Shown one piece after another: positions 1 to 64,000 of a DNA stretch of 64,000 nucleotides. Every line of letters begins with the position of its first letter. Within the stretch, counting starts at the first letter, position 1. Under the pieces are notes generated by a model. That model was given only the letters and a program-made list of their open reading frames with translations. It made no database searches and was not told where the DNA came from. The DNA is from an uncultured Spirochaetales bacterium. GTDB taxonomy: Bacteria; Spirochaetota; Spirochaetia; Sphaerochaetales; Sphaerochaetaceae. The translations under genes were made by a program, and so were the position numbers. The stretch spans positions 1 to 64,000 of the forward strand of contig CASDXQ010000003.1 in assembly GCA_949285145.1 (NCBI GenBank), in the 5' to 3' direction.

Positions 1-56
1 TGCCAGAGAAAAGGAAAAGAATGTAAAAATTTCTTTTGTTTTATGGTGAATGAATA

Positions 57-85
57 TTGCAACAATATACAAAAGGTTGTATAAG
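57..85 (+). promoter_or_regulatory. Promoter of the liv operon
   Basis: A -35-like TTGCAA at 57-62 and a -10-like TATAAG at 80-85 are separated by 17 bases, about 40 bases before the livJ start. The leader carries a strong AGGAGGG ribosome binding site at 109-115. Confidence 0.6.
66..83. promoter_or_regulatory. Palindromic operator candidate in the liv promoter
   Basis: TATACAA and TTGTATA form perfect 7-base arms around a 4-base spacer. The palindrome fills the promoter spacer and overlaps the -10 element, a position where a bound repressor would block RNA polymerase. The binding protein is unknown. Confidence 0.4.
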
Positions 86-125
86 ACAAATCAATTAGTT
101 TGACTTACAGGAGGGCAAACAAAAA

Positions 126-1298
126 ATGAGAAAAACTTTAGCTTTAGTCCTGGTTGCTCTTGTCGCCATGTGCAGTGTATTCGCCGCCGGCGGTTCCGAA
201 TCAACAAGTGCATCCAGCGATACTTACACAATCGGTTTCATCGGACCTCTCACAGGAGACAATGCCAACTATGGTATCAGATGTTCAAATGCTGCCCGTC
301 TTGCTATTGACGAGATCAACGCAGCCGGCGGTATCGGCGGCAAGCAGCTTGCACTGATCGCAGAGAACAGCCTCGGTACTGTTGACGGTGCAATCGCCGC
401 ATATGAGAAACTTGTCTATTCAGATAACGTATGTGCAATCATCGGACCTGTATTCACATCTCCGGCTCTTGCAGTTGCCCAGCGCTGCTATGAGGACGGC
501 ATTGTCATGGTCTCTCCGAGTGCCACACACAAGGATGTCACTGCAGTAGGCGACTATGTCTACAGAACAGTTCCTTCCGATTCTCTCCAGTCAGAAGTTG
601 CCGCACATTACTTCTATGAGGTCCTCGGTTACAGAAACATCGCATGTCTTTATGCCATGAACGATTACAGCCAGGGTCTTGCAACAGGGGTGGAGGAGAT
701 CTTCACTGAGCTCGGCGGTACAGTGAGCGCAATGGAGACATGTATGGTAGGCGACAAGGATTTCAGAACACAGCTCGGTGTTATTGCAAACACAGATGCA
801 GAAGCAATCTACATTCCTAACTATACGGTTGAGGATGCTCAGATTCTCGAGCAGGCTTACCAGCTCGGCATGGATCTTCCATTCCTTTCATCAGACGGTT
901 TCTCCGATCCAGAGATCTACAACCTCGCAGGTGACTTCACCGACGGTGTCATCTATGTAGGTCCTGCACAGGCTGAGGCAAGCACTCTCCTTGCTGATTT
1001 CCAGGAAGCTTACAGTGCTGCTTATAACGGTGACATGCCGGACAGCTTTGCGACAAACGCATATGATGCGACATACATCCTCGCACAGGCAATTGAGAGA
1101 GCAGGTTCCGCAGACAGGGAGCTCATCAATCAGGAAGTGAAGGCAACTGACGACTTCAGCGGTGCGAACGGCATCATCAACTTCGCCGCCAACGGTGACA
1201 TGGTTGCATCACAGGGTGTCTACGAAGTAGATGGAACAACACCTGTTTATCTGGGAAGCTTCCAGGTTGTAGACGGCCACATCGTCCAGGTCGACTGA
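126..1298 (+). CDS. livJ: Branched-chain amino acid ABC transporter, substrate-binding protein (LivJ-type)
   Basis: This is a periplasmic solute-binding protein of 390 residues for branched-chain amino acids or related amides. It starts with a hydrophobic secretion signal (residues 1-21) that runs into AAGGSES. Cys16 is preceded by Met, so it is not a good lipobox and cleavage after the alanines is more likely. The mature part has the two-lobe peripla_BP_6 pattern, with TIGFIGPLTGDNANYG near the N-terminus and AARLAIDEINAAGGIGG after it. It is the first gene of livJHMGF. A hairpin after the stop probably lowers expression of the membrane genes relative to this one. Exact substrate cannot be read from sequence. 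Confidence 0.9.
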   Translation: MRKTLALVLVALVAMCSVFAAGGSESTSASSDTYTIGFIGPLTGDNANYGIRCSNAARLAIDEINAAGGIGGKQLALIAENSLGTVDGAIAAYEKLVYSDNVCAIIGPVFTSPALAVAQRCYEDGIVMVSPSATHKDVTAVGDYVYRTVPSDSLQSEVAAHYFYEVLGYRNIACLYAMNDYSQGLATGVEEIFTELGGTVSAMETCMVGDKDFRTQLGVIANTDAEAIYIPNYTVEDAQILEQAYQLGMDLPFLSSDGFSDPEIYNLAGDFTDGVIYVGPAQAEASTLLADFQEAYSAAYNGDMPDSFATNAYDATYILAQAIERAGSADRELINQEVKATDDFSGANGIINFAANGDMVASQGVYEVDGTTPVYLGSFQVVDGHIVQVD

Positions 1299-1311
1299 AA
1301 TTAAATGTAGA

Positions 1312-1352
1312 GACAACAGCTGTCCTCTTTTCAAGGGACAGCTTTGTCTTTT
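1312..1352 (+). terminator. Intra-operon terminator/attenuator between livJ and livH
   Basis: AGCTGTCC (1318-1325) pairs with GGACAGCT (1336-1343). The stem is extended by GACAA/TTGTC across one bulged base and is followed by TTTT. It is likely to end part of the transcripts after livJ so that the binding protein is made in excess. Confidence 0.7.
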
Positions 1353-1387
1353 ATGCTAGTGTATAAACTTTTTGCGGAGGAAGTGTC

Positions 1388-2308
1388 TTGACTACCCTCA
1401 TTCAATATCTTCAATACCTTCTCAACGGCATAACCCTGGGAGCCATCTATGCGCTTATTGCACTGGGCTACACCATGGTTTACGGTATTCTGAAGTTCAT
1501 CAATTTCGCACACGGCGACATCCTCATGGTCGGCGCATATGCCGGTCTGTTCATTTTCACATTCCTGCTCGGGGAAAGCACGAATGCGGCATGGATGCTC
1601 ATCGCCTTTTTCATTGCAATGCTCCTCAGCATGGCATTCTGCGCCATTCTGGGTATGTTCATCGAACGTGTCGCCTACAAGCCGCTGAGAAACGCTAACC
1701 GCCTGGCTCCTCTGCTTTCGGCAATCGGTGTTTCCTTCATTCTCAGCAACGGCGCCGCATGGCTTTTCGGTGCACAGAGCAGAAGATTCCCATATCCATT
1801 TGACGATACCCCGATTTCAATTGCGGGTTTAGCTATAACTCCTCATCAGATACTCACAGTCCTCGTTTCCGTTGTCATGATGGTCGTTCTTACAGTGTTT
1901 GTGAACAAGACCAGAATGGGTAAGGCAATGAGGGCAACCAGCCTTGACCAGTCAACAAGCGAGCTGATGGGCATCGATGTCAACAAGGTGATATCCCTCA
2001 CATTCGCAGTGGGAAGCGCGCTTGCTGCGGTAGGCGGCATCCTTGCGGCTTTCGATTTCCGTGTTTACGCCTCAATGGGCACGATGACAGGCCTGAAAGC
2101 CTTCGTCGCAGCCGTCATCGGAGGCATAGGCAATATTCAGGGCGCCATGCTCGGGGGACTGCTCCTTGGCATACTGGAATCAATAGGTGCACCGCTTCTG
2201 GGTATTCCCAGCGCACTGAGGGATACAATAGCCTTTGCGGCTCTGATCATCATCCTGCTTGTAAAGCCGGATGGAATTCTCGGCAAGAACGAGAGGGAGA
2301 AGGTATAA
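1388..2308 (+). CDS. livH: Branched-chain amino acid ABC transporter permease (LivH-type)
   Basis: Inner-membrane permease of 306 residues with the start typical of LivH (QYLLNGITLGAIYALIALGY) and repeated hydrophobic segments. The conserved permease loop reads AVIGGIGNIQGAMLGG near residue 240. The start is a TTG at 1388 placed behind GCGGAGG (1375-1381); no ATG fits better. Its TAA stop overlaps an ATG at 2308 in the pattern TATAATG, which would have been the natural start of livM. It works with LivM as the membrane channel, powered by LivG and LivF. Confidence 0.9.
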   Translation: MTTLIQYLQYLLNGITLGAIYALIALGYTMVYGILKFINFAHGDILMVGAYAGLFIFTFLLGESTNAAWMLIAFFIAMLLSMAFCAILGMFIERVAYKPLRNANRLAPLLSAIGVSFILSNGAAWLFGAQSRRFPYPFDDTPISIAGLAITPHQILTVLVSVVMMVVLTVFVNKTRMGKAMRATSLDQSTSELMGIDVNKVISLTFAVGSALAAVGGILAAFDFRVYASMGTMTGLKAFVAAVIGGIGNIQGAMLGGLLLGILESIGAPLLGIPSALRDTIAFAALIIILLVKPDGILGKNEREKV

Positions 2309-2356
2309 TGCTGAATTTCTTCCAACTTACAGAACTGTATCACTGGAAACACAGGC

Positions 2357-3199
2357 ATGCTTTCTCTCTGCCATGCAGGCTTCTTCTGTATCGGAAGCTA
2401 TGCGACCGGCATCATCTGCAAGACACTGGGGCTTTCATTCTGGTTCTCCCTTCCTGTCGCTGCTCTGTGCTCTGCCGCTGTTGGCTTCCTTATCGGTGTG
2501 CCCACTCTCAGGCTGAAAGGTGACTATCTGTGCATAGCGACACTGGGGCTGGGGGAAATCATCAGGAACATCGCGACAAACGTGAACCCTGTCGGCATGA
2601 TGGCCATCCCGAGGGCGGAGCTCTTCGGCTACCAGTTCTCATCAAGGAACAAGATCACATTCATAATCCTTGTCTGGTTTTTCGTCATCATTGCTTATTT
2701 CCTTTTCCGACAGCTTGCACATTCAAGAATCGGAAGGGCAATGATAGCAGTCAGGGAAGACGAGGTTGCAGCGCAGTCAAACGGAATCAATGCAGCGAAG
2801 TACAAGATCGGATCGTTCACGCTCGGTGCGGCAATCGGCGGTACCGCAGGCTGTTTCGCAACTGCCTACACACTGACAGTACAGCCGGGTTCATACACAT
2901 TCATGGTTTCTGTCATGGTGCTCTGCATGGTCGTTCTCGGCGGCATGGGCAATCTCAAAGGTGTCATACTCGGTGCCTTCATCATCGAGTTCATCCAGTA
3001 TTTCCCCCAGCTTGTCGGACTTTCATCTGTCATTCCGGCACAGGCCAGCCAGATCATTTACGGCCTTGTTCTCGTAATTATGATGATCTGCCGTCCTCAG
3101 GGAATTCTCGGCCGTGACAACTACCGCTACGGGGATCCGAGAAGCCTTAAAGAAAAAATCAGGGACTCTTTCAAGAGACCATCAAAGAAGGAGGCCTGA
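2357..3199 (+). CDS. livM: Branched-chain amino acid ABC transporter permease (LivM-type), N-terminally truncated
   Basis: The body is a clear LivM permease: TGNTGMLSLCHAGFF at the start, the loop VREDEVAAQSNGINAAKYK near residues 130-150 and VVLGGMGNLKGVILGA near residue 190. The N-terminus is abnormal. The expected start, ATG at 2308 with a good ribosome site, is in another frame and stops at 2523, while the LivM frame has a TGA at 2312. Only about 15 codons separate that stop from the conserved TGNTG motif, so the usual first transmembrane segment is missing. Translation from ATG 2357 would give 280 residues with a weak ribosome site. It is either a real deletion plus frameshift or an assembly fault. 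Confidence 0.8.
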   Translation: MLSLCHAGFFCIGSYATGIICKTLGLSFWFSLPVAALCSAAVGFLIGVPTLRLKGDYLCIATLGLGEIIRNIATNVNPVGMMAIPRAELFGYQFSSRNKITFIILVWFFVIIAYFLFRQLAHSRIGRAMIAVREDEVAAQSNGINAAKYKIGSFTLGAAIGGTAGCFATAYTLTVQPGSYTFMVSVMVLCMVVLGGMGNLKGVILGAFIIEFIQYFPQLVGLSSVIPAQASQIIYGLVLVIMMICRPQGILGRDNYRYGDPRSLKEKIRDSFKRPSKKEA

Positions 3200-3200
3200 A

Positions 3201-3983
3201 ATGAGAATACTTGAAACACAGGAAGTGACAAGAGCCTTCGGCGGTGTCGTTGCCGTCAATCAGGTGAATTTCAATGTGGAGAAGGGGCTCGTGAACGGTC
3301 TTATCGGACCGAACGGTGCGGGCAAGACGACTCTTTTCAACCAGATCACGGGCATGGATGTGCCCACCAGCGGCAAGATCATGTTTGACGGTAATGACAT
3401 TACCGGACTTCCGGCATGGAAGATCAGCCGTCTCGGCATTGCCAGGACATTCCAGAATATCCGTCTTTACAATGATCTGACTGTTGTGGAGAACGTCATG
3501 ATGGGACTGCATTCAAAAGTCGGTTCCGATCCGTTCCACGGACGTTTCATCCAGGCTGTGAAGAGTTATTTCCAGGCTGGAAAGGAGAACAGGGAACTTT
3601 ATGTCAAGGCTCTTGAGTGGCTTGATTTCTTCGACCTTACCCATCTCAAGGATGAATATGCACGCAATCTGCCCTACGGCAACCAGAGAGAGCTCGAAAT
3701 TGCGAGAGCTCTCGCAGCTGATCCGAAGATCCTTTTCCTTGATGAGCCGGCTGCGGGCATGAATCCTGCGGAGACTGCTCATCTTATGAAGATCATAGAG
3801 ATGATCAGGAACAAGGACATCACTGTCGTGCTCATCGAACATGACATGAAGCTTGTCATGAACATATGTGACAACATAACAGTTCTCAGCTTCGGGCAGA
3901 AGATCGCTGAAGGCACTCCGGAGGAGATCAGAAGCAATCCGCTTGTCATTGAGGCTTACCTTGGAAAGGAGGATGAAGAGTGA
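3201..3983 (+). CDS. livG: Branched-chain amino acid ABC transporter ATP-binding protein (LivG-type)
   Basis: Cytoplasmic ATPase of 260 residues. Walker A is GPNGAGKTT (about residue 37), the LivG-specific insert around GIARTFQNIRLYNDLTVVENV follows, and Walker B is ILFLDEPAAGMNP with the switch His in IEHDM. In place of the usual LSGG signature it has LPYGNQRELEIARAL, which is normal for LivG. ATG 3201 is preferred over upstream in-frame starts because AAGGAGG lies just before it. Its stop overlaps the start of livF. Confidence 0.93.
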   Translation: MRILETQEVTRAFGGVVAVNQVNFNVEKGLVNGLIGPNGAGKTTLFNQITGMDVPTSGKIMFDGNDITGLPAWKISRLGIARTFQNIRLYNDLTVVENVMMGLHSKVGSDPFHGRFIQAVKSYFQAGKENRELYVKALEWLDFFDLTHLKDEYARNLPYGNQRELEIARALAADPKILFLDEPAAGMNPAETAHLMKIIEMIRNKDITVVLIEHDMKLVMNICDNITVLSFGQKIAEGTPEEIRSNPLVIEAYLGKEDEE

Positions 3984-4720
3984 TGGCACCTCTGCTCAGT
4001 ATTGATAACATTACAGTCCGTTATGGAGCTATTGAGGCTCTGCATCAGGTATCGATGAGTGTTGACGAAGGGGATGTCGTTGCCCTTATCGGAGCAAACG
4101 GCGCAGGAAAGAGCACTCTCCTCAAGGCAATTGTCGGACAGGTTCCCCTTGCCGGCGGATCGATCAGCTTCAGGGGAGAAGAAGTGTGCACAAGCGCGAA
4201 ACACAAAAAAAGCGTACCCACTCATCTCCTTGCGGCCAAAGGCATAGCACTTGTTCCTGAAGGACGGCATGTGTTTGCAGACATGACGGTTGAGGAAAAC
4301 CTTGACATGGGAGCCTTCCTTGTCCGTGATCAGGAGGCGATAGACAAGAAGAAAGAGGAGATGTATGACTTCTTTCCCATCCTCGGTGCCAGAAGAAAGC
4401 AGAAGACCCGTTCCCTTTCAGGCGGCGAGCAGCAGATGATGGCGATCGCCAGGGCTCTGATGAGCTCCCCCCATATGATCCTTCTTGATGAGCCGGGTCT
4501 TGGTCTTGCTCCTCTTATCGTTCAGGACATTTTCCAGAAGATAAAGCTAATCAACGAGGAAGAGAAGGTTACGGTGTTCCTTGTCGAGCAGAATGCGCGT
4601 CTTGCGCTGAAGGCCAGCAGCAAGGGCTACTGCCTTGAAAACGGTTCCATCGTGCTTGCCGATTCATCGCAGGCACTGCTCAGCAACGACAGAGTCAGGG
4701 CAGCTTATCTGGGGGAGTAA
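3983..4720 (+). CDS. livF: Branched-chain amino acid ABC transporter ATP-binding protein (LivF-type)
   Basis: Second ATPase of the transporter, 245 residues. It shows Walker A GANGAGKSTLLKAI, the LivF signature region RSLSGGEQQMMAIARALM, and Walker B ILLDEPGLGLAP. The ATG at 3983 overlaps the livG TGA (TGATG) and has AAAGGAGG ten bases upstream; a GTG one codon earlier (3980) is possible. It is the last gene of the transport operon. Confidence 0.93.
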   Translation: MAPLLSIDNITVRYGAIEALHQVSMSVDEGDVVALIGANGAGKSTLLKAIVGQVPLAGGSISFRGEEVCTSAKHKKSVPTHLLAAKGIALVPEGRHVFADMTVEENLDMGAFLVRDQEAIDKKKEEMYDFFPILGARRKQKTRSLSGGEQQMMAIARALMSSPHMILLDEPGLGLAPLIVQDIFQKIKLINEEEKVTVFLVEQNARLALKASSKGYCLENGSIVLADSSQALLSNDRVRAAYLGE

Positions 4721-4787
4721 AAAGGTATATTATCTTGTGACTTTTGTGCTACAATAGACAAAAGGTTTCCATTTGGAGGAATTGAAA

Positions 4788-5432
4788 ATGATCATAGAGA
4801 GAAGAATGACAAAGAATCCGGTTACCATTTCGCCTGATGCCAATGTTGTGGAAGCTTCCGAGCTTATGAAGAAGGAGAAAGTTCACAGACTGCCTGTTTT
4901 GGACAAGGACAAGAAACTTGTCGGTGTCATTTCGGAAAAAGACATTCTTTTCGCATCTCCATCTCCGGCTTCTTCTCTTTCCATCCATGAAATGGCCTAT
5001 CTGCTTTCAAAGCTCACTGTGAGAAAGCTCATGACAAAAGATCCCGTGACAATCACCAAGGACACTACAGTTGAGGAAGCTGCCCGTCTGATGGTTGATC
5101 AGGATCTCAGCTGTCTTCCTGTCGTGGAAGGCGACAAGCTTGTCGGAATCGTTTCCAAGAGCGATATGTTCAAGATTCTTCTTGAGCTTTTTGGTGCCAG
5201 ACATTTCGGAACCCGTCTTTCATTCCTTGTGGATGACAAGCCCGGCACGATTGCCGCCATTTCAAAGGCTGTTGCCGAAAAAGGCTGGGACATCATCTCA
5301 TTTGGAACTTTCATGGGCACTGACCCGTCAAATGCCATCTGCACCATAAAGGTGGAAGGCTGCGGCCAGAATGATCTGGTACAGCTTCTGCGCCCGATGG
5401 TAAAAGAAATTCTGGATGTAAGAGAAGTCTAA
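4788..5432 (+). CDS. CBS-domain pair plus ACT-domain protein (AcuB-like)
   Basis: A 214-residue soluble protein with two CBS domains (RRMTKNPVTISPDANVVEA at residues 5-23 and RKLMTKDPVTITKDTTVEEA near residue 80) and a C-terminal ACT-like domain beginning LSFLVDDKPGTIAAISKAV. CBS pairs usually bind adenine nucleotides and ACT domains bind amino acids, so a sensor or regulator is likely; no catalytic domain is seen. Placement right after a branched-chain amino acid transporter fits amino-acid sensing, but this is inference. GGAGG at 4775-4779 fixes the ATG at 4788. Confidence 0.85.
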   Translation: MIIERRMTKNPVTISPDANVVEASELMKKEKVHRLPVLDKDKKLVGVISEKDILFASPSPASSLSIHEMAYLLSKLTVRKLMTKDPVTITKDTTVEEAARLMVDQDLSCLPVVEGDKLVGIVSKSDMFKILLELFGARHFGTRLSFLVDDKPGTIAAISKAVAEKGWDIISFGTFMGTDPSNAICTIKVEGCGQNDLVQLLRPMVKEILDVREV

Positions 5433-5433
5433 A

Positions 5434-7017
5434 TTGGGAAAGAAAAAAAATAACAAGAGTTTTAAAACCGTAAACAGAAAAGAGGAGGAGAGAGAGGATA
5501 TTGCATCCTCTCCCTTTGCTTCAATCACCTTAAAAGAGAAAAAAGAAGAAAAGGCAAAGACTGTGAAAGCACAGCAGAAGCCGAAGAAGCCCTCTGAAAT
5601 CGTGCAGGGCTATGATCCGAATGCTTCCTTTGCCGATATTCTTTACAATTATGAACATACAGGCAATCCCTATGCCCTGCCGAAGAAAAGCAGAAATGAT
5701 GAGATAAAGAACAGCAGGACCTCTTTTGCCGATATTTTCTCCCAGTGGGAGAAGAAAACAGCAGCACCTGAGAAAAAGGGTGAATACAGAAGAGCCAGCG
5801 AAGTCTATAAGCCAAAACGTTCTTTCGCTGATATACTTTCTTCCTATGAAGGTGAAAATGCCGGGCTAAAGGTGAAGAAAGCCCCTGTCAACATAAAGGA
5901 TCCGGCACTCTATGAGGAAGATGAAGGGAAAGTATCAGGAAAGAATGCCGTAAAGGCTGAAAGCCCGTGTGAGTATAAAAGAGCAAGCAAGGCATATAAG
6001 CCAACGCGTTCCTTTGCCGAAATTCTTGATGAAGCAGAAGGTATGGGCAGAAAGAGTGATGTGCCTTACATTTTTTCTCATACTGAGGAAGGACAGCCTG
6101 CTGAGACAAGAGAATCTGACAGCCCTACCGTAAATCTTTTTAAGGAAATGGAAGAAGATGACGAGATTCCTTCAAACGTCTCATGGTCTGTTTTTGCAGG
6201 TGCTCAGGAGATCGTGAGGGAAAAAGATGATGATAATCTCGTGCAGGAGAGCGTTAAAGAAGAAGAGCCTGCAGTCTCTTATCAGAAGCCTGTCTATGAG
6301 CCGAGCCGTTCGTTTGCCTCCATACTCAGTGAATACGAGAGCAGTGCTGCCGGTAAAACCGCAGATGTGAGCCCTGTACAGCCATCGAAAACAGAAGAGC
6401 CGGATGGCGTGTCTTCAAATCTCTTCAGAAAGATGGAGGAAGACGATGAGATACCCTCAGATGTTTCCTGGTCCGTCTTCTCCGGTGCCCGTGAGATTGA
6501 AAGAAAGAGCGACAGTTCCCATGAGAAAGCCCGCATGCCGGAGAATGAGAACAGAAGTCTTCCCGTGAGGAAGCATGTGAAGGCAAAGCCGTCTCAGGCT
6601 TTTGTACGTCACTTTGATGATGATGTGAAAAGCTTTGAGGATATTCTTAAGGAAAAAGGTGATCTGAACTCAGTGAAGCGGCAGAAAACGATCAGTGAAC
6701 TGCGTCTGATGATGCCTGAAGCCACACTCGATCTTCACGGCATGACTTCAGCGGAAGCTGAACGTGCGATCAGAAGCTTCATCAGCGATGCGCTTGATGC
6801 CGGAATCGGGAAAGTCGCGATAATCCACGGCAAGGGTCTGCATTCGGCAGACGGGGTTGGAATACTGCGTGATGTGAGCATAAAGACTCTCAACGAGCTT
6901 TCCTGCTGCAGGGAAATGTGCGCAGCAAAGCCTGCATACGGAGGTCAGGGGGTTCTCTGGGTGATTCTCAGGAAAAAGGAAAGCTCCAGAAGAGATGAAG
7001 AACATCTTCTGAAATGA
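5434..7017 (+). CDS. Smr-domain protein with repeated SFADIL motifs
   Basis: A 527-residue protein with a C-terminal Smr (MutS2-type) domain at about residues 428-515, showing LDLHG (432-436), the HGKG turn and GILRD. Smr domains are nucleases or nucleic-acid-binding modules. The first 420 residues are charged and probably disordered. They contain six copies of a short motif, SFA(D/E/S)IL or a close variant, at residues 65, 97, 130, 193, 293 and 400, and a longer block (NLF..MEEDDEIPS.VSWSVF) duplicated at residues 234-260 and 329-355. The TTG start lies one base after the preceding stop, so the two genes are coupled. The role of the repeats is unknown; a multivalent docking region is possible. 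Confidence 0.8.
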   Translation: MGKKKNNKSFKTVNRKEEEREDIASSPFASITLKEKKEEKAKTVKAQQKPKKPSEIVQGYDPNASFADILYNYEHTGNPYALPKKSRNDEIKNSRTSFADIFSQWEKKTAAPEKKGEYRRASEVYKPKRSFADILSSYEGENAGLKVKKAPVNIKDPALYEEDEGKVSGKNAVKAESPCEYKRASKAYKPTRSFAEILDEAEGMGRKSDVPYIFSHTEEGQPAETRESDSPTVNLFKEMEEDDEIPSNVSWSVFAGAQEIVREKDDDNLVQESVKEEEPAVSYQKPVYEPSRSFASILSEYESSAAGKTADVSPVQPSKTEEPDGVSSNLFRKMEEDDEIPSDVSWSVFSGAREIERKSDSSHEKARMPENENRSLPVRKHVKAKPSQAFVRHFDDDVKSFEDILKEKGDLNSVKRQKTISELRLMMPEATLDLHGMTSAEAERAIRSFISDALDAGIGKVAIIHGKGLHSADGVGILRDVSIKTLNELSCCREMCAAKPAYGGQGVLWVILRKKESSRRDEEHLLK

Positions 7018-7047
7018 AAAATCTTCAAATGCGTATAGAGAAAAAAT

Positions 7048-7079
7048 AAAAGCACTTGTCTTCAAAGTGCTTTTGTTTT
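7048..7079. terminator. Bidirectional terminator between the smr-domain gene and infA
   Basis: AAAAGCACTT (7048-7057) pairs with AAGTGCTTTT (7065-7074). T-rich tails follow on both strands, so it serves both convergent genes. Confidence 0.85.
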
Positions 7080-7080
7080 C

Positions 7081-7299
7081 TCAGCGTTCTCTGTATACGA
7101 TTCTGCCTTTCGTCAGATCGTAGGGTGAAAGCTCGACTTTCACGATGTCACCTGGAACGATCCTGATATAGTGCTTTCTCATTTTACCGGAAAGATGGGC
7201 AAGCACGACGAGCTTGTTCTGCAGCTCAACTCTGAATCTTGTATTCGGGAGAGCTTCTTTCACCACTCCTTCTACTTCAATTGCTTCTTCCTTAGCCAC
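7081..7299 (-). CDS. infA: Translation initiation factor IF-1
   Basis: Exactly 72 residues, the standard IF-1 length, forming one S1/OB-fold domain. It starts [19 protein letters not shown] and contains the conserved [14 protein letters not shown] and [10 protein letters not shown] segments. It binds the A site of the 30S subunit during initiation. AGAGGAG precedes the ATG on the minus strand. Confidence 0.97.
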
Positions 7300-7400
7300 G
7301 TTTACTCCTCTTAACTTCTTGATTTATATGACTTTGAAGATTATAGTGCAGGTTGCGCATTTTCGTCAACAAACATATTATCTGTATGTATTATAAATAG

Positions 7401-7754
7401 TTAATACTTTACTTTCTTGTCCACGAATTCCTTTATGTAAAAAAGAAGTTCCCTGTCATTTGTCGCCATGTCATTACGTACCGTAAAAAGGCCGTCAGGC
7501 AGTTCAAACATGTCGGAAACAGGAATCTTCATAGCCGAACATATTTTCGAAAGGGAGTCCGCCGTGAATGTCTTGCTCCCTCTCTCCAGATCCCCGATAG
7601 TGCCATGTGAAAGACCGGTGAGAGAACTGAGTTCCCTCTGTGTGAGATTAAGCATGCAGCGGTATTTTTTCAGATTGAATCTGAAGAGCGATGCAACATC
7701 GTAGGGAGTTTTCACTCTGTCAGGACTATCTGCATTCGATTTCTTCTTCGGCAT
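7401..7754 (-). CDS. XRE/Cro-CI family transcriptional regulator
   Basis: A 117-residue DNA-binding protein. A helix-turn-helix domain covers about residues 22-82, with LNLTQRELSSLTGLSHGTIG and DLERGSKTFTADSLSKIC typical of the family. The start ATG at 7754 is chosen because GGAGGG lies just upstream on the minus strand; upstream in-frame codons have no such site and do not look like protein. No ligand domain is visible. A palindrome 69 bases upstream (7823-7836) could be an autoregulatory operator. The targets are unknown; it is the only plain DNA-binding regulator near the purine island. Confidence 0.85.
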   Translation of the reverse strand: MPKKKSNADSPDRVKTPYDVASLFRFNLKKYRCMLNLTQRELSSLTGLSHGTIGDLERGSKTFTADSLSKICSAMKIPVSDMFELPDGLFTVRNDMATNDRELLFYIKEFVDKKVKY

Positions 7755-7822
7755 TTCTTGCCCTCCTGTGAGACACCCGCATCTACTGCCAGCGAGCAGG
7801 TTCAGAAGAAAAATACGTTGTA

Positions 7823-7836
7823 ACATCAAATGATGT
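7823..7836. promoter_or_regulatory. Palindrome upstream of the HTH gene
   Basis: ACATCA-AA-TGATGT has perfect 6-base arms, of a size typical for XRE-family operators. A second inverted repeat, GCTCGCT-TAA-AGCGAGC, lies at 7859-7875. Confidence 0.4.
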
Positions 7837-7954
7837 ATATACATAAATCCATATATAAGCTCGCTTAAAGCGAGCATAACCTTATTAGCCATTCCTTATT
7901 GCCTTAAGTAAATGAAACTGCGATAATCTGGAAGTCTGCAGGAGGTGTGTAAAT

Positions 7955-9475
7955 ATGCATGTCATTGAGAAATATCTGAAAAAAGCCGGCACGGCGGCGA
8001 ATGGTGAGATGATCAATTATATCTCATCCCTGTCTCTCGTGAAAAAGGTCAGCCCTGAGACTGCTTCTCATATCGTAAAGGAGCTGGAGGATCAGCGATG
8101 CAGTTATCTGAAGCTTATTGCAAGCGAGAATTTCTCATCTCTTTCCGTTCAGGCTGCAATGGCAAACCTTCTGACGGACAAATATGCAGAAGGATACCCT
8201 TATCACCGCTTCTATGCAGGATGTGACAATGTGGATGCAGTTGAGACTCTGGCTGTTGAAAAAGCGAAAGAGCTTTTCGGTGCCGAGCATGCCTATGTCC
8301 AGCCTCACAGCGGAGCCGATGCCAACCTGTGTGCATACTGGGCGATCCTCAATACGAAAGTCCAGATGCCGCTTCTTGAGGATATGGGGATAACCAATGT
8401 CTCATCTCTCACAAGGGAAGACTGGAACAGGATAAGGACGGCATGCCACAACCAGCGTCTCCTCGGTCTTGATTATTATTCAGGTGGTCACCTGACACAC
8501 GGTTACAGACAGAATATTTCCGCCCAGCTTTTCGATGCCTATTCCTATACTGTCAACGAGAAGACTTTCCTTCTGGATTATGATGACATTGAAGCGAAAG
8601 TGAAGGAGATTAAGCCTCTGATCCTTCTTGCCGGTTATTCTGCATATCCCAGAAAGATAAATTTCCGCCGGATGAGTGAGATCGCACATGAAAACGGAGC
8701 CGTATTCATGGTTGACATGGCTCATTTCGCCGGTCTTGTGGCAGGAGGCGTTTTCACTGATGAATATAATCCTGTCCTGTGGGCAGATGTGGTTACAAGC
8801 ACTACGCACAAGACACTGCGCGGTCCGCGCGGCGGGCTTATCCTCTGCAAGGAAGAGTTCAGGGAATCAGTTGACAAAGGCTGTCCTCTTGTGATCGGAG
8901 GCCCGCTTGCTCATGTGATGGCTGCGAAGGCTCTGTGCTTCATCGAGGCTCTGACTCCTGAATACAGGGATTACGCAAGAAAGATTGTAGAGAATGCCCA
9001 GGATCTTGCCCTGGCTCTGAGAGAGGAGGGCTGCGTGATTCTCACTGGAGGAACTGACAACCATCTCATGCTGCTGGATGTGAGTCCGTTCGCTCTGAAC
9101 GGCCGTCAGGCGGAAAGCCTGCTGAGGGAGTGCGGCATAACGCTGAACAGGAATGCCCTGCCTTTTGACAAGAACGGTCCATGGTACACTTCCGGACTCA
9201 GGCTTGGCACACCGGCACTTACGACTCTCGGCATGGGAGAGAAGGAAATGAAGGAAATTGCCTCCATAATTGCCATGGTGCTGAAGAATGCGAAACCTGT
9301 AATTCTCACAAAGGGGGAAAACGCAGGCAAACAGAGCAGGAACAAGGCAAAGGTTCCTTCCGCCGTGCTTGAAGAGGCCCGCTCGAGAGTCTCATCTCTG
9401 CTCAGGTCTTTTCCGCTTTACCCACAGCTTGATCTTGACTTCCTCAAGGATGAATTCCTCATTGAGGAAGAGTGA
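7955..9475 (+). CDS. glyA: Serine hydroxymethyltransferase, long form
   Basis: PLP enzyme of 506 residues converting serine and tetrahydrofolate to glycine and methylene-tetrahydrofolate. It has LIASENF near the N-terminus, YAEGYPYHRFYAGC, and the PLP lysine in TSTTHKTLRGPRGG (Lys286). It is about 90 residues longer than the common bacterial enzyme. The extra length lies in an N-terminal extension and an insert around residues 130-175, as in other long SHMTs I associate with spirochaetes and chlamydiae. AGGAGG at 7941-7946 supports the ATG. Beside a purine-catabolism island it may also serve glycine/formate metabolism, which is inference. Confidence 0.95.
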   Translation: MHVIEKYLKKAGTAANGEMINYISSLSLVKKVSPETASHIVKELEDQRCSYLKLIASENFSSLSVQAAMANLLTDKYAEGYPYHRFYAGCDNVDAVETLAVEKAKELFGAEHAYVQPHSGADANLCAYWAILNTKVQMPLLEDMGITNVSSLTREDWNRIRTACHNQRLLGLDYYSGGHLTHGYRQNISAQLFDAYSYTVNEKTFLLDYDDIEAKVKEIKPLILLAGYSAYPRKINFRRMSEIAHENGAVFMVDMAHFAGLVAGGVFTDEYNPVLWADVVTSTTHKTLRGPRGGLILCKEEFRESVDKGCPLVIGGPLAHVMAAKALCFIEALTPEYRDYARKIVENAQDLALALREEGCVILTGGTDNHLMLLDVSPFALNGRQAESLLRECGITLNRNALPFDKNGPWYTSGLRLGTPALTTLGMGEKEMKEIASIIAMVLKNAKPVILTKGENAGKQSRNKAKVPSAVLEEARSRVSSLLRSFPLYPQLDLDFLKDEFLIEEE

Positions 9476-9494
9476 GACAATAAGCTTTGAGTAT

Positions 9495-9516
9495 GGGGCA
9501 GGTGCGACCTGCCTCA
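9495..9516 (+). terminator. Hairpin after glyA
   Basis: GGCAGGT (9497-9503) pairs with ACCTGCC (9507-9513) around a 3-base loop. The T-run is weak (TCATTCT). Confidence 0.5.
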
Positions 9517-9604
9517 TTCTGATGAACTTATTTTCAAGGCAAAGTCATTTGTCTACAGATAACTGATAAATTAATCCAATTTGAAAATAAATGGTAATTC
9601 TGTT

Positions 9605-10129
9605 ATGACAGGAATATTAAAAAAGTATATTGAGCTTAAAGGCTTCAGTAATCCCGAAGAATATCTTTCCATTGTTAAAAAGAAAGGATATGAAATTCCT
9701 CCAGGGACAGCTATTTCTGATACCAACACCCCTTTGGATAAAAAACTTGCACAAGCCTATTTTATACTTACATATCATTCTCTGCCTCAGGATCTTGCAG
9801 AAAAAAATATTGAAGTATTAGGAACAGAAGCGGATTTGATGGGCAGTAATCTGTATGCATTTTTCAAGATGCCGAATCCTAAACCCTTGTATCTGATTAC
9901 AAAGGAAGCAGTTTCAATCATAAAGACAACCAGACTTACAATAAATATTGATGTTGATTTTTGTAAGACATATCTTCCTCATCCATATTTTATTTATTCC
10001 GGTGATGGTTTTACCCTGTTCGATGATGTTGTTTCGATAATTTTATACACGGATGATTATGGCTATCTGACTTGTCATATTGAGACAACTGATGGAGAAG
10101 AACTGATCCAAAATATAGATTTAAAATGA
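9605..10129 (+). CDS. Hypothetical protein, 5' part of a split AT-rich gene
   Basis: I do not recognise this protein of about 174 residues (a TTG at 9581 would add eight). Codon use is AT-rich, unlike glyA and ygfK on either side, which suggests transfer. It ends in AAA-TGA. Skipping one base at 10127 joins it in frame to the following reading frame, giving one protein of about 333 residues. The segment around TYLPHPYFIYSGDGFTLFDD followed by acidic residues, and the total length, recall AcrVA2-like proteins, but this similarity is remote and was judged by eye. No strong ribosome site is seen. Confidence 0.55.
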   Translation: MTGILKKYIELKGFSNPEEYLSIVKKKGYEIPPGTAISDTNTPLDKKLAQAYFILTYHSLPQDLAEKNIEVLGTEADLMGSNLYAFFKMPNPKPLYLITKEAVSIIKTTRLTINIDVDFCKTYLPHPYFIYSGDGFTLFDDVVSIILYTDDYGYLTCHIETTDGEELIQNIDLK

Positions 10130-10184
10130 TGAGTTCAATATAGTAGAACCTGTATTCTCTGATGAAAAAGGAGAGGAGTATATT

Positions 10185-10607
10185 TTGGAAAATGGATATG
10201 TGATTGATAAGTCCATCAGAGAAAAGATTCATGCAGCTCTTATTTATATCGTCAAGTTCATCCTTTTGCTTCATGCTGATAAAAAACCGGTCATCGTTGA
10301 ACCTCTCTATAAACCGAAAGCAAAAAGTACCCCTGAGAAAGAAAAGAAAATATATGGGAATATTTCATACAAGAAGATTTCTCTTACTCATGAGTATAAA
10401 ACAAAAATAAAAGAGATAGAGTCTGCAGGTTGTCATACTGTTCTTGACAAAGAAGGCAAGACCTTGCGTGTTGTAAGCGTTACGGGGCATTTAAGAAATC
10501 AGGCATGTGGGCCAGATTGGTCAGATCATAAAATCATTTATATAGAAGCTCATGAATCCAAAGCATGGAAGAAAGATGGAATTCAGATCATGAAGGTAGT
10601 TGAATAG
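10185..10607 (+). CDS. Hypothetical protein, 3' part of the split AT-rich gene
   Basis: A 140-residue reading frame with no convincing start: the frame is open upstream to 10125 without an ATG, and TTG 10185 is only the first possible codon. The C-terminus has VSVTGHLRNQACGP followed by KIIYIEAHESKAW. This resembles a GH(W/L)R.Q..G...I.I pattern I associate with phage- and plasmid-borne proteins, including the AcrVA2-like group. It probably belongs to the same original gene as 9605-10129, broken by a +1 frameshift. Confidence 0.5.
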   Translation: MENGYVIDKSIREKIHAALIYIVKFILLLHADKKPVIVEPLYKPKAKSTPEKEKKIYGNISYKKISLTHEYKTKIKEIESAGCHTVLDKEGKTLRVVSVTGHLRNQACGPDWSDHKIIYIEAHESKAWKKDGIQIMKVVE

Positions 10608-10751
10608 ACTTTTCAGTGGAAAATCTTGTTTCATGTTTTTTTATTCATTTATATTTCTGACAGCCTCATGTTTTTTCTGATAAATATGATGATAAAGGTT
10701 TTTATTTTTATGAATCAAATACATTGATTAATAAGCAATGTTAATCAGTTT

Positions 10752-10767
10752 TGTTGCAACTTGTTGC
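10752..10767 (+). promoter_or_regulatory. TGTTGC direct-repeat box, ygfK promoter
   Basis: TGTTGC-AACT-TGTTGC lies 8 bases upstream of the -35 element of ygfK. The same 6-4-6 box occurs at the xdhA (16683) and ygeW (30267) promoters. Confidence 0.7.
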
Positions 10768-10775
10768 CAATCCTG

Positions 10776-10803
10776 TTGACTTCCTGTCATTGTGAGGTAC
10801 AAT
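10776..10803 (+). promoter_or_regulatory. Promoter of ygfK
   Basis: TTGACT (10776-10781) and TACAAT (10798-10803) with a 16-base spacer, about 33 bases before the start codon. The remaining gap from 10608 is AT-rich without other features. Confidence 0.75.
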
Positions 10804-10836
10804 TGAAATGTAAGAAACAATGAATAAGGAGTGTCT

Positions 10837-13800
10837 ATGGGTGACAGAATGAGAAGTGTACCTTTCACCGGACTGCTTGAAAGGATAAGCGGTGAGCTGA
10901 AAGGGCAGAAGAGTATCTTTTCAATACCTGAATACAGCTTCTACAGGAGTGAAGGAAAGCACAGCATAAAGGTTTTCACTCAGGAAGCTGCCACGCCGGT
11001 AGGACCTGCGGCAGGTCCTCATACCCAGCTTGCACAGAACATAATCACATCATATCTCACAGGTGCAAGATTCATTGAGCTGAAAACAGTACAGATAATG
11101 GACACACTTGAGATAGCAAAGCCGTGCATTGACGCGCGCGATGAAGGCTATAACGTCGAGTGGTCCACGGAATACACTCTCCCGAAAGCATACGATGAAT
11201 ACCTCAAGGCCTGGATAATCGTCCATCTTCTCGACATGTTCATGAATGAGGACTGGAAAAAGCCTTCATTCATCTTCAATATGTCGGTTGGCTACAATCT
11301 CGAGGGAATAAAGACCGAGAAGATGCAGCACTTCATCAACAGCATGCTTGATGCTGATGCGGACGGCCGCTTTGACGGCTATATCGCATCCCTTGACAAA
11401 GCCCTTGAGGCCGAAATTTTCAACGCAACGGTCTTTGAAGACAGGCAGGAAGATGCAAGGAAGAAGCTTTCCCTCATCAGCAAGTGTATTTCACCTTCTG
11501 TCACGATTTCCACCATGCACGGCTGTCCGCCGCATGAGATAGAGGCGATCTGCACATACATGCTCACAGAGAAAAAGATCGACACTTTCGTGAAGCTCAA
11601 TCCGACACTGCTTGGCTATGATACGGTGAGAAAGATTCTCGATGATCTCGGCTATGACTATATCGAGCTGCGACGTGAGAGTTTCGAACATGACCTCCAG
11701 TGGGACGATGCCGTTGCGATGCTGACAAGACTGAGAGAGAAAGCCGTAGCAGAAGGAAAGGGTTTCGGCGTCAAGCTCACCAACACCCTTGGCAACGTGA
11801 ACAACGGCGATGAGCTTCCCGGCGATGAGCGCTATATGTCCGGCCGCGCCCTGTTCCCTCTTTCCACAAGTGTCGCAAGAAGACTTTCCGAGGTCTTTGA
11901 CGGAAAGCTTCCGGTTTCCTACTCAGGCGGTGCCGGCGCCCTGAATATTAAGGAGCTTTTCGAAACCGGAATAAGACCCATAACAGTCGCAACAGATCTT
12001 CTGCATCCGGGCGGATATCTCAAACTTAAGCAGATGGCAGAGATCCTTGACTCAAGCGATGCATGGTCAATGGATCACATTGATGTGAAGAAACTGGAGG
12101 CTCTCAATGACAAGGCCGTATCCCCGTCATCTGCCTTCCACAAGGACAGAAGAGGTGAAGACCGTGTCAAGATAGGAAAGGAACTGCCTCTTACGGACTG
12201 CTATGTCGCACCATGCGTTGCATCATGTCCCATCCATCAGGATATCCCAGAGTATGTCTATCTCATGGGAGAAGGCCGCTATGCCGAAGCACTTGCAGTT
12301 ATCCTCGAGAAGAATCCTCTTGTGAACATCACCGGATGGATCTGCGATCATCAGTGCCAGCATCACTGCACCAGAATGGATTATGAAGGTCCGATTGCGA
12401 TCCGTGAGATCAAGCATCTTGCCGGCGAGCTGGGTTTTGCTGAATACCTCAGTGAGATATGGTCAGGCATTGAGGCTCCATCCGATGTGAAGGCAGCCGT
12501 TGTCGGTGCCGGTCCTGCAGGACTTGCCGCGAGCTATTTCCTCGCACGTGCCGGATACGATGTGTCTCTTTTCGAAAGGGAGGCGAAGGCCGGCGGTGTT
12601 GTCCGCAATGTCATCCCGGACTTCCGCATCCCGGAAGAAGTGGTTCAGAAAGATGTGGATTTCATCCTCTCATACGGTGTCAAGGCACATTTCAGCCAGG
12701 ATGCTTCAGCTCTGAGTGTGGAAGAACTCAGGAAGAAAGGTTTTGACTGGATCTTCTATGCAGTGGGAGCGGAGAAGGCAAGGGACAGCGGCATAGAAGG
12801 AAACGGAAAGATAGTTTCCGCAGTTTCATTCCTCAAGGACTACAAGAAAGGAGTCCTTCCCTCTGCCGGCTCAAAGGTTATCGTGGTGGGCGGCGGCAAT
12901 ACGGCAATGGATGCATCCCGCGCCGCAAGGAAGGCCGGATGTGATGTCACTGTCATTTACAGAAGAAGCCGTAAGGAAATGCCCTGCGATGCAGAGGAAT
13001 ACACAGCGGCTGTGAATGACGGCGTTTCATTCCGCTTCCTCACAAATCCCGCAACTTTCAATGACGGCGTACTTACTGCCGACAAGATGAAGCTCGGCGA
13101 GAAGGATTCTTCGGGAAGACCCCGTCCCGTTCCGTCGGGTGAGAAGGTCTCTTTTGATGCCGACCTTGTCATCAGCGCCATAGGCGAGAAAGCGGACAGC
13201 CTTCTGCTTGAAGGCCTAGAACTGGAAAGGGAGGACAATTTCAGCTTTGCCTCTCATGTGTTTGTCATCGGCGATACCGTCACCGGTCCCTCCACCGTTG
13301 TCAGGGCAATCGCATCAGCGCAGAATGCGGTCAACAGATGCATTGACCTCACACTGGATGAAATCGCTGACGGCGATGAAGATGATGAGTGTGAGGATGA
13401 GGAATGTTCATGTCATGACCATGATCATCACCATCATGAACACGATGAGGACTGTGACTGCGGCTGTCATGATCATGAGGAACATGATGATGAAGATGAG
13501 ATGAGCGACGAGGAATACCGCAGTCAGGAAGATGCCTATTTCAGGGAGCTTGTCACGAAGAAGAGTGCGATAAGAGAAGAAAAACAGTGTGATACAGCTT
13601 CATTCCTCAAAGGAGAAGCCGGACGCTGTCTTGAGTGTTCTTACCTTTGCAACAAGTGCGTTGATGTATGTCCGAACAGGGCAAATGTCGCGCTTGACAT
13701 GAGGGAGAGCGGACTGTTTGAGGATCCCTTCCAGATCCTTCACATTGATGCATACTGCAATGAATGCGGCAACTGCGAGACTTTCTGTCCGTATTCCGGC

Positions 13801-14040
13801 GGTCCGTATAAGAAGAAATTCACTCTCTTCTCCAGCGAAGGAGATTTCTCTGACAGCACAAATGACGGTTTCTATGTATCAGGCAGCAAGGTTGTTGTGA
13901 GAATTGAAGGGGAAGTGAAGACCGGCGTGATTGATGACAACATGGATCTTGAGATCGACATCGATGAAAGGATCCTTGCAATGATCAGCGAGGTTTTCAT
14001 CTCTTATCCTTATCTGCTCGGCGCGGTTGATGCCGAGTGA
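10837..14040 (+). CDS. ygfK: YgfK, putative iron-sulfur flavoprotein reductase of purine/urate catabolism
   Basis: A 1067-residue oxidoreductase. The N-terminal part (about 1-430) looks like a dihydroorotate-dehydrogenase-type barrel. A GltD-like part follows: a cysteine-rich segment (CVAPCVASCPIHQ, then CDHQCQHHCTR), an FAD site VVGAGPAGLAASYFLARAGY and an NAD(P)H site VVGGGNTAMDASRAA. Two 4Fe-4S motifs close the protein (CLECSYLCNKCVDVCP and CNECGNCETFCP). The layout resembles dihydropyrimidine dehydrogenase. In E. coli ygfK lies in the anaerobic purine/selenium cluster; it was named a putative selenate reductase and has been linked to anaerobic urate breakdown. An insert at residues 845-889 is extremely rich in Asp, Glu, His and Cys. 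AAGGAG at 10826-10831 selects ATG 10837. Confidence 0.92.
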   Translation: MGDRMRSVPFTGLLERISGELKGQKSIFSIPEYSFYRSEGKHSIKVFTQEAATPVGPAAGPHTQLAQNIITSYLTGARFIELKTVQIMDTLEIAKPCIDARDEGYNVEWSTEYTLPKAYDEYLKAWIIVHLLDMFMNEDWKKPSFIFNMSVGYNLEGIKTEKMQHFINSMLDADADGRFDGYIASLDKALEAEIFNATVFEDRQEDARKKLSLISKCISPSVTISTMHGCPPHEIEAICTYMLTEKKIDTFVKLNPTLLGYDTVRKILDDLGYDYIELRRESFEHDLQWDDAVAMLTRLREKAVAEGKGFGVKLTNTLGNVNNGDELPGDERYMSGRALFPLSTSVARRLSEVFDGKLPVSYSGGAGALNIKELFETGIRPITVATDLLHPGGYLKLKQMAEILDSSDAWSMDHIDVKKLEALNDKAVSPSSAFHKDRRGEDRVKIGKELPLTDCYVAPCVASCPIHQDIPEYVYLMGEGRYAEALAVILEKNPLVNITGWICDHQCQHHCTRMDYEGPIAIREIKHLAGELGFAEYLSEIWSGIEAPSDVKAAVVGAGPAGLAASYFLARAGYDVSLFEREAKAGGVVRNVIPDFRIPEEVVQKDVDFILSYGVKAHFSQDASALSVEELRKKGFDWIFYAVGAEKARDSGIEGNGKIVSAVSFLKDYKKGVLPSAGSKVIVVGGGNTAMDASRAARKAGCDVTVIYRRSRKEMPCDAEEYTAAVNDGVSFRFLTNPATFNDGVLTADKMKLGEKDSSGRPRPVPSGEKVSFDADLVISAIGEKADSLLLEGLELEREDNFSFASHVFVIGDTVTGPSTVVRAIASAQNAVNRCIDLTLDEIADGDEDDECEDEECSCHDHDHHHHEHDEDCDCGCHDHEEHDDEDEMSDEEYRSQEDAYFRELVTKKSAIREEKQCDTASFLKGEAGRCLECSYLCNKCVDVCPNRANVALDMRESGLFEDPFQILHIDAYCNECGNCETFCPYSGGPYKKKFTLFSSEGDFSDSTNDGFYVSGSKVVVRIEGEVKTGVIDDNMDLEIDIDERILAMISEVFISYPYLLGAVDAE

Positions 14041-14050
14041 GGGAGGTGCC

Positions 14051-15394
14051 ATGGCAGTAACTGTAATAAAGAATGTCCGCATAATGCAGACAATGGAGCC
14101 GGTTGAGGTTCTTGAGAATATGGATGTCGTCATCACTGACGGCACCATAAGTGCAGTCGCACCGGGAATCGGAAGTGACGTGACTGCGGATGTCGTGATC
14201 GACGGCAGCGGCAAGACACTGATACCAGGCAATGTATGTGCCCATCATCATTACTATTCCGGTCTGAGCCGCGGCATGCTGATAAGCGCAGGACCCCAGA
14301 CGGATTTCATTCAGGTCCTGAAGGAATGGTGGTGGCGTCTTGACAGGGGACTTGACGAGGAGGCCTGCTATTATTCTTCCCTGATCTGCTCGCTTGATGC
14401 CATCGCAAGCGGCACCACATGTGCGATAGACCATCATGCCTCTCCATCATACATAAGGGGAAGCCTCTCAACCATTGCCAGAGGAATGGAGGAAGTTGGA
14501 ATAAGAGGCGCCACCTGCTACGAGGTTACCGACAGGAACCGCGGCATGAGCGAGGTGGAGGAAGGTGTTGAGGAGAATATAAGGTTTGCAAAGGAGTGTG
14601 ACGGGAAGAAGAAAAACGGTCCTCTTCTTGTCCAAGCCATGATAGGCGGACATGCTCCCTTCACGCTGCCTGATGAAGCCCTGTCCCTGATGAAGGGTGC
14701 GTGTGAGGAGACAGGACGCGGCATTCACCTGCATGCGGCTGAAGACAAGTATGATGTGGTTCATTCACACCATATCTACAACAAGGATATCGTCGCACGT
14801 CTGGAGGAGCACGGACTTCTTGTTGAGAAGAGCCTTATGGTTCACTGCCTGCACCTCAGTGAAAGCGAGATTGATGCGATAAACAGGGCCGGTGCGTTCC
14901 TTGCACATAACCCGCGCTCCAACATGAACAACCATGTGGGGTATCTGAAGAACATAGCGAAGGTGGACAACCTTGTGCTCGGCACTGACGGGTGCGGCGG
15001 CAATATGTTCGAAGAGATCAAGATAGGTTTCTTCAAGCACAAGGATGAAGGCGGCCCTTTCTGGCCTGCCGATTTCCTTAAGGCCCTCTCGCGCGGCAAC
15101 AGGCTTGTTGAGCGCATCTTCAGCGACGGACGGCGCTGGGGCCGCATTGAGGCCGGATACACTGCCGATCTCGTGCTTCTTGACTACAAGAATCCGACAC
15201 CGCTTGTGAATGCCAACGGTGCCACCCATTTCGTGTGGGGCATGAGTTCGAATGCGGTGCATACGGTACTGGTGGACGGCAAGGTCATTCTTGAGAACCG
15301 TGAATTCAGGAATATCGATGCAGACAGGATTTACAGACAGGCAGCTTCTGTTGCACAGAGAGTGTGGAAGGCTGTCGACAAAATAAGATCATAG
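14051..15394 (+). CDS. ssnA: SsnA, putative aminohydrolase of the purine/selenium cluster
   Basis: Amidohydrolase-superfamily enzyme of 447 residues. Metal ligands are seen in CAHHHYYSG (about residue 61), HLHAAEDKYD, HCLHLSE and LGTDGCGGN. The family hydrolyses C-N bonds such as those of purine rings and their open-ring products. It matches the SsnA family found beside ygfK and ygeY. GGGAGG at 14041-14046 fixes the ATG at 14051, ten bases after the ygfK stop, so they share a transcript. Confidence 0.92.
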   Translation: MAVTVIKNVRIMQTMEPVEVLENMDVVITDGTISAVAPGIGSDVTADVVIDGSGKTLIPGNVCAHHHYYSGLSRGMLISAGPQTDFIQVLKEWWWRLDRGLDEEACYYSSLICSLDAIASGTTCAIDHHASPSYIRGSLSTIARGMEEVGIRGATCYEVTDRNRGMSEVEEGVEENIRFAKECDGKKKNGPLLVQAMIGGHAPFTLPDEALSLMKGACEETGRGIHLHAAEDKYDVVHSHHIYNKDIVARLEEHGLLVEKSLMVHCLHLSESEIDAINRAGAFLAHNPRSNMNNHVGYLKNIAKVDNLVLGTDGCGGNMFEEIKIGFFKHKDEGGPFWPADFLKALSRGNRLVERIFSDGRRWGRIEAGYTADLVLLDYKNPTPLVNANGATHFVWGMSSNAVHTVLVDGKVILENREFRNIDADRIYRQAASVAQRVWKAVDKIRS

Positions 15395-15404
15395 GAGAAG
15401 ATTT

Positions 15405-16625
15405 ATGAAGATTCAAGATCAGATTCGTGAGCTGGCTGAAAAATACCGTGACTATACGGCAGAGAATCTCAGCAAGCTCGTAAAGACGAAGAGCTATTCC
15501 TCAAGGGAAGAGGATGTATGCCGTCTTATCGTTGAGCTGTGCAAGGAAGCGGGATTCGATGAAGTGAGGATTGACGGACTTGGCTCCGTTGTCGCCCGTG
15601 TGGGTTACGGTCCCAAGGCAATGGCATTTGATGCCCACATAGACACCGTTGAGGTGGGAAATATCAAGAACTGGAATTTCGATCCCTTCTCAGGTGAGAT
15701 TAAGGACGGCCTCGTATACGGACGCGGAGCCTCCGACCAGAAAGGCGGTGCTGCAAGCATGATCACGGCAGGACGCATCCTCAAGGAACTCGGCTACGGC
15801 GGCGAATACTCCATCTATTTCACCTTCACTGTCATGGAGGAGGACTGCGACGGCATGTGCTGGAAGTACCTCATCGAGGAAGAGAAGTTCAAGCCGGATC
15901 TCCTTGTCTCGACCGAGCCCACAAGCTGCAGGATCTACCGCGGTCACAGGGGCAGAATGGAGATAAGAATCATCCTGCGCGGAATCTCCTGCCACGGCTC
16001 AGCGCCTGAGAGAGGCGTAAGTGCCGCATACAAGGCTGCACGCGCGGCTCTTGCCATCGAGCAGCTCAACAAGGATCTCCAGCCGGATGAGGACAACTTC
16101 CTCGGAAAGGGAACCATAACCGTCAGCCAGATGGATGTAAAAGGCCCCAGCCAGTGTGCCGTTGCCGATTACGCCATGATCTACTGTGACAGACGTCTCA
16201 CATGGGGAGAGGATGCCGATCTTGCAATCAGCCAGGTAAGGGAGTATGTTTCAAAGGCCACGGGTGATGATCCTGATTCAATCATCGTCGAGATGCCGGA
16301 TTACGGAAAGACAGGCTGGACGAACAAGGAATATTCACAGGAGCTTTACTTCCCGACATGGAAGCTTGATGCCGATCATCCTCTTGTGAAGGCTGCCGTG
16401 AAGGATTATGAGACTCTCTACAGCAAGGAACCTGTCGTCGACAAGTGGACATTCAGCACAAATCTTGTCGCAACCACGGGTCGCCACAGGATTCCGGCCA
16501 TCGGTTTCGGACCGGGCGACGAGGCTCAGGCCCATGCCCCGAACGAGATCAACAGGGTCGAGGATCTGGTGATCTGTGCGGGCTTCTATGCGCTGCTTCC
16601 GTACTGCATCGAAGGTAAAGTCTGA
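15405..16625 (+). CDS. ygeY: YgeY family M20 hydrolase, selenium/purine-linked
   Basis: A 406-residue M20-type metallohydrolase. FDAHIDTVEVG carries the first metal His and Asp, GRGASDQKGG carries the bridging Asp, and TVMEEDCDG the catalytic Glu pair. M20 enzymes cleave amide or ureido bonds. YgeY has been placed in the late steps of anaerobic urate degradation (ureido-type intermediates toward diaminopropionate), which is family knowledge rather than something read here. It starts ten bases after ssnA stops and is the last gene of ygfK-ssnA-ygeY. Confidence 0.92.
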   Translation: MKIQDQIRELAEKYRDYTAENLSKLVKTKSYSSREEDVCRLIVELCKEAGFDEVRIDGLGSVVARVGYGPKAMAFDAHIDTVEVGNIKNWNFDPFSGEIKDGLVYGRGASDQKGGAASMITAGRILKELGYGGEYSIYFTFTVMEEDCDGMCWKYLIEEEKFKPDLLVSTEPTSCRIYRGHRGRMEIRIILRGISCHGSAPERGVSAAYKAARAALAIEQLNKDLQPDEDNFLGKGTITVSQMDVKGPSQCAVADYAMIYCDRRLTWGEDADLAISQVREYVSKATGDDPDSIIVEMPDYGKTGWTNKEYSQELYFPTWKLDADHPLVKAAVKDYETLYSKEPVVDKWTFSTNLVATTGRHRIPAIGFGPGDEAQAHAPNEINRVEDLVICAGFYALLPYCIEGKV

Positions 16626-16650
16626 CGGTATCAGCAATAAGAAAACAGCA

Positions 16651-16679
16651 GGGCGCTTCCTTGACGGGAGCGCCTTTCT
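16651..16679 (+). terminator. Terminator after ygeY
   Basis: GGCGCT (16652-16657) pairs with AGCGCC (16669-16674), followed by TTTCT. Confidence 0.65.
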
Positions 16680-16682
16680 ATG

Positions 16683-16698
16683 TGTTGCGCTTTGTTGC
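16683..16698 (+). promoter_or_regulatory. TGTTGC direct-repeat box, xdhA promoter
   Basis: TGTTGC-GCTT-TGTTGC, 18 bases upstream of the xdhA -35 element. That is one helical turn further away than at ygfK. Confidence 0.7.
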
Positions 16699-16716
16699 TT
16701 TTTCCTCTTTTTCCGT

Positions 16717-16745
16717 TTGTCAAAAGCCCCTTGCGGGTGTATACT
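16717..16745 (+). promoter_or_regulatory. Promoter of xdhA
   Basis: TTGTCA (16717-16722) and TATACT (16740-16745) with an ideal 17-base spacer. Confidence 0.8.
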
Positions 16746-16824
16746 TTTCTCAGATGAAATCTTTTGTGGTAATTGACCATTATACAAAGATTTGAATAAT
16801 GATCTCGGCATGGAGGTTTGTACT

Positions 16825-18951
16825 TTGATCAGGATTGATGACAGAATAAAGAGAGTTGATGCTGTAGCAAAGGCCAGGGGAGAGGCTGAGTATCTTTCCG
16901 ACCTGAGACGCGATGGCATGCTCTATGCCCGCATGGTCCGTTCGACCATTCCAAGGGGCAGGATCGAGAATATTGAGTTGCCGGTTCTTCCTGAAGGCTA
17001 TTATTTCATCAGCGCAAAGGATATTCCCGAAAACGGAAAGAATTCCCTTGTGATGATCGCAGGCGACTGGAGATGCTTTGCAGACGGCGATGTGCGCTAT
17101 GTCGGTGAGACCATCGGTCTTCTGGTCGGTAAAAGCCGTGCGGTTCTCAAGGCGCTTGGTGATGCGATAAGAATCACATATGAGGAAGAGGAAGCGTGCA
17201 TAAGCATTGATGACTCTATTGCCCTCAAAGGAGGGGCAATTCTCGGAGAAGACAATGTGCACTGCTCTCTGGTAAGCGAAAAGGGCGAGCCTGTTGATGA
17301 TGTTCTGAAGAGAGCAGATCAGATAATCGAGGAAACAATCGAGACAGGCTTTCAGGAGCATGTCCACATGGAGACAAATGCCGCAATGTGCATGATCGAG
17401 GATGGAAAATACACAATCTACGCATCTGCACAGTGTCCTTTCTATATAAGGAAGAGCATATGCGGTCTTCTCGGACTCTCTCCTGATGACATTGTCGTGA
17501 AGCAGACAACGACAGGCGGCGCATTCGGAGGCAAGGAACACTTCCCCGATGTGCTTGCCGGCCCTCTTCTCGTGGCTGAAAGCGTGATAAAGAAGCCTAT
17601 AATGCTGGTCTTCGACAGAGAGGAGGACATGCAGTTCTCAGTCAAGAGGCATCCTTCGAAGATCGTTTTCAGAACAGGTGTCGACAAGGACGGAAACATC
17701 CTTACAAGCGACATAAAAGTTTATTACAATGTTGGTGCATACCTCTCAAGTTCCTATGTTGTCCTGCAGCGCGGGGTGTTTCATGCAAACGGTGTTTACA
17801 ATTTCCCATCCACCAGAATCCGCGGCTACGGAATGGCGACAAACACGTTCCCCTCTGACGCCTTCCGCGGTTTCGGCGCGCCTCAGACGCTTTTCGCAAT
17901 AGAGACCCATATGGATCATATCGCGACCCGTTTCGGAATTGATCCTGTCGAATACAAGAAGCGTTACTTCCTCAGACAGGGAGATGAGACTGTCACACAG
18001 GGCCACATAGTTGAAAAAGTCGTGCTGAACGAAATGCTTGAGCAGATTGCGGCAAAGTCTGACTACTACCGCAAAGCAGCCGAATACAAAAGAGGATCCG
18101 GCCGCGGCATCGGCATGAGTTTCTACAACCACGGCGGCGCATTCACCGGAAACGGCGAGCAGTCTATAATCAAGGCACATCTGAAACTCCGAAAGAAAGG
18201 TGACAAGTTCACCATCCTGTGCGGACAGACGGAAATGGGACAGGGTTTCATGACGATTCTCAGAAAGATCGTTGCAGCTGTCCTTGAAACCGATATCGAC
18301 AATGTCCTCTACTACAACCCTGATACATCGCTTGTTCCTGATTCCGGTCCGACTGCGGCAAGCCGCTCAACAATGATCGTAGGACGCCTTGCCGAAGAGG
18401 CCGCAACTCTCATGAAGGATCATCTTGATGAGGATGAGGCGGAAGTCGAGACGGAATACAAGCATCCTGAAGGTCATCCGTGGGATCAGTCGACATTCAA
18501 GGGCGATGCGTATCTCGGCTACGGCTGGGGTGCATGCTGCGTGGAAGTGGAAGTCGATCCGCTCACCAATGAGGTGAAGGTTGCCGGCATATGGTCCAGC
18601 CATGATATCGGAAAGGCGATTGATGAGCTCATCGTCCACGGCCAGGTCAACGGCGGAATCATCCAGTCGCTGGGCTATGCTTCAATGGAAAAAATGGAGA
18701 ACAGGAACGGTTTCTTCCGTCAGACGAGCATGTCCGATTATGTGATTCCGACCAGCATGGACTTCCCGCGTCAGGAATGGGGACTTGTCGACAACCCGTA
18801 CGAGTGGGGGCCTTTCGGTGCAAAAGGCATGGGTGAGCTGGTCTTCAACGGCGCTGATGCCGCATATATCGATGCGCTTGAAAGGGCGCTTGACACCACG
18901 ATCACCAAGATCCCGATGCCTGTGGAAGATATCGAGGGGGTTAGAAAATGA
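16825..18951 (+). CDS. xdhA: Xanthine dehydrogenase, molybdenum-binding subunit
   Basis: Molybdopterin-binding catalytic subunit of 708 residues, oxidising hypoxanthine/xanthine. Hallmarks are TTGGAFGGKE (about residue 230), AFRGFGAPQ, ILCGQTEMGQG and the C-terminal GPFGAKGMGEL with the catalytic Glu. TTG 16825 is the likely start: GGAGG (16812-16816) lies eight bases before it and the product then begins MIRIDDRIKRVDAVAKARGE, as in XdhA. A TTG at 16792 is possible but has no ribosome site. The Se-donor genes downstream suggest a selenium-type enzyme. The stop overlaps xdhC (ATGA). Confidence 0.93.
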   Translation: MIRIDDRIKRVDAVAKARGEAEYLSDLRRDGMLYARMVRSTIPRGRIENIELPVLPEGYYFISAKDIPENGKNSLVMIAGDWRCFADGDVRYVGETIGLLVGKSRAVLKALGDAIRITYEEEEACISIDDSIALKGGAILGEDNVHCSLVSEKGEPVDDVLKRADQIIEETIETGFQEHVHMETNAAMCMIEDGKYTIYASAQCPFYIRKSICGLLGLSPDDIVVKQTTTGGAFGGKEHFPDVLAGPLLVAESVIKKPIMLVFDREEDMQFSVKRHPSKIVFRTGVDKDGNILTSDIKVYYNVGAYLSSSYVVLQRGVFHANGVYNFPSTRIRGYGMATNTFPSDAFRGFGAPQTLFAIETHMDHIATRFGIDPVEYKKRYFLRQGDETVTQGHIVEKVVLNEMLEQIAAKSDYYRKAAEYKRGSGRGIGMSFYNHGGAFTGNGEQSIIKAHLKLRKKGDKFTILCGQTEMGQGFMTILRKIVAAVLETDIDNVLYYNPDTSLVPDSGPTAASRSTMIVGRLAEEAATLMKDHLDEDEAEVETEYKHPEGHPWDQSTFKGDAYLGYGWGACCVEVEVDPLTNEVKVAGIWSSHDIGKAIDELIVHGQVNGGIIQSLGYASMEKMENRNGFFRQTSMSDYVIPTSMDFPRQEWGLVDNPYEWGPFGAKGMGELVFNGADAAYIDALERALDTTITKIPMPVEDIEGVRK

Positions 18952-19415
18952 TAGAATTCAAGCTGAATGGAAAACTTGTCAGGTTTGAAGGCAATCCTCT
19001 GACAAGACTTATAGATGTGATAAGAGAGGATCTTGATCTCACCGGTACCAAGGAAGGCTGCGGAGAAGGTGAATGCGGTGCATGTTCCGTGCTGAGGAAC
19101 GGCAAGCTTGTCACAAGCTGCATAATTCCGGTAGGAGCGGTTGCGGGAGATGAGATCATAACGATCGAAGGCCTCCGTGATACGCCTCAGGGCCAGTGCA
19201 TAATCGATGCGTTTGCCGAAGGCGGGGCCGTGCAGTGCGGTTTCTGCATTCCCGGCATGGTCATGGCTGCCGAGGCCCTGCTGCTTGTCAACAGCGATCC
19301 TGATGAGGATGAAGTCAGAGCGGCCATCAGCGGGAATATATGCCGCTGTACAGGCTATGACCTGATTGTCGATTCGATTTTACTCGCAGCAAAGAAAGGA
19401 AAGGGCTTATGGTAG
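18948..19415 (+). CDS. xdhC: Xanthine dehydrogenase, 2x[2Fe-2S] subunit
   Basis: Iron-sulfur subunit of 155 residues. The plant-type cluster is GCGEGECGACSV (about residues 38-49) and the second, helical-domain cluster is CGFCIPGM with ICRCTGY. It passes electrons from XdhA to the FAD subunit. It overlaps xdhA by four bases and the next gene by seven, so the three are translationally coupled. Confidence 0.96.
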   Translation: MIEFKLNGKLVRFEGNPLTRLIDVIREDLDLTGTKEGCGEGECGACSVLRNGKLVTSCIIPVGAVAGDEIITIEGLRDTPQGQCIIDAFAEGGAVQCGFCIPGMVMAAEALLLVNSDPDEDEVRAAISGNICRCTGYDLIVDSILLAAKKGKGLW

Positions 19416-20252
19416 AAAAATGTTATATTCCATCCTCTCTTGAGGAAGCATTGAAGATAAGAAGGGAAACCGGGGCCCGTCCTCTTGCGGGAGGTTCCGA
19501 CCTGATGGTCCAGTACAAACAGGGAATCGGCATCACACCATCATTCCCGTTCCCGGTAATGATCATCTCAAAACTTGAGGAGCTCAGAGGCATAAGGCAG
19601 AAGGATGACGGATCCGTAGAGATCATGGCACTTGCGACACCGGATGAGATCGCACAATGTGAAGAATGCCGCCTCCCGTATGGGTGCCATCGCACTGAGA
19701 AACACCGCCACGATAGGAGGAAACATAGGCAATGCATCTCCAAAGGGAGATCTCCCGCAGCCTCTCATCCTGCTTGATGCCGAAATCGTTCTCAGAAACT
19801 GTGATGAAGAGCGTGTAATGCCGCTTGACGAGTTCATTCTCGGTTCAAAGAAAACCGCATTGAGGGATGACGAGATCATCTACAAGATCATAATCCCTCC
19901 GGTAAGCTATTCGTATGCCTATTACAGGAAGATCGGAACAAGAAAGGCGAATGCGATCTCCAAGCTGTCCCTGTCTTCCCTCATCAGAATTGAGGATGGT
20001 GTGATCACTGACTTCCGTGCCGCATCCGGTGCCGCAGGTCCCAGGGTGATACGCAGCAGGGAAAGCGAGAACATCCTGAAAGGCAAGAGAATAGATGAGG
20101 TAGCGGATGCTCTTCCGTCATTCCTTGATTCCTGGAATGATGCGATCAGTCCGCATGCAATGCCGCAGTACAGACGCAATACCACAAGGCGCATGCTTGA
20201 GCATTTCATCCTGGCGGCAGCTGGAATGCCGGAAAACCAGATCATCGAATAA
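19409..20252 (+). pseudogene. xdhB: Xanthine dehydrogenase FAD-binding subunit, frameshifted
   Basis: The 5' part (19409 to about 19660) encodes a normal FAD-subunit start, with RPLAGGSDLMVQYKQ and VEIMALATPDEIAQ, then runs out of homology and stops at 19777. The rest of the family sequence continues in another frame from about 19665, with AASRMGAIALRNTATIGGN and the C-terminal CO-dehydrogenase-type domain to 20252. Only about five residues separate the conserved blocks where family members have about seventeen, so roughly 35-37 bases appear deleted as well as the frame lost. If real, the xanthine dehydrogenase lacks its own FAD subunit and YgfM might substitute. Confidence 0.8.
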
Positions 20253-20269
20253 AGATCAAGGAGGTGGAT

Positions 20270-20974
20270 GTGAGGGAAATCTTCAAAGCCGCAGAGCTTC
20301 AGGAAGCTTTCAGCCTGAAGGAAAAAGGAGCTGTCTACTTTGCAGGCGGCAGTGAGATACTGCGCCTTGGCAGCAGTGTGGACAAGGACAGGTCACTCAT
20401 TGATGTGAACACAATTCTTTCACATGAGATAAAAAAGGAAGGAGGCTTTCTCGTCATCGGGGCAGCTGTGACATTCCAGGAGATCCTCGGGTGCGGCTTT
20501 TCTCCCGAATGGCTGAAGAAGGCTGTACATCTGATGGCAAGCCAGGCACTGCGGAATCAGGCCACGATAGGAGGGAACATAGCGTGCATGAGGGATGACA
20601 GCTATCTCATTCCATCGTTGCTTGCATCCGGTGCATCTCTGACAGTCTATGGTGCGAAAGGTCTTAATTCCATTCCACTTGAGGACTATGTGAGAAAAGG
20701 CGGCTGCAGCTGTCTTATCCTTTCAGTGAGCATTCCATCTGATGTGAAAGTCGCATTGAAACGTTTTTCACGCAGCGCATCAAGTCACAGTGCGCTCAAC
20801 ATCGCCGCATCTTCCCTCGGGGTTTTCGCCTGTGTGAAATCATCAGGGATCGCATTGTCTCTGGATGAACTTGAAAAACTTGAATACAGGGATGATATAA
20901 CCGGCAGCGGAGAATACAAGAAATACCTTGCCCTGGAGGAAGCCGGGCGTCTCATGAAGGAGGTGAATGCATGA
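20270..20974 (+). CDS. ygfM: FAD-binding molybdenum hydroxylase subunit (YgfM-like)
   Basis: A 234-residue FAD-binding subunit related to the XdhB/CoxM family, with VYFAGGSEILRLGS near the N-terminus and NQATIGGNIACM near residue 100. It is shorter than XdhB. It sits directly before xdhD and is coupled to it by ATGA, as is ygfM in the E. coli cluster, so it is likely the FAD partner of XdhD. AAGGAGG (20258-20264) favours GTG 20270 over GTG 20264, which lies inside the ribosome site. Confidence 0.85.
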   Translation: MREIFKAAELQEAFSLKEKGAVYFAGGSEILRLGSSVDKDRSLIDVNTILSHEIKKEGGFLVIGAAVTFQEILGCGFSPEWLKKAVHLMASQALRNQATIGGNIACMRDDSYLIPSLLASGASLTVYGAKGLNSIPLEDYVRKGGCSCLILSVSIPSDVKVALKRFSRSASSHSALNIAASSLGVFACVKSSGIALSLDELEKLEYRDDITGSGEYKKYLALEEAGRLMKEVNA

Positions 20975-23847
20975 ATATTTCCTTCATCCTCAACAATAAG
21001 AAAGTAACATGGAACCTTGAGCCGGATCAGCGCGTCCGTGAAGCCCTGTATGCGCACGGCTGTGTCACGGTGCGCGACAGCGATGACGGCGAAGGTTTCA
21101 CAGGCAGTGACATAATCATTTACAACGGAATGCCGCGTTCTTCAAATCTCATGCTCTGTTTCCAGCTTGAAGGAGCTGATATCAGGACTGCCGAATCGCT
21201 GAAGAAGGGAAAGGCGCTGAATGATGTGCAGGAAGCCATGATAAAAGCCGGTGTTGTTCAGAGCGCATACAATTCCCCGACAGCGGCCCTCATCCTCACT
21301 CATCTGCTTGAGAAAAAGCCCGATGCGACAAGAAATGATGTGAAGGAGGCTCTTTCCTCCCTCTTCATAAGGGATGCGGGGTATGAGCATTTCTATCTTG
21401 CTGTCCGTCTTGTACAGGAGAAGAGAAAGACCGGCAGGTATCAGAGTTCTGTAAGTCCCACCTTCCGTGATAACCTTGAGTACATCGGAAAGCCGATGGA
21501 CAAGGTAGACGGGTATGCTCTTGTCTCTGGCGACAAGGTATTTGTTGAAGACAAGGTCGAGCCGGGTGCCTGTGTCCTCAAGGTTCTCCGCTCCCCGTAC
21601 GCCATGGCTTATATAAGGAAAATCGACACGAAGGAAGCCGAAGATCTTGAAGGAGTGGAAGCTGTCATCACTCATGAGAACTGTCCTGATGTATATTACA
21701 TGCAGGCCGGTCAGGGAAACCCCGAGCCCAGTCCTTATGACCGAAGACTCTTTAACCGCAAGGTGCGTCATGTTGGCGACAGGGTTGCCGCAGTTGTCGC
21801 AAAGGATGAGGAGACAGCGCTTAAGGCACTCTCGCTGATTCGTGTGGAATACGAGCCGGTAAAGCCTGTATTCACAGTCGAGGAAGCGATGGAAGATGGT
21901 GCATCGCTTGTACATAACGGCAAAGTGTCATACGTCTCCGGCGCTCCTGAAAATCTTGATGAGTACAACAGGAATGCGGATGAGAGGGACGGGCAGGTCA
22001 TTTACCAGTTCCCCCTTCATGGGGACATAAGGCACAACATAGCAGCAGGGGCTCATGGCGGCATCGGCGATGTTGAGAAGGCTTTCCGTGAAAGCGATGC
22101 CGTAGTCGAGGCTACATACCAGACCAGCCAGGTTCAGTGCACTCCTCTGGAACCGCATGTGTGCTACAGCAAGATGGAAAACGGTCGTCTGGTTCTTCAC
22201 TGCTCGACGCAGGTTCCGTATCATGTGAGAAGAATTGTCGCAACAGTATGCCGGATTCCGGAAAACAAGGTTCATGTCATAAAGGAAAGAGTCGGCGGCG
22301 GTTACGGTTCAAAGCAGGATATCCTCGTGGAGGATCTGTGCGGATATGCGACATGGCTGACCGGACGGAACATTTATTACCGCAATACAAGAGAAGAGGA
22401 GTTCATTGCCAATTCCACCCGTCATCCGATGAGGCTTACCGTGAAGATGTCGGGAAACAAGGACGGAAGGATAACCGGTATATATATGGATGTCAGGGCA
22501 AATACAGGACCGTACGGCAATCACTGCCTTACCGTTCCGATGAATGCAAGCAGCAAGACTCTGCCTCTCTTCAAGGTCGAGAATATGTATTACGACCTGA
22601 CAACCTATTACTCCAACATACCTCCGGCCGGTGCGTACCAGGGATACGGTGCTCCCAAAGGCTACTTCGCAATCATGAGTGCGATGGATGAACTTGCCCG
22701 CAAGCTCGGTGTTGATCCGCTTGAGATGGCACTTAAGAATGCAGTCGATGAAGGCTACATGCTTGAAATCCTGAAAGGTCTTGGCGAAGGAAGGGAAGGC
22801 ACTGTCGTTCCTGTCGGCTCCTGCGGTGTCAAGGAAGCGCTGAAGAAAGGCGCCGAGATGATCAGATGGGGAGTCAGGGAGAAATCTCCGGATCCGGACT
22901 GGGAAATTGGAAAAGGTTTTGCCATGATACAGCAGGGTTCCGGTCTGCCGGGTCTTGACCAGTCAAATGCACAGTGCAAGCTCCTGCCGGATGGCAGTAT
23001 AGTCCTGCTTTCAGGCGGTGCCGATATCGGAACCGGACTTGATACGATCTCTGCGAAGATAGTATGCGAGCTGCTGAAGGTGGATCCTTCCCGCGTGACT
23101 GTTGTCTCCGGCGATACTGACAGCTGTCTTTTCGACACAGGTGCATATGCATCAAGCGGTACGTACTTCTCCGGCAATGCAAGCCTCAATGCGGTAAAGG
23201 ATCTTAAGGAAAAGATGCTTGCAGAGGCTGCCCTTCAGATGAATGAGGATGTGAATGATCTGGATGTCGAGGCACCCGGATTTGTCGTCTCCAGAAAGAG
23301 CGGAGCAAAGCTCAGTTATGAGAAACTCAGCCATGATTCTCTTGCAGGCGATGGCAGGGGCGCCATCATAGGAACGGGCAGTTTCGCAACTGGAAACTCC
23401 GCAATCCCGTACGGTGCGCATTTCGCACAGGTTGCGGTGAACAAGGTTACAGGAGAAATCAAGGTTCAGAAGTTCTATGCACTTCAGGATGCCGGAACTC
23501 CGATCAATCCCGAGCTTGCCCTCTGCCAGATGTACGGTGCGGCTCAGAAGAGTATCGGGCACACGCTTTATGAAGATATGGTTCTTGATGAGAGCGGCAA
23601 GTGCATCAGTGCCGACTTCACAGACTACGGTGTGCCCATGATCGAGGAAGCTCCGGAGGATTTCAAGGCGGTTCTCATCGATGTGAATGACCAGTATGGT
23701 CCTTTCGGCGCGAAGAGTATTTCAGAGATAGCCACGAACGGCGCAGCTCCCGCTATTGCAAATGCAATATATGATGCGGTGGGTGCAAGAGTCCGCAGCT
23801 GGCCGATCACACCGGAAAAGATACTCCGTGCTCTCGGAAAAATCTGA
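20971..23847 (+). CDS. xdhD: XdhD/YgfN, putative selenium-dependent purine hydroxylase
   Basis: A 958-residue molybdenum hydroxylase with a short N-terminal ferredoxin-like region fused to the catalytic domain. It closely follows E. coli XdhD in segments such as SDDGEGFTGSD, VKERVGGGYGSKQDI, GAYQGYGAPKG, SGGADIGTGLDT, ISGDTDSCLFDTGAYASSG (first residue V here) and GPFGAKSISEI. The N-terminal domain has lost the cysteines that hold [2Fe-2S] in XdhC, a family feature, so it needs outside electron carriers. The final Glu of GPFGAKSISE is the catalytic base. Its place in the island supports a role in purine or urate oxidation. Confidence 0.94.
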   Translation: MNISFILNNKKVTWNLEPDQRVREALYAHGCVTVRDSDDGEGFTGSDIIIYNGMPRSSNLMLCFQLEGADIRTAESLKKGKALNDVQEAMIKAGVVQSAYNSPTAALILTHLLEKKPDATRNDVKEALSSLFIRDAGYEHFYLAVRLVQEKRKTGRYQSSVSPTFRDNLEYIGKPMDKVDGYALVSGDKVFVEDKVEPGACVLKVLRSPYAMAYIRKIDTKEAEDLEGVEAVITHENCPDVYYMQAGQGNPEPSPYDRRLFNRKVRHVGDRVAAVVAKDEETALKALSLIRVEYEPVKPVFTVEEAMEDGASLVHNGKVSYVSGAPENLDEYNRNADERDGQVIYQFPLHGDIRHNIAAGAHGGIGDVEKAFRESDAVVEATYQTSQVQCTPLEPHVCYSKMENGRLVLHCSTQVPYHVRRIVATVCRIPENKVHVIKERVGGGYGSKQDILVEDLCGYATWLTGRNIYYRNTREEEFIANSTRHPMRLTVKMSGNKDGRITGIYMDVRANTGPYGNHCLTVPMNASSKTLPLFKVENMYYDLTTYYSNIPPAGAYQGYGAPKGYFAIMSAMDELARKLGVDPLEMALKNAVDEGYMLEILKGLGEGREGTVVPVGSCGVKEALKKGAEMIRWGVREKSPDPDWEIGKGFAMIQQGSGLPGLDQSNAQCKLLPDGSIVLLSGGADIGTGLDTISAKIVCELLKVDPSRVTVVSGDTDSCLFDTGAYASSGTYFSGNASLNAVKDLKEKMLAEAALQMNEDVNDLDVEAPGFVVSRKSGAKLSYEKLSHDSLAGDGRGAIIGTGSFATGNSAIPYGAHFAQVAVNKVTGEIKVQKFYALQDAGTPINPELALCQMYGAAQKSIGHTLYEDMVLDESGKCISADFTDYGVPMIEEAPEDFKAVLIDVNDQYGPFGAKSISEIATNGAAPAIANAIYDAVGARVRSWPITPEKILRALGKI

Positions 23848-23876
23848 GAAAGGGCATTGCAAGGTGCTTTGACTTA

Positions 23877-23908
23877 AGGCCGGATGAGAAAATCATCCGG
23901 CCTGTTTA
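23877..23908 (+). terminator. Terminator of the xdh operon
   Basis: GGCCGGATGA (23878-23887) pairs perfectly with TCATCCGGCC (23893-23902), followed by TGTTTAT. It closes xdhA-xdhD. Confidence 0.85.
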
Positions 23909-23998
23909 TATGCAGTTTATTCCTTAAAATACAATGAGTAATCTGATTAGTATCTGTGACTTACAAAATGAAGTGAACACATGATTCTCAGCTGATTC

Positions 23999-24022
23999 AT
24001 GTCTGATGAAATGTCTGATGCA
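23999..24022. repeat. Tandem 12-base repeat upstream of the desulfidase gene
   Basis: ATGTCTGATGAA is followed immediately by ATGTCTGATGCA (11 of 12 identical), about 41 bases before the -10 of the next gene. It is a possible activator site. Confidence 0.4.
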
Positions 24023-24063
24023 AAAAGGAAAAAATCATCTTAAATTTTACCTTCCGTTTATGT

Positions 24064-24069
24064 TAGAAT
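24064..24069 (+). promoter_or_regulatory. -10 element directly before cyuA (leaderless candidate)
   Basis: TAGAAT ends six bases before the ATG at 24076, placing the transcript start at the start codon. No ribosome site is present. Confidence 0.45.
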
Positions 24070-24075
24070 TCACTT

Positions 24076-25350
24076 ATGAGTCAGGAATATTTCGATACTT
24101 TTTGTGAAATTCTGAATGAGGAGCTTCAGCCTGCACTGGGCTGTACCGAACCGATTGCGATTGCCTACGCGGCAAGCATGATGAGGCAGACGCTTGGATG
24201 TATTCCCTCCTTTATAAAGATCAGAACAAGCGGGAACATAATAAAGAACGTCAAGGCTGTCACAGTTCCAAATTCAGGTGGTATGAAAGGTATTGAGGTT
24301 GCTGCAATACTGGGCATTCTCGGCGGCCGTGCTGATCTTGTCCTTGAGGTTCTCTCCTGCATCACTTCAGGACAGATAGAAGAGACAAAGAAACTTATTG
24401 CGGATGGTTATGCATCTGTGCAGCTTGCGACAGGGGTTCCTTCCCTTTATATAGAAATCACAGGAGAAAAGGACGGACATTCGGCTCTGTGCATCGTTTC
24501 GGGAGAACATACGAACATCACAAGACTTGAGAAGGACGGAAATGTCATAATCGACAAGAAGTCATGTGCAAATGAAAACGAAGTGAAGACTGACAGGAGC
24601 TCTCTTTCAGTATCCCGCATCATAGATTTTGCAAAGAATGTTCCTCTGGATGCTATAGACAAGGTCATAACACGTCAGATTGACTACAACAGTGCGATTG
24701 CAAGGGAAGGTCTGTCAAGGAAGTACGGCGTTTCTGTCGGACGTACGCTGCTGACTCATTACGATGCCTCCGATGTGAGGATCAGGGCACGTGCAATGGC
24801 CGCTGCAGGCTCTGATGCAAGGATGTCGGGCTGTTCTCTGCCCGTGATAATAAATTCAGGTTCTGGAAATCAGGGGCTTACTGTTTCGCTTCCTGTCATA
24901 GAGTATGCAAAGGAATACAGGAAAACTCATGAGGAGCTTGTAAGAGCCCTTGCGCTTTCGAATCTCATTGCTGTTCATCAGAAAAGATATATAGGTCCTC
25001 TGTCTGCTTTCTGCGGGGCTGTGAATGCTGCAACAGGTGCAGCTGCCGGTATCTGCTTCCTGCTCGGCGGCAGTGATGAGGAAATAAGCCAGACAATCAC
25101 GGATGTGCTTGCAAATGTCGGAGGCATAGTATGCGACGGGGCGAAACCCAGCTGTGCTGCAAAAATATCTTCAGCACTTGAGGCTGCGATACTGAGTTAT
25201 GAGATGACAAAGGAAGGCAACTGCTTCAAAGGCGGTGAAGGCCTTGTCAATTCCGACATCGAGAAGACAATCGAGAGTTTCGGAAGGGTCGGACGTGAAG
25301 GCATGAAGGAAACTGATGCCGAAATACTGAAGATCATGCTAGATAACTGA
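24076..25350 (+). CDS. cyuA: L-cysteine desulfidase / UPF0597 family (CyuA-YhaM-like)
   Basis: A 424-residue protein of the serine-dehydratase-alpha-like family. ALGCTEPIAIAYAA near residue 20 carries the first cluster cysteine, and further conserved cysteines lie around YIGPLSAFCGAVNAATG and GGIVCDGAKPSCAAK. Family members are [4Fe-4S] enzymes that release sulfide and ammonia from cysteine to give pyruvate. In the selenium island it could act on cysteine or a related amino acid; this is inference. The 3' end overlaps the convergent gene by 17 bases. Confidence 0.85.
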   Translation: MSQEYFDTFCEILNEELQPALGCTEPIAIAYAASMMRQTLGCIPSFIKIRTSGNIIKNVKAVTVPNSGGMKGIEVAAILGILGGRADLVLEVLSCITSGQIEETKKLIADGYASVQLATGVPSLYIEITGEKDGHSALCIVSGEHTNITRLEKDGNVIIDKKSCANENEVKTDRSSLSVSRIIDFAKNVPLDAIDKVITRQIDYNSAIAREGLSRKYGVSVGRTLLTHYDASDVRIRARAMAAAGSDARMSGCSLPVIINSGSGNQGLTVSLPVIEYAKEYRKTHEELVRALALSNLIAVHQKRYIGPLSAFCGAVNAATGAAAGICFLLGGSDEEISQTITDVLANVGGIVCDGAKPSCAAKISSALEAAILSYEMTKEGNCFKGGEGLVNSDIEKTIESFGRVGREGMKETDAEILKIMLDN

Positions 25351-26236
25351 AAAGCACAGTCACTTCGCCTCCACATGTCATGCCGAGTTCTCCATCCTTG
25401 CTGAGGTTATAAGTCTTTATGTATGATCCAGTGCACAGTGACGCTTCCTTTTTTGCTTCTTCTTCAAGCGCTCCTCCTCCTATGGTGCCGCTAGTAATAT
25501 TCTGTGAGTTCACAATAAGAATCTGACCTTCACGTGCAGGAGTGGAGCCGGAGGCCTTCAGCACTCTGCAGATCACGCAGTTTCTCTCAGATGCAAGGGT
25601 CTTTATAAGAGAAGGGCTGACTATGCAGGCATTCTTCTCTTTTCTGTATACGGAAATTATTTCTGCCATGATTGATACTGCGATTTCCTGAGGTGTGAGT
25701 GCGTTTATTGAAAGTCCGATGGGACTGTGCACTTTGGAAAGCTTCTTTTCACTTATTCCTTTCTCTATCATCTGCTCAAAACAGTATTTGATTTTATTTT
25801 TTGAACCTATCATTCCGATATAGGAGCTTTTTCTTTTGAGACAGTAGTATAAACAATCACTGTCATAGGAATGTCCGTGTGTGAAAATGCAGAAATACGG
25901 GTTAATTATCTTATTAAGCTTTCTTACAGGAAGCTTTTCGAATGAAGCATGGATGAACTCAGTCAATGGCGGGAAGCAGTCCTTCATCCCGCTTCTGTCA
26001 TCGATGACTGTCACCGCGAGGCCGCATTGCTGTGCGACCGGGACAAGGGACTGTGCGATATGACCGCCTCCGAACAGCACAAGATGTACAGGGTAGGTTA
26101 ATGTACTTGTGTACTCTCCCTCCTCTCCGATATATTCATGTGCATTGCCCTCAGCATCGATGCTGACAGAGACACTCACCTGTTCACAGTCAAGTCTTTT
26201 CTCAAGTTCTTTATATATATTTGTGTGTTCACTCAT
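25334..26236 (-). CDS. XdhC/CoxI-type molybdenum hydroxylase maturation factor with swapped domain order
   Basis: A 300-residue protein that binds molybdenum cofactor and helps insert the sulfido or selenido ligand in xanthine-dehydrogenase-type enzymes. The Rossmann part comes first ([14 protein letters not shown] near residue 50, then VIDDR), and the XdhC_CoxI part comes last ([16 protein letters not shown] near residue 225 and [12 protein letters not shown]). In usual XdhC proteins the order is the reverse. It follows a NifS-like desulfurase with an 8-base overlap, so the two are co-translated. This pairing parallels XdhC and its NifS sulfur donor in Rhodobacter. Confidence 0.85.
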
Positions 26237-27365
26237 TGATCACCTCATCCAGTGTTGATGCAAGTATTTCAATCTCCTCATCGCTTGTGAAAGGGGATGC
26301 GGAGATGCGCACTGTTCCCTGCGGGTAGGTTCCCAGTGCTTTGTGGGCAAGAGGAGCACAGTGAAGGCCGACTCTTGTCTCAATTCCTCTTCTTTCATTC
26401 AGAGCCCAGCATACCTGTGCAGGATCCATGTTTTCCGTGATGATGGAGAAAAGAGCTGTATGATGCTCAGGTACAAAGTCGCCTGCAACAGATATTCCGT
26501 TTATGCTCCTCAGCTTTTCGTAAAGGGATATTTTTACATCAGAAAGTCTGGATGAGAGAGAGTCCCTGTTTGCAGCGAAATAATCCAGTGCAGCCTCAAA
26601 ACCGCACAGTGCCGGAGCATTCAGCGTACCGGCTTCAAATTTGTCGGGAAGGAAGGAAGGCATATCAAGACTGTCCGAGATGCTTCCCGTTCCTCCTGCA
26701 ATCAGAGGCGTGAGACGCGCTGCTAAATCATCGCTGAGTATCATGCCGCCAAGACCTTCCGGACCCATGAAGCCTTTGTGTGCGCTGAAAGCAAGTGCGC
26801 TTATTCCAAGTGAATTGAAGCCGATGCGGCAGAAGGGGGAGGCCTGTGCGCTGTCAACTATCAGAGCCAGGCCGTGGGCCGATGCACACTCCGCTGCCTT
26901 TTCCAGGTCTGCGGTTATGCCGCTGACGTTTGAGGCAGCGTTAATTATAAGAGCTCTTGTGTTGTTCTGGACAAGGGAATGGAAGCTGTCAAAAAGCGTA
27001 TTGCCCCTGCCATCATCCGGAAGCAGGGTGAACGGTATGCGGTGAAGGGAAAGAGATCTCAGCACGGCATTGTGCTCGAATGCTGTTGTGATCACATGAT
27101 CCCTGTCGGTAAGAAAGCCTGCAATGATTGTGTTCATGCTTTCGGTGAGACCGGAAGAGAAGACAGGTATCCTGCCACCGGCACAGAACACATCTGCTGT
27201 TTTCTCCCGTATTGAAAACAGACTTTCCTCTTCTTTTCTTCCGCTCCTGCCGTATGTCCTGTTGACGTTCACGCACTCTTCATCCAGAAATCTGCTTACA
27301 GCCTCGCTGACACCCGGAGCTTTCGGATAGCTTGTCGCTCCGTTGTCAAAATAAATCCTTCTCAT
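26229..27365 (-). CDS. Cysteine desulfurase family protein (Se-dependent molybdenum hydroxylase cluster type)
   Basis: PLP-dependent class V aminotransferase-fold enzyme of 378 residues. It begins [17 protein letters not shown], has the PLP lysine in [15 protein letters not shown] and the persulfide cysteine in [15 protein letters not shown]. It matches the desulfurase subgroup found in selenium-dependent molybdenum hydroxylase clusters (EF2568-like). It probably supplies sulfur or selenium to the XdhC-type factor encoded next. The ATG at 27365 stands seven bases after a perfect TATAAT on the minus strand and has no ribosome site. Confidence 0.88.
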
Positions 27366-27372
27366 AGCCGGT

Positions 27373-27430
27373 ATTATAGCAGAAGATGAATGAAAGTGCA
27401 TGAAAATCATTGTATTTTGAAAAATATAAT
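27373..27430. promoter_or_regulatory. Divergent -10 elements of the desulfurase gene and yedE
   Basis: On the minus strand TATAAT (27378-27373) lies 7 bases before the desulfurase ATG. On the plus strand TATAAT (27425-27430) lies 6 bases before the yedE ATG. Both starts lack a ribosome site, so both transcripts may be leaderless. No good -35 was found for either. Confidence 0.55.
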
Positions 27431-27436
27431 GGTAGC

Positions 27437-28516
27437 ATGGAAAACATGAAAATATCATCAGAAAGAAGAAATCTGATTCTTACAGGTGCACTTGTCGCTG
27501 TTGCGGCATTTGTTCTCGTGCTTCTCGGCAATCCCGGCAACATGGGATTCTGCATTGCCTGTTTTCTGCGCGATATAGCAGGAAGCTTGGGGTTGCAGAG
27601 CGCTGCGACTGTGCAATATATGAGACCTGAAATACCCGGTCTCGTACTCGGAGCATTCATCATTTCGGTAATAAAAGGCGAGTTCAATCCACGATCCGGC
27701 TCATCTCCCGTGATCCGTTTTCTCATGGGTGCCGGCGTTTCAATCGGAGCGCTTGTATTCCTTGGATGTCCCCTGCGTATGGTTCTGCGTCTTGCAGCAG
27801 GAGATCTCAATGCACTCATGGGGCTTATCGGATTCGTAATGGGTGTCGCGGTGGGTTCAGTATGCCTGAATATGGGATTTTCACTCGGGCGTACAAAAGA
27901 AACAACCCGGCTTGAAGGCAGCGCGATAAGCATAATAAGCATCATCCTTCTTATTATTCTTGCTTGTGCACCGTCCCTGCTGCGTTTCAGTACATCCGGA
28001 CCTGGCAGCATGAGGGCTCCTGTAATCGCATCACTTGCAGCCGGACTTCTTGTGGGTGTTTTCGCCCAGCGTTCCAGAATGTGTTTCGCCGGCGGTCTGA
28101 GGGATCTTTTCCTTATCAAGGACACAACCCTCATCACAGGTTTCATCGCTGTCTTCCTCTGTGCACTCGTGCTTAACATTGCAGGCGGAAATTTCACTCT
28201 TGGCTTTGAAGGTCAGCCTGTCGCCCATACCGATGCGCTGTGGAACATCATGGGCATGACTGCAGTCGGCTTCGGTTCGGTGCTTCTCGGCGGCTGTCCG
28301 CTCAGACAGCTCATTCTTGCAGGAGAAGGCAACAGTGACAGTGCGGTGACAGTTCTCGGTCTTATAGCAGGCGGCGCGGCAGCGCATAACTTCTCGCTTG
28401 CATCTTCAACTGACGGCCCTACAAACGGTGGCAAAACCGCCGTGATCCTCATTCTGCTGTTTTTTGCAGCAGTTGCGGCAGTTTCAATTTATGTGAACAG
28501 GAGGAAAGAGAATTGA
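27437..28516 (+). CDS. yedE: YedE family selenium-metabolism membrane protein (putative selenium transporter)
   Basis: A 359-residue inner-membrane protein of the YeeE/YedE family with about ten hydrophobic segments and two internal repeats, each with a conserved cysteine region: [13 protein letters not shown] with [16 protein letters not shown], and [12 protein letters not shown] with [16 protein letters not shown]. The family is found with selD and yedF and is thought to import selenium or sulfur compounds. It heads the operon yedE, yedF-like, DUF3343, selD. Confidence 0.92.
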
Positions 28517-28518
28517 GT

Positions 28519-28719
28519 ATGCTTGACACTTCCGGTTTCAGCTGCCCTGAACCGGTCATAATGACGAAAAAAGCCCTTAAGGACAGGCCTGCATCGCTGA
28601 GCGTCATTGTCGATAACGTTGCAAGCCGCGAAAACGTCACACGCTATGCCGAGGCGACGGGGTACAAGGTAAAGAGGACGGACAAGGATGGGAAATGGAT
28701 TCTTTCTCTGACAAGGTAG
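28519..28719 (+). CDS. TusA/YedF-like sulfur/selenium carrier, single domain
   Basis: A 66-residue SirA/TusA-domain protein beginning MLDTSGFSCPEPVIMTKKAL, with the Cys-Pro pair that carries persulfide or perselenide. Selenium-linked YedF proteins are often about 200 residues with a second DsrE-like domain; here only the first domain is present. ATG 28519 is preferred over TTG 28513 because of the purine-rich AGGAAAGAGA upstream. Its 3' end overlaps the next gene by 25 bases. Confidence 0.85.
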   Translation: MLDTSGFSCPEPVIMTKKALKDRPASLSVIVDNVASRENVTRYAEATGYKVKRTDKDGKWILSLTR

Positions 28720-28943
28720 TCATTACATTCCATTCTCATTATGATGCGAATAAACAGAAGAGGAAGCTTGAGGACAATGCTCTCAAAGCTTCTCTCATTC
28801 CGGTTCCGCGTTCCCTTTCTTCAAGCTGCGGAACCGCTCTGGTAATGGATGAGCATGATTTTGACACATCTCTTCTGATCACTACCATTGAAGGAGCATT
28901 TGTTTTTAAGGAGGGCAGATGGTCAGGCTTACCAAAAGTGTGA
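28695..28943 (+). CDS. DUF3343 putative Se/S carrier protein
   Basis: An 82-residue protein matching the DUF3343 family (VVITFHSHYDANKQKRKLED, then IPVPRSLSSSCGTAL with the single conserved cysteine). The family is annotated as a putative selenium/sulfur carrier and occurs next to selD and yedF. It overlaps both the gene before (25 bases) and selD (25 bases). Confidence 0.85.
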   Translation: MDSFSDKVVITFHSHYDANKQKRKLEDNALKASLIPVPRSLSSSCGTALVMDEHDFDTSLLITTIEGAFVFKEGRWSGLPKV

Positions 28944-29938
28944 AGACAAGCGGCTGTGCCGCCAAGCTTCCGTCAAAGACTCTGAATGAAATACTATCAT
29001 CTCTTCCTCTCATGGAGGATGAGAATCTTATTGTAGGCTTTGAGACCAGCGATGATGCCCTGGTCTATGACCTGGACGGTGAGAATCTTCTTGTCGAGTC
29101 CGTTGATTTCTTTCCTCCCGTTGCCGATGACCCTTATGAATTCGGACAGATAGCAGCTGCGAATGCGCTTTCTGATCTTTATGCGATGGGAGCAGTGCCG
29201 AAACTTGCGATGAACATAATGTGTTTCCCATCCTGCATGGATCTTTCCATCATGAAAGACATACTCCTCGGTGCACAGGATAAGGCAAGGCAAGCCGGAT
29301 GCGTGATCGCGGGCGGACATACAATTGCAGATTCTACGATCAAATTCGGCCTTGCCGTGACAGGCTTCACGACAAAGAAAAGGCTGTGGACAAATAAAAG
29401 CGCAAGAGAAGGGGATGCGATAGTCATCACTAAGAATCTCGGAGTCGGAATAATCAATACTGCGGCCAAGGCGGATATGGCAGATGAATGCGATGTGAAG
29501 GCCGCTCTTGAGAGCATGAAAACTCTTAACAGAAAGGCCTTTGAGACTGCCTGTCGCCATGATATTCATGCTGCGACAGATATAACAGGATTCTCCCTGC
29601 TGGGGCATCTGTTTGAAATGGCACAAGCCGCATCCCTCTCTGTACGTCTCAATTCTTCCGCTCTTCCTTATTTTCCTGCGTCCCTCGAGCTTGCCCGTCT
29701 CGGACTCATACCGGAAGGTGCATACCACAACAGGGATTACGTTGAGGACAAGGTGCGCTTCGCATCATCAGTTCCAAGAGAACTTATAGACATAATGTTC
29801 GATCCGCAGACATCAGGACCGCTGTGTCTTGCGATGAGTGAGGAGGATGCCATTTCCTTTGTAAGGGAATTCGGAGAGCCTGCGGCAATTATAGGATGTT
29901 TCACAGCCAGAGGCTGCAGCGTGATTGATGTCAGCTAG
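28919..29938 (+). CDS. selD: Selenide, water dikinase (selenophosphate synthase)
   Basis: A 339-residue enzyme making selenophosphate from selenide and ATP. The active site reads SGCAAKL (Cys13, Lys16), so this is the cysteine form, not selenocysteine. SVDFFPPVADDPYEFG and IAGGHTIADS are the ATP/Mg2+ binding segments, and DITGFSLLGHLFEMA and MFDPQTSGPL are family signatures. AAGGAGG before ATG 28919 is strong. With yedE, a carrier and no selA or selB in view, the selenophosphate may serve the molybdenum hydroxylase selenium cofactor. That is inference from neighbours. Confidence 0.96.
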   Translation: MVRLTKSVKTSGCAAKLPSKTLNEILSSLPLMEDENLIVGFETSDDALVYDLDGENLLVESVDFFPPVADDPYEFGQIAAANALSDLYAMGAVPKLAMNIMCFPSCMDLSIMKDILLGAQDKARQAGCVIAGGHTIADSTIKFGLAVTGFTTKKRLWTNKSAREGDAIVITKNLGVGIINTAAKADMADECDVKAALESMKTLNRKAFETACRHDIHAATDITGFSLLGHLFEMAQAASLSVRLNSSALPYFPASLELARLGLIPEGAYHNRDYVEDKVRFASSVPRELIDIMFDPQTSGPLCLAMSEEDAISFVREFGEPAAIIGCFTARGCSVIDVS

Positions 29939-30021
29939 ATATTCTCTTCTTTCTTCATTTGCCCCTCTTTTCTCTTCCTGTTCCTGCTGTTAAACGCTAG
30001 ACTGTAGAAAAGGAGATAAGC

Positions 30022-30264
30022 ATGGCTGACAACATAATGGATGACTTCCTGCTTTTCGTGGGAAGCGATGAAGAGGTGAAAGAAGAACTTGATTCAAGAA
30101 TCATGAACTATCCCGGAGAGGCTCGCTTCATCACGCGCGATGTCCTGATTCCCTATGCGAAGGAACACGGTTATGAAATCAGCGAGGAAGATGTTGAGCT
30201 TTACATCGGCCATGAGCTTGACGGGAGCGAGGTTCCTTCTTTCCTGCTGGAAGGAAAAAAGTGA
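30022..30264 (+). CDS. Small acidic Nif11-like protein, unknown function
   Basis: An 80-residue acidic protein with FLLFVGSDEEVKEELDSRIM and YAKEHGYEISEEDVELYI, a helical pattern loosely like Nif11-type small proteins. I do not recognise a named family. AAAAGGAG before the ATG is good. It sits between selD and ygeW, so a link to selenium or purine metabolism is possible. The upstream 80 bases (29941-29990) are a long pyrimidine-rich tract. Confidence 0.7.
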   Translation: MADNIMDDFLLFVGSDEEVKEELDSRIMNYPGEARFITRDVLIPYAKEHGYEISEEDVELYIGHELDGSEVPSFLLEGKK

Positions 30265-30266
30265 AC

Positions 30267-30282
30267 GCAACAAAGTGCAACA
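30267..30282 (-). promoter_or_regulatory. TGTTGC direct-repeat box, ygeW promoter (inverted)
   Basis: The plus strand reads GCAACA-AAGT-GCAACA, that is TGTTGC-ACTT-TGTTGC on the minus strand, 7 bases upstream of the ygeW -35. It is the third copy of the purine-promoter box. Confidence 0.7.
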
Positions 30283-30289
30283 AAATCGC

Positions 30290-30318
30290 TTGTCATGTGC
30301 GGTTTTACGTGATAGAGT
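30290..30318 (+). promoter_or_regulatory. Promoter of ygeW
   Basis: TTGTCA (30290-30295) and TAGAGT (30313-30318) with a 17-base spacer, 41 bases before the ATG. Confidence 0.7.
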
Positions 30319-30359
30319 TCACTTGTAAGCAAAATTTATCCGGAACAAGGAGTTGATCT

Positions 30360-31559
30360 ATGAAGACAAAAGAAGAAATCAGGAGCATGATTGAGGAGCT
30401 TTCAAAGAAAGATACAAGCAGAATGTATCTCAATGACTTTTTCCACACATGGAAGGAAAGCGATGATGAGCTGGCTGCAGTATTTGAAGTTGCCGAAATA
30501 CTGAGGGCAATGAGAGAAAACAACATCTCTACGAAGGTATTTGATTCAGGTCTTGGCATTTCCGTCTTCCGCGACAACTCAACCCGCACCCGTTTTTCTT
30601 TTGCCTCAGCCTGCAACCTTCTCGGTCTTGAGGTTCAGGATCTTGATGAGAAAGTCAGCCAGATCGCTCACGGCGAGACTGTAAGGGAGACTGCAAACAT
30701 GGTTTCCTTCATGGCTGATGTCATCGGCATAAGAGACGATATGTACATCGGCAAGGGACATACATACATGAAGACTGTTGCCGACAGCGTTGAGGAAGGC
30801 TACAAGGACGGCGTTCTCGAGCAGAGGCCCACAATAGTCAACCTCCAGTGCGATATCGACCACCCGACACAGACAATGGCTGATGCACTTCACGTCATCA
30901 ACCATTTCGGAGGAGTTGAGAACCTGAAGGGAAAGAAGATCGCAATGACATGGGCTTATTCACCGTCTTACGGCAAGCCTCTTTCCGTTCCTCAGGGTAT
31001 CATCGGTCTCTTCACACGTTTCGGCATGGAAGTCGTGCTTGCACATCCGGAAGGCTATGAGATCATGAAGGATGTCGAGGATGTCGCAGCGGAGAATGCA
31101 AAGAAGGCAGGCGGTTCATTCAGGAAAGTCAACACAATGGAAGAGGCTTTCAAGGATGCCGATATAGTATATCCGAAGTCATGGGCACCGTACGCAGTGA
31201 TGGAAGAGAGGACAAAGCTGGTCGGAGAAGGAAAGTTCGAGGAGCTCAAGGATCTTGAGAAGAGGTGTCTTGAGAATAATGCGAAGTTCAAGGACTGGAC
31301 ATGTACCGAAGAGCTGATGAAGACGACAAAGGACGGAAAGGCTCTCTACATGCATTGTCTCCCTGCTGATATCACAGGACTCAGCTGCAAGGAAGGCGAG
31401 GTCGAGCAGTCTGTATTCGACCGCTATCTTGTTCCTCTTTACAAGGAAGCCAGCTACAAGCCGTACGTCATTGCTGCAATGATCTTCCTGTCAAAGTTCA
31501 GCAATCCTTCAGCCAAGCTTGCCGAGGTGCTTGCTGATTCAAAACCGAGAGTGAAATAA
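30360..31559 (+). CDS. ygeW: YgeW, knotted carbamoyltransferase
   Basis: A 399-residue member of the aspartate/ornithine carbamoyltransferase superfamily. The carbamoyl-phosphate loop is FRDNSTRTRFSF (about residue 70), and HPTQTMADALH and LYMHCLPADITG are further signatures. It matches YgeW, found with ygeX/ygeY/ssnA. Its proposed role is phosphorolysis of a ureido group (such as 2,3-diureidopropionate) to carbamoyl phosphate, allowing ATP formation by a carbamate kinase; that is literature-level inference. AAGGAG supports the ATG at 30360. No carbamate kinase gene is in the window. Confidence 0.94.
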   Translation: MKTKEEIRSMIEELSKKDTSRMYLNDFFHTWKESDDELAAVFEVAEILRAMRENNISTKVFDSGLGISVFRDNSTRTRFSFASACNLLGLEVQDLDEKVSQIAHGETVRETANMVSFMADVIGIRDDMYIGKGHTYMKTVADSVEEGYKDGVLEQRPTIVNLQCDIDHPTQTMADALHVINHFGGVENLKGKKIAMTWAYSPSYGKPLSVPQGIIGLFTRFGMEVVLAHPEGYEIMKDVEDVAAENAKKAGGSFRKVNTMEEAFKDADIVYPKSWAPYAVMEERTKLVGEGKFEELKDLEKRCLENNAKFKDWTCTEELMKTTKDGKALYMHCLPADITGLSCKEGEVEQSVFDRYLVPLYKEASYKPYVIAAMIFLSKFSNPSAKLAEVLADSKPRVK

Positions 31560-31650
31560 GACAGCAGGCCACAGCATAATATCAGATTAAAATCACAGAT
31601 GCCGCTTAAATCAGTTTTGAGAGCCGGCAGTATTTGTTAATCAGCAACAG

Positions 31651-31676
31651 AGCAGGACTTCGGTTCTGCTTTGTTC
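31651..31676 (+). terminator. Terminator after ygeW
   Basis: AGCAGGA (31651-31657) pairs with TTCTGCT (31664-31670) with one G-T pair around CTTCGG, followed by TTGTTC. Confidence 0.6.
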
Positions 31677-31733
31677 ATTAAAACAATAGGGAAAGGGCAA
31701 AACAGGCCATCAGGGACGAATTTCCACTGGACA

Positions 31734-31828
31734 ATACTGGAATCAGATATACATCAGTTAATCAGCGGTATTTTCAGGTTTTATTACTGCCGGTGGTGTT
31801 TCCGGCAGTGTTCCAGTTTTCAGTATTG
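31734..31828. repeat. Nested inverted repeats in the ygeW-transporter gap
   Basis: Inner arms ACTGCCGG (31786-31793) and CCGGCAGT (31802-31809) lie within outer arms CAATACTG (31734-31741) and CAGTATTG (31821-31828). The inner stem may end transcripts of one or both convergent operons. The rest of the gap 31560-31849 holds no gene that I can see. Confidence 0.4.
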
Positions 31829-31849
31829 ATGGACAGAAGTTACCATTTT

Positions 31850-32911
31850 TCAGATTCCGTATTCCGCAAGCTCATCTTCACTGATGCCGTATCCGTAGAA
31901 GAGAGAGTAGAAACGTTCTGCTTCAGCTCTGACATCAGCACCGGCCTGACTGCCGTAGAATACATCTGCTGCCCACCATATCCCGATCAGACGGTTGATT
32001 GAAGGAGGGGAGTCGATCCAGTTGTTTATTATTTCCGGAACAAGATACACCCTGCCGTTCTTTACGGCATCAAGAGTCTGCCATGATGAAGTTTCGGCAA
32101 GAATGGAATTGTATGCATCCTCATTTGAGAGAATGATCACATCGGGATTCCAGAGGAAAAGCTGTTCAAGACTTATTGCATTACCTCCTGATGAGAATGT
32201 CGAGGGAACAACATTGACTCCCCCGACAGCCTCAAGAACCTCTCCATGGAAGTTGCCGGACGGAATCGCCTCAAGTCCGTCAAGGGACGATGAGTAGTAG
32301 AATGAAACTGTTCCTCCGAATAATTCTTTCATATCTTCAGCGAAAGCAACTGCCTCTTCGGCGTATGAGGCAAGCTCTTTTCCTCTCTCCTCATCGCCAA
32401 GAAGCTCTCCCAGCCTTATGTATGTATTGGCACTGTCTGCAAGATATGATTCAATGAACACCACCGGGATTCCGATCTGTTCCTCAAGCACATCTAGATC
32501 CGAGATCATCTCATCGGCTGATCCCTTTATCTCGCCGATATCGATGACAACATCGGGATTGACTACAATCAGGGCTTCCTTGTTGAGGTTTGCCTTCTTT
32601 CCGTAAAAAGTCCCGAGGACTGGTATGTCATCATTGAGATCAGGGTAGTAGACTCTTTCCTCATCATTCATTGCTGTTGTCAGTCCGCTGATCTTTGACT
32701 GGTCGAATGTGAGAAGAATGACCTGTGCCATTGAGCCGCTCGGTGTGACTGAGGTTATATCGGAGGGAACGTTTACAGTACGTCCGAGATCATCAGTGAA
32801 ACTCACCATATGCTTTTCACTGGCACTAGATGTACTCTCGCCGCTTCCCTGTGCACTCAGGCACGAGAGAACTGTCAACAGAAGCAAAATCATTGTAAAT
32901 GTTTTTCTCAT
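31850..32911 (-). CDS. FecB/BtuF-type ABC transporter substrate-binding lipoprotein
   Basis: A 353-residue periplasmic binding protein with signal peptide and lipobox-like VLSC (Cys17). It shows the start of the peripla_BP_2 fold (VSFTDDLGRTVNVP) and a helical linker. Family substrates are iron chelates, haem, cobalamin or, in the MolA branch, molybdate or tungstate. Near a molybdenum-enzyme island molybdate is worth considering, but nothing in the sequence proves it. It is the last gene of the permease-ATPase-methyltransferase-lipoprotein operon, each overlapping the next by four bases. Confidence 0.85.
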   Translation of the reverse strand: MRKTFTMILLLLTVLSCLSAQGSGESTSSASEKHMVSFTDDLGRTVNVPSDITSVTPSGSMAQVILLTFDQSKISGLTTAMNDEERVYYPDLNDDIPVLGTFYGKKANLNKEALIVVNPDVVIDIGEIKGSADEMISDLDVLEEQIGIPVVFIESYLADSANTYIRLGELLGDEERGKELASYAEEAVAFAEDMKELFGGTVSFYYSSSLDGLEAIPSGNFHGEVLEAVGGVNVVPSTFSSGGNAISLEQLFLWNPDVIILSNEDAYNSILAETSSWQTLDAVKNGRVYLVPEIINNWIDSPPSINRLIGIWWAADVFYGSQAGADVRAEAERFYSLFYGYGISEDELAEYGI

Positions 32912-33573
32912 ATCCTTTCCTCCTTTTCTATCACAAACAGGCCGAAGGCTTTGTCATTTACCACTTTTATTGGGTAAGGCCCGCTGTCACTGACAACTTT
33001 CCTGCTGAATGGTCTTCCTCTTTTCGTGTAGTTTTCCTCTATGAATATTTGAAGCTCTTCTTCATCTTTCAGATACTGGTCAAAATGCAGGTGTTCCTTC
33101 ATTACAGTGAAAGATGCCTTTTTCAATGCAAGAAATGATGCGATTTCATTGCTTTCCCTGTAGGACGTCTCCGTGTAGTCCGCATGCTCGCTGCTTACGT
33201 AGATGAGCTTTTTCTTGCATGCACGCATAAGCTTTTCATAGTTGTCTTCAACGGTGAGGCGGCCGAAAAAAACACACAATGCCGTATCTGCGGCATCGGC
33301 AAGTTCGTAGCAGTCCGCCTTGATGAAGGTATCATCAGGATACAGCCGTGATGCTGTCTCAAGTGCCGTATCATCAATGTCATAACCAGTGATGCAGAAA
33401 CCTCTTGATGACAGCTCGTGAGTCAGAGTCCCAAGTCCGCATCCGAGTTCGGCAATGCTAATTCCTTTTTCAAGATAAGGCTGTATGAGAGTGGCAAGAG
33501 ATGAGTGAAAGCAGCTCATTGATGCGGCTCTGAGATACATATCGGTTTTTCTCTCATTCCACCATCCCATCAT
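32908..33573 (-). CDS. Class I SAM-dependent methyltransferase in a transporter operon
   Basis: A 221-residue methyltransferase with the SAM site AELGCGLGTLTHEL (motif I, about residue 40) and acidic loop GYDIDD. The N-terminal MMGWWNERKTDMYLRAA is unlike small-molecule methyltransferases that I know. It lies between the ATPase and the binding protein of a FecBCD-type transporter, with ATGA overlaps on both sides. It may modify the imported ligand or a chelator. No closer assignment is possible. Confidence 0.8.
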   Translation of the reverse strand: MMGWWNERKTDMYLRAASMSCFHSSLATLIQPYLEKGISIAELGCGLGTLTHELSSRGFCITGYDIDDTALETASRLYPDDTFIKADCYELADAADTALCVFFGRLTVEDNYEKLMRACKKKLIYVSSEHADYTETSYRESNEIASFLALKKASFTVMKEHLHFDQYLKDEEELQIFIEENYTKRGRPFSRKVVSDSGPYPIKVVNDKAFGLFVIEKEERI

Positions 33574-34343
33574 TCACTCTCCTTTGGAATGCAGATGTAA
33601 TGCCCTTTGTATTCTTCAACCGAGATATCAATATCATAGAATGAAGAGAGAATGCTTGATCTGGCAAGTTCGGCAGGGGATGCATCATAACACAGCTTCC
33701 CGTCTTTTATGAGAATGATGCGGGAGGCATAGTTCAGCGCCTGCTCAAGATTGTGAGTCGAAACGATTGCCGTATAGCCGTCCCCGGTCAGGGTCTTGAT
33801 GTTTCCAAGAGTCTTGATCTGGTTCGCCCAGTCAAGATTGGATGTCGGCTCATCAAAGAGCAGAATGCCGGCATCCTGTGCAACAGCCCGGGCGCAGAGA
33901 ACAAGCTGCCTCTCTCCTCCTGAGAGCGTATTTGTCTTACGATCGGCAAGATCGGCTATATGGAATTTCTCAAGCGCCTCATATGCCTTCCTGACTTCCT
34001 TTTCCTTCGGAGATGAAAGACTTGAGATCATGCTTGTCGTACCCATGAGAACGCTTGTGAGCACACTGTAGGAAAAAGCCGGATTGCTTTCCTGGGGAAT
34101 ATATGCGATCCTTCGTGCCTTTTCCCTCGTGCTCATTGAGGAGAATGGTATGCCGTCACATAACACTTCTCCTTTCTGCGGGTTCAGCAGTCCCAGAAGG
34201 TTTTTGAAAAGTGTGGTCTTTCCAGCACCGTTGCGCCCGAGGATTACCGTGAATTCTCCCTTTTCAAATGAAGCGGAAATTCCGTCAAGGACATTTCTTT
34301 TTCTGTCATAGCTGAATGTGAGATCCCTTATTTCAAGTTTCAT
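33570..34343 (-). CDS. FecE/BtuD-type ABC transporter ATP-binding protein
   Basis: A 257-residue ATPase. Walker A is LGRNGAGKTTLFKNLLG, the Q-loop IPQES follows, the signature is TLSGGERQLVLCARAVA, and Walker B is ILLFDEPTSNLDW with the switch His in STHNLEQ. It powers uptake through the adjacent permease. Confidence 0.93.
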   Translation of the reverse strand: MKLEIRDLTFSYDRKRNVLDGISASFEKGEFTVILGRNGAGKTTLFKNLLGLLNPQKGEVLCDGIPFSSMSTREKARRIAYIPQESNPAFSYSVLTSVLMGTTSMISSLSSPKEKEVRKAYEALEKFHIADLADRKTNTLSGGERQLVLCARAVAQDAGILLFDEPTSNLDWANQIKTLGNIKTLTGDGYTAIVSTHNLEQALNYASRIILIKDGKLCYDASPAELARSSILSSFYDIDISVEEYKGHYICIPKESE

Positions 34344-35386
34344 GTTTTCTTTCCCTCCCGTATGATGAGATAAAGGAAGAAAGGCGCTCCTATGAAACTT
34401 GTGAGTATTCCTATCGGTATCTCACTTGTGGTCAGGTTCCTTGAGACAGTGTCGACAAGCATGAGGAATGATGAACCCATGAGAATTGTCGCGGGAATTG
34501 TCTTCCTGTAATCGCATCCCATGCTCATGCGGACAAGATGGGGAATCACGAGGCCGATCCAGCCGATCATTCCTGCTGCTGCCGTTGATACGGCTGTCAT
34601 GAGCGTTGCACACACGACTGCTGTGAAGCGTATGGCTTTCGTGTTCACGCCGAGGCTCACGGCCTCTTCCTCTCCGAGAGTCATCACATTGAGATTCCAG
34701 CGTATCAGATACAGGACTATAGCCGGGAGTGTTATGAGAAGTGCGCATGCGCCAAGATCACTGTTTCTTGTCGAACTGAGAGAGCCTATGAGGTAGTATG
34801 TGATCTGGGGAAGGACATCATCCGTATCCGCAACAAGCTTTATGAAACTTAAAAGCGAATTGAAGAGGGAAGAAATCATTATCCCTGCCAGGACGAGCCC
34901 CAGTACCGGCTGTCCCGGTACACGGCGTGCTATCATGAGGACAATGAGCACTGCGGTTATTCCTCCCAGGAAGCTCATTGCAGATATGGAGAAATAGCCC
35001 ATGCCGGCGAGGATGCCAAGCGCGCTGCCTGCAGCGGCGCCCGAAGTGCTGCCAAGCACATCCGGCGACACCATCGGGTTCTGGAATATGCCCTGGTACA
35101 CAAGGCCTGAGAGCGACAGCCCGGCTCCTATGAATGCTCCTATGAGAACTCTCGGAAGTCTTATGTTGAATACCACAGTCTCTGCCTGTGATGACCATGT
35201 CTTCTCAAGCGGAATTATGCGTGAGAGAAGGATACGGATGAGGGTGATGGGATCCACCGGGTAACGGCCCAGTGCAAAGGAAATGAAAAATATGAAGATG
35301 AACAGAACGAGCAATACGGGCAGGACATACGGTCTGTCCTTCACTCTGAATTTTACTGTATTTTCCGTTTCCCTGCCTTTATGCAT
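34340..35386 (-). CDS. FecCD-family ABC transporter permease
   Basis: A 348-residue inner-membrane permease of the FecCD family, with RLPRVLIGAFIGAGLSLSG and the C-terminal GMIGWIGLVIPHLVRMSMG with DTVSRNLTTSEIPIGILTSFIGAPFF (first part of that segment). About nine to ten hydrophobic segments are seen. ATG 35386 is chosen: TATAGT on the minus strand ends 6 bases before it, and the upstream nine codons have no support. It is the first gene of the operon. Confidence 0.92.
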   Translation of the reverse strand: MHKGRETENTVKFRVKDRPYVLPVLLVLFIFIFFISFALGRYPVDPITLIRILLSRIIPLEKTWSSQAETVVFNIRLPRVLIGAFIGAGLSLSGLVYQGIFQNPMVSPDVLGSTSGAAAGSALGILAGMGYFSISAMSFLGGITAVLIVLMIARRVPGQPVLGLVLAGIMISSLFNSLLSFIKLVADTDDVLPQITYYLIGSLSSTRNSDLGACALLITLPAIVLYLIRWNLNVMTLGEEEAVSLGVNTKAIRFTAVVCATLMTAVSTAAAGMIGWIGLVIPHLVRMSMGCDYRKTIPATILMGSSFLMLVDTVSRNLTTSEIPIGILTSFIGAPFFLYLIIREGKKT

Positions 35387-35392
35387 GGCAAT

Positions 35393-35420
35393 ACTATAGC
35401 ACGGAAAACCCAATATTCAA
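35393..35420 (-). promoter_or_regulatory. Promoter of the FecCD operon (leaderless candidate)
   Basis: On the minus strand TTGAAT (35420-35415), a 16-base spacer and TATAGT (35398-35393), then 6 bases to the ATG. There is no room for a ribosome site. Confidence 0.6.
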
Positions 35421-35471
35421 ACAAAAATATAATGGAAAATACGCTGGCAGCATCCTTACAGGAAATGATAA

Positions 35472-36587
35472 TCAGCCGTATTCAGGATCGATCGTGAATT
35501 CAAACGAGAAATCAGGATAGTACAGCTTGAGCGCTTTTGTCAGCTTGTTTCTGAGGTTGACTGAATTCTTGACATTGAAGTCCACAACCACATCGAAGTG
35601 AACCATATGGGTGTCGAAGTGCACGTGGAATGCATGCAGGGAAAGCACATGATGACTTGTGGTCTTCATGATCTCAAGGACTTTTTCCTTCATTTCCCTC
35701 ACATCGGCGCGGTAGTCATTGACCGCATACATGCCGAATGTCATGTATATACCGAGCTGATCCATGATGTCTTTCGTGGTGTCGGTCATGGCATCGAATA
35801 TGTCCTCGGCATGTGTGTCTATCGGAACCTCGACATTGCATGTGCCAAGTGTCCTCTCCGGGCCGTAGTTGTGCAGCATTATATCATAGCCGCCTTTGAG
35901 AGGCGGATGCTTCTCGATGATCGATCTTATTTTCTCAACTGTCTCCTCGCCCGGTCTTTCTCCCATTATCGATGAGACAGTCTCATGCACAGATGAAAAA
36001 CCGCTGCAGAGTATGAAGAGGGAGACGATGATGCCGGCAATACCGTCAACAGGGAAGCTTGTGAGAGGGCTGAAGAGTGCGGATACAAGGGTGAGGAATG
36101 TGACAAGCACATCGCTGAGCGCATCCTTTCCCGTGGCGATGAGTGAGTCCGAATCGATTTTCCTTCCCTGTTTCGTGTTGAGTATGCTGAGAAAAATCTT
36201 TGCCGCGATGGATGCTGCTATTATCACATAGCCTGCAGAAGAAAGACTTACAGGAGAAGGGCTGCGTATCGCATCAACGGAAGAGGTGAGACACTGGAAA
36301 CCTGTGACGATAACGAGGAAGGAGACGATGAGTGCCGACAGGTATTCCATTCGTCCGTAGCCGAGGGGATGCTTTCTTGTGGGGCGCTTTTTGCCAAGCG
36401 AATAGAAAGTCATTGTGACAAGGCTGCTGACACAGTCTGCTGCGTTGTTCACGGCATCATTGATGATTGAAACCGAACCTGATACGAAACCTGTGATCAT
36501 CTTGAACACGACAAGAATGAGGTTGGTGATGATCCCGATCCCTGTGACTTTTGTGATGACAGCCTGTCTTTCCTCTGCTTTTATCAT
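35472..36587 (-). CDS. Cation diffusion facilitator family transporter
   Basis: A 371-residue CDF metal/proton antiporter. Metal-site residues are in SIINDAVNNAADCVSS (TM2, the usual HxxxD replaced by NDxxxNxxD) and in TM5, DALSDVLVTF. A cytoplasmic domain with several histidines follows. The N/D pattern in TM2 suggests a manganese or iron exporter rather than classical zinc, which is inference. TATCAT ends 8 bases before the ATG, without a ribosome site. Confidence 0.9.
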   Translation of the reverse strand: MIKAEERQAVITKVTGIGIITNLILVVFKMITGFVSGSVSIINDAVNNAADCVSSLVTMTFYSLGKKRPTRKHPLGYGRMEYLSALIVSFLVIVTGFQCLTSSVDAIRSPSPVSLSSAGYVIIAASIAAKIFLSILNTKQGRKIDSDSLIATGKDALSDVLVTFLTLVSALFSPLTSFPVDGIAGIIVSLFILCSGFSSVHETVSSIMGERPGEETVEKIRSIIEKHPPLKGGYDIMLHNYGPERTLGTCNVEVPIDTHAEDIFDAMTDTTKDIMDQLGIYMTFGMYAVNDYRADVREMKEKVLEIMKTTSHHVLSLHAFHVHFDTHMVHFDVVVDFNVKNSVNLRNKLTKALKLYYPDFSFEFTIDPEYG

Positions 36588-36620
36588 ATTCGCGTATGAT
36601 AAGCCGCAGGCAATGGCGCG

Positions 36621-37565
36621 TCAATTGAGAAATGAGGAAATTGCGGAATAATATTTTGTGAGCACTTCAGAAGGCGAGGATATGATTTCATGTTTTGTTC
36701 CCGGCATTCTGACAAGAGTGCACCTGCCGCTGCATGATGCGAAGTGTTCAATGCTCTGGTTGTCAACCATGTTGTCTTTATCGGCCTCGAAAACAAGAAC
36801 GGGGATGCATATCTTTTCTGCATTTTTCATGACATCACGGCATGCATCAAAAGCGCAATTCACCCATCCGTATGTCGGATTTGACATCTTCAGCAAAACA
36901 TTGCTGTCTCTCACCGAGGTGTAGTAAATCCATCTTTCGCGGCTTGTTGAGCAGGAGTTCTCGAATTTCTCTTTTCCGGAAAATACTGTCACCGGTTCTT
37001 CAGCCCTGCCCAGAGCGCACATCAGCCTTGCTGCGCTGTGTGCCATGAACCCTGTGATTCCCTTCAGCCTGAGCGAGAGCATGGGGGATGAGAGTATGAG
37101 CTTTGAATACACTCCGGGATGCATCTCTTCGAAAAGAGCTGCGATGCAGCCTCCCATGCTGTGTCCGTAAAGATACACAGGCAGTTCCCCTGAATGAGGA
37201 ACGGCAACTTCCTGCGTTATTGAAAGGAGATCCTTCAGATAGGTATTGAAATCATCTATATGGATGCTGGTGCTCTCTTCCGTCACCCTCACGCTTCTGC
37301 CATGTCCGCGGTGCTCGTAGATCAGGCAGTTATACCCCAGACGAACCATGTAGTATATGAACTCTCTGTACTTATACATTCCTTCTGAGAAGCCATGGAC
37401 GATGACCAGCGTGCCTTTGGCAACGTCACTTGTATGCATTGAGTAGTATAGTCCGCCTGTCGTATAGCCTTTCTTCTGGCGCGAACTCAGATACGGCAGC
37501 ACCTTCCTTGCGATTCCTGCCTGAAATTCTCCGTCGTTGAATATAAGATCCTGAATGTCATCCAT
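36621..37565 (-). CDS. Alpha/beta hydrolase, monoacylglycerol-lipase-like
   Basis: A 314-residue serine hydrolase of the Hydrolase_4 type. The oxyanion region is VIVHGFSEG, the acid region EHRGHGRS, the nucleophile elbow is GHSMGGC, and the late residues are EADKDNMVD (Asp) and GTKHEI (His). It probably cleaves lysophospholipids or monoglycerides. ATG 37565 is preferred over upstream in-frame starts because AGAGGT lies before it. No signal peptide is seen, so it is cytoplasmic. Confidence 0.85.
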   Translation of the reverse strand: MDDIQDLIFNDGEFQAGIARKVLPYLSSRQKKGYTTGGLYYSMHTSDVAKGTLVIVHGFSEGMYKYREFIYYMVRLGYNCLIYEHRGHGRSVRVTEESTSIHIDDFNTYLKDLLSITQEVAVPHSGELPVYLYGHSMGGCIAALFEEMHPGVYSKLILSSPMLSLRLKGITGFMAHSAARLMCALGRAEEPVTVFSGKEKFENSCSTSRERWIYYTSVRDSNVLLKMSNPTYGWVNCAFDACRDVMKNAEKICIPVLVFEADKDNMVDNQSIEHFASCSGRCTLVRMPGTKHEIISSPSEVLTKYYSAISSFLN

Positions 37566-37679
37566 AATTTTACCTCTGATTCTAACAGAAAAGCACGCTG
37601 CAGACAATGAAATCAGCATCCATGGTGGGGACTTTTGTCTTCCGATGTGCAATAATGGAATATATTCAGGAGGAATGTT

Positions 37680-38951
37680 ATGGATAAAGCATTGGAGTAT
37701 CATTGCATGAACGGCGTGCCCGGCAAGGTGAGCGTTGTGCCGACAAAGCCCTGCATGAGTGCGGAAGATCTTTCATATGCATACACACCGGGTGTGGCGA
37801 AACCCGTTCTTGAAATCGAGAAAGACAAGGCTAATGCATACAGATACACTTCAAAGGGGAATCTTGTTGCCGTTATCTCAAACGGAACGGCGATTCTCGG
37901 GCTGGGGGACCGCGGCGCACTGGCAAGCAAGCCCGTAATGGAAGGAAAAGGAGTTCTTTTCAAGAGGTTTGCCGACATTGATGTGTTCGACATCGAGATA
38001 AACGAGAAGGATCCCGACAAGCTGATAGAAATCATAAAGGCTGTTTCTCCTTCATTCGGAGGCATCAATCTTGAGGACATAAAGGGACCGGAATGTTTCT
38101 ATATTGAGAGAGAGCTGATAAAGCAGTGCGACATTCCTGTCTTCCACGACGACCAGCACGGCACTGCGATCATTGCGACTGCAGGTCTCATGAATGCCCT
38201 TGATATAGCCGGTAAGGATATTTCAAAGGTGAAAGTTGTCGTCAACGGTGCCGGTGCTGCGGGAATTTCCTGTTCCAGGATGTTCATTGCGGCAGGTGTG
38301 AGGAAGGAGAATCTCACTCTTTGCGACAGCCGCGGTGTGATTTACAGCGGCAGGGAAGGCCTTACGCCCGAGAAGGCCCGGTTCGCCCGCGATACGGCTG
38401 AGCGTACTCTTGAGGATGCAATGAAAGGCGCCGATGTGTTCATGGGCCTTTCCGTTGCAGACTGTGTCTCATCAGAAATGCTGCTTTCAATGGAAGCTGA
38501 TCCTGTGGTGTTTGCAATGGCTAATCCGAACCCCGAGATCACATATGAGAAGGCAAAGGCCACACGCAGTGATGTAATAATGGCAACCGGCAGAAGCGAT
38601 TACCCCAATCAGATAAACAATGTGCTCGGTTTCCCGTTCATCTTCCGCGGTGCCCTTGATGTACGTGCGTCAAAGATAACGGAGAATATGAAGATGGCCG
38701 CTGCCGTTGCACTGAGGGATCTTGCAAGGAAGGAAGTTCCCGAAAGTGTCAGCAAGGCATACAACGGACAGCATTTCTCATTCGGCCGTGACTATATCGT
38801 TCCAAAACCGTTTGATCCGAGGGTGATTGAGGAAGAGGCCGTTGCAGTTGCAAAGGCTGCGGTGGAAGACGGTGTGGCAATGTGTCCCATTGAAGACTGG
38901 GATGCCTACCGTGCCTCACTCAGAGAGAGAATGGCGAAATACTGGAAGTGA
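37680..38951 (+). CDS. NAD(P)-dependent malic enzyme
   Basis: A 423-residue short-form malic enzyme, malate to pyruvate and CO2. It shows [24 protein letters not shown]-like [25 protein letters not shown] (metal and catalytic site), FHDDQHGTA and the nucleotide fold [12 protein letters not shown]. The phosphotransacetylase-like extension of MaeB is absent. AGGAGG upstream supports ATG 37680. Confidence 0.95.
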
Positions 38952-38957
38952 ATCTTG

Positions 38958-38988
38958 AAAAAGAAAAAGCCGGAGAAACTCTCCGGCT
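38958..38988 (-). terminator. Terminator of tRNA-Arg (also after the malic enzyme gene)
   Basis: AGCCGGAG (38968-38975) pairs with CTCCGGCT (38981-38988). On the minus strand it is followed by TTTTTCTTTTTC, so it mainly serves the tRNA. Confidence 0.8.
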
Positions 38989-38990
38989 CA

Positions 38991-39064
38991 TATGCCCTGT
39001 TGGATTCGAACCAACCACCTGCTGCTTAGAAGGCAGCTGCTCTATCCAGGTGAGCTAAGGGCAC
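38991..39064 (-). tRNA. tRNA-Arg (anticodon TCT)
   Basis: On the minus strand a full cloverleaf folds. The acceptor GTGCCCT pairs with AGGGCAT (one G-T pair). The anticodon stem GCTGC/GCAGC holds the loop CTTCTAA with TCT, and the T-loop is TTCGAAT. CCA is not encoded. Confidence 0.93.
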
Positions 39065-39178
39065 ATTGTCATCATCAGTTTCCTGACGACACTTGCTGGA
39101 TATTACACGAAAGAAAAATATTGTTCAAGAGGGTTGTGAAAATTAGAGGCAGAGCCGGCCTCATGCTGTACTGTTTTT

Positions 39179-39673
39179 TCACTCGTTGATTTCAATCATT
39201 TCAAGCAGCTTCTGTGCCGCCTCTATGGGAAAACCCTGAGGAGGGGATGAAAGAATCTCCTCGAGCAGCTCATGGGTGTTGCGTGACTGAGGGAGCATGA
39301 AGCCGGCCTCCCTCATTATATCTTCAGCGACAAGTCTTGAGGAAAGGGCTATTGCCGCAAGCAGTTTTTTCTCTCCCGGTCTGTCCGTTTTCCTTGCGAG
39401 CTGACGGGCAATCCTCTCACTTCTGCATCTGTTTCCAGCAAGGGATGTGAGAATGCTCTTCACATCATCATTCTTCTTCTGCTGAGGAGGATACTGGGTG
39501 ACCACCATGCTGATTGCCCCGCTCGGGCAGGCTGTCGCACACTCGCCGCATCCGATGCACTTGTCCGTATCTATTATGCTGTTCTCTGTATCGGTCGCTC
39601 CGGTAGGGCAGACATAAAGGCACAGACAGTCCTTTGTGCAGAGCCTGAGATTCCTGACTGCGTTTCTCTTCAT
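39179..39673 (-). CDS. 4Fe-4S ferredoxin-like protein
   Basis: A 164-residue electron-transfer protein. The N-terminal 60 residues hold a typical cluster motif CIGCGECATACPSGA and a less regular one, CTKDCLCLYVCPTGA. The remaining 100 residues are helical and without recognised domain. It overlaps the rubredoxin-like gene by four bases and is translated after it, so the two likely exchange electrons. Confidence 0.85.
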   Translation of the reverse strand: MKRNAVRNLRLCTKDCLCLYVCPTGATDTENSIIDTDKCIGCGECATACPSGAISMVVTQYPPQQKKNDDVKSILTSLAGNRCRSERIARQLARKTDRPGEKKLLAAIALSSRLVAEDIMREAGFMLPQSRNTHELLEEILSSPPQGFPIEAAQKLLEMIEINE

Positions 39674-40320
39674 ATCTCACCTCCGTCAACACTTTTGAAT
39701 TTCCAGGAAGGAACCTTGCATACAGGACACAGTTCAGGCGGTTTCCTGCCGATATAGACAAACCCGCATACCGTGCACAGCCACACCTCGCTTTCCTTCA
39801 GCAGTTCTTCTCCTCCCTTTCTGTACTGCGAGAGCAGGGAACGTGCGATTCTCGTCACTTTCTCACCCCATGTGCAGATCCTCAGCGCCCCTCTGTCCCT
39901 GTTTTCCTCTGCTGTTTTCCTTGCTGCGGGGTAGGTTTGTGAAATATCCTGTCCGATAAGAGCGTCAAGAGTTTCAGACGATGCATCTGTGTCATTGTCT
40001 GAAAGCGAAGTGTAGAAAGCCGCGATCTTTGCAAACAGCCGGGCTTCCTCGGCTCTGTACTGTTTCTCGCATCCTCTTGCCAGATTTGAGAAAATGGCGG
40101 CAAGCACACCGTCTGAAAGCTTTGTCTCCCCCTGTCCCTGTTCAGTGCTTTCATTTTCCCTGCCGTCGTATTCCCGCTCCTTCTTCTCCTCAAGCGGATC
40201 GAACATGGCCTTTTCTGCACCGCAGCGCGGGCATGTCCACTGTGGCGGAAGGGAAGAGAAGGAAACTTTCTCTGTCTCTTCGTCATGGACGTAGCCGCAT
40301 ACTGTACATATGTATTTCAT
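39670..40320 (-). CDS. Double-rubredoxin protein with helical middle (rubrerythrin-related)
   Basis: A 216-residue protein with a rubredoxin-like iron site at each end: CTVCGYVHDEE with CPRCGAEKA at residues 5-40, and CTVCGFVYIGRKPPELCPVC near residues 185-205. The middle has an E-rich helical part (YRAEEARLFAKIAAFY) that may be a decayed rubrerythrin diiron bundle. A role in peroxide or oxygen defence of an anaerobe is likely. GAGGAG selects ATG 40320 rather than GTG 40326. Confidence 0.8.
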   Translation of the reverse strand: MKYICTVCGYVHDEETEKVSFSSLPPQWTCPRCGAEKAMFDPLEEKKEREYDGRENESTEQGQGETKLSDGVLAAIFSNLARGCEKQYRAEEARLFAKIAAFYTSLSDNDTDASSETLDALIGQDISQTYPAARKTAEENRDRGALRICTWGEKVTRIARSLLSQYRKGGEELLKESEVWLCTVCGFVYIGRKPPELCPVCKVPSWKFKSVDGGEI

Positions 40321-40573
40321 CGGCACTCCTCTTTTCCCTCTAGACTAGCATCAGTTGCCGGATTCAGATAATTTTTCTTTGTGACAATCCGACACATAAT
40401 GGCGGAAGCATGCATTCTTTCAGATGCATCTGTTTTCAAATAAAGAATATATAATGAATAGAAACATGAAATTGCGATAAGAATCTTTATTTTGGCCGAT
40501 ACCTGTTATTATCTATTCTTTATTGTGAAAAGACGGTAAAATCGAAGTAAAATAATTGTAACAAGTAGGTAAC

Positions 40574-41626
40574 ATGGACGTATCATTTTCGTATTTCGTT
40601 TCTGAAATCATGTCATCGCCGATACTTCTGGTGTCGGTTGTGCTCACGCTTTCAGTAATTTTCGTCAACGGCTGGACCGATGCACCTAATGCTATTGCCA
40701 CATGTATAACCACACGCTGTCTGTCAACGCGCAAGGCCATAATAATGAGCGCGGTGTTCAATTTCCTTGGCGTATTCATCATGACACATATAAACGCGAG
40801 TGTTGCATCAACCATTTCAAACATGGTCGACTTCGGGGGAGATACGGAAACGGCGCTGGTAGCGCTTTCCGCCTCCCTTTTTTCTATTGTGGTGTATTCG
40901 ACCGGAGCATCATACCTGGGAATCCCCACAAGCGAGAGCCACAGTCTCATAGCCGGTCTGACGGGAGCTGCGATCGCTACTCACAACAGTCTTGAAGGTG
41001 TCAACTTCGCTGAATGGGTAAAGGTCATATACGGTCTTTTCGCATCTCTTTTCCTCGGTTTCGTGATCGGCTACGTGATCTGCAAGCTGATCGGATTCAT
41101 CTTCCGCTGGATGGACCGCAGGAAGGCCAACACATTCTTCACTTACACCCAGATCGGGGGAGCTGCGGCAATGAGCTTCATGCACGGAGCTCAGGACGGA
41201 CAGAAGTTCATAGGCGTTCTTTTCCTTGCCGTCGCTTTCTCAAACGGACAGACAAGCGTGGAGGGCATGCTCATCCCGGCATGGCTCATGATGCTGTGCT
41301 CCGTCGTCATGGGTGTGGGCACCAGCGTCGGCGGTGAGAAAATCATAAAGAGTGTCGGAATGGACATGGTGAAGCTTGAGAAGTATCAGGGGACATGTGC
41401 CGACATAGCCGCATCGCTGTGTCTTCTGCTGTCTTCGCTTTTCGGCATTCCGGTTTCCACGACACATACAAAGACCAGTGCCATCATGGGAGTTGGCGCA
41501 TCCAGAAGGCTTTCAGCCATAAACTTCTCCGTCGTGAAGGACATGGTGCTCACCTGGATATTCACATTCCCGGGCTGCGGTCTCATAAGCTTCATAATGG
41601 CAAAGCTTTTCATGCTTATTTTCTAA
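40574..41626 (+). CDS. pit: Inorganic phosphate transporter, Pit family
   Basis: A 350-residue membrane symporter. Each half carries the family signature: NGWTDAPNAIATCITT near residue 35 and GAQDGQKFIGVLFLA near residue 200. Low-affinity phosphate uptake coupled to cations is expected. The 252-base region upstream is AT-rich, holds the divergent promoters of this gene and the rubredoxin gene, and contains no coding feature; clear -35/-10 pairs were not found. Confidence 0.93.
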   Translation: MDVSFSYFVSEIMSSPILLVSVVLTLSVIFVNGWTDAPNAIATCITTRCLSTRKAIIMSAVFNFLGVFIMTHINASVASTISNMVDFGGDTETALVALSASLFSIVVYSTGASYLGIPTSESHSLIAGLTGAAIATHNSLEGVNFAEWVKVIYGLFASLFLGFVIGYVICKLIGFIFRWMDRRKANTFFTYTQIGGAAAMSFMHGAQDGQKFIGVLFLAVAFSNGQTSVEGMLIPAWLMMLCSVVMGVGTSVGGEKIIKSVGMDMVKLEKYQGTCADIAASLCLLLSSLFGIPVSTTHTKTSAIMGVGASRRLSAINFSVVKDMVLTWIFTFPGCGLISFIMAKLFMLIF

Positions 41627-41639
41627 GGAGGACTCAATA

Positions 41640-42260
41640 ATGAAAAAACAGGATCAGTTCTATTTCGATAATTTCGTTGAATGCACGGATTGTGCTCTCA
41701 GGGCCGCAAGACTTCTTCAGGACACAATGAAGAATTTCGATCCCGCAAAGATAAAGGAAGACATGGACAAGATGCATGACATAGAGCATGAGGCCGATAC
41801 GAAAAAGCATGAGATGCTTGCCGTGCTCATGAAAGCCTTTATGACTCCGATTGAAAGAGAGGACATCATGCTGCTCTCTTCCTGTCTTGACGAGGTTACC
41901 GACAAGATTGAGGATGTCGTGCTCCGCATGTACTGCAACAACATCCATGACATCCTGCCTGCCGCAATCGATATGGCAAGGATTGTCGTCGACAGCTGCG
42001 AGGAGATGGTCATCCTGCTCGAAGAGTTCAAGAACTTCAAGAAGAGCAAGTCAATCCATGAACACATCATCAGGATAAACACACTCGAGGAAGATGCCGA
42101 CCGCCTGTTCATCCAGGCCATGAGGGAACTGCATGAACATGAGGATGATCCCATCAGTATGATCAAGTGGAGAGAGATTTACTTCTATCTTGAAAAATGC
42201 ACCGATGCCACAGAGCACGTGGCGGATGTTGTTGAAAGAGTCATAATGACCAACAGCTGA
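41640..42260 (+). CDS. DUF47 (PhoU-like) partner of Pit
   Basis: A 206-residue all-helical cytoplasmic protein of the DUF47/PhoU-like family, with KMHDIEHEADTKKHEML and IEREDIMLLSSCLDEVTDKIED, which bind metal clusters in relatives. It is 13 bases downstream of pit with AAGGAGG before the ATG, the common pit-DUF47 pair in which it regulates the transporter. Confidence 0.93.
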   Translation: MKKQDQFYFDNFVECTDCALRAARLLQDTMKNFDPAKIKEDMDKMHDIEHEADTKKHEMLAVLMKAFMTPIEREDIMLLSSCLDEVTDKIEDVVLRMYCNNIHDILPAAIDMARIVVDSCEEMVILLEEFKNFKKSKSIHEHIIRINTLEEDADRLFIQAMRELHEHEDDPISMIKWREIYFYLEKCTDATEHVADVVERVIMTNS

Positions 42261-42283
42261 GAAAAGTCCTGTTAATAAAAAGC

Positions 42284-42312
42284 AGCGGCACCTTTTCAGG
42301 TGCCGTCATTGT
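42284..42312. terminator. Terminator between the DUF47 gene and the convergent small gene
   Basis: CGGCACC (42286-42292) pairs with GGTGCCG (42299-42305) around TTTTCA. Confidence 0.75.
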
Positions 42313-42314
42313 CT

Positions 42315-42593
42315 TCAGTCAGTTGCCGTGGTTCCTTCCCATGCAAGGTTGCCGTCCTTGTCGGTATAGGTATAGGCGATGGCATGGTAGACGACAGGAT
42401 CCTTGTCCTTCCAGCTTCTGTAGGCAGCGCTTACACCGGAAGCCATTCCTCTGTTGTTATTGTAGTCCTTGCCTTTGTCGGCAAGAATCGTCCTCAGTGC
42501 ACCCAGTGAGATCCTGATCTTCTTTGAGTAAAGCGCGATTGCCAGCTCACCTATGAAGTCATATACATCTTCGGTATTGCGAAAATCAGCCAT
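42315..42593 (-). CDS. Small conserved-looking protein of unknown function
   Basis: A 92-residue protein I do not recognise. It is mixed helix, with LRTILADKGKDYNNNRGMAS and a tyrosine-rich end (VVYHAIAYTYTDKDGNLAWE). AAGGAGG before the ATG on the minus strand is strong, so it is expressed. No signal peptide or membrane segment. Confidence 0.7.
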   Translation of the reverse strand: MADFRNTEDVYDFIGELAIALYSKKIRISLGALRTILADKGKDYNNNRGMASGVSAAYRSWKDKDPVVYHAIAYTYTDKDGNLAWEGTTATD

Positions 42594-42661
42594 TTGTTTC
42601 CTCCTTTTTTCTCTTTTGCTAATTTAAAGATAGATTGCATCCTCTCTTTTTTCAAGGAAAA

Positions 42662-43465
42662 TCATGAAAGGGGAACATAATTTCCCGTACCGGGGATGTC
42701 CGATATTATTTCATAGCGGTATACTGTTTCCACATTGCTGCTGGAAAATGTCTTCCCGAGTGAAATATAGCCCACTGCTGACAAAGGCGTCCGCGCATCC
42801 CCGCTTGCTATGATGTTCAGCCTGATGTCAGATGTATTGTAGTCTTTTCTGTCATCTTTTCTGTTTATGTTGTAGTCATAGCTGAGAATTTCAAATGTCG
42901 AATATATTCCTATCCGCACAGAAGTGTTGTTCTCAATATTGAATTTAACGCCCATATCCCAGTCAAGGGCAAGCAATGTATCATAACTCGTGCTTTCATA
43001 TGTGCCGGAGGAATCTGCGAGCATCATTACGTGCTCTTCTATTTTGAAACCGATTCCCGCATAGGCATCAAATGCAGGAGAGAAAACATATCTTACGGCA
43101 GGTCCTAGAATGAGCGTGAAACGGAATTCCGTCGAAGGATATGTTTCATCTCCGGCTGTTATCCCGGTATCTCCGTTCTCGTCCGAAGCATCTATCTTGT
43201 CATCCTGCCATATGCTTCCGATTGTTGCCAGCGGTGCCTGAAGACCGATTCTGACGAAAAGTCCGTTTGTCCGGCTGTTGCCGATAAAGCCGAAACCAGT
43301 GTAGTCAAGACCGAATGTTGAACTGTCCATTATTGCGAGTGACTGCGATACGGTTTTATAGAACGTGAAATCATAGTCCGAAAAAACAGATGCACAGAAA
43401 AGGCATTCCGTGCCGAGGATCATAATTGTAATCATGATGAGTACTGCTTTTCTTGGACTGGACAT
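42662..43465 (-). CDS. Putative outer-membrane beta-barrel protein
   Basis: A 267-residue protein with a signal peptide (residues 1-25, MSSPRKAVLIMITIMIL start) and alternating hydrophobic/polar strands through the mature part, e.g. FRFTLILGPAVRYVFSPAFD and AYAGIGFKIE. No close family recognised. ATG 43465 stands seven bases after a perfect TATAAT on the minus strand with no ribosome site; an upstream in-frame ATG would destroy the signal peptide. Confidence 0.75.
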   Translation of the reverse strand: MSSPRKAVLIMITIMILGTECLFCASVFSDYDFTFYKTVSQSLAIMDSSTFGLDYTGFGFIGNSRTNGLFVRIGLQAPLATIGSIWQDDKIDASDENGDTGITAGDETYPSTEFRFTLILGPAVRYVFSPAFDAYAGIGFKIEEHVMMLADSSGTYESTSYDTLLALDWDMGVKFNIENNTSVRIGIYSTFEILSYDYNINRKDDRKDYNTSDIRLNIIASGDARTPLSAVGYISLGKTFSSSNVETVYRYEIISDIPGTGNYVPLS

Positions 43466-43472
43466 ATTTGAA

Positions 43473-43478
43473 ATTATA
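43473..43478 (-). promoter_or_regulatory. -10 element of the barrel gene (leaderless candidate)
   Basis: TATAAT on the minus strand, seven bases before the ATG at 43465. Confidence 0.5.
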
Positions 43479-43525
43479 GAAAAGGATACAGTCATGGGCA
43501 AGCGGAAGCGCCCGTATGAATGCCG

Positions 43526-43552
43526 ATAAAAAAAACTCTCCGATCCGGAGAG
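43526..43552 (-). terminator. Terminator of tRNA-Pro
   Basis: On the minus strand CTCTCCG, a 3-base loop and CGGAGAG are followed by eight T. Confidence 0.88.
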
Positions 43553-43578
43553 CCTGCATGCGTATCTGCGAAATGTAT

Positions 43579-43651
43579 TCGGGATGAATGGACTCGAACC
43601 ATCGATATTCTGCTCCCAAAGCAGACGCCATAGCCGCTAGGCGACATCCCG
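43579..43651 (-). tRNA. tRNA-Pro (anticodon TGG)
   Basis: On the minus strand the acceptor CGGGATG pairs with CATCCCG, with C1-G72 as usual for bacterial tRNA-Pro. The anticodon stem TCTGC/GCAGA holds TTTGGGA with TGG, and the T-loop is TTCGAGT. CCA is not encoded. Confidence 0.93.
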
Positions 43652-43743
43652 ATGCCTTAAAGCACAAGCGGTATTGTTGCCCAAGATGTGAAAAGAGTCA
43701 AGAGAGATTTCACAAATACTTCAAAATTGTTAGACTGGTGTGC

Positions 43744-44346
43744 ATGAACAAAGATGCTTTCAGGATTCTTTCCGCTATTTATCCGGATGATATAAACTTT
43801 CTGGATGAGAAAGATGATTTCCGCTTTCTTGCTTCCGTGCTTCTTTCTGCGCAGACGACAGACAAACGCGTCAATGAAGTGACTCCGGTTCTTTTTGCCA
43901 GATACGGCAGTGTGGAAGAACTTGCCTGTGCGGATACGGAAAAGCTGGAGGAGATACTTCATCCGCTCGGCTTTTATCATGCCAAGGCGAGAAATCTCAA
44001 GGCGCTTGCACAGAAGATCAATGCTCTGGGATATATTCCCGATACGATTGATGAACTCGTGAAACTTCCCGGAGTCGGCCGGAAAACGGCAAACTGCTAC
44101 ATAGGCCATATACTCGGATGTGGTGCCGTCATCGTGGATACGCATTTTTCCCGTGTCGCACAAAGACTCGGCTATACAAACGAAACCGATCCCGGAAAAA
44201 TAGAGGTGGATATAAGAAGGGAATTTGATGAAGATGAGCTTTTCCGTCTGTCCATGGTGCTGAATCTGCACGGGCGGACATGCTGTCATGCCAGGAAGCC
44301 TGAATGCCAGTCCTGTCCGGTGAAAGCCTACTGCAGCAGCTGGTAG
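43744..44346 (+). CDS. nth: Endonuclease III
   Basis: A 200-residue base-excision repair glycosylase/AP lyase. The helix-hairpin-helix LPGVGRKTANCYIG contains the catalytic lysine, VDTHFSRVAQRLG holds the catalytic Asp, and the C-terminal CHARKPECQSCPVKAYC holds the [4Fe-4S] cluster. Homology begins at MNKDAFRILS, so ATG 43744 is the start. TAGACT ends seven bases before it and there is no ribosome site. The 3' end overlaps the convergent gene by 19 bases. Confidence 0.95.
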   Translation: MNKDAFRILSAIYPDDINFLDEKDDFRFLASVLLSAQTTDKRVNEVTPVLFARYGSVEELACADTEKLEEILHPLGFYHAKARNLKALAQKINALGYIPDTIDELVKLPGVGRKTANCYIGHILGCGAVIVDTHFSRVAQRLGYTNETDPGKIEVDIRREFDEDELFRLSMVLNLHGRTCCHARKPECQSCPVKAYCSSW

Positions 44347-44732
44347 CCGTATTCAGTGCATTTCAGCATGGCAAGCCTGAGTTTTGATGCGTTTATATGC
44401 ATGCATGAGGTAAAAGGAACAGGCGCGGCTGAAATGTAAAGGCCTGCAGGGCGGATATCAAGAGAAAGCTCTTTCTGTATTGATGAGAGTGTTCCGCTTT
44501 CATTCAGCACATAGCCGAAGTCTGTCATGAGCGCATTGTCCGTGGTGAATGAGATGCAGTGCTTCCAGCTTTTCCTTTCAAATCCTTTCTTCTCTGTCCG
44601 GCCGAGGATTATGACAGGTGGAATGGAGAAAAGCGATATCTCTCCGCTCTGCCTGAAAAGCGACTTTTTCAGCTCGCGTGTTTTCCCCTCCGCCTCTTTG
44701 TCCATGATGAGGACAAGCAAATTTTCATTCAT
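44328..44732 (-). CDS. Hypothetical protein
   Basis: A 134-residue protein that I do not recognise. It starts MNENLLVLIMDKEAEGKT and has a PVPFTSCMHINASKLRLA segment near its C-terminus. It overlaps nth tail to tail by 19 bases. TAATGT seven bases before the ATG on the minus strand may be a -10 element. No signal peptide. Confidence 0.6.
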   Translation of the reverse strand: MNENLLVLIMDKEAEGKTRELKKSLFRQSGEISLFSIPPVIILGRTEKKGFERKSWKHCISFTTDNALMTDFGYVLNESGTLSSIQKELSLDIRPAGLYISAAPVPFTSCMHINASKLRLAMLKCTEYGYQLLQ

Positions 44733-44919
44733 ATGTAAAACATTACAATAATAAGAAGAATTGTGGTAGAATCCACTTTACAAACTTTCTCTTTTTTTGA
44801 TAGAGTCTAATACGTTGCGGCGATTCGCTTCTCTGTTCATGCTCACGGATTGTAACAGATTCGTACAGAAGAGCCTATGGCTGATATAGAATAATAAACT
44901 GACTAAGGTGGATATAATC

Positions 44920-45150
44920 ATGGCAAGAAGATGTGACATTTGCGGAAAAGGTACTGTTGCGGGACAGGTTGTTCCCCGTAAAGGTAAGCCTAAGAAGGAA
45001 GGTGGTGTCGGACAGCACATTGGCGTAACAAAGAAGAGAGAATTCAGACCGAATCTTGTTACAATAAAGACAATAATCAACGGCACACCGAAGACAATAA
45101 AGGTATGTACACGCTGTCTCAGAAGCGGAAAGATCCAGAAGGTTGTATAA
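44920..45150 (+). CDS. rpmB: Ribosomal protein bL28
   Basis: A 76-residue large-subunit protein beginning MARRCDICGKGTVAGQ. The two CxxC pairs (CDIC and CTRC) form the zinc site of the C+ form of bL28. AAGGTGG before ATG 44920 rules out the upstream in-frame start. Confidence 0.96.
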   Translation: MARRCDICGKGTVAGQVVPRKGKPKKEGGVGQHIGVTKKREFRPNLVTIKTIINGTPKTIKVCTRCLRSGKIQKVV

Positions 45151-45189
45151 TCTGCTGAAAATATTCATCATAAATTTTCGTTTCTGAAC

Positions 45190-45216
45190 AAGGGCCCCTA
45201 TGCGGGCTCTTTCTGT
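45190..45216 (+). terminator. Terminator after rpmB
   Basis: AAGGGCCC (45190-45197) pairs with GGGCTCTT (45204-45211) with one G-T pair, followed by TCTGT. Confidence 0.6.
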
Positions 45217-45252
45217 ATCCAGAGGTAAGTAAAGATAAAAAAAGAGGTGAGA

Positions 45253-47643
45253 ATGGAAACTTTAAGAGTACATGCGGTGGAAGGCGGAATGATCTCATCC
45301 CCGGGCGGAATGGAAAAGCTCAGGGAAATCCTTTCCATTTATGACAATCCATGTCAGGTGGTTGTCATCTCTCCTGTAAGAAGCGGCGAACTGTCTTTTT
45401 CCCATCTGCTTTCAAGTGCCGCTCTCAAGGATGAGAAGCTGTGGTCACTGCTTGAGAAGAGTCAGAGCTGCTGGGAAGATTTTCTTGCGAAAGCATCAAG
45501 CTCTTCATTTGTGAATGACGAGCTGCGCCGTCATTTTGAGGATATGGAGGATCTGCTGCGCTCAGTCTGGCTTCTTGAGGATGTATCCAGGAATACAGAG
45601 AACTATTTTTCTTCCCTTACAAGTACATTTCTTGCCGCAGTCACATGTGACTATCTTGCCAGGAACGGTATAAGGTGTACTGCATTGGAAGCCGCAGCTG
45701 CACTGAGAAAGAAGAATTTTACAAACGGTGTCACCCTTGTATACGGAACGCTTGAGCAGAGCCCGAGCAGTTCCTATGTCGGAGAAGGGGAAAGTGAGTA
45801 TACGGCTGCTCTGATCGCAGCTGAATGCGGCTCCGGCCTGACCTACTGGAACACCCGCTCTCTTTTCTGCTCGGCAAGCTCCCGTGAGATCCCGTCCGCA
45901 AAAGTGATAAAAAGACTTACTTACGCGGAGGCTACCGAACTGAGTTTCTTCGGTGCTCCGATCGTTCATCCCCATGCATTCATACCAGCACAGAGCTGCA
46001 ATCTTGAAATCGAACTTAGATACTGGTATGAACCGGAGAATGAAGGCACGTTGATCACAAACAGCATCAATGCGAAAGACAGACGATATCCGGTAAAGGC
46101 GTTTTCTGTCATGAGGAATATCTCGATAATAAATGTCGAAGGTGCAGGTATGTCAGGTGTCCCGGGCATATCCTCAAGACTTTTCAACTCGCTGAGGGAA
46201 TCAGGCATTTCCGTCATACTGATTTCGCAGGCCTCAAGTGAATATTCAATATGTTTTGCCGTTCCTACAAGCCAGGTCACCGCTGCCGCTGCGAAGACAA
46301 GACATGAATTCGCCTCTGAACTCAATTCCCATCAGATTGCATCCATTTCAGCTGTAAGCGGAATGGCGATCATCGCCGCAGTAGGTGAGATGATGAGCGG
46401 ACAGATAGGCGTTTCCGGCAAATTCTTCTCCGCACTGGCAAGAGCGGGCGTAAACGTAAGTGCTATCGCCCAGGGCTCCTCAGAAAGGAATATTTCGGCA
46501 GTGATAAGCGAGAAGGACTCTCACAAAGCACTCAGTGCGCTTCATTCCTCTTTCTTTCTTTCCGCGCAGACTCTTTCCGTGGGGCTTTTTGGACCCGGCA
46601 ACATCGGCGGCACTCTGCTTGACCAGCTGTCCATGGAGCAGGAAAGGCTGAAAAAACAGTTTGATCTTGACATAAGAATCCGCGGCATCGCGAATTCCTC
46701 AAGAATGCTTCTGGCTGAAGACGGAGTAGATCTTTCCGCATGGAGGGAACAGTTCAGGCTCTGTTCTGTTCCGCTTGACCGCGATGCTTTCCTGCGCCAT
46801 GTGGGTGCGTCCTATTATCCTCATGCTGTTCTCATTGACTGCACGACAAGCCAGGAACTTGCAATGCAGTATGCATCATGGCTTGAGAATTTCCATATAA
46901 TAACACCTAACAAGAAAGCATGCACCGCTGGTTATGAATATTATCAGAAAATGATGGAGACAAGCCGCAAATCTGGAAAACGCTTCCTGTATGAGACGAC
47001 TGTCGGAGCAGGTCTTCCTATAATCAATACTCTCAATGACCTGATACAGACAGGAGATGAAGTCAGGAAGATTGAAGGAATTGTCTCAGGAACGCTTGCA
47101 TGGCTTTTCTGTAATTATGACGGTACGGTTCCATTCAGCCAGCTTGTCCTGAAAGCACGTGAGATGGGCTTCACAGAACCGGATCCGCGTGATGACCTTT
47201 CCGGTATGGATGTTGCTAGAAAGACAGTTATACTTGCCCGAGAAATCGGTTCGCCTGTTGAACTTGGTGATTTTGTCATTCAGTCTCTGGTTCCTTCTGA
47301 TCTCAGGGACGTGAGCCGGGAAGAATTCCTTTCACGTCTGAATGAACTTGATGATGACATGAAGAAGCGGTATGAGAAGGCGAAGAGTGAAGGCAAATGC
47401 CTTCGTTATATAGGCTGTGTGAATAACGGGAAGTGTTCTGTGTCCCTCACGGCGCTTCCTCTTTCCCATCCATTCGCACAGGCAGGAGGAACCGACAACA
47501 TAATCGCATTCACAACATCCCGTTACAATGAGGAACAGCCGCTTGTGATCAAAGGCCCGGGAGCCGGCCCTGCTGTTACGGCAGGAGGTGTCTTCAGTGA
47601 TCTGATCAGGCTGTCCGTATATCTTGGTGCGGGGCTTATCTGA
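45253..47643 (+). CDS. thrA: ThrA-type fusion: degenerate aspartokinase domain plus homoserine dehydrogenase
   Basis: A 796-residue protein aligned with bifunctional ThrA. The N-terminal kinase domain (about 1-270) has lost its key motifs: the usual KFGGTS is VHAVEGG, the GRNGSDYSA loop is GEGESEYTA, and the WTDVDG nucleotide loop is WNTRSLF. Two ACT domains follow (about 285-445). The homoserine dehydrogenase part looks intact, with GLFGPGNIGGTLL (NAD(P) site), VSGTLAWLFCNYDG and DLSGMDVARKTVI containing the catalytic lysine. It therefore likely works only as a regulated homoserine dehydrogenase. It precedes thrC by 20 bases. ATG 45253 has AGAGGTG upstream. Confidence 0.9.
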   Translation: METLRVHAVEGGMISSPGGMEKLREILSIYDNPCQVVVISPVRSGELSFSHLLSSAALKDEKLWSLLEKSQSCWEDFLAKASSSSFVNDELRRHFEDMEDLLRSVWLLEDVSRNTENYFSSLTSTFLAAVTCDYLARNGIRCTALEAAAALRKKNFTNGVTLVYGTLEQSPSSSYVGEGESEYTAALIAAECGSGLTYWNTRSLFCSASSREIPSAKVIKRLTYAEATELSFFGAPIVHPHAFIPAQSCNLEIELRYWYEPENEGTLITNSINAKDRRYPVKAFSVMRNISIINVEGAGMSGVPGISSRLFNSLRESGISVILISQASSEYSICFAVPTSQVTAAAAKTRHEFASELNSHQIASISAVSGMAIIAAVGEMMSGQIGVSGKFFSALARAGVNVSAIAQGSSERNISAVISEKDSHKALSALHSSFFLSAQTLSVGLFGPGNIGGTLLDQLSMEQERLKKQFDLDIRIRGIANSSRMLLAEDGVDLSAWREQFRLCSVPLDRDAFLRHVGASYYPHAVLIDCTTSQELAMQYASWLENFHIITPNKKACTAGYEYYQKMMETSRKSGKRFLYETTVGAGLPIINTLNDLIQTGDEVRKIEGIVSGTLAWLFCNYDGTVPFSQLVLKAREMGFTEPDPRDDLSGMDVARKTVILAREIGSPVELGDFVIQSLVPSDLRDVSREEFLSRLNELDDDMKKRYEKAKSEGKCLRYIGCVNNGKCSVSLTALPLSHPFAQAGGTDNIIAFTTSRYNEEQPLVIKGPGAGPAVTAGGVFSDLIRLSVYLGAGLI

Positions 47644-47663
47644 CAGAGGAGGGTGAGGAATAT

Positions 47664-48929
47664 ATGCATTTCTATTCAACACGCGATAAGAACAGAGACA
47701 ATAAACTCAGTGCAACCGATGCGATACTGAAGGGGCTTTCACAGGACGGCGGTCTTTTCGTGCCGGAGAATCTTCCCCCTCTTGATTCCTCTCTTTCTGT
47801 GGATCTGCCATACGGCAGGTTTGCCGCAACGGTTCTCAGACCCTTCTTCAAAGGTGATGAGCTTGAAGGCGATCTGGAGGAAATCTGCAGTGCCGCTTTC
47901 GATTTTCCCATTGCTTTGAAAAATCTCTCAAATTCAACTGTGCTTGAGCTCTTCCACGGACCGACTTGTGCTTTCAAGGATTTCGGTGCGCGTTTTCTTG
48001 CGTTCTCGATGGAAAAGCTTCTTGTGAAGCATGGGCGAGAACTCTGCATTCTTGTAGCAACCAGCGGCGACACAGGAGGGGCCGTAGCTTCGGCTTTCTA
48101 CAAAAGAAATAATCTCTCCGTCAAAGTTCTTTTCCCAAAGGGAAGGGTTGCCATGCGGCAGAAAAGACAGCTTACATGCTGGGATGCCAATATTTCCTCA
48201 TATGAGGTGGATGGCAGTTTCGACGACTGCCAGAAGATGGTGAAGGATGCTTTTGTCGACCCTCAGTACAGTGCTTCTCTTTCATCCGCGAACTCAATCA
48301 ATCTCGGCCGTCTGCTGCCGCAGATGGTTTATTATGTATATGCGTCAATGCTTTATGAGAAGGAGAATGGAAAGAAACCTGTCATCGTCATTCCTTCCGG
48401 CAATGTCGGCAACTCCACAGGTGCATACTGGGCCATGAGCATGGGTGCTCCGATAGAAAGGATCGTTCTTGCCGTGAATGCCAACAGGACAATTCCCGAT
48501 TACCTTGAAAGCGGTGAGTACCGTCCCCGTCCGTCCGTGAAGACGCTTGCAAATGCGATGGATGTGGGAGCTCCTTCAAATATGGAGAGAATATTCAGTC
48601 TTTATCCGACATACGAAGATGTGAAGGAACATCTTTCAGCTGCGTCTGTCAGTGATGACGAGATAAGGGAAACGATAAAGAAGGTGTACAGGGATGAAGG
48701 GTATATAATGTGTCCTCACACAGCATGCGGAGAAAGAGTGAGAGAACGTCTGCTGGAAGGATGTGACAATGTTCTTCTGGTCTCAACCGCACACCCCGCA
48801 AAATTCGAGACCATAGTCGAACCTCTCATCGGTACAGAAGTTCCGATTCCTCCGGCTTTGGGCAGCCTTCTTGACAGAGATGAGAACTACGCTGAGATCC
48901 CTGCCGACTATCACAGGCTGTTTGACTGA
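47664..48929 (+). CDS. thrC: Threonine synthase
   Basis: PLP enzyme of 421 residues that makes threonine from O-phosphohomoserine. The PLP lysine is in GPTCAFKDFGARF (about residue 102), and VATSGDTGGAVASAF, IPSGNVGN and CPHTACG are further signatures. GAGGAGGG upstream is strong. It forms an operon with thrA; no thrB is in this window. Confidence 0.95.
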   Translation: MHFYSTRDKNRDNKLSATDAILKGLSQDGGLFVPENLPPLDSSLSVDLPYGRFAATVLRPFFKGDELEGDLEEICSAAFDFPIALKNLSNSTVLELFHGPTCAFKDFGARFLAFSMEKLLVKHGRELCILVATSGDTGGAVASAFYKRNNLSVKVLFPKGRVAMRQKRQLTCWDANISSYEVDGSFDDCQKMVKDAFVDPQYSASLSSANSINLGRLLPQMVYYVYASMLYEKENGKKPVIVIPSGNVGNSTGAYWAMSMGAPIERIVLAVNANRTIPDYLESGEYRPRPSVKTLANAMDVGAPSNMERIFSLYPTYEDVKEHLSAASVSDDEIRETIKKVYRDEGYIMCPHTACGERVRERLLEGCDNVLLVSTAHPAKFETIVEPLIGTEVPIPPALGSLLDRDENYAEIPADYHRLFD

Positions 48930-48931
48930 TA

Positions 48932-50335
48932 TCAGATGGTGTGATGCTTTATTTTTAGCCACTTAAGCTTGAGCTCATGGTGTTTGTCTGAAAGCCATGA
49001 GCCTTTTTTATAGTAAATGAAGAACATTATGCTTGTGACTGTCCATGTGATCGGGTATGCGGCACATACCGTCTGGATGAGAGGAAGTACTGGTACTGCA
49101 ACTTCAAGCCAGATAATACGCAGCAGACATACTCCGGTGATTGAAATGACTGTCGGGATCAGGGATTTTCCGGCTCCTCTTATCGCACCGGAAAGAACTT
49201 CGATTGCGATGTATGTGATGTAAGTCGGCACGATGAAGAGAAGTATTTCCATGCCGATATCAATGACAGCGGTATCCGTGGTGAAAAGCATGTATGCATA
49301 CCGTCCGAAAAAGCAGAACAGTATGGATATGACTATTGTCGTCGCAGATGACATAAGCAGTGTCTGGTTCACGCCTTTCTTCACTCTGTCAAGCTTGCCG
49401 GCACCGTAGTTCTGTCCTACAAATGTTGTCATTGCAATGCCGAATGCGTTGACGATCATCCAGAATGTGGCATCAATCTTGCCGTATGCGGACCATGCGG
49501 CAGCTGTATCGGTGCCGAATGAATTGATGTTTGACTGGATGATGAGATTAGAAATTGTGTACATGATGGACTGGATTCCCGCAGGGAAGCCGATTTTTAT
49601 CGTATCTGTGAGCTCTGCCTTCACAAAGCGTATCTTTCTCATGCTCAGGCGGTATGAAGCAGGAAGTTTCCTCAGCCAGATCAGGGATAATATCATGGAA
49701 ATCAGCTGGGAGATCACAGTTGCGATTGCAGCACCTTCAACACCCATGCCGCAGAATCCTACAAAAGCAACATCCAGAACTATGTTTATGCCACATCCGC
49801 AGATGAGGAAGTAAAGCGGATGCCTTGAATCCCCCAGTGCGCGGAAGACACCGGATGCCATGTTGTAGATTACAAGGGTGAGCGAACCTGCGAAATATAT
49901 TTTCATGTAAAGAGATGCCAGCGGGATTACATCTTCAGGTGTGCCGATTGCCTCAAGAGCCCAGTCTGTTGTTGCATATCCAATGATTGTGATGACAAGT
50001 CCTCCGGCAATCGAGAGAGCGATTGATGTGTGGATGGCATTTGAGACCCTGTCGTATTTTCCGGAGCCGAAACGCTGGCTGATTACGACTGAAGCGCCTG
50101 ATGCCAGGCCGGTGAAGAATCCGATCAGCAGATTGATGATCGTCGATGTTCCTCCTCCTACTGCAGCAAGTGCCTGCTTGCCGAGGAACTGTCCCACGAC
50201 AACAGCATCGACTGTGTTGTACAGCTGCTGGAAAAATGTTCCCAGCAGGATAGGAAAGAAGAATGAGAGAATTCCTTTCCATATGACGCCATCAAGGATC
50301 TTGTTTGTTCCGGTATTAGTTATTGTAGTGCTCAC
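48932..50335 (-). CDS. MATE family efflux transporter
   Basis: A 467-residue membrane protein with twelve hydrophobic segments in two homologous halves, starting near FFFPILLGTFFQQLYNTVDA, with VVGQFLGKQALAAVGG and TTFVGQNYGAGKLDRVKKG typical of MATE exporters. It exports drugs or metabolites against Na+ or H+. The GTG start at 50335 follows a TAATAT hexamer by 8 bases and has no ribosome site. It ends two bases from thrC, tail to tail. Confidence 0.92.
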   Translation of the reverse strand: MSTTITNTGTNKILDGVIWKGILSFFFPILLGTFFQQLYNTVDAVVVGQFLGKQALAAVGGGTSTIINLLIGFFTGLASGASVVISQRFGSGKYDRVSNAIHTSIALSIAGGLVITIIGYATTDWALEAIGTPEDVIPLASLYMKIYFAGSLTLVIYNMASGVFRALGDSRHPLYFLICGCGINIVLDVAFVGFCGMGVEGAAIATVISQLISMILSLIWLRKLPASYRLSMRKIRFVKAELTDTIKIGFPAGIQSIMYTISNLIIQSNINSFGTDTAAAWSAYGKIDATFWMIVNAFGIAMTTFVGQNYGAGKLDRVKKGVNQTLLMSSATTIVISILFCFFGRYAYMLFTTDTAVIDIGMEILLFIVPTYITYIAIEVLSGAIRGAGKSLIPTVISITGVCLLRIIWLEVAVPVLPLIQTVCAAYPITWTVTSIMFFIYYKKGSWLSDKHHELKLKWLKIKHHTI

Positions 50336-50427
50336 AGCCCGCTATATTAGATAAAATCACAACTAATGACCAGTACGTCATTTGAAAAAATCAAAGATAA
50401 ATATTAGATTTCATGCGGAGTTCATAA

Positions 50428-50580
50428 ATGGCCACCATATTCGTTCTCTCAGTAATAGCATTGTGTGTCATACTTGCCATACGCAGCATAAGAAAAGGGA
50501 AGGGTTCCTGCTCATCTTCCTGCAGCGGATGTGCATTATCAGATAATTGCCGTAAAAAGAATAAACAGCAATGTCCATGA
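50428..50580 (+). CDS. FeoB-associated Cys-rich membrane protein, orphan
   Basis: A 50-residue protein: one N-terminal membrane helix (MATIFVLSVIALCVILAI), a basic stretch RSIRKGKG, then a cysteine cluster CSSSCSGC followed by further cysteines. This matches the small Cys-rich proteins usually found next to feoB (ferrous iron uptake). Here no feoA or feoB is near. GCGGAG lies ten bases before the ATG. Confidence 0.7.
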   Translation: MATIFVLSVIALCVILAIRSIRKGKGSCSSSCSGCALSDNCRKKNKQQCP

Positions 50581-50671
50581 TATTGCAATAAAACATCACT
50601 CAGAGTATTGTTATGATGTTTTTGGACAAAAAAACAAAAACTGTAAAATAAAAATCTGAATTGGAGTTTTA

Positions 50672-52495
50672 ATGAAAAAGACAATTCTCATACTGCTTGC
50701 ATTTCTGGTTCTGGCAGTATCGTGTTCACAGGTGGTCTATGATAATCTGCCGCCGGTGGATATTGGGGGGGCAAGTACAGCGATTAATGCGAGGCAGCAG
50801 GATGAAACATCGAGAAATCTTGTTTTGACGTTTGCCCCAGTACCGTATGTATCTGCATATGCTTATTCTTTTAATGATGGCACACCAATACCGTTTGAAG
50901 CAGACAAATATGAAAACGGTATGCTTTCATACTCAATTTACGCAGCCAAAGTTCCCTCAAATGAAGGTACAGTAAATCTTTTCGGTCGTACATCAGGTTC
51001 GACTTCATGGGTAAAACTAGGGGAAAGTGCCTACGAAATTAAAATTGAAGGAGAAATTCCGGATGCATATGTATATGAAAGACATGAAAATAAGGTTGTT
51101 TTAAATATTAATCCTGCATCTAATGGCAAAGAATATTTATATAGACTTGTCGTTATGACCGAAGATGAAGAAATTCTATATGATACAAAGGATTTCGAAC
51201 AAGCTGAGAATGGATCAATAACTATAGAAACACCTAAAGAAAAATGTTTAATAAACGTTTATCAGAGAGAGTCTTTAGATGTCCCTGCAGAAGAAGCCTA
51301 TGCCTCTATTGAAGTTTACGAATTTTCTAATACTGTTGGTCTTGACTTGACTGTAGATGACGCAGGTTTTCATGTTTCTGGTATTGCTTCAGATACGACA
51401 GAAGTTGCTCTTAAAAACCGAGATAATACATCTTTAAACATAGTACTGAAAGGTATTGACGCTGGTAATGGGGGAATAATTGATATTCCTTTTAAAGATG
51501 TTCCAAGCCTTGAATCAGGTCTTTTCTATGTCTATTCAACAAATGGCAGTGTTGTAAGCAATAATGTCAAGACTACTGCTCCTGTTTCAATTCTTTCAAC
51601 GACACCTAATTACAGAAGTGTGGATCTGGAAATAAACTTCTCATCATTGGTAGATGTTTCAAACATTGATTTTTCTGCTAATGATTCTATCGGAACATAT
51701 AATGTGGACGTTGTTTCTGTTGATTCTGATAATAAAACTAAAGTATCTGTTACAGAGCTTGATAGCAATACTACTTATAACACAGATCAAATTGCTCTTG
51801 TCATCAATGATGTAGATATTGCTATTTCTGAATTTACTACAAAGAGTTTTGCTGGCAAATTCTTTAAATGGGAAGGAACTTTTTCTAATGGAACTGATAA
51901 ATCAGCTCAAAATTTTATCATTTATGTTGATAATGCACCTGTTGAAAGTGATTACCCATATTATATTTATTTTGCAAAAAATGATAAAACTATAAATCTG
52001 AGTCAGAATTATGAGAAAAGTGACTATAGACTTATGCCGCTTATAGACAACTCTGAAGACTTGGGTGATAATGCAGATCCCCAAATAGAAGGTTTTATTA
52101 ACTGGGATAATAGTTTGGATAATGCAGGAAAATCTTTTGAAAAGCAAAATGAAACTTATAAGCAAAATTCGAAAAAATGGAATACTTTTTCTCTTGTACA
52201 CCCAAGTAAATGGAATGTTACAAATGTAGAAATTAATGGAGATAAAGTCCAAGTTATAACTAATTCAGAAGCTATGTTTGTTGGTATTGTAGAAACAGAC
52301 TCAAGATTTGAATTTTGTGAGTCAAGTTCGGGAAAACCATATATTTCTTTTTATAATAACTCTGATGATATTACTGCTGCTAATTTTATTGCAAAAAGGG
52401 GTACTACAGAATTCCCAATATTCGATGACGAACCGAGTAATTTAAATACATTCTGGCTTGGTTTAGTTGAAAATGCAGAAGGCGATGTAGAATGA
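50672..52495 (+). CDS. Putative lipoprotein, AT-rich, unknown function
   Basis: A 607-residue protein with signal peptide and lipobox AVSC (Cys18, MKKTILILLAFLVLAVSC start). The mature part is rich in Asp, Asn, Ser and Thr and looks like strings of beta-sandwich domains (fibronectin-like), without recognised family. It is much more AT-rich than its neighbours, most of all in its second half. It overlaps the following outer-membrane protein gene by four bases, so the two likely work together at the cell surface. Confidence 0.75.
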   Translation: MKKTILILLAFLVLAVSCSQVVYDNLPPVDIGGASTAINARQQDETSRNLVLTFAPVPYVSAYAYSFNDGTPIPFEADKYENGMLSYSIYAAKVPSNEGTVNLFGRTSGSTSWVKLGESAYEIKIEGEIPDAYVYERHENKVVLNINPASNGKEYLYRLVVMTEDEEILYDTKDFEQAENGSITIETPKEKCLINVYQRESLDVPAEEAYASIEVYEFSNTVGLDLTVDDAGFHVSGIASDTTEVALKNRDNTSLNIVLKGIDAGNGGIIDIPFKDVPSLESGLFYVYSTNGSVVSNNVKTTAPVSILSTTPNYRSVDLEINFSSLVDVSNIDFSANDSIGTYNVDVVSVDSDNKTKVSVTELDSNTTYNTDQIALVINDVDIAISEFTTKSFAGKFFKWEGTFSNGTDKSAQNFIIYVDNAPVESDYPYYIYFAKNDKTINLSQNYEKSDYRLMPLIDNSEDLGDNADPQIEGFINWDNSLDNAGKSFEKQNETYKQNSKKWNTFSLVHPSKWNVTNVEINGDKVQVITNSEAMFVGIVETDSRFEFCESSSGKPYISFYNNSDDITAANFIAKRGTTEFPIFDDEPSNLNTFWLGLVENAEGDVE

Positions 52496-53754
52496 AAAAA
52501 TTTACAATAGTATCAGTTTTATTAATATTCGCAGCAAGTGCTGTTTTTGCAATGACCCCGTACTACGATCCATTCTATACCACTGACGATATTTTCACAT
52601 CTCCTGCGAGATTTGTCGAACAGCCTGAAATCTCTCCGTTCGGTTTTGAAATCAATACATTCGGTGCTGCAGATTATCTTTCCTATCTTTCAAATCCTGT
52701 AAATAAGTTGAGTGAAGATGAGTATGTGGGTGCTCTTTATGACATTCTTTACAATGCTGATCTTGATTTCTGGAGTAATAATTCAAGTTTATTGAAGGCT
52801 GTTTTTGATTTTGACGGTTTCACTTGGACAGTGCCATCAAATGAGGCCCAGCTTGTTCAGTTGAGAGCTGATCTTTCTGATTCATTTAGCAACCGCTTTG
52901 ATTCGACACATAAGGCTGTTGCTGTATACAATGCTATTCAGAATGATCTGCTGGATGATGAAAAACTTTATGGAGATGTGAATTTCAGTCTAACTCTTCA
53001 TGGTGGTGCATCTTATTCAAACGGATTCGCATGGAGAGTGAAGGGTGATGCCGGTTTCATGACAAGTGAGAACTTGCTTGAAAATGGAAACAGTGTCATT
53101 GCTTTTGATCTCAGAGCGGATGTCGGCTATGCATTCAATATTCTCACTGAAAGATTCAGCATAGGCGTATCACTCAATGCCATTGCAGGAGGGCAGGCAA
53201 TAATTGCAGACAAAGGTCTTGTCTCGGCAAGATTCGATGACAATATACTGCTGGCTTTCACTGCTGATCCTGATTTCACTCTCGATATGGGACTTGGGTT
53301 CGGACTTAATTTCGGAAGCATGTACCGCCAGAATGAGTATCTTGCATTCACTCTGGATCTTACAAACGTTGCAAGTTTCAGGAAGTATTACTCGCTTGAT
53401 GTGAGTGATCTTGCAGGTGCATATGACGGTTTTGATGAGATGGATGTCTATTACCAGCCGATGGATCTTGTTTTGAAGGCTCTTTGGGATTACGAGCGGT
53501 ATCATCTGGTGGTTGAGTTCAGCGATGTCATCAACCAGGTGATCTGGGACAGGGAAGTGAGCGGTTATGACTATAACTTCTTTGCAATTCCGAAGCTCGG
53601 TTTCACTTATGATATCAATGAGGATTTCAGCATTAATACACATCTTGGATATTCGCGTCTGAGCTTTGGTATTGATTTCCATAACTTCACTGTGGAAGCA
53701 TCGGCAAGTCTCAACAAGCTCGGTTTCGGTCTTTCCGTCGGATATTCAATCTGA
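52492..53754 (+). CDS. Putative outer-membrane beta-barrel protein
   Basis: A 420-residue protein with a clear signal peptide (MKKFTIVSVLLIFAASAVFA) and many alternating strands in the second half, e.g. LTLHGGASYSNGFAWRVKGD and LGLGFGLNFGSM (first residue M in sequence). It ends FGLSVGYSI, a hydrophobic last strand as in barrel proteins although the final residue is Ile. The start overlaps the preceding lipoprotein gene (ATGA). No named family recognised. Confidence 0.75.
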   Translation: MKKFTIVSVLLIFAASAVFAMTPYYDPFYTTDDIFTSPARFVEQPEISPFGFEINTFGAADYLSYLSNPVNKLSEDEYVGALYDILYNADLDFWSNNSSLLKAVFDFDGFTWTVPSNEAQLVQLRADLSDSFSNRFDSTHKAVAVYNAIQNDLLDDEKLYGDVNFSLTLHGGASYSNGFAWRVKGDAGFMTSENLLENGNSVIAFDLRADVGYAFNILTERFSIGVSLNAIAGGQAIIADKGLVSARFDDNILLAFTADPDFTLDMGLGFGLNFGSMYRQNEYLAFTLDLTNVASFRKYYSLDVSDLAGAYDGFDEMDVYYQPMDLVLKALWDYERYHLVVEFSDVINQVIWDREVSGYDYNFFAIPKLGFTYDINEDFSINTHLGYSRLSFGIDFHNFTVEASASLNKLGFGLSVGYSI

Positions 53755-53775
53755 TTCATATCCACTTTATAAACA

Positions 53776-53813
53776 GAAGCCCGATTCCTTTCTCCGGAGT
53801 CAGGCTTCTTTCG
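53776..53813 (+). terminator. Terminator after the lipoprotein/barrel pair
   Basis: GAAGCC (53776-53781) pairs with GGCTTC (53803-53808), then TTTCGTT. The stem is interrupted internally. Confidence 0.55.
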
Positions 53814-53861
53814 TTACTGATTGGTATTCAGTTGTTTTTCTGTTTTGCGTTCTTGTTTTCC

Positions 53862-55115
53862 TCAGACAAGGCGGCAGGTAGGCTTTTTCCTGATTGCAAG
53901 AACGGTTGCGGAACCCGGGCCGAAGATGCTGTTGATGAGCTCTATGTAGTCTTCAGTCAGATCCCTGGGAACATAAGCCTGGATTGTTCCGGCAAAGCCG
54001 CCGCCGTGGACACGGCACACACCTTCACCGTAGAGGAAATCCTCACTTACGGCAAGTGCAAGGGAAAGACCCTGTTCCTTCACGTTGATGGCGGGGTAGA
54101 CATTCTGAAGATACTTGAATGATGAGTTTCCGCTTTCCTCAACGTAATAAAGGTAGCTGTCGAAATCATCTTCCTTGAGGCAGTCAAGCATTGCCTTGAC
54201 TCTGATGTTTTCATTGAAGTAGTGGAAGGCTCTGAGAATTGCCCTGTCGTTCTTGATCTTCTCCCTGAGCCGGGGAAGGCTGTCGATGAATTCTTCATAA
54301 TCGACTTCACGGAGAACAGACTTTCCGAAGAAAGCTGCAACTTCCTTCATTTCAACTGGAACTGCTGCGTATTCCCCTGTGAGATCTGCGTGGTTGCCTT
54401 TTGTGTCGACAATGACAAGATCGTAACCGAACTTCTCGAAGTCGATTGCGATAGGAGTGAGGACAGGATTCTTGTTGTCCCTGAAATCAATACCGACAAC
54501 ACCGCCCTGGGCACAGCCGATCTGATCCATCAGGCCGCTTGGTTTGCCGAAGTACACATTCTCGGCATACTGGCTGATCTTTGCAAGCTCGACAGGTGCC
54601 AGCCTGTCTTCATTGAAGAGGTTGTTGAAGATCTCGGCACAGAGAACTTCTATGGCGGCAGATGAGGAAAGGCCTGAACCTTTCAGCACTCTTGTTGTGG
54701 TGTTTGCCTGCCAGCCTCCGAGCTTTATTCCCCTGTCGGTGAAGGCCTTTGCAATACCGCGAAGAAGTGCATGTGTTGTATTCTCTTCTTCTTTCTTTAT
54801 TTCAAGATCTGTTATATCGACAACGACTTCGGGGAATCCTTCGCTGTTTACGATGACTTTATTGTCGTCTCTCAGTGATACGGCAGCAATTGTATCGAGG
54901 TTGATGGTGCCGGCTATGACCATGCCGAGGTTGTGGTCAGTGTGGTTTCCGGCAAGTTCTGTTCTGCCGGCAGTGGAGAAAAGGGCAACCTTGTCCTCGC
55001 TTACACCGAAAAGCTCCTCATGCCTTCTGAGCAGAGACTCATAACGCTGGTTCATATCATTCCTGTCATATTTATCGCCGTAAAGATCTTTATACAGATG
55101 GCTGATATCCTTCAT
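53862..55115 (-). CDS. galK: Galactokinase
   Basis: A 417-residue GHMP kinase phosphorylating galactose. Signatures are FSTAGRTELAGNHTDHN (sugar binding, GRTELAGNHTDH variant of the usual GRVNLIGEHTDY), VLKGSGLSSSAAIEV (ATP) and RVHGGGFAGTIQAY near the C-terminus. AGGAGA lies before the ATG. Its start lies 26 bases inside the 3' end of recQ on the same strand, so it is translated after recQ. No galT or galE in view. Confidence 0.93.
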   Translation of the reverse strand: MKDISHLYKDLYGDKYDRNDMNQRYESLLRRHEELFGVSEDKVALFSTAGRTELAGNHTDHNLGMVIAGTINLDTIAAVSLRDDNKVIVNSEGFPEVVVDITDLEIKKEEENTTHALLRGIAKAFTDRGIKLGGWQANTTTRVLKGSGLSSSAAIEVLCAEIFNNLFNEDRLAPVELAKISQYAENVYFGKPSGLMDQIGCAQGGVVGIDFRDNKNPVLTPIAIDFEKFGYDLVIVDTKGNHADLTGEYAAVPVEMKEVAAFFGKSVLREVDYEEFIDSLPRLREKIKNDRAILRAFHYFNENIRVKAMLDCLKEDDFDSYLYYVEESGNSSFKYLQNVYPAINVKEQGLSLALAVSEDFLYGEGVCRVHGGGFAGTIQAYVPRDLTEDYIELINSIFGPGSATVLAIRKKPTCRLV

Positions 55116-56526
55116 TTGTTTTCTCCTGGTTGATGTTTTTCTTCATTCTACCATATCCGGCGTCTTTGACAATTGTTTTACCTCGTCTGAGGCGGTTAAA
55201 TCTGGAGATTATCATATTGTATTCAAGCATGCGCTTTATGCCTTGTGCGATTTCCTTTTCACTGAGAATGGTGAAAGGTTCCTCATGCATGAGTTTCCTT
55301 ATAAGCGTGTCCTTCTTATAAAGATAAGGGAACCGGAGCTGTCTGTATGTTTCCATAGCTCCCTGCGGAATATGATCAGTACGGTTGCAGACATCACAGC
55401 CCGTGCATTCCTCATCCACAGCCTGTCCCATTGCCTTTATGAGGTTTTCACGGATGCATTCATCTTTGCTGAAAAGTTCCTCAAGCGGACTTTCATGAAA
55501 AGAGTTTTCGAGAAATGCATATGCATGGCTTGTCTTCCCGTCACGCCCTGCACGGCCGGACTCCTGAAGATAGTCTGCAGCACTCTGGGGAAGAGAGTAG
55601 TGTATTACAGTTCTTATGTCCGGTTTATCAACACCCATGCCGTAAGCGCATGTCGAGACCATTACGGCTTTTCTGTCACTGTAGAATGAATTCTCTGTAT
55701 CAGTCCGTATGTCTTTATCAAGTCCGGCGTGGTAGTGATACGTTCTGAAAAACGGAGAGAGCCTTGCTGCAAGCTGGCCGGTAAGCTCCCTTGACTGGCA
55801 GAAAACCAGAGCAGGACGTGAGGCAGGGCTTGAGAGAATATGAATGATGTCAAGCAGCGGATAGATTGTCTTTATCCTGTGGTAGATTATGTTGCTTCTG
55901 TCAGTTCCCCCGAAAATCACAAGCGCATTATTTCCAAGCACGGTTTCCTTAAGCTCTTCAGTACATTTCCTGTCGCTTGTGGCTGTGAATGCGACGATCC
56001 TGCCGGGACTGAGTTCATCACATACTTCCTTTATGCTTCTGTATGCAGGGCGGAAGGAATTTCCCCATGCTATGACGGTATGAGCCTCATCAAGAACCAG
56101 CAGCGATATCCTCATCCTTCTGAGACTGTTCCTTATTCTGTGCTGGTTCAGCATTTCGATATTCGTTATGAGTATTTTTGCCTCTCTGCTGTACAGCTTT
56201 CTGAAAACTTCATTTCTTTCTTCCCGGCTCTGACCTCCCTTAAGGAGTGTGCAGGGTATTGAAAGCTTTGTGAACCGCTTTTCCTGATCGCTCATCAGGG
56301 AGAGAAGGGGGTAGACAATTACTGTTATACCGTCAAGCAGTACAGCCGGAAGCATGAAGCAGAGACTTTTCCCGCTTCCGGTGGGAAGAACGGCAAGCAG
56401 ATTCTGCCTGCTGTGCTCATCAAGAAGCGCAGAGGTTATCAGCATCTGATATGGGCGTAAATAGTCTATTTTGAAAATCTCGCTGGCATTTCTGTTTATG
56501 AGTTCTTCTGTTTCAAATTTGTTCAT
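55090..56526 (-). CDS. recQ: RecQ family DNA helicase, short form
   Basis: A 478-residue helicase. Walker A is LPTGSGKSLCF, the box is DEAHTVIAWGNSFRP (DEAH), SAT-like FTATSD follows, and the last motif is YLQESGRAGRDG. A short zinc-binding remnant (CTGCDVC) follows, but the RQC winged helix is reduced and HRDC is absent, so it is shorter than E. coli RecQ. ATG 56526 stands 5 bases after TATAAG on the minus strand; a GTG two codons earlier overlaps that element. No ribosome site is seen. The gap 56533-56757 holds only this promoter and the ackA terminator. Confidence 0.92.
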   Translation of the reverse strand: MNKFETEELINRNASEIFKIDYLRPYQMLITSALLDEHSRQNLLAVLPTGSGKSLCFMLPAVLLDGITVIVYPLLSLMSDQEKRFTKLSIPCTLLKGGQSREERNEVFRKLYSREAKILITNIEMLNQHRIRNSLRRMRISLLVLDEAHTVIAWGNSFRPAYRSIKEVCDELSPGRIVAFTATSDRKCTEELKETVLGNNALVIFGGTDRSNIIYHRIKTIYPLLDIIHILSSPASRPALVFCQSRELTGQLAARLSPFFRTYHYHAGLDKDIRTDTENSFYSDRKAVMVSTCAYGMGVDKPDIRTVIHYSLPQSAADYLQESGRAGRDGKTSHAYAFLENSFHESPLEELFSKDECIRENLIKAMGQAVDEECTGCDVCNRTDHIPQGAMETYRQLRFPYLYKKDTLIRKLMHEEPFTILSEKEIAQGIKRMLEYNMIISRFNRLRRGKTIVKDAGYGRMKKNINQEKTNEGYQPSV

Positions 56527-56694
56527 ATTCACTTATACATGGAAAAGCTGTAAACCGGCTCACATAAGAGTGAAATTCTGACATGATTTTATCTTTTTAT
56601 CATAATCGTCACATTCTTTTTCCAGCATGTGATTGGGAGAACTTTTTTATATGGTGTTCTGCTATTGTCATTGATGATGTGTTGTCTCTTCTGA

Positions 56695-56731
56695 TGAAAA
56701 AGGCTTTCAGGAACTGTACCTGAAAGCCTTT
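56695..56731 (-). terminator. Terminator of ackA
   Basis: AAAGGCTTTCAGG (56699-56711) pairs with CCTGAAAGCCTTT (56719-56731), a 13-base stem, followed on the minus strand by a T-run. Confidence 0.9.
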
Positions 56732-56757
56732 GAGAATGACGTGTTTTCCGCCTTCTG

Positions 56758-58098
56758 TTATTTCACTGCAGGTCTTACGATGATTGACTTGAGTTCAGGC
56801 TTCTTCTTGAGGTTTTCAACAAGACCTCTTTCCCTTGCCTTGTTGACATAAGCAGGATCTTCGAATGTGTAGCGGAAGTTTGTGTGGACATCGTATGTGC
56901 CGTTCATGAGAGCATAGGCATCCTCTGTCATTACAAGCTCTTCATCTGTCGGGATGACGAAGACCTTCACAGGAGAATCGTCAGCTGAAATGCAGGTCTC
57001 TGCATTGCGGCAGTGCGAGAGGTTGTTTTTCTCCTCATCCATCTTGATGCCGAGGCTCTCAAGACCGCGAAGTGAACCGCGGCGGATGTGTTCTCCCATC
57101 TCACCGACACCTGCTGTGAAGACAATTGCGTCAACACGGCCGAGAAGGGCAGCGTACGCACCGATGTACTTCTTGATTCTGTGGCATTCCATGTCGATTG
57201 CCAGCTGTGCCATTCTGTCACCGTTGTCGGCAGCAGTGTGGACATCTCTTCTGTCTGACTTGCCGCAAAGACCGACAAGGCCGGACTTCTTGTTTAGGAT
57301 TGTGTCCATTTCTTCGACTGTGACTCCGAGGTTCTTGCAGATGTAAGGCACGATTGCCGGATCAATATCGCCGGAGCGCGTGCCCATCACGAGACCTTCA
57401 AGCGGAGTGAGACCCATTGATGTTTCAACACATACACCGTTCTTGACCGCACATGCAGAAGCACCGTTTCCGATGTGGAGAATGATCACGTTTGTATCTT
57501 CATTCTTCTTTCCAAGGAGCACTGCGGCTCTCTTTGCACAGTACAGATGGCTTGTTCCGTGGAAGCCGTAGCGGCGCACGTTGAAGTCTTTATACCATGA
57601 GTACGGTACCGCATACATATATGCTTCTTCCGGCATTGTCTGGTGCCATGCCGTATCCATGATGATAGCCTGAGGAACATCCGGCATGAGTTTGCGGGCT
57701 ACTTCGATGCCCATGATATTGGCTGGCATGTGGAGCGGTCCCAGAGGGATGATGGTCTTGAGCTTCTCAATGACCTCATCAGTCACGAGAGTGGATTTCT
57801 TGAAATATTCTCCGCCGTGCAGGACACGGTGTCCTACGGCTCCGATCTCTGAAAGAGATTTGATACAGCCGTACTGGGGATCTACAAGCATCTTGAGGAT
57901 GAGCTCGATGGCTTCCATGTGAGTCGGGCTTGAAAAACGTGCCTCATATTCAGGCTTCCCTGTTGCATTCTGCTCGATAGTGGAATACTCAAGACCGATT
58001 CTCTCAACAACTCCGACAGCGAGGACATCTTTATTGTCCCAGTCGTAGACCTGGTACTTCGCAGAGGAACTTCCGCAGTTCAGTGTAAGAATAACCAT
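56758..58098 (-). CDS. ackA: Acetate kinase
   Basis: A 446-residue ASKHA kinase making acetate and ATP from acetyl phosphate, the energy step of fermentation. Signatures are [17 protein letters not shown] at the N-terminus, [33 protein letters not shown] and [13 protein letters not shown]. It is about 45 residues longer than E. coli AckA because of a C-terminal extension after the last conserved segment. AGGAG precedes the ATG. No pta is adjacent. Confidence 0.96.
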
Positions 58099-58223
58099 AA
58101 TGTAAAACTCCTAAAGATTGTGTGCATTCACAGACAATTAATTTAACCACTAAAAAAGCGAATGTTCAACTTTCAGTTTCCAGTTTTTTGCACAAATGAT
58201 TCTGTTTTTTAGTATGGATGTAT

Positions 58224-59240
58224 ATGAGAAAGATTTTCTGTGTTCTTCTGATTCTGAATGCGGTACTGGGCCATGCGGCTTCCTCTCTCACGCTGAGAGA
58301 CGGCATTTCTCTTTCGTTTTCCGCTCCTTCTGTCTCATTCAGCACTGCAACAGGGTATATGAGGATTGAGAAGGGGCCTTTGAGAGTGGGGAATCTCGGA
58401 GAAAACACTCTTATGCATTCTCTTCTGGATGCTCATTCATATTCATTCGAAGGAATCAAGATACGCAGTGCGCAAAGCGTGAAGGGGATAAGCCTCAGCT
58501 TTGAAGAGATAAGCTGGTTCATTCTTTCATCACCCCGTCTCATAGCCGGTTTTTCCATGAATGCAGGAGGCTTTCTTTTCGGTTTCGCTCATGCGGAGGA
58601 AGACAGGAGGGGGGATGATCTGTTTCTCAGCCACAGCGAACGCTACGGCTATGAAGCTGATGTCCTTCATGCAGGATATATGAATGATAACCTGCTTTTC
58701 AGAGTGAAGTTTTCTCATTCCGTCTCTGTATCTTCTGATTTCCTTGTCACGGCGGGAGCATCATTCAAGGGGCTGTCATTTGTCTGTACAGGCGGCAGGG
58801 AGGCAAATCTTCTCGGCCGGAGCACGATAAGGCAGTCCTGGGTGCTGTCCTTGAAAAGCAGCTTTCTCTTTTTCACGCTTTCGACGTGTTATCTGAATGA
58901 TCCTGTAAGAGCCGGTACTTTCAGGGAAATCGAGTGCCTGACGCAAGCAGGCATTTCATTTTCCGCTTTCAGGCTATCCATGAGGCAGAAGGCATTTTTC
59001 AGCAGCGGCGGAGAGTGGAAATCAAGTGTGGAATATACACTTGAAGCAGGGCCTGTCACTCTTTCATGTTCTTCATCTGAAGGGGTGAGCCTTTCATATA
59101 CGGATGGAAGACTCGGTTTCTTTGTCAGCAGAAACTGTTTCGGGGTGAAATATTCTGTTGAATACAGGAATGTCAGAATGTCATTCCAGGCGGAAAGCAG
59201 CGGAGCCGTCCATACCTCGGTATCACTGGAACTTCCCTAG
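58224..59240 (+). CDS. Putative outer-membrane or secreted beta-strand protein
   Basis: A 338-residue protein with a signal peptide (MRKIFCVLLILNAVLGHAAS) and alternating strands throughout, e.g. VTLSCSSSEGVSLSYTDGRL and YSVEYRNVRMSFQAES. No family recognised. TAGTAT (58210-58215) lies eight bases before ATG 58224 and there is no ribosome site; an ATG at 58218 is also possible. Its 3' end overlaps murB tail to tail by 18 bases. Confidence 0.7.
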   Translation: MRKIFCVLLILNAVLGHAASSLTLRDGISLSFSAPSVSFSTATGYMRIEKGPLRVGNLGENTLMHSLLDAHSYSFEGIKIRSAQSVKGISLSFEEISWFILSSPRLIAGFSMNAGGFLFGFAHAEEDRRGDDLFLSHSERYGYEADVLHAGYMNDNLLFRVKFSHSVSVSSDFLVTAGASFKGLSFVCTGGREANLLGRSTIRQSWVLSLKSSFLFFTLSTCYLNDPVRAGTFREIECLTQAGISFSAFRLSMRQKAFFSSGGEWKSSVEYTLEAGPVTLSCSSSEGVSLSYTDGRLGFFVSRNCFGVKYSVEYRNVRMSFQAESSGAVHTSVSLELP

Positions 59241-60122
59241 CAGAGAGACTTCTCTTTCCAGAGTGATGCCGAACTTCTTCTCAACAGCGTTCTGGACAAG
59301 TTCTGAAAGTTCGAAAATGTCTCTGGAGGAAGCATTTCCTTTGTTGATGATGAAATTAGCATGCCTTGTGCTCACCATCGCACCGCCGTGCTCAAAGCCT
59401 TTCATGCCGGCCTGTTCTATGAGACTTCCTGCGCTCAGTGCGGGAGGATTGCGGAAAAAACAGCCGGCACTCAGTGCATCATACTGCCCTTTGCGTCTTC
59501 TTTCCTCTTTGTAGTATTCCTTTTTCTCCCTTGCCACCGCACTGTTCCGGTCAGCTTTCAGCCGGAATGCTGTGGAGAGAATGACATCGCCTTTGCTGAA
59601 TGGCGATTTCCTGTATGAGAAAGCATCACAGAAGGATGGCATCCTTTTGAGTTTCCCGTCAGCTGTCATGTAATCCGCATAGAAGAAAAAAGTCGAGATT
59701 GACACACCGTTCGCCCCCGCATTGCCCCATGTGGCTCCGCCTGCCGTGCCTGGAATTCCTCCAAGTTCCTCGAGACCTGTCAGATTGTGCTCAATGGACT
59801 TGTTGATCACATTCTCAAGGCTTTCTCCGGCATATGCAATGAAAAGGCCGCCTTTCATCACCAGTCCTTTTATGTGTCTGGTGCAGATGACCATACCCCT
59901 GATTCCTTCATCAGAGACAAGACAGTTCGTGAGTCCTCCTGTGACTGTCACGGGAATTCCGCTGTCATGGCAGAGAGAAAGAATATCTGCAATCTGGCCT
60001 GCATTCTCCGGAAAGGCTATGTAATCGGCACAGCCGCCTGTCCTGAGACTTGTAAGCTTTCCCATTTCGAAATCATCTTCAATTCTGATTCCGCTTTCTG
60101 TCAGTTTATCGAAAATCTTCAC
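59223..60122 (-). CDS. murB: UDP-N-acetylenolpyruvoylglucosamine reductase
   Basis: A 299-residue FAD enzyme of peptidoglycan precursor synthesis. Signatures are TSLRTGGCADYIAFP, VTGGLTNCLVSDEG (the GGGSNLLV loop), GIPGTAGGATWGNAGANG and SAGCFFRNP with the catalytic Ser. It is the shorter type lacking the C-terminal insert. GTG 60122 fits best: homology starts there, TATACT ends seven bases before it on the minus strand, and no ribosome site exists, so a leaderless mRNA is likely. Confidence 0.94.
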   Translation of the reverse strand: MKIFDKLTESGIRIEDDFEMGKLTSLRTGGCADYIAFPENAGQIADILSLCHDSGIPVTVTGGLTNCLVSDEGIRGMVICTRHIKGLVMKGGLFIAYAGESLENVINKSIEHNLTGLEELGGIPGTAGGATWGNAGANGVSISTFFFYADYMTADGKLKRMPSFCDAFSYRKSPFSKGDVILSTAFRLKADRNSAVAREKKEYYKEERRRKGQYDALSAGCFFRNPPALSAGSLIEQAGMKGFEHGGAMVSTRHANFIINKGNASSRDIFELSELVQNAVEKKFGITLEREVSLLGKFQ

Positions 60123-60472
60123 GTATGGAAGTATAGCCTGAAAAGATGTTTTTTTCCATTGAAAGACAAAAAGAGACTGAGCCCGGTTCCATTCCGGAAA
60201 ACAGACATTTGTCTTTCTTCCATCATGAAAGATCAGACCGTTTTTCATTCAGGCAATGGCCCGGATCGTGGAATCAGCCGCCTTGCACCACTTTTGATCC
60301 AGTTTACCCGCCCCTGCCTAGACTCCATCTTCTGCAAGGTTGAGAAAACAGGGAAATGATGCGTTTTCGATTCAGGATGCATCTGTCTGATGCCGCATGA
60401 TTTTGCCGCCTGTGTTCACTTTTTCAGCAAAAAAACATATATTTAAGTCTGACTTGATTTAGGAGATATGCG

Positions 60473-61885
60473 ATGTCTTTGAAACTGTACAACACATTGA
60501 GCCGCCGTATTGAAGAATTCAGGCCTGTTGAGGAAGGCCGGGCGGGAATGTACTGCTGCGGGCCGACTGTCTATAATTTTGCCCATATAGGAAATCTGAG
60601 GACATATATTTTTGAGGATCTGCTTCACCGCACTCTGGTTCATGACGGCTATAAGCTTAAACATGTCATGAACATCACTGATGTGGGGCATCTTACAGGT
60701 GATGGAGATGACGGTGAGGACAAGATGAGTAAGTCCGCCCGCGAGAAGGGCCAGTCCGTATGGGATATCGCCTCGTTCTACACGGATGCTTTTTTCAATG
60801 ATGAGAAACGTCTTAATATCATAAGGCCTGACATTGTCTGCAAGGCTACGGATCATATCAGTCAGATGATCGATGTGATAAAGAAGCTTGAGAAGAACGG
60901 CCATACGTACATTGCAGGCGGCAATGTGTATTTCTCCATTGATACCATAGACGATTACGGGAAACTGGCGAAACTGAATCTTGATGAACTCAGGGAGGGA
61001 GCCAGAATAGAGGTAGATTCAAACAAGCGGAATCCCAAGGATTTCGTCCTCTGGTTCACCAACTCGAAATTCAGGGATCAGATAATGGTATGGCCTTCTC
61101 CATGGGGAGTGGGATATCCCGGATGGCATATTGAATGCACCGCCATGAGCAGTGAATATCTTGGAGATCATTTCGACATACACTGCGGAGGCATTGATGC
61201 GATTCCCGTGCATCATACGAACGAAATAGCGCAGGCCGAGGCCGCATTCAACGTGAAACCGTGGGTGAATTACTGGTGTCATGGTGAGTTCCTCATCAAT
61301 GACAAAGGCAAGATGAGCAAGTCCAGCGGAGAGTTCCTCACTCTCTCCGTTCTGGAAGAGAAGGGATATGATGCGCTTGACTACCGCTATTTCTGTCTCG
61401 GCGGTCATTACAGAAGCCAGCTGAAATTCAGTTTTGAATCTCTTGACCAGGCACGCATCGCACGTCAGGGACTTGTGAGGAAAATAGCCCGGTTCAAGGC
61501 GGAAGGAGAAGCTTCTGCAGCTCTTGATGAGAGGGCTCAGAAGTATGTGGATGCATTCTTTGAGGCAATGGATAATGATCTCAAGGCACCTCAGGCGCTG
61601 AGCCATCTGTGGTCGCTTGTCAGAGATAAGGATGTACCTGACAGCCAGAAGCTGAAGGCATGTCTTGAGATGGATGAGATACTCGGTCTGTCCCTTGCCG
61701 GAGTTGAGCCTCTCAGAGAGGACTCACTGGAGGCTGATGATGAGGCCGTCAGACTGCTTGAGGAGAGAGGAAAGGCGAAGAAAGAAAAGAATTATGAGCG
61801 TGCTGACGAGATAAGGGCACTCCTTCTCGCTATGGGCTATAAAGTTGTGGATACACCCTCAGGTGCAAAACTTGAGAAAGTGTAA
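60473..61885 (+). CDS. cysS: Cysteinyl-tRNA synthetase
   Basis: A 470-residue class I synthetase. The HIGH motif is FAHIGNLRTY, zinc-binding Cys and His include CGPTVYN and WHIECTAM, and the KMSKS loop is KGKMSKSSGEF. The anticodon-binding helical domain follows. AGGAGA lies before ATG 60473. The upstream gap 60249-60472 shows nothing beyond an AT-rich stretch near 60430-60450. Confidence 0.97.
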   Translation: MSLKLYNTLSRRIEEFRPVEEGRAGMYCCGPTVYNFAHIGNLRTYIFEDLLHRTLVHDGYKLKHVMNITDVGHLTGDGDDGEDKMSKSAREKGQSVWDIASFYTDAFFNDEKRLNIIRPDIVCKATDHISQMIDVIKKLEKNGHTYIAGGNVYFSIDTIDDYGKLAKLNLDELREGARIEVDSNKRNPKDFVLWFTNSKFRDQIMVWPSPWGVGYPGWHIECTAMSSEYLGDHFDIHCGGIDAIPVHHTNEIAQAEAAFNVKPWVNYWCHGEFLINDKGKMSKSSGEFLTLSVLEEKGYDALDYRYFCLGGHYRSQLKFSFESLDQARIARQGLVRKIARFKAEGEASAALDERAQKYVDAFFEAMDNDLKAPQALSHLWSLVRDKDVPDSQKLKACLEMDEILGLSLAGVEPLREDSLEADDEAVRLLEERGKAKKEKNYERADEIRALLLAMGYKVVDTPSGAKLEKV

Positions 61886-61913
61886 CCTTTTCAGGAGAAC
61901 TGCGTTTAGAGAT

Positions 61914-62450
61914 ATGGAAATAAAAAGTACCGACCCGGCTTCATTCAGACTGGTCTATGACCGATGCTACAGTGTGCTGGTGAAAATCTGCTACCATGTC
62001 GTATATAACATGGATATCGCGGAAGATCTTGTGCAGGAGGCATTTGAGAGGTTCTATCTGAAAAACATGAGCTTCCCGAATGCTGATGAGGCGAAATACT
62101 GGCTTATAAGGGTGGCGAAGAATCTTGCACTCAACCATGTCAGACGCTCCAAGAGGGAGAGCAGCATGGTCGACAAGGTGAAAATGGGAGTCTCTCTGGG
62201 CTCAGACAGCAATAATGCCGGAGAGAAGGCTCTGTTTGACAGTGAGACTATCAGAGAGGTCCGCTCTGCCGTTGCCGCTCTGCCTGAAAACCTGAGAATG
62301 GTGATCATTCTCAAGGAATACGGCAATATGGATTATAAGGCAATAAGCAAGGTGCTTGGAATTTCCGAAGGCAATGTGAAGATACGTGTTCACAGAGCAA
62401 GAAAGAAACTTGAAGAGTCTTTAGCGGGAGATGAAGCTTATGTGTATTGA
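61914..62450 (+). CDS. ECF-type RNA polymerase sigma factor
   Basis: A 178-residue sigma-70-family factor of the ECF group. Region 2 is DIAEDLVQEAFERFYL with WLIRVAKNLALNHVRR; region 4 is LPENLRMVIILKEYGNMDYKAISKVLGISEGNVKIRVHRARKKL (shown in parts). ATG 61914 fits the domain start; the AGGAGA upstream (61892-61897) is distant. Its 3' end overlaps the anti-sigma gene by 11 bases. It likely responds to envelope stress. Confidence 0.9.
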   Translation: MEIKSTDPASFRLVYDRCYSVLVKICYHVVYNMDIAEDLVQEAFERFYLKNMSFPNADEAKYWLIRVAKNLALNHVRRSKRESSMVDKVKMGVSLGSDSNNAGEKALFDSETIREVRSAVAALPENLRMVIILKEYGNMDYKAISKVLGISEGNVKIRVHRARKKLEESLAGDEAYVY

Positions 62451-62970
62451 TGAAGCCCTGCTTTCCAGCTATCTGGACGGGGAACTGCAGGAACCTTATA
62501 AAAGTCAGACTGAGGAGCATCTTGCCCACTGTTCTGCCTGCAGAGCCCGTCTTGAGAGGCTCAGGATGATTTCTCAGGCACTGGCTGCGGACAGTCCGTC
62601 AGAAGAAGAGCTGAGTGCAAGGAAGGATACGGCTTATGAAATTCTGGAAAGGAAATTCTTTTCAGAAGACGGTAAGAAACCCGGCTTTTTCCGCCGACGC
62701 GTGGAGATGGGGCTCGGCTCCATGATAACGGCTGCCGCGGGTCTGATCGTTGTGTTCATAGGAGGGTTCGTGCTTTTTGGAACATCAAGCGAACAGACAA
62801 GCGAGATAATCCCTTCCTTCACTGTGCAGGCTGACAGCCAGAATGTGCATTTCGTATCAGGTGAAGGCGCAGGGCTTGACGGATATTCCCTTGAAGAGAT
62901 TCTCGCATACCTGGATGCGAAGGGGTACAATGTGGATATCTCAATAAAAGGACTTCAGCCGGTGGATTGA
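62440..62970 (+). CDS. Zinc-finger anti-sigma factor, membrane anchored
   Basis: A 176-residue protein. The N-terminal ZAS domain has HLAHCSACR (HxxxCxxC zinc ligands, about residue 31), one membrane helix follows (ITAAAGLIVVFIGGFVLF, about residues 88-105), and a short outer domain comes after. It should bind and hold the ECF sigma factor encoded just before. ATG 62440 has GGGAG nine bases upstream. Confidence 0.88.
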   Translation: MCIDEALLSSYLDGELQEPYKSQTEEHLAHCSACRARLERLRMISQALAADSPSEEELSARKDTAYEILERKFFSEDGKKPGFFRRRVEMGLGSMITAAAGLIVVFIGGFVLFGTSSEQTSEIIPSFTVQADSQNVHFVSGEGAGLDGYSLEEILAYLDAKGYNVDISIKGLQPVD

Positions 62971-62973
62971 AGG

Positions 62974-63001
62974 TTCACTAATTCCTATTTTATGGTATAC
63001 T
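62974..63001 (+). promoter_or_regulatory. Promoter of the dihydroorotate-dehydrogenase-like gene
   Basis: TTCACT (62974-62979) and TATACT (62996-63001) with a 16-base spacer. Confidence 0.6.
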
Positions 63002-63032
63002 CCTTCTTAGAATTGAAAAGAAGGAGTTTTTT
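62999..63032 (+). promoter_or_regulatory. Terminator-like hairpin containing the ribosome site
   Basis: ACTCCTTCTT (62999-63008) pairs with AAGAAGGAGT (63018-63027), followed by TTTTTT and then the ATG at 63033. The right arm contains the AAGGAG ribosome site, and the left arm overlaps the -10. It can terminate or silence read-through from the sigma operon, while transcripts from the local promoter would lack most of the left arm. Confidence 0.65.
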
Positions 63033-64000
63033 ATGCCTGATCTTTCAACGAAATACCTATCTCTTGATCTCAAGAATCCTGTTGTGATTGCCTCCAGTCC
63101 TCTCACATCGAATATTTCGAATCTGAAAAAATGCGAGGAAGCAGGAGCGGGAGCCGTGGTTCTCAAATCCATCTTCGAGGAACAGATTGAGAATCAGGTG
63201 GGCAGGGAAATGATGCAGAATGAGCAGTTCCTCTCCCATTCCGATGCTGCGCTTTATTTTGAGAACATAAGCAAAGGATACTATCTGAATGAATATCTGC
63301 AGCTGCTGAAAGATGCCAGAAGGGAACTGTCAATTCCCGTGATTGCCTCAATCAACTGTACGAATCTTTCCACATGGGTTTCCTATATAAAGAATTTTGA
63401 GGAAGCCGGTGCTGATGCCATCGAACTGAATTATTATCCTATTGCCTCAGCTGCATCTGTTGAGGGTAAAACGGTCGACCGTCTGGCTCTGGACTTTGCC
63501 TCAAAGGTGAAAAGAGAGGCATCGGGATCGGTTTCAATCAAAATCGGAAGCAGATATTCATCCCTTGCCAACATGATCAAAGGTTTTGACATTATCGGAA
63601 TTGACGGCCTTGTGCTTTTCAACCGGTTCTACCGTCCTGACATAGATATCGAGGCAATGACGCTCTCACAGGCGGCAAACCCGTTCTCAAGCAGCCATGA
63701 GTATGCGGAGAGTCTCAGATGGATTGCCCTCATGAGCGGGGAAGTGAAGTGCGATCTGGCTGCAACGACAGGAATACACAGTGGCGATACAGTCATAAAA
63801 ATGCTGCTGGCAGGCGCGTCTGTCTGTCAGATATGCACTGCGGCGATGAAAGACCTTTCAATAATCGGCACAATGTGTGATACTCTCTCGCAGTGGATGT
63901 CCCGTCACGGATTCTCCGGAATAAGTGATTTCAGAGGCAGGCTTGCCCAGGAAAACATGGAGGAGACGGGACTGTGGGAGAGAACACAGTACATCAAGAA
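63033..64000 (+). CDS. Dihydroorotate dehydrogenase-like protein (3' end beyond window)
   Basis: The first 322 residues of an FMN-binding DHOD-like barrel, open to the window end. It begins MPDLSTKYLSLDLKNPVVIA; GAGAVVLKSIFEEQIE, IASINCTN, IELNYYP and SIKIG are strand ends of the barrel, and AATTGIHSGDTVIKMLLAGA is the phosphate-binding end. It belongs to the DHOD-like group that is often not the pyrimidine enzyme, so the substrate is uncertain. AAGGAG lies seven bases before the ATG. Confidence 0.85.
   Translation, partial: MPDLSTKYLSLDLKNPVVIASSPLTSNISNLKKCEEAGAGAVVLKSIFEEQIENQVGREMMQNEQFLSHSDAALYFENISKGYYLNEYLQLLKDARRELSIPVIASINCTNLSTWVSYIKNFEEAGADAIELNYYPIASAASVEGKTVDRLALDFASKVKREASGSVSIKIGSRYSSLANMIKGFDIIGIDGLVLFNRFYRPDIDIEAMTLSQAANPFSSSHEYAESLRWIALMSGEVKCDLAATTGIHSGDTVIKMLLAGASVCQICTAAMKDLSIIGTMCDTLSQWMSRHGFSGISDFRGRLAQENMEETGLWERTQYIK

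Follow-up and report, generated by a model that had tools for sequence, protein, structure and literature searches.

The DNA analysed here (the window, 64,000 nucleotides) belongs to a 2.06-Mb, 96%-complete spirochaete genome which, among named relatives, is nearest to uncultured Spirochaetales and Bullifex porci. It harbors a reductive uric-acid cluster in which ygfK lies together with ssnA, ygeY, xanthine-dehydrogenase-like subunits, ygfM/xdhD-type subunits and ygeW (Table 1). The cluster also holds an XdhC/CoxI protein, a YedE-type (Sulf_transp) transporter and a SelD-like protein; these genes occur with a class-V aminotransferase gene at positions 25334-29938, beside the purine genes, suggesting a selenium-dependent molybdenum hydroxylase trait (the transporter being of the sulphur/selenium type). 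A serine hydroxymethyltransferase gene and a serine-dehydratase-like gene flank the purine cluster (7955-9475 and 24076-25350) and perhaps provide a glycine-serine-pyruvate outlet.

Table 1. Features of the ygfK region, in window coordinates.
Feature	Position	Strand	Basis
ygfK, flavin-dependent purine (yanthine) reductase	10837..14040	+	TIGR03315, 1282 bits
Cys/His/Asp/Glu-rich insert, YgfK residues 846-890, predicted disordered loop	13372..13506	+	composition; gap in E. coli YgfK; pLDDT <50 at residues 848-887
Repeat unit 1, ECSCHDHDHHHHEHDE	13402..13449	+	register from CxC spacing and consensus of 155 CxC units
Repeat unit 2, DCDCGCHDHEEHDDEDE	13450..13500	+	register from CxC spacing and consensus of 155 CxC units
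ssnA, amidohydrolase, partner enzyme of YgfK, immediately 3' of ygfK	14051..15394 (frame could open at 14027)	+	NF005540, 529 bits
ygeY, M20-family hydrolase, uric-acid pathway	15405..16625	+	NF009555, 497 bits
xdhD-type Mo/Fe-S subunit	20971..23847	+	TIGR03313, 1204 bits
ygeW carbamoyltransferase, uric-acid pathway	30360..31559	+	TIGR03316, 765 bits

With the ygfK start picked by alignment with the E. coli N-terminus (MGDIMRP), the protein has 1067 residues and is a full-length member of the TIGR03315 (Se_ygfK) family, covering model positions 1-1012 of 1012 with 1282 bits against a cut-off of 835. A Pyr_redox_2 domain (residues 553-828) is followed by a C-terminal 4Fe-4S region (about 930-986), and a Foldseek search with the protein outside the insert matches Nfn/StnABC, the glutamate synthase small subunit and dihydropyrimidine dehydrogenase. 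YgfK of E. coli, a flavin-dependent reductase, dearomatises 2,8-dioxopurine, with activity seen only when SsnA is present (PMC12507026). By analogy, the window's YgfK would use NAD(P)H to reduce 2,8-dioxopurine in a reaction coupled to SsnA, as demonstrated for the E. coli enzyme. Its genomic partnership with SsnA and XdhD/YgfM is as expected for the family: ssnA follows on the 3' side, the TIGR03313 match exceeds its cut-off, and the cluster also contains a weaker match to TIGR03312. Short YgfK-like ORFs (569-742 aa) occur in L088, L089 (Coriobacteriaceae), L091 and L092 (Planctomycetota), in which the N-terminal part leads directly into the C-terminal 4Fe-4S part with no intervening FAD/NAD(P)H module; we take them to be reminiscent of UacX of C. 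difficile.

In the window's YgfK, the linker that leads from the FAD/NAD(P)H domain to the C-terminal 4Fe-4S domain contains an insert of 45 residues (846-890), of which 10 are His, 6 Cys and 24 Asp/Glu. Against the remainder of the same protein, binomial tails for this enrichment are 5e-9 for His, 5e-4 for Cys and 5e-9 for Asp/Glu, and no other 45-residue segment from the open frames of at least 100 codons in the window has a higher His+Cys content. The original prediction of an acidic, His/Cys-rich stretch in this reading frame is confirmed: its "at least ten" histidines are exactly ten, the domain matches bear out its position between the NAD(P)H-binding part and the 4Fe-4S domain, and the statement that E. 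coli YgfK lacks it is borne out by a seven-sequence alignment in which the insert stands opposite a gap. An assembly error or low-complexity artefact is ruled out, as the insert is present in dozens of separately assembled MAGs and in the isolate Bullifex porci (L042).

Within residues 846-890 a Pfam search returned no match, and no metallothionein family. In the AlphaFold2 model, calculated on 29 window and locus sequences, YgfK has a mean pLDDT of 84.6, and residues 848-887, bracketed by helices 821-849 and 891-909, fall below 50. The insert is thus predicted to be a disordered loop. Because it is placed between two helices at such low pLDDT, the core fold need not change to accommodate it.

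The stretch is a variable repeat array, a feature that goes beyond the initial description. The consensus of 155 CxC units is E-C-x-C-G-H-H-H-[DE]-E-[DG]-E, the spacing from one CxC to the next is mostly 11-12 residues within the clade, and YgfK proteins contain from 0 to 8 CxC motifs. Copies of the unit inside one protein diverge at synonymous sites, so not all of them are fresh duplications. Codons were compared in 18 independent close pairs (17 with the insert, 1 without). Cys codons show 22 synonymous vs 3 replacement differences and His codons 31 vs 14, counts in which pairwise alignment of repeats tends to underestimate replacements; Asp and Glu interchange freely (34 events) with acidity maintained. 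Only one in nine single-base changes is synonymous for a Cys or His codon, and without selection replacements should therefore dominate. The codon counts thus point to purifying selection on the Cys and His codons of the insert. An acidic low-complexity linker that arose by repeat slippage and is neutral or related to solubility would fit the repeat-prone GAT, GAC, CAT and TGT codons, the wide range of CxC numbers and the free Asp/Glu swaps. However, six Cys and ten His are superfluous for an acidic linker, the apparent selection acts on precisely these residues, and the synonymous divergence of the copies implies more than recent duplication; this origin is very improbable.

In a comparison across bacterial groups of the kind originally proposed, with the linker extracted from about 80 YgfK proteins, the insert is restricted to the Bullifex-related spirochaete family. 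In the window's own family clade the linker has 88-147 residues and 1-8 CxC motifs (lineages that lost the insert excepted), and elsewhere it has 59-104 residues and zero CxC (E. coli, Enterococcus, Collinsella, Treponema-type and other spirochaete families). Together with the E. coli gap, this rules out an insert common to all YgfK proteins. The window's YgfK shares with E. coli YgfK the TIGR03315 family, the domain order and the operon partner ssnA, but its linker is longer (119 residues vs 74) and contains 8 Cys and 10 His, against 0 Cys and 1 His in the E. coli linker. The suggestion of a selenium- or sulfur-handling surface fares poorly, since the insert is absent from YgfK in selenium-linked molybdenum-hydroxylase clusters (E. 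coli, Collinsella).

In a maximum-likelihood tree of YgfK calculated without the insert, a quick reconstruction with some long branches in which deep placements outside the clade are uncertain, all insert-bearing proteins fall into one clade of 54 sequences (SH-aLRT 99). This is consistent with a single gain at the base of the family's YgfK clade. One subclade has lost the insert (L045, L085 and the partial L084), L016 has a reduced one, and L053, L056 and L059, with L073 of the same subclade, retain CxC pairs and have no His. As judged from these sequences, the insert shares sequence traits with metal-storing appendages of the HspA type: it is Cys/His-rich, lineage-restricted and carried by a conserved protein.

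A second protein carries a like array. A DNA pattern for E-C-x-C-G-H-H-H, run on 61 family genomes, matched ygfK, one other gene family and one doubtful ORF. The other family encodes a TPR protein found in 113 of 119 genomes, unrelated to YgfK and unlinked to it; its gene (G000:C33:14162-15319; L150, L170) lies upstream of tsaE-tsaB-trxB-like genes, and it adjoins tsaE, tsaB and a thioredoxin-reductase-like gene in all three genomes checked. The Cys/His-rich C-terminal tail of the TPR protein is absent in deep branches and at its longest reaches about seven or eight units; in the window's own genome it reads DHECHHHHHDHGEHCNHDHGEDAEEDEEE. Other His-rich proteins of this genome were sought by sequence pattern: the credible genes from an HHHH search were those of YgfK and the TPR protein, alongside two doubtful ORFs, and a CxCxHxH search gave no credible gene. 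A literature search on spirochaete His-rich TPR proteins found no report.

The TPR protein bears on whether the insert might assist assembly of YgfK's own 4Fe-4S clusters, as an iron donor or Fe-S aid, or act as a CxC-based redox or oxygen sensor. The C-terminal 4Fe-4S domain comes right after the insert, and the CxC-only subclade would suit such a role; yet insert-free homologues retain the cluster cysteines, and the like array sits on a TPR protein in which no Fe-S domain is recognised, making this function rather improbable.

The two appendages appear to change in concert. The genomes of L084 and L085, which lost the YgfK insert, also have TPR tails without Cys/His (that of L045 gave no TPR match), and L074 has the longest array among its sister species on YgfK and the TPR protein alike. 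G224, G227 and G304 combine a rich YgfK insert with an absent or poor TPR tail. Across 27 genomes on one tree, using counts of a repeat, insert and tail show no raw correlation in Cys+His (Spearman 0.10, p=0.63); with phylogenetically independent contrasts r is 0.63 (sign-flip p=0.0024), and p=0.015 after removal of the three largest contrasts. Control contrasts against the cores of YgfK and the TPR protein are null, and for Cys alone the contrast correlation is not significant. After phylogenetic correction the Cys+His counts of both appendages thus seem to evolve together, a result that is suggestive rather than proof.

Cys pairs, triple His and acidic residues in a disordered segment, with conserved ligands, gained or lost as a unit and present on an unrelated protein too, give the insert the look of a metal-binding appendage. 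The favored reading is a lineage-specific, disordered appendage of YgfK that binds metal, with a Zn(II) buffer or store, borne by cytosolic proteins, as its likeliest role, a proposal about as probable as its negation. Each CxC-G-HHH-acid unit would act as a chelator of a borderline divalent metal, for which Zn(II) is the likeliest candidate, every YgfK molecule would thereby hold a small reversible reserve, and the array of the TPR protein would contribute to one cell-wide buffer. CxC motifs with His can also bind Ni, Co, Cu(I) or Fe(II). Zinc is the first choice because the pathway's hydrolases come from families whose members typically use Zn, the genome has a ZnuABC-type uptake system, and HypB was not found in a search of that genome. 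The repeats, the apparent selection on Cys and His, the loss in a subclade and the second tail lend indirect support to the metal binding or storage first proposed for this stretch, and nickel, one of the metals then named, becomes less likely. Nickel or cobalt storage in the manner of Helicobacter HspA/Hpn or rhizobial HypB has a basis in the His/Cys-rich or His-rich tails that bind nickel in HspA (PMC3856676) and HypB (PMC7055735), but it is quite unlikely here given that no HypB was found, a result that also led to rejection of a role in Ni hydrogenase maturation.

Delivery of metal to a neighbor is a secondary and weaker part of this Zn(II)-buffer proposal: the YgfK array might locally donate metal to SsnA, which is presumed to be metal-dependent and acts with YgfK. 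A stronger version, in which the insert is a local metallochaperone that specifically loads Zn into SsnA (perhaps YgeY and hydantoinase too), draws on gene order and on the published assay. In the spirochaete family's loci ssnA lies within about 25 nt of ygfK, and it is immediately 3' at all clade loci with room, save one with a truncated ygfK match; the assay included 1 mM ZnCl2, and YgfK by itself gave no product (PMC12507026). However, the same adjacency and coupling are seen with insert-free YgfK (E. coli; L045, L085), and the TPR tail co-evolves with the insert yet has no such partner. Because adjacency is equally strong without the insert, delivery to SsnA is not favored, and a dedicated metallochaperone is unlikely.

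Buffering by YgfK and the TPR protein leads to a broader proposal, which is tentative and somewhat doubtful: this family may have built a distributed metal buffer by grafting like CxC-G-HHH-acid arrays on at least two unrelated, unlinked proteins, tuned jointly as metal supply or toxicity shifts between hosts. If so, some bacteria store metal on repeat arrays attached to ordinary enzymes, not on dedicated proteins, and such storage would be recognisable from joint array expansion on unlinked genes. It would also connect metal supply with a gut uric-acid pathway that was elucidated recently, in spirochaetes including species of the pig gut and other animal guts.

Related metal-binding segments are known from several proteins. 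Bacterial metallothioneins likewise combine CxC motifs with His as mixed ligands. In contrast to these small free proteins, the insert is internal to a 1067-residue enzyme and matches no metallothionein profile, which places it outside that family. HypB and SlyD also possess His-rich or His/Cys-rich segments, proposed as Ni stores in the case of HypB (PMC7055735), but these reside on maturation proteins of Ni enzymes, whereas YgfK has no GTPase or isomerase domain. The closest likeness is to HspA of H. pylori (a GroES). Its His/Cys-rich C-terminal extension binds Ni and is a proposed store of it; cells in which the extension is deleted contain less nickel and are more sensitive to the metal (PMC3856676). 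Both are lineage-specific Cys/His-rich appendages on a conserved protein, missing in orthologues elsewhere. Unlike the HspA extension, the array has another carrier, is internal in YgfK, consists of tandem CxC-G-HHH units, is strongly acidic and occurs in a genome where HypB was not found, and its likeliest metal is Zn(II). By analogy, the insert would extend the known HspA type of metal-storing appendage to an array within YgfK, with a parallel on a second protein.
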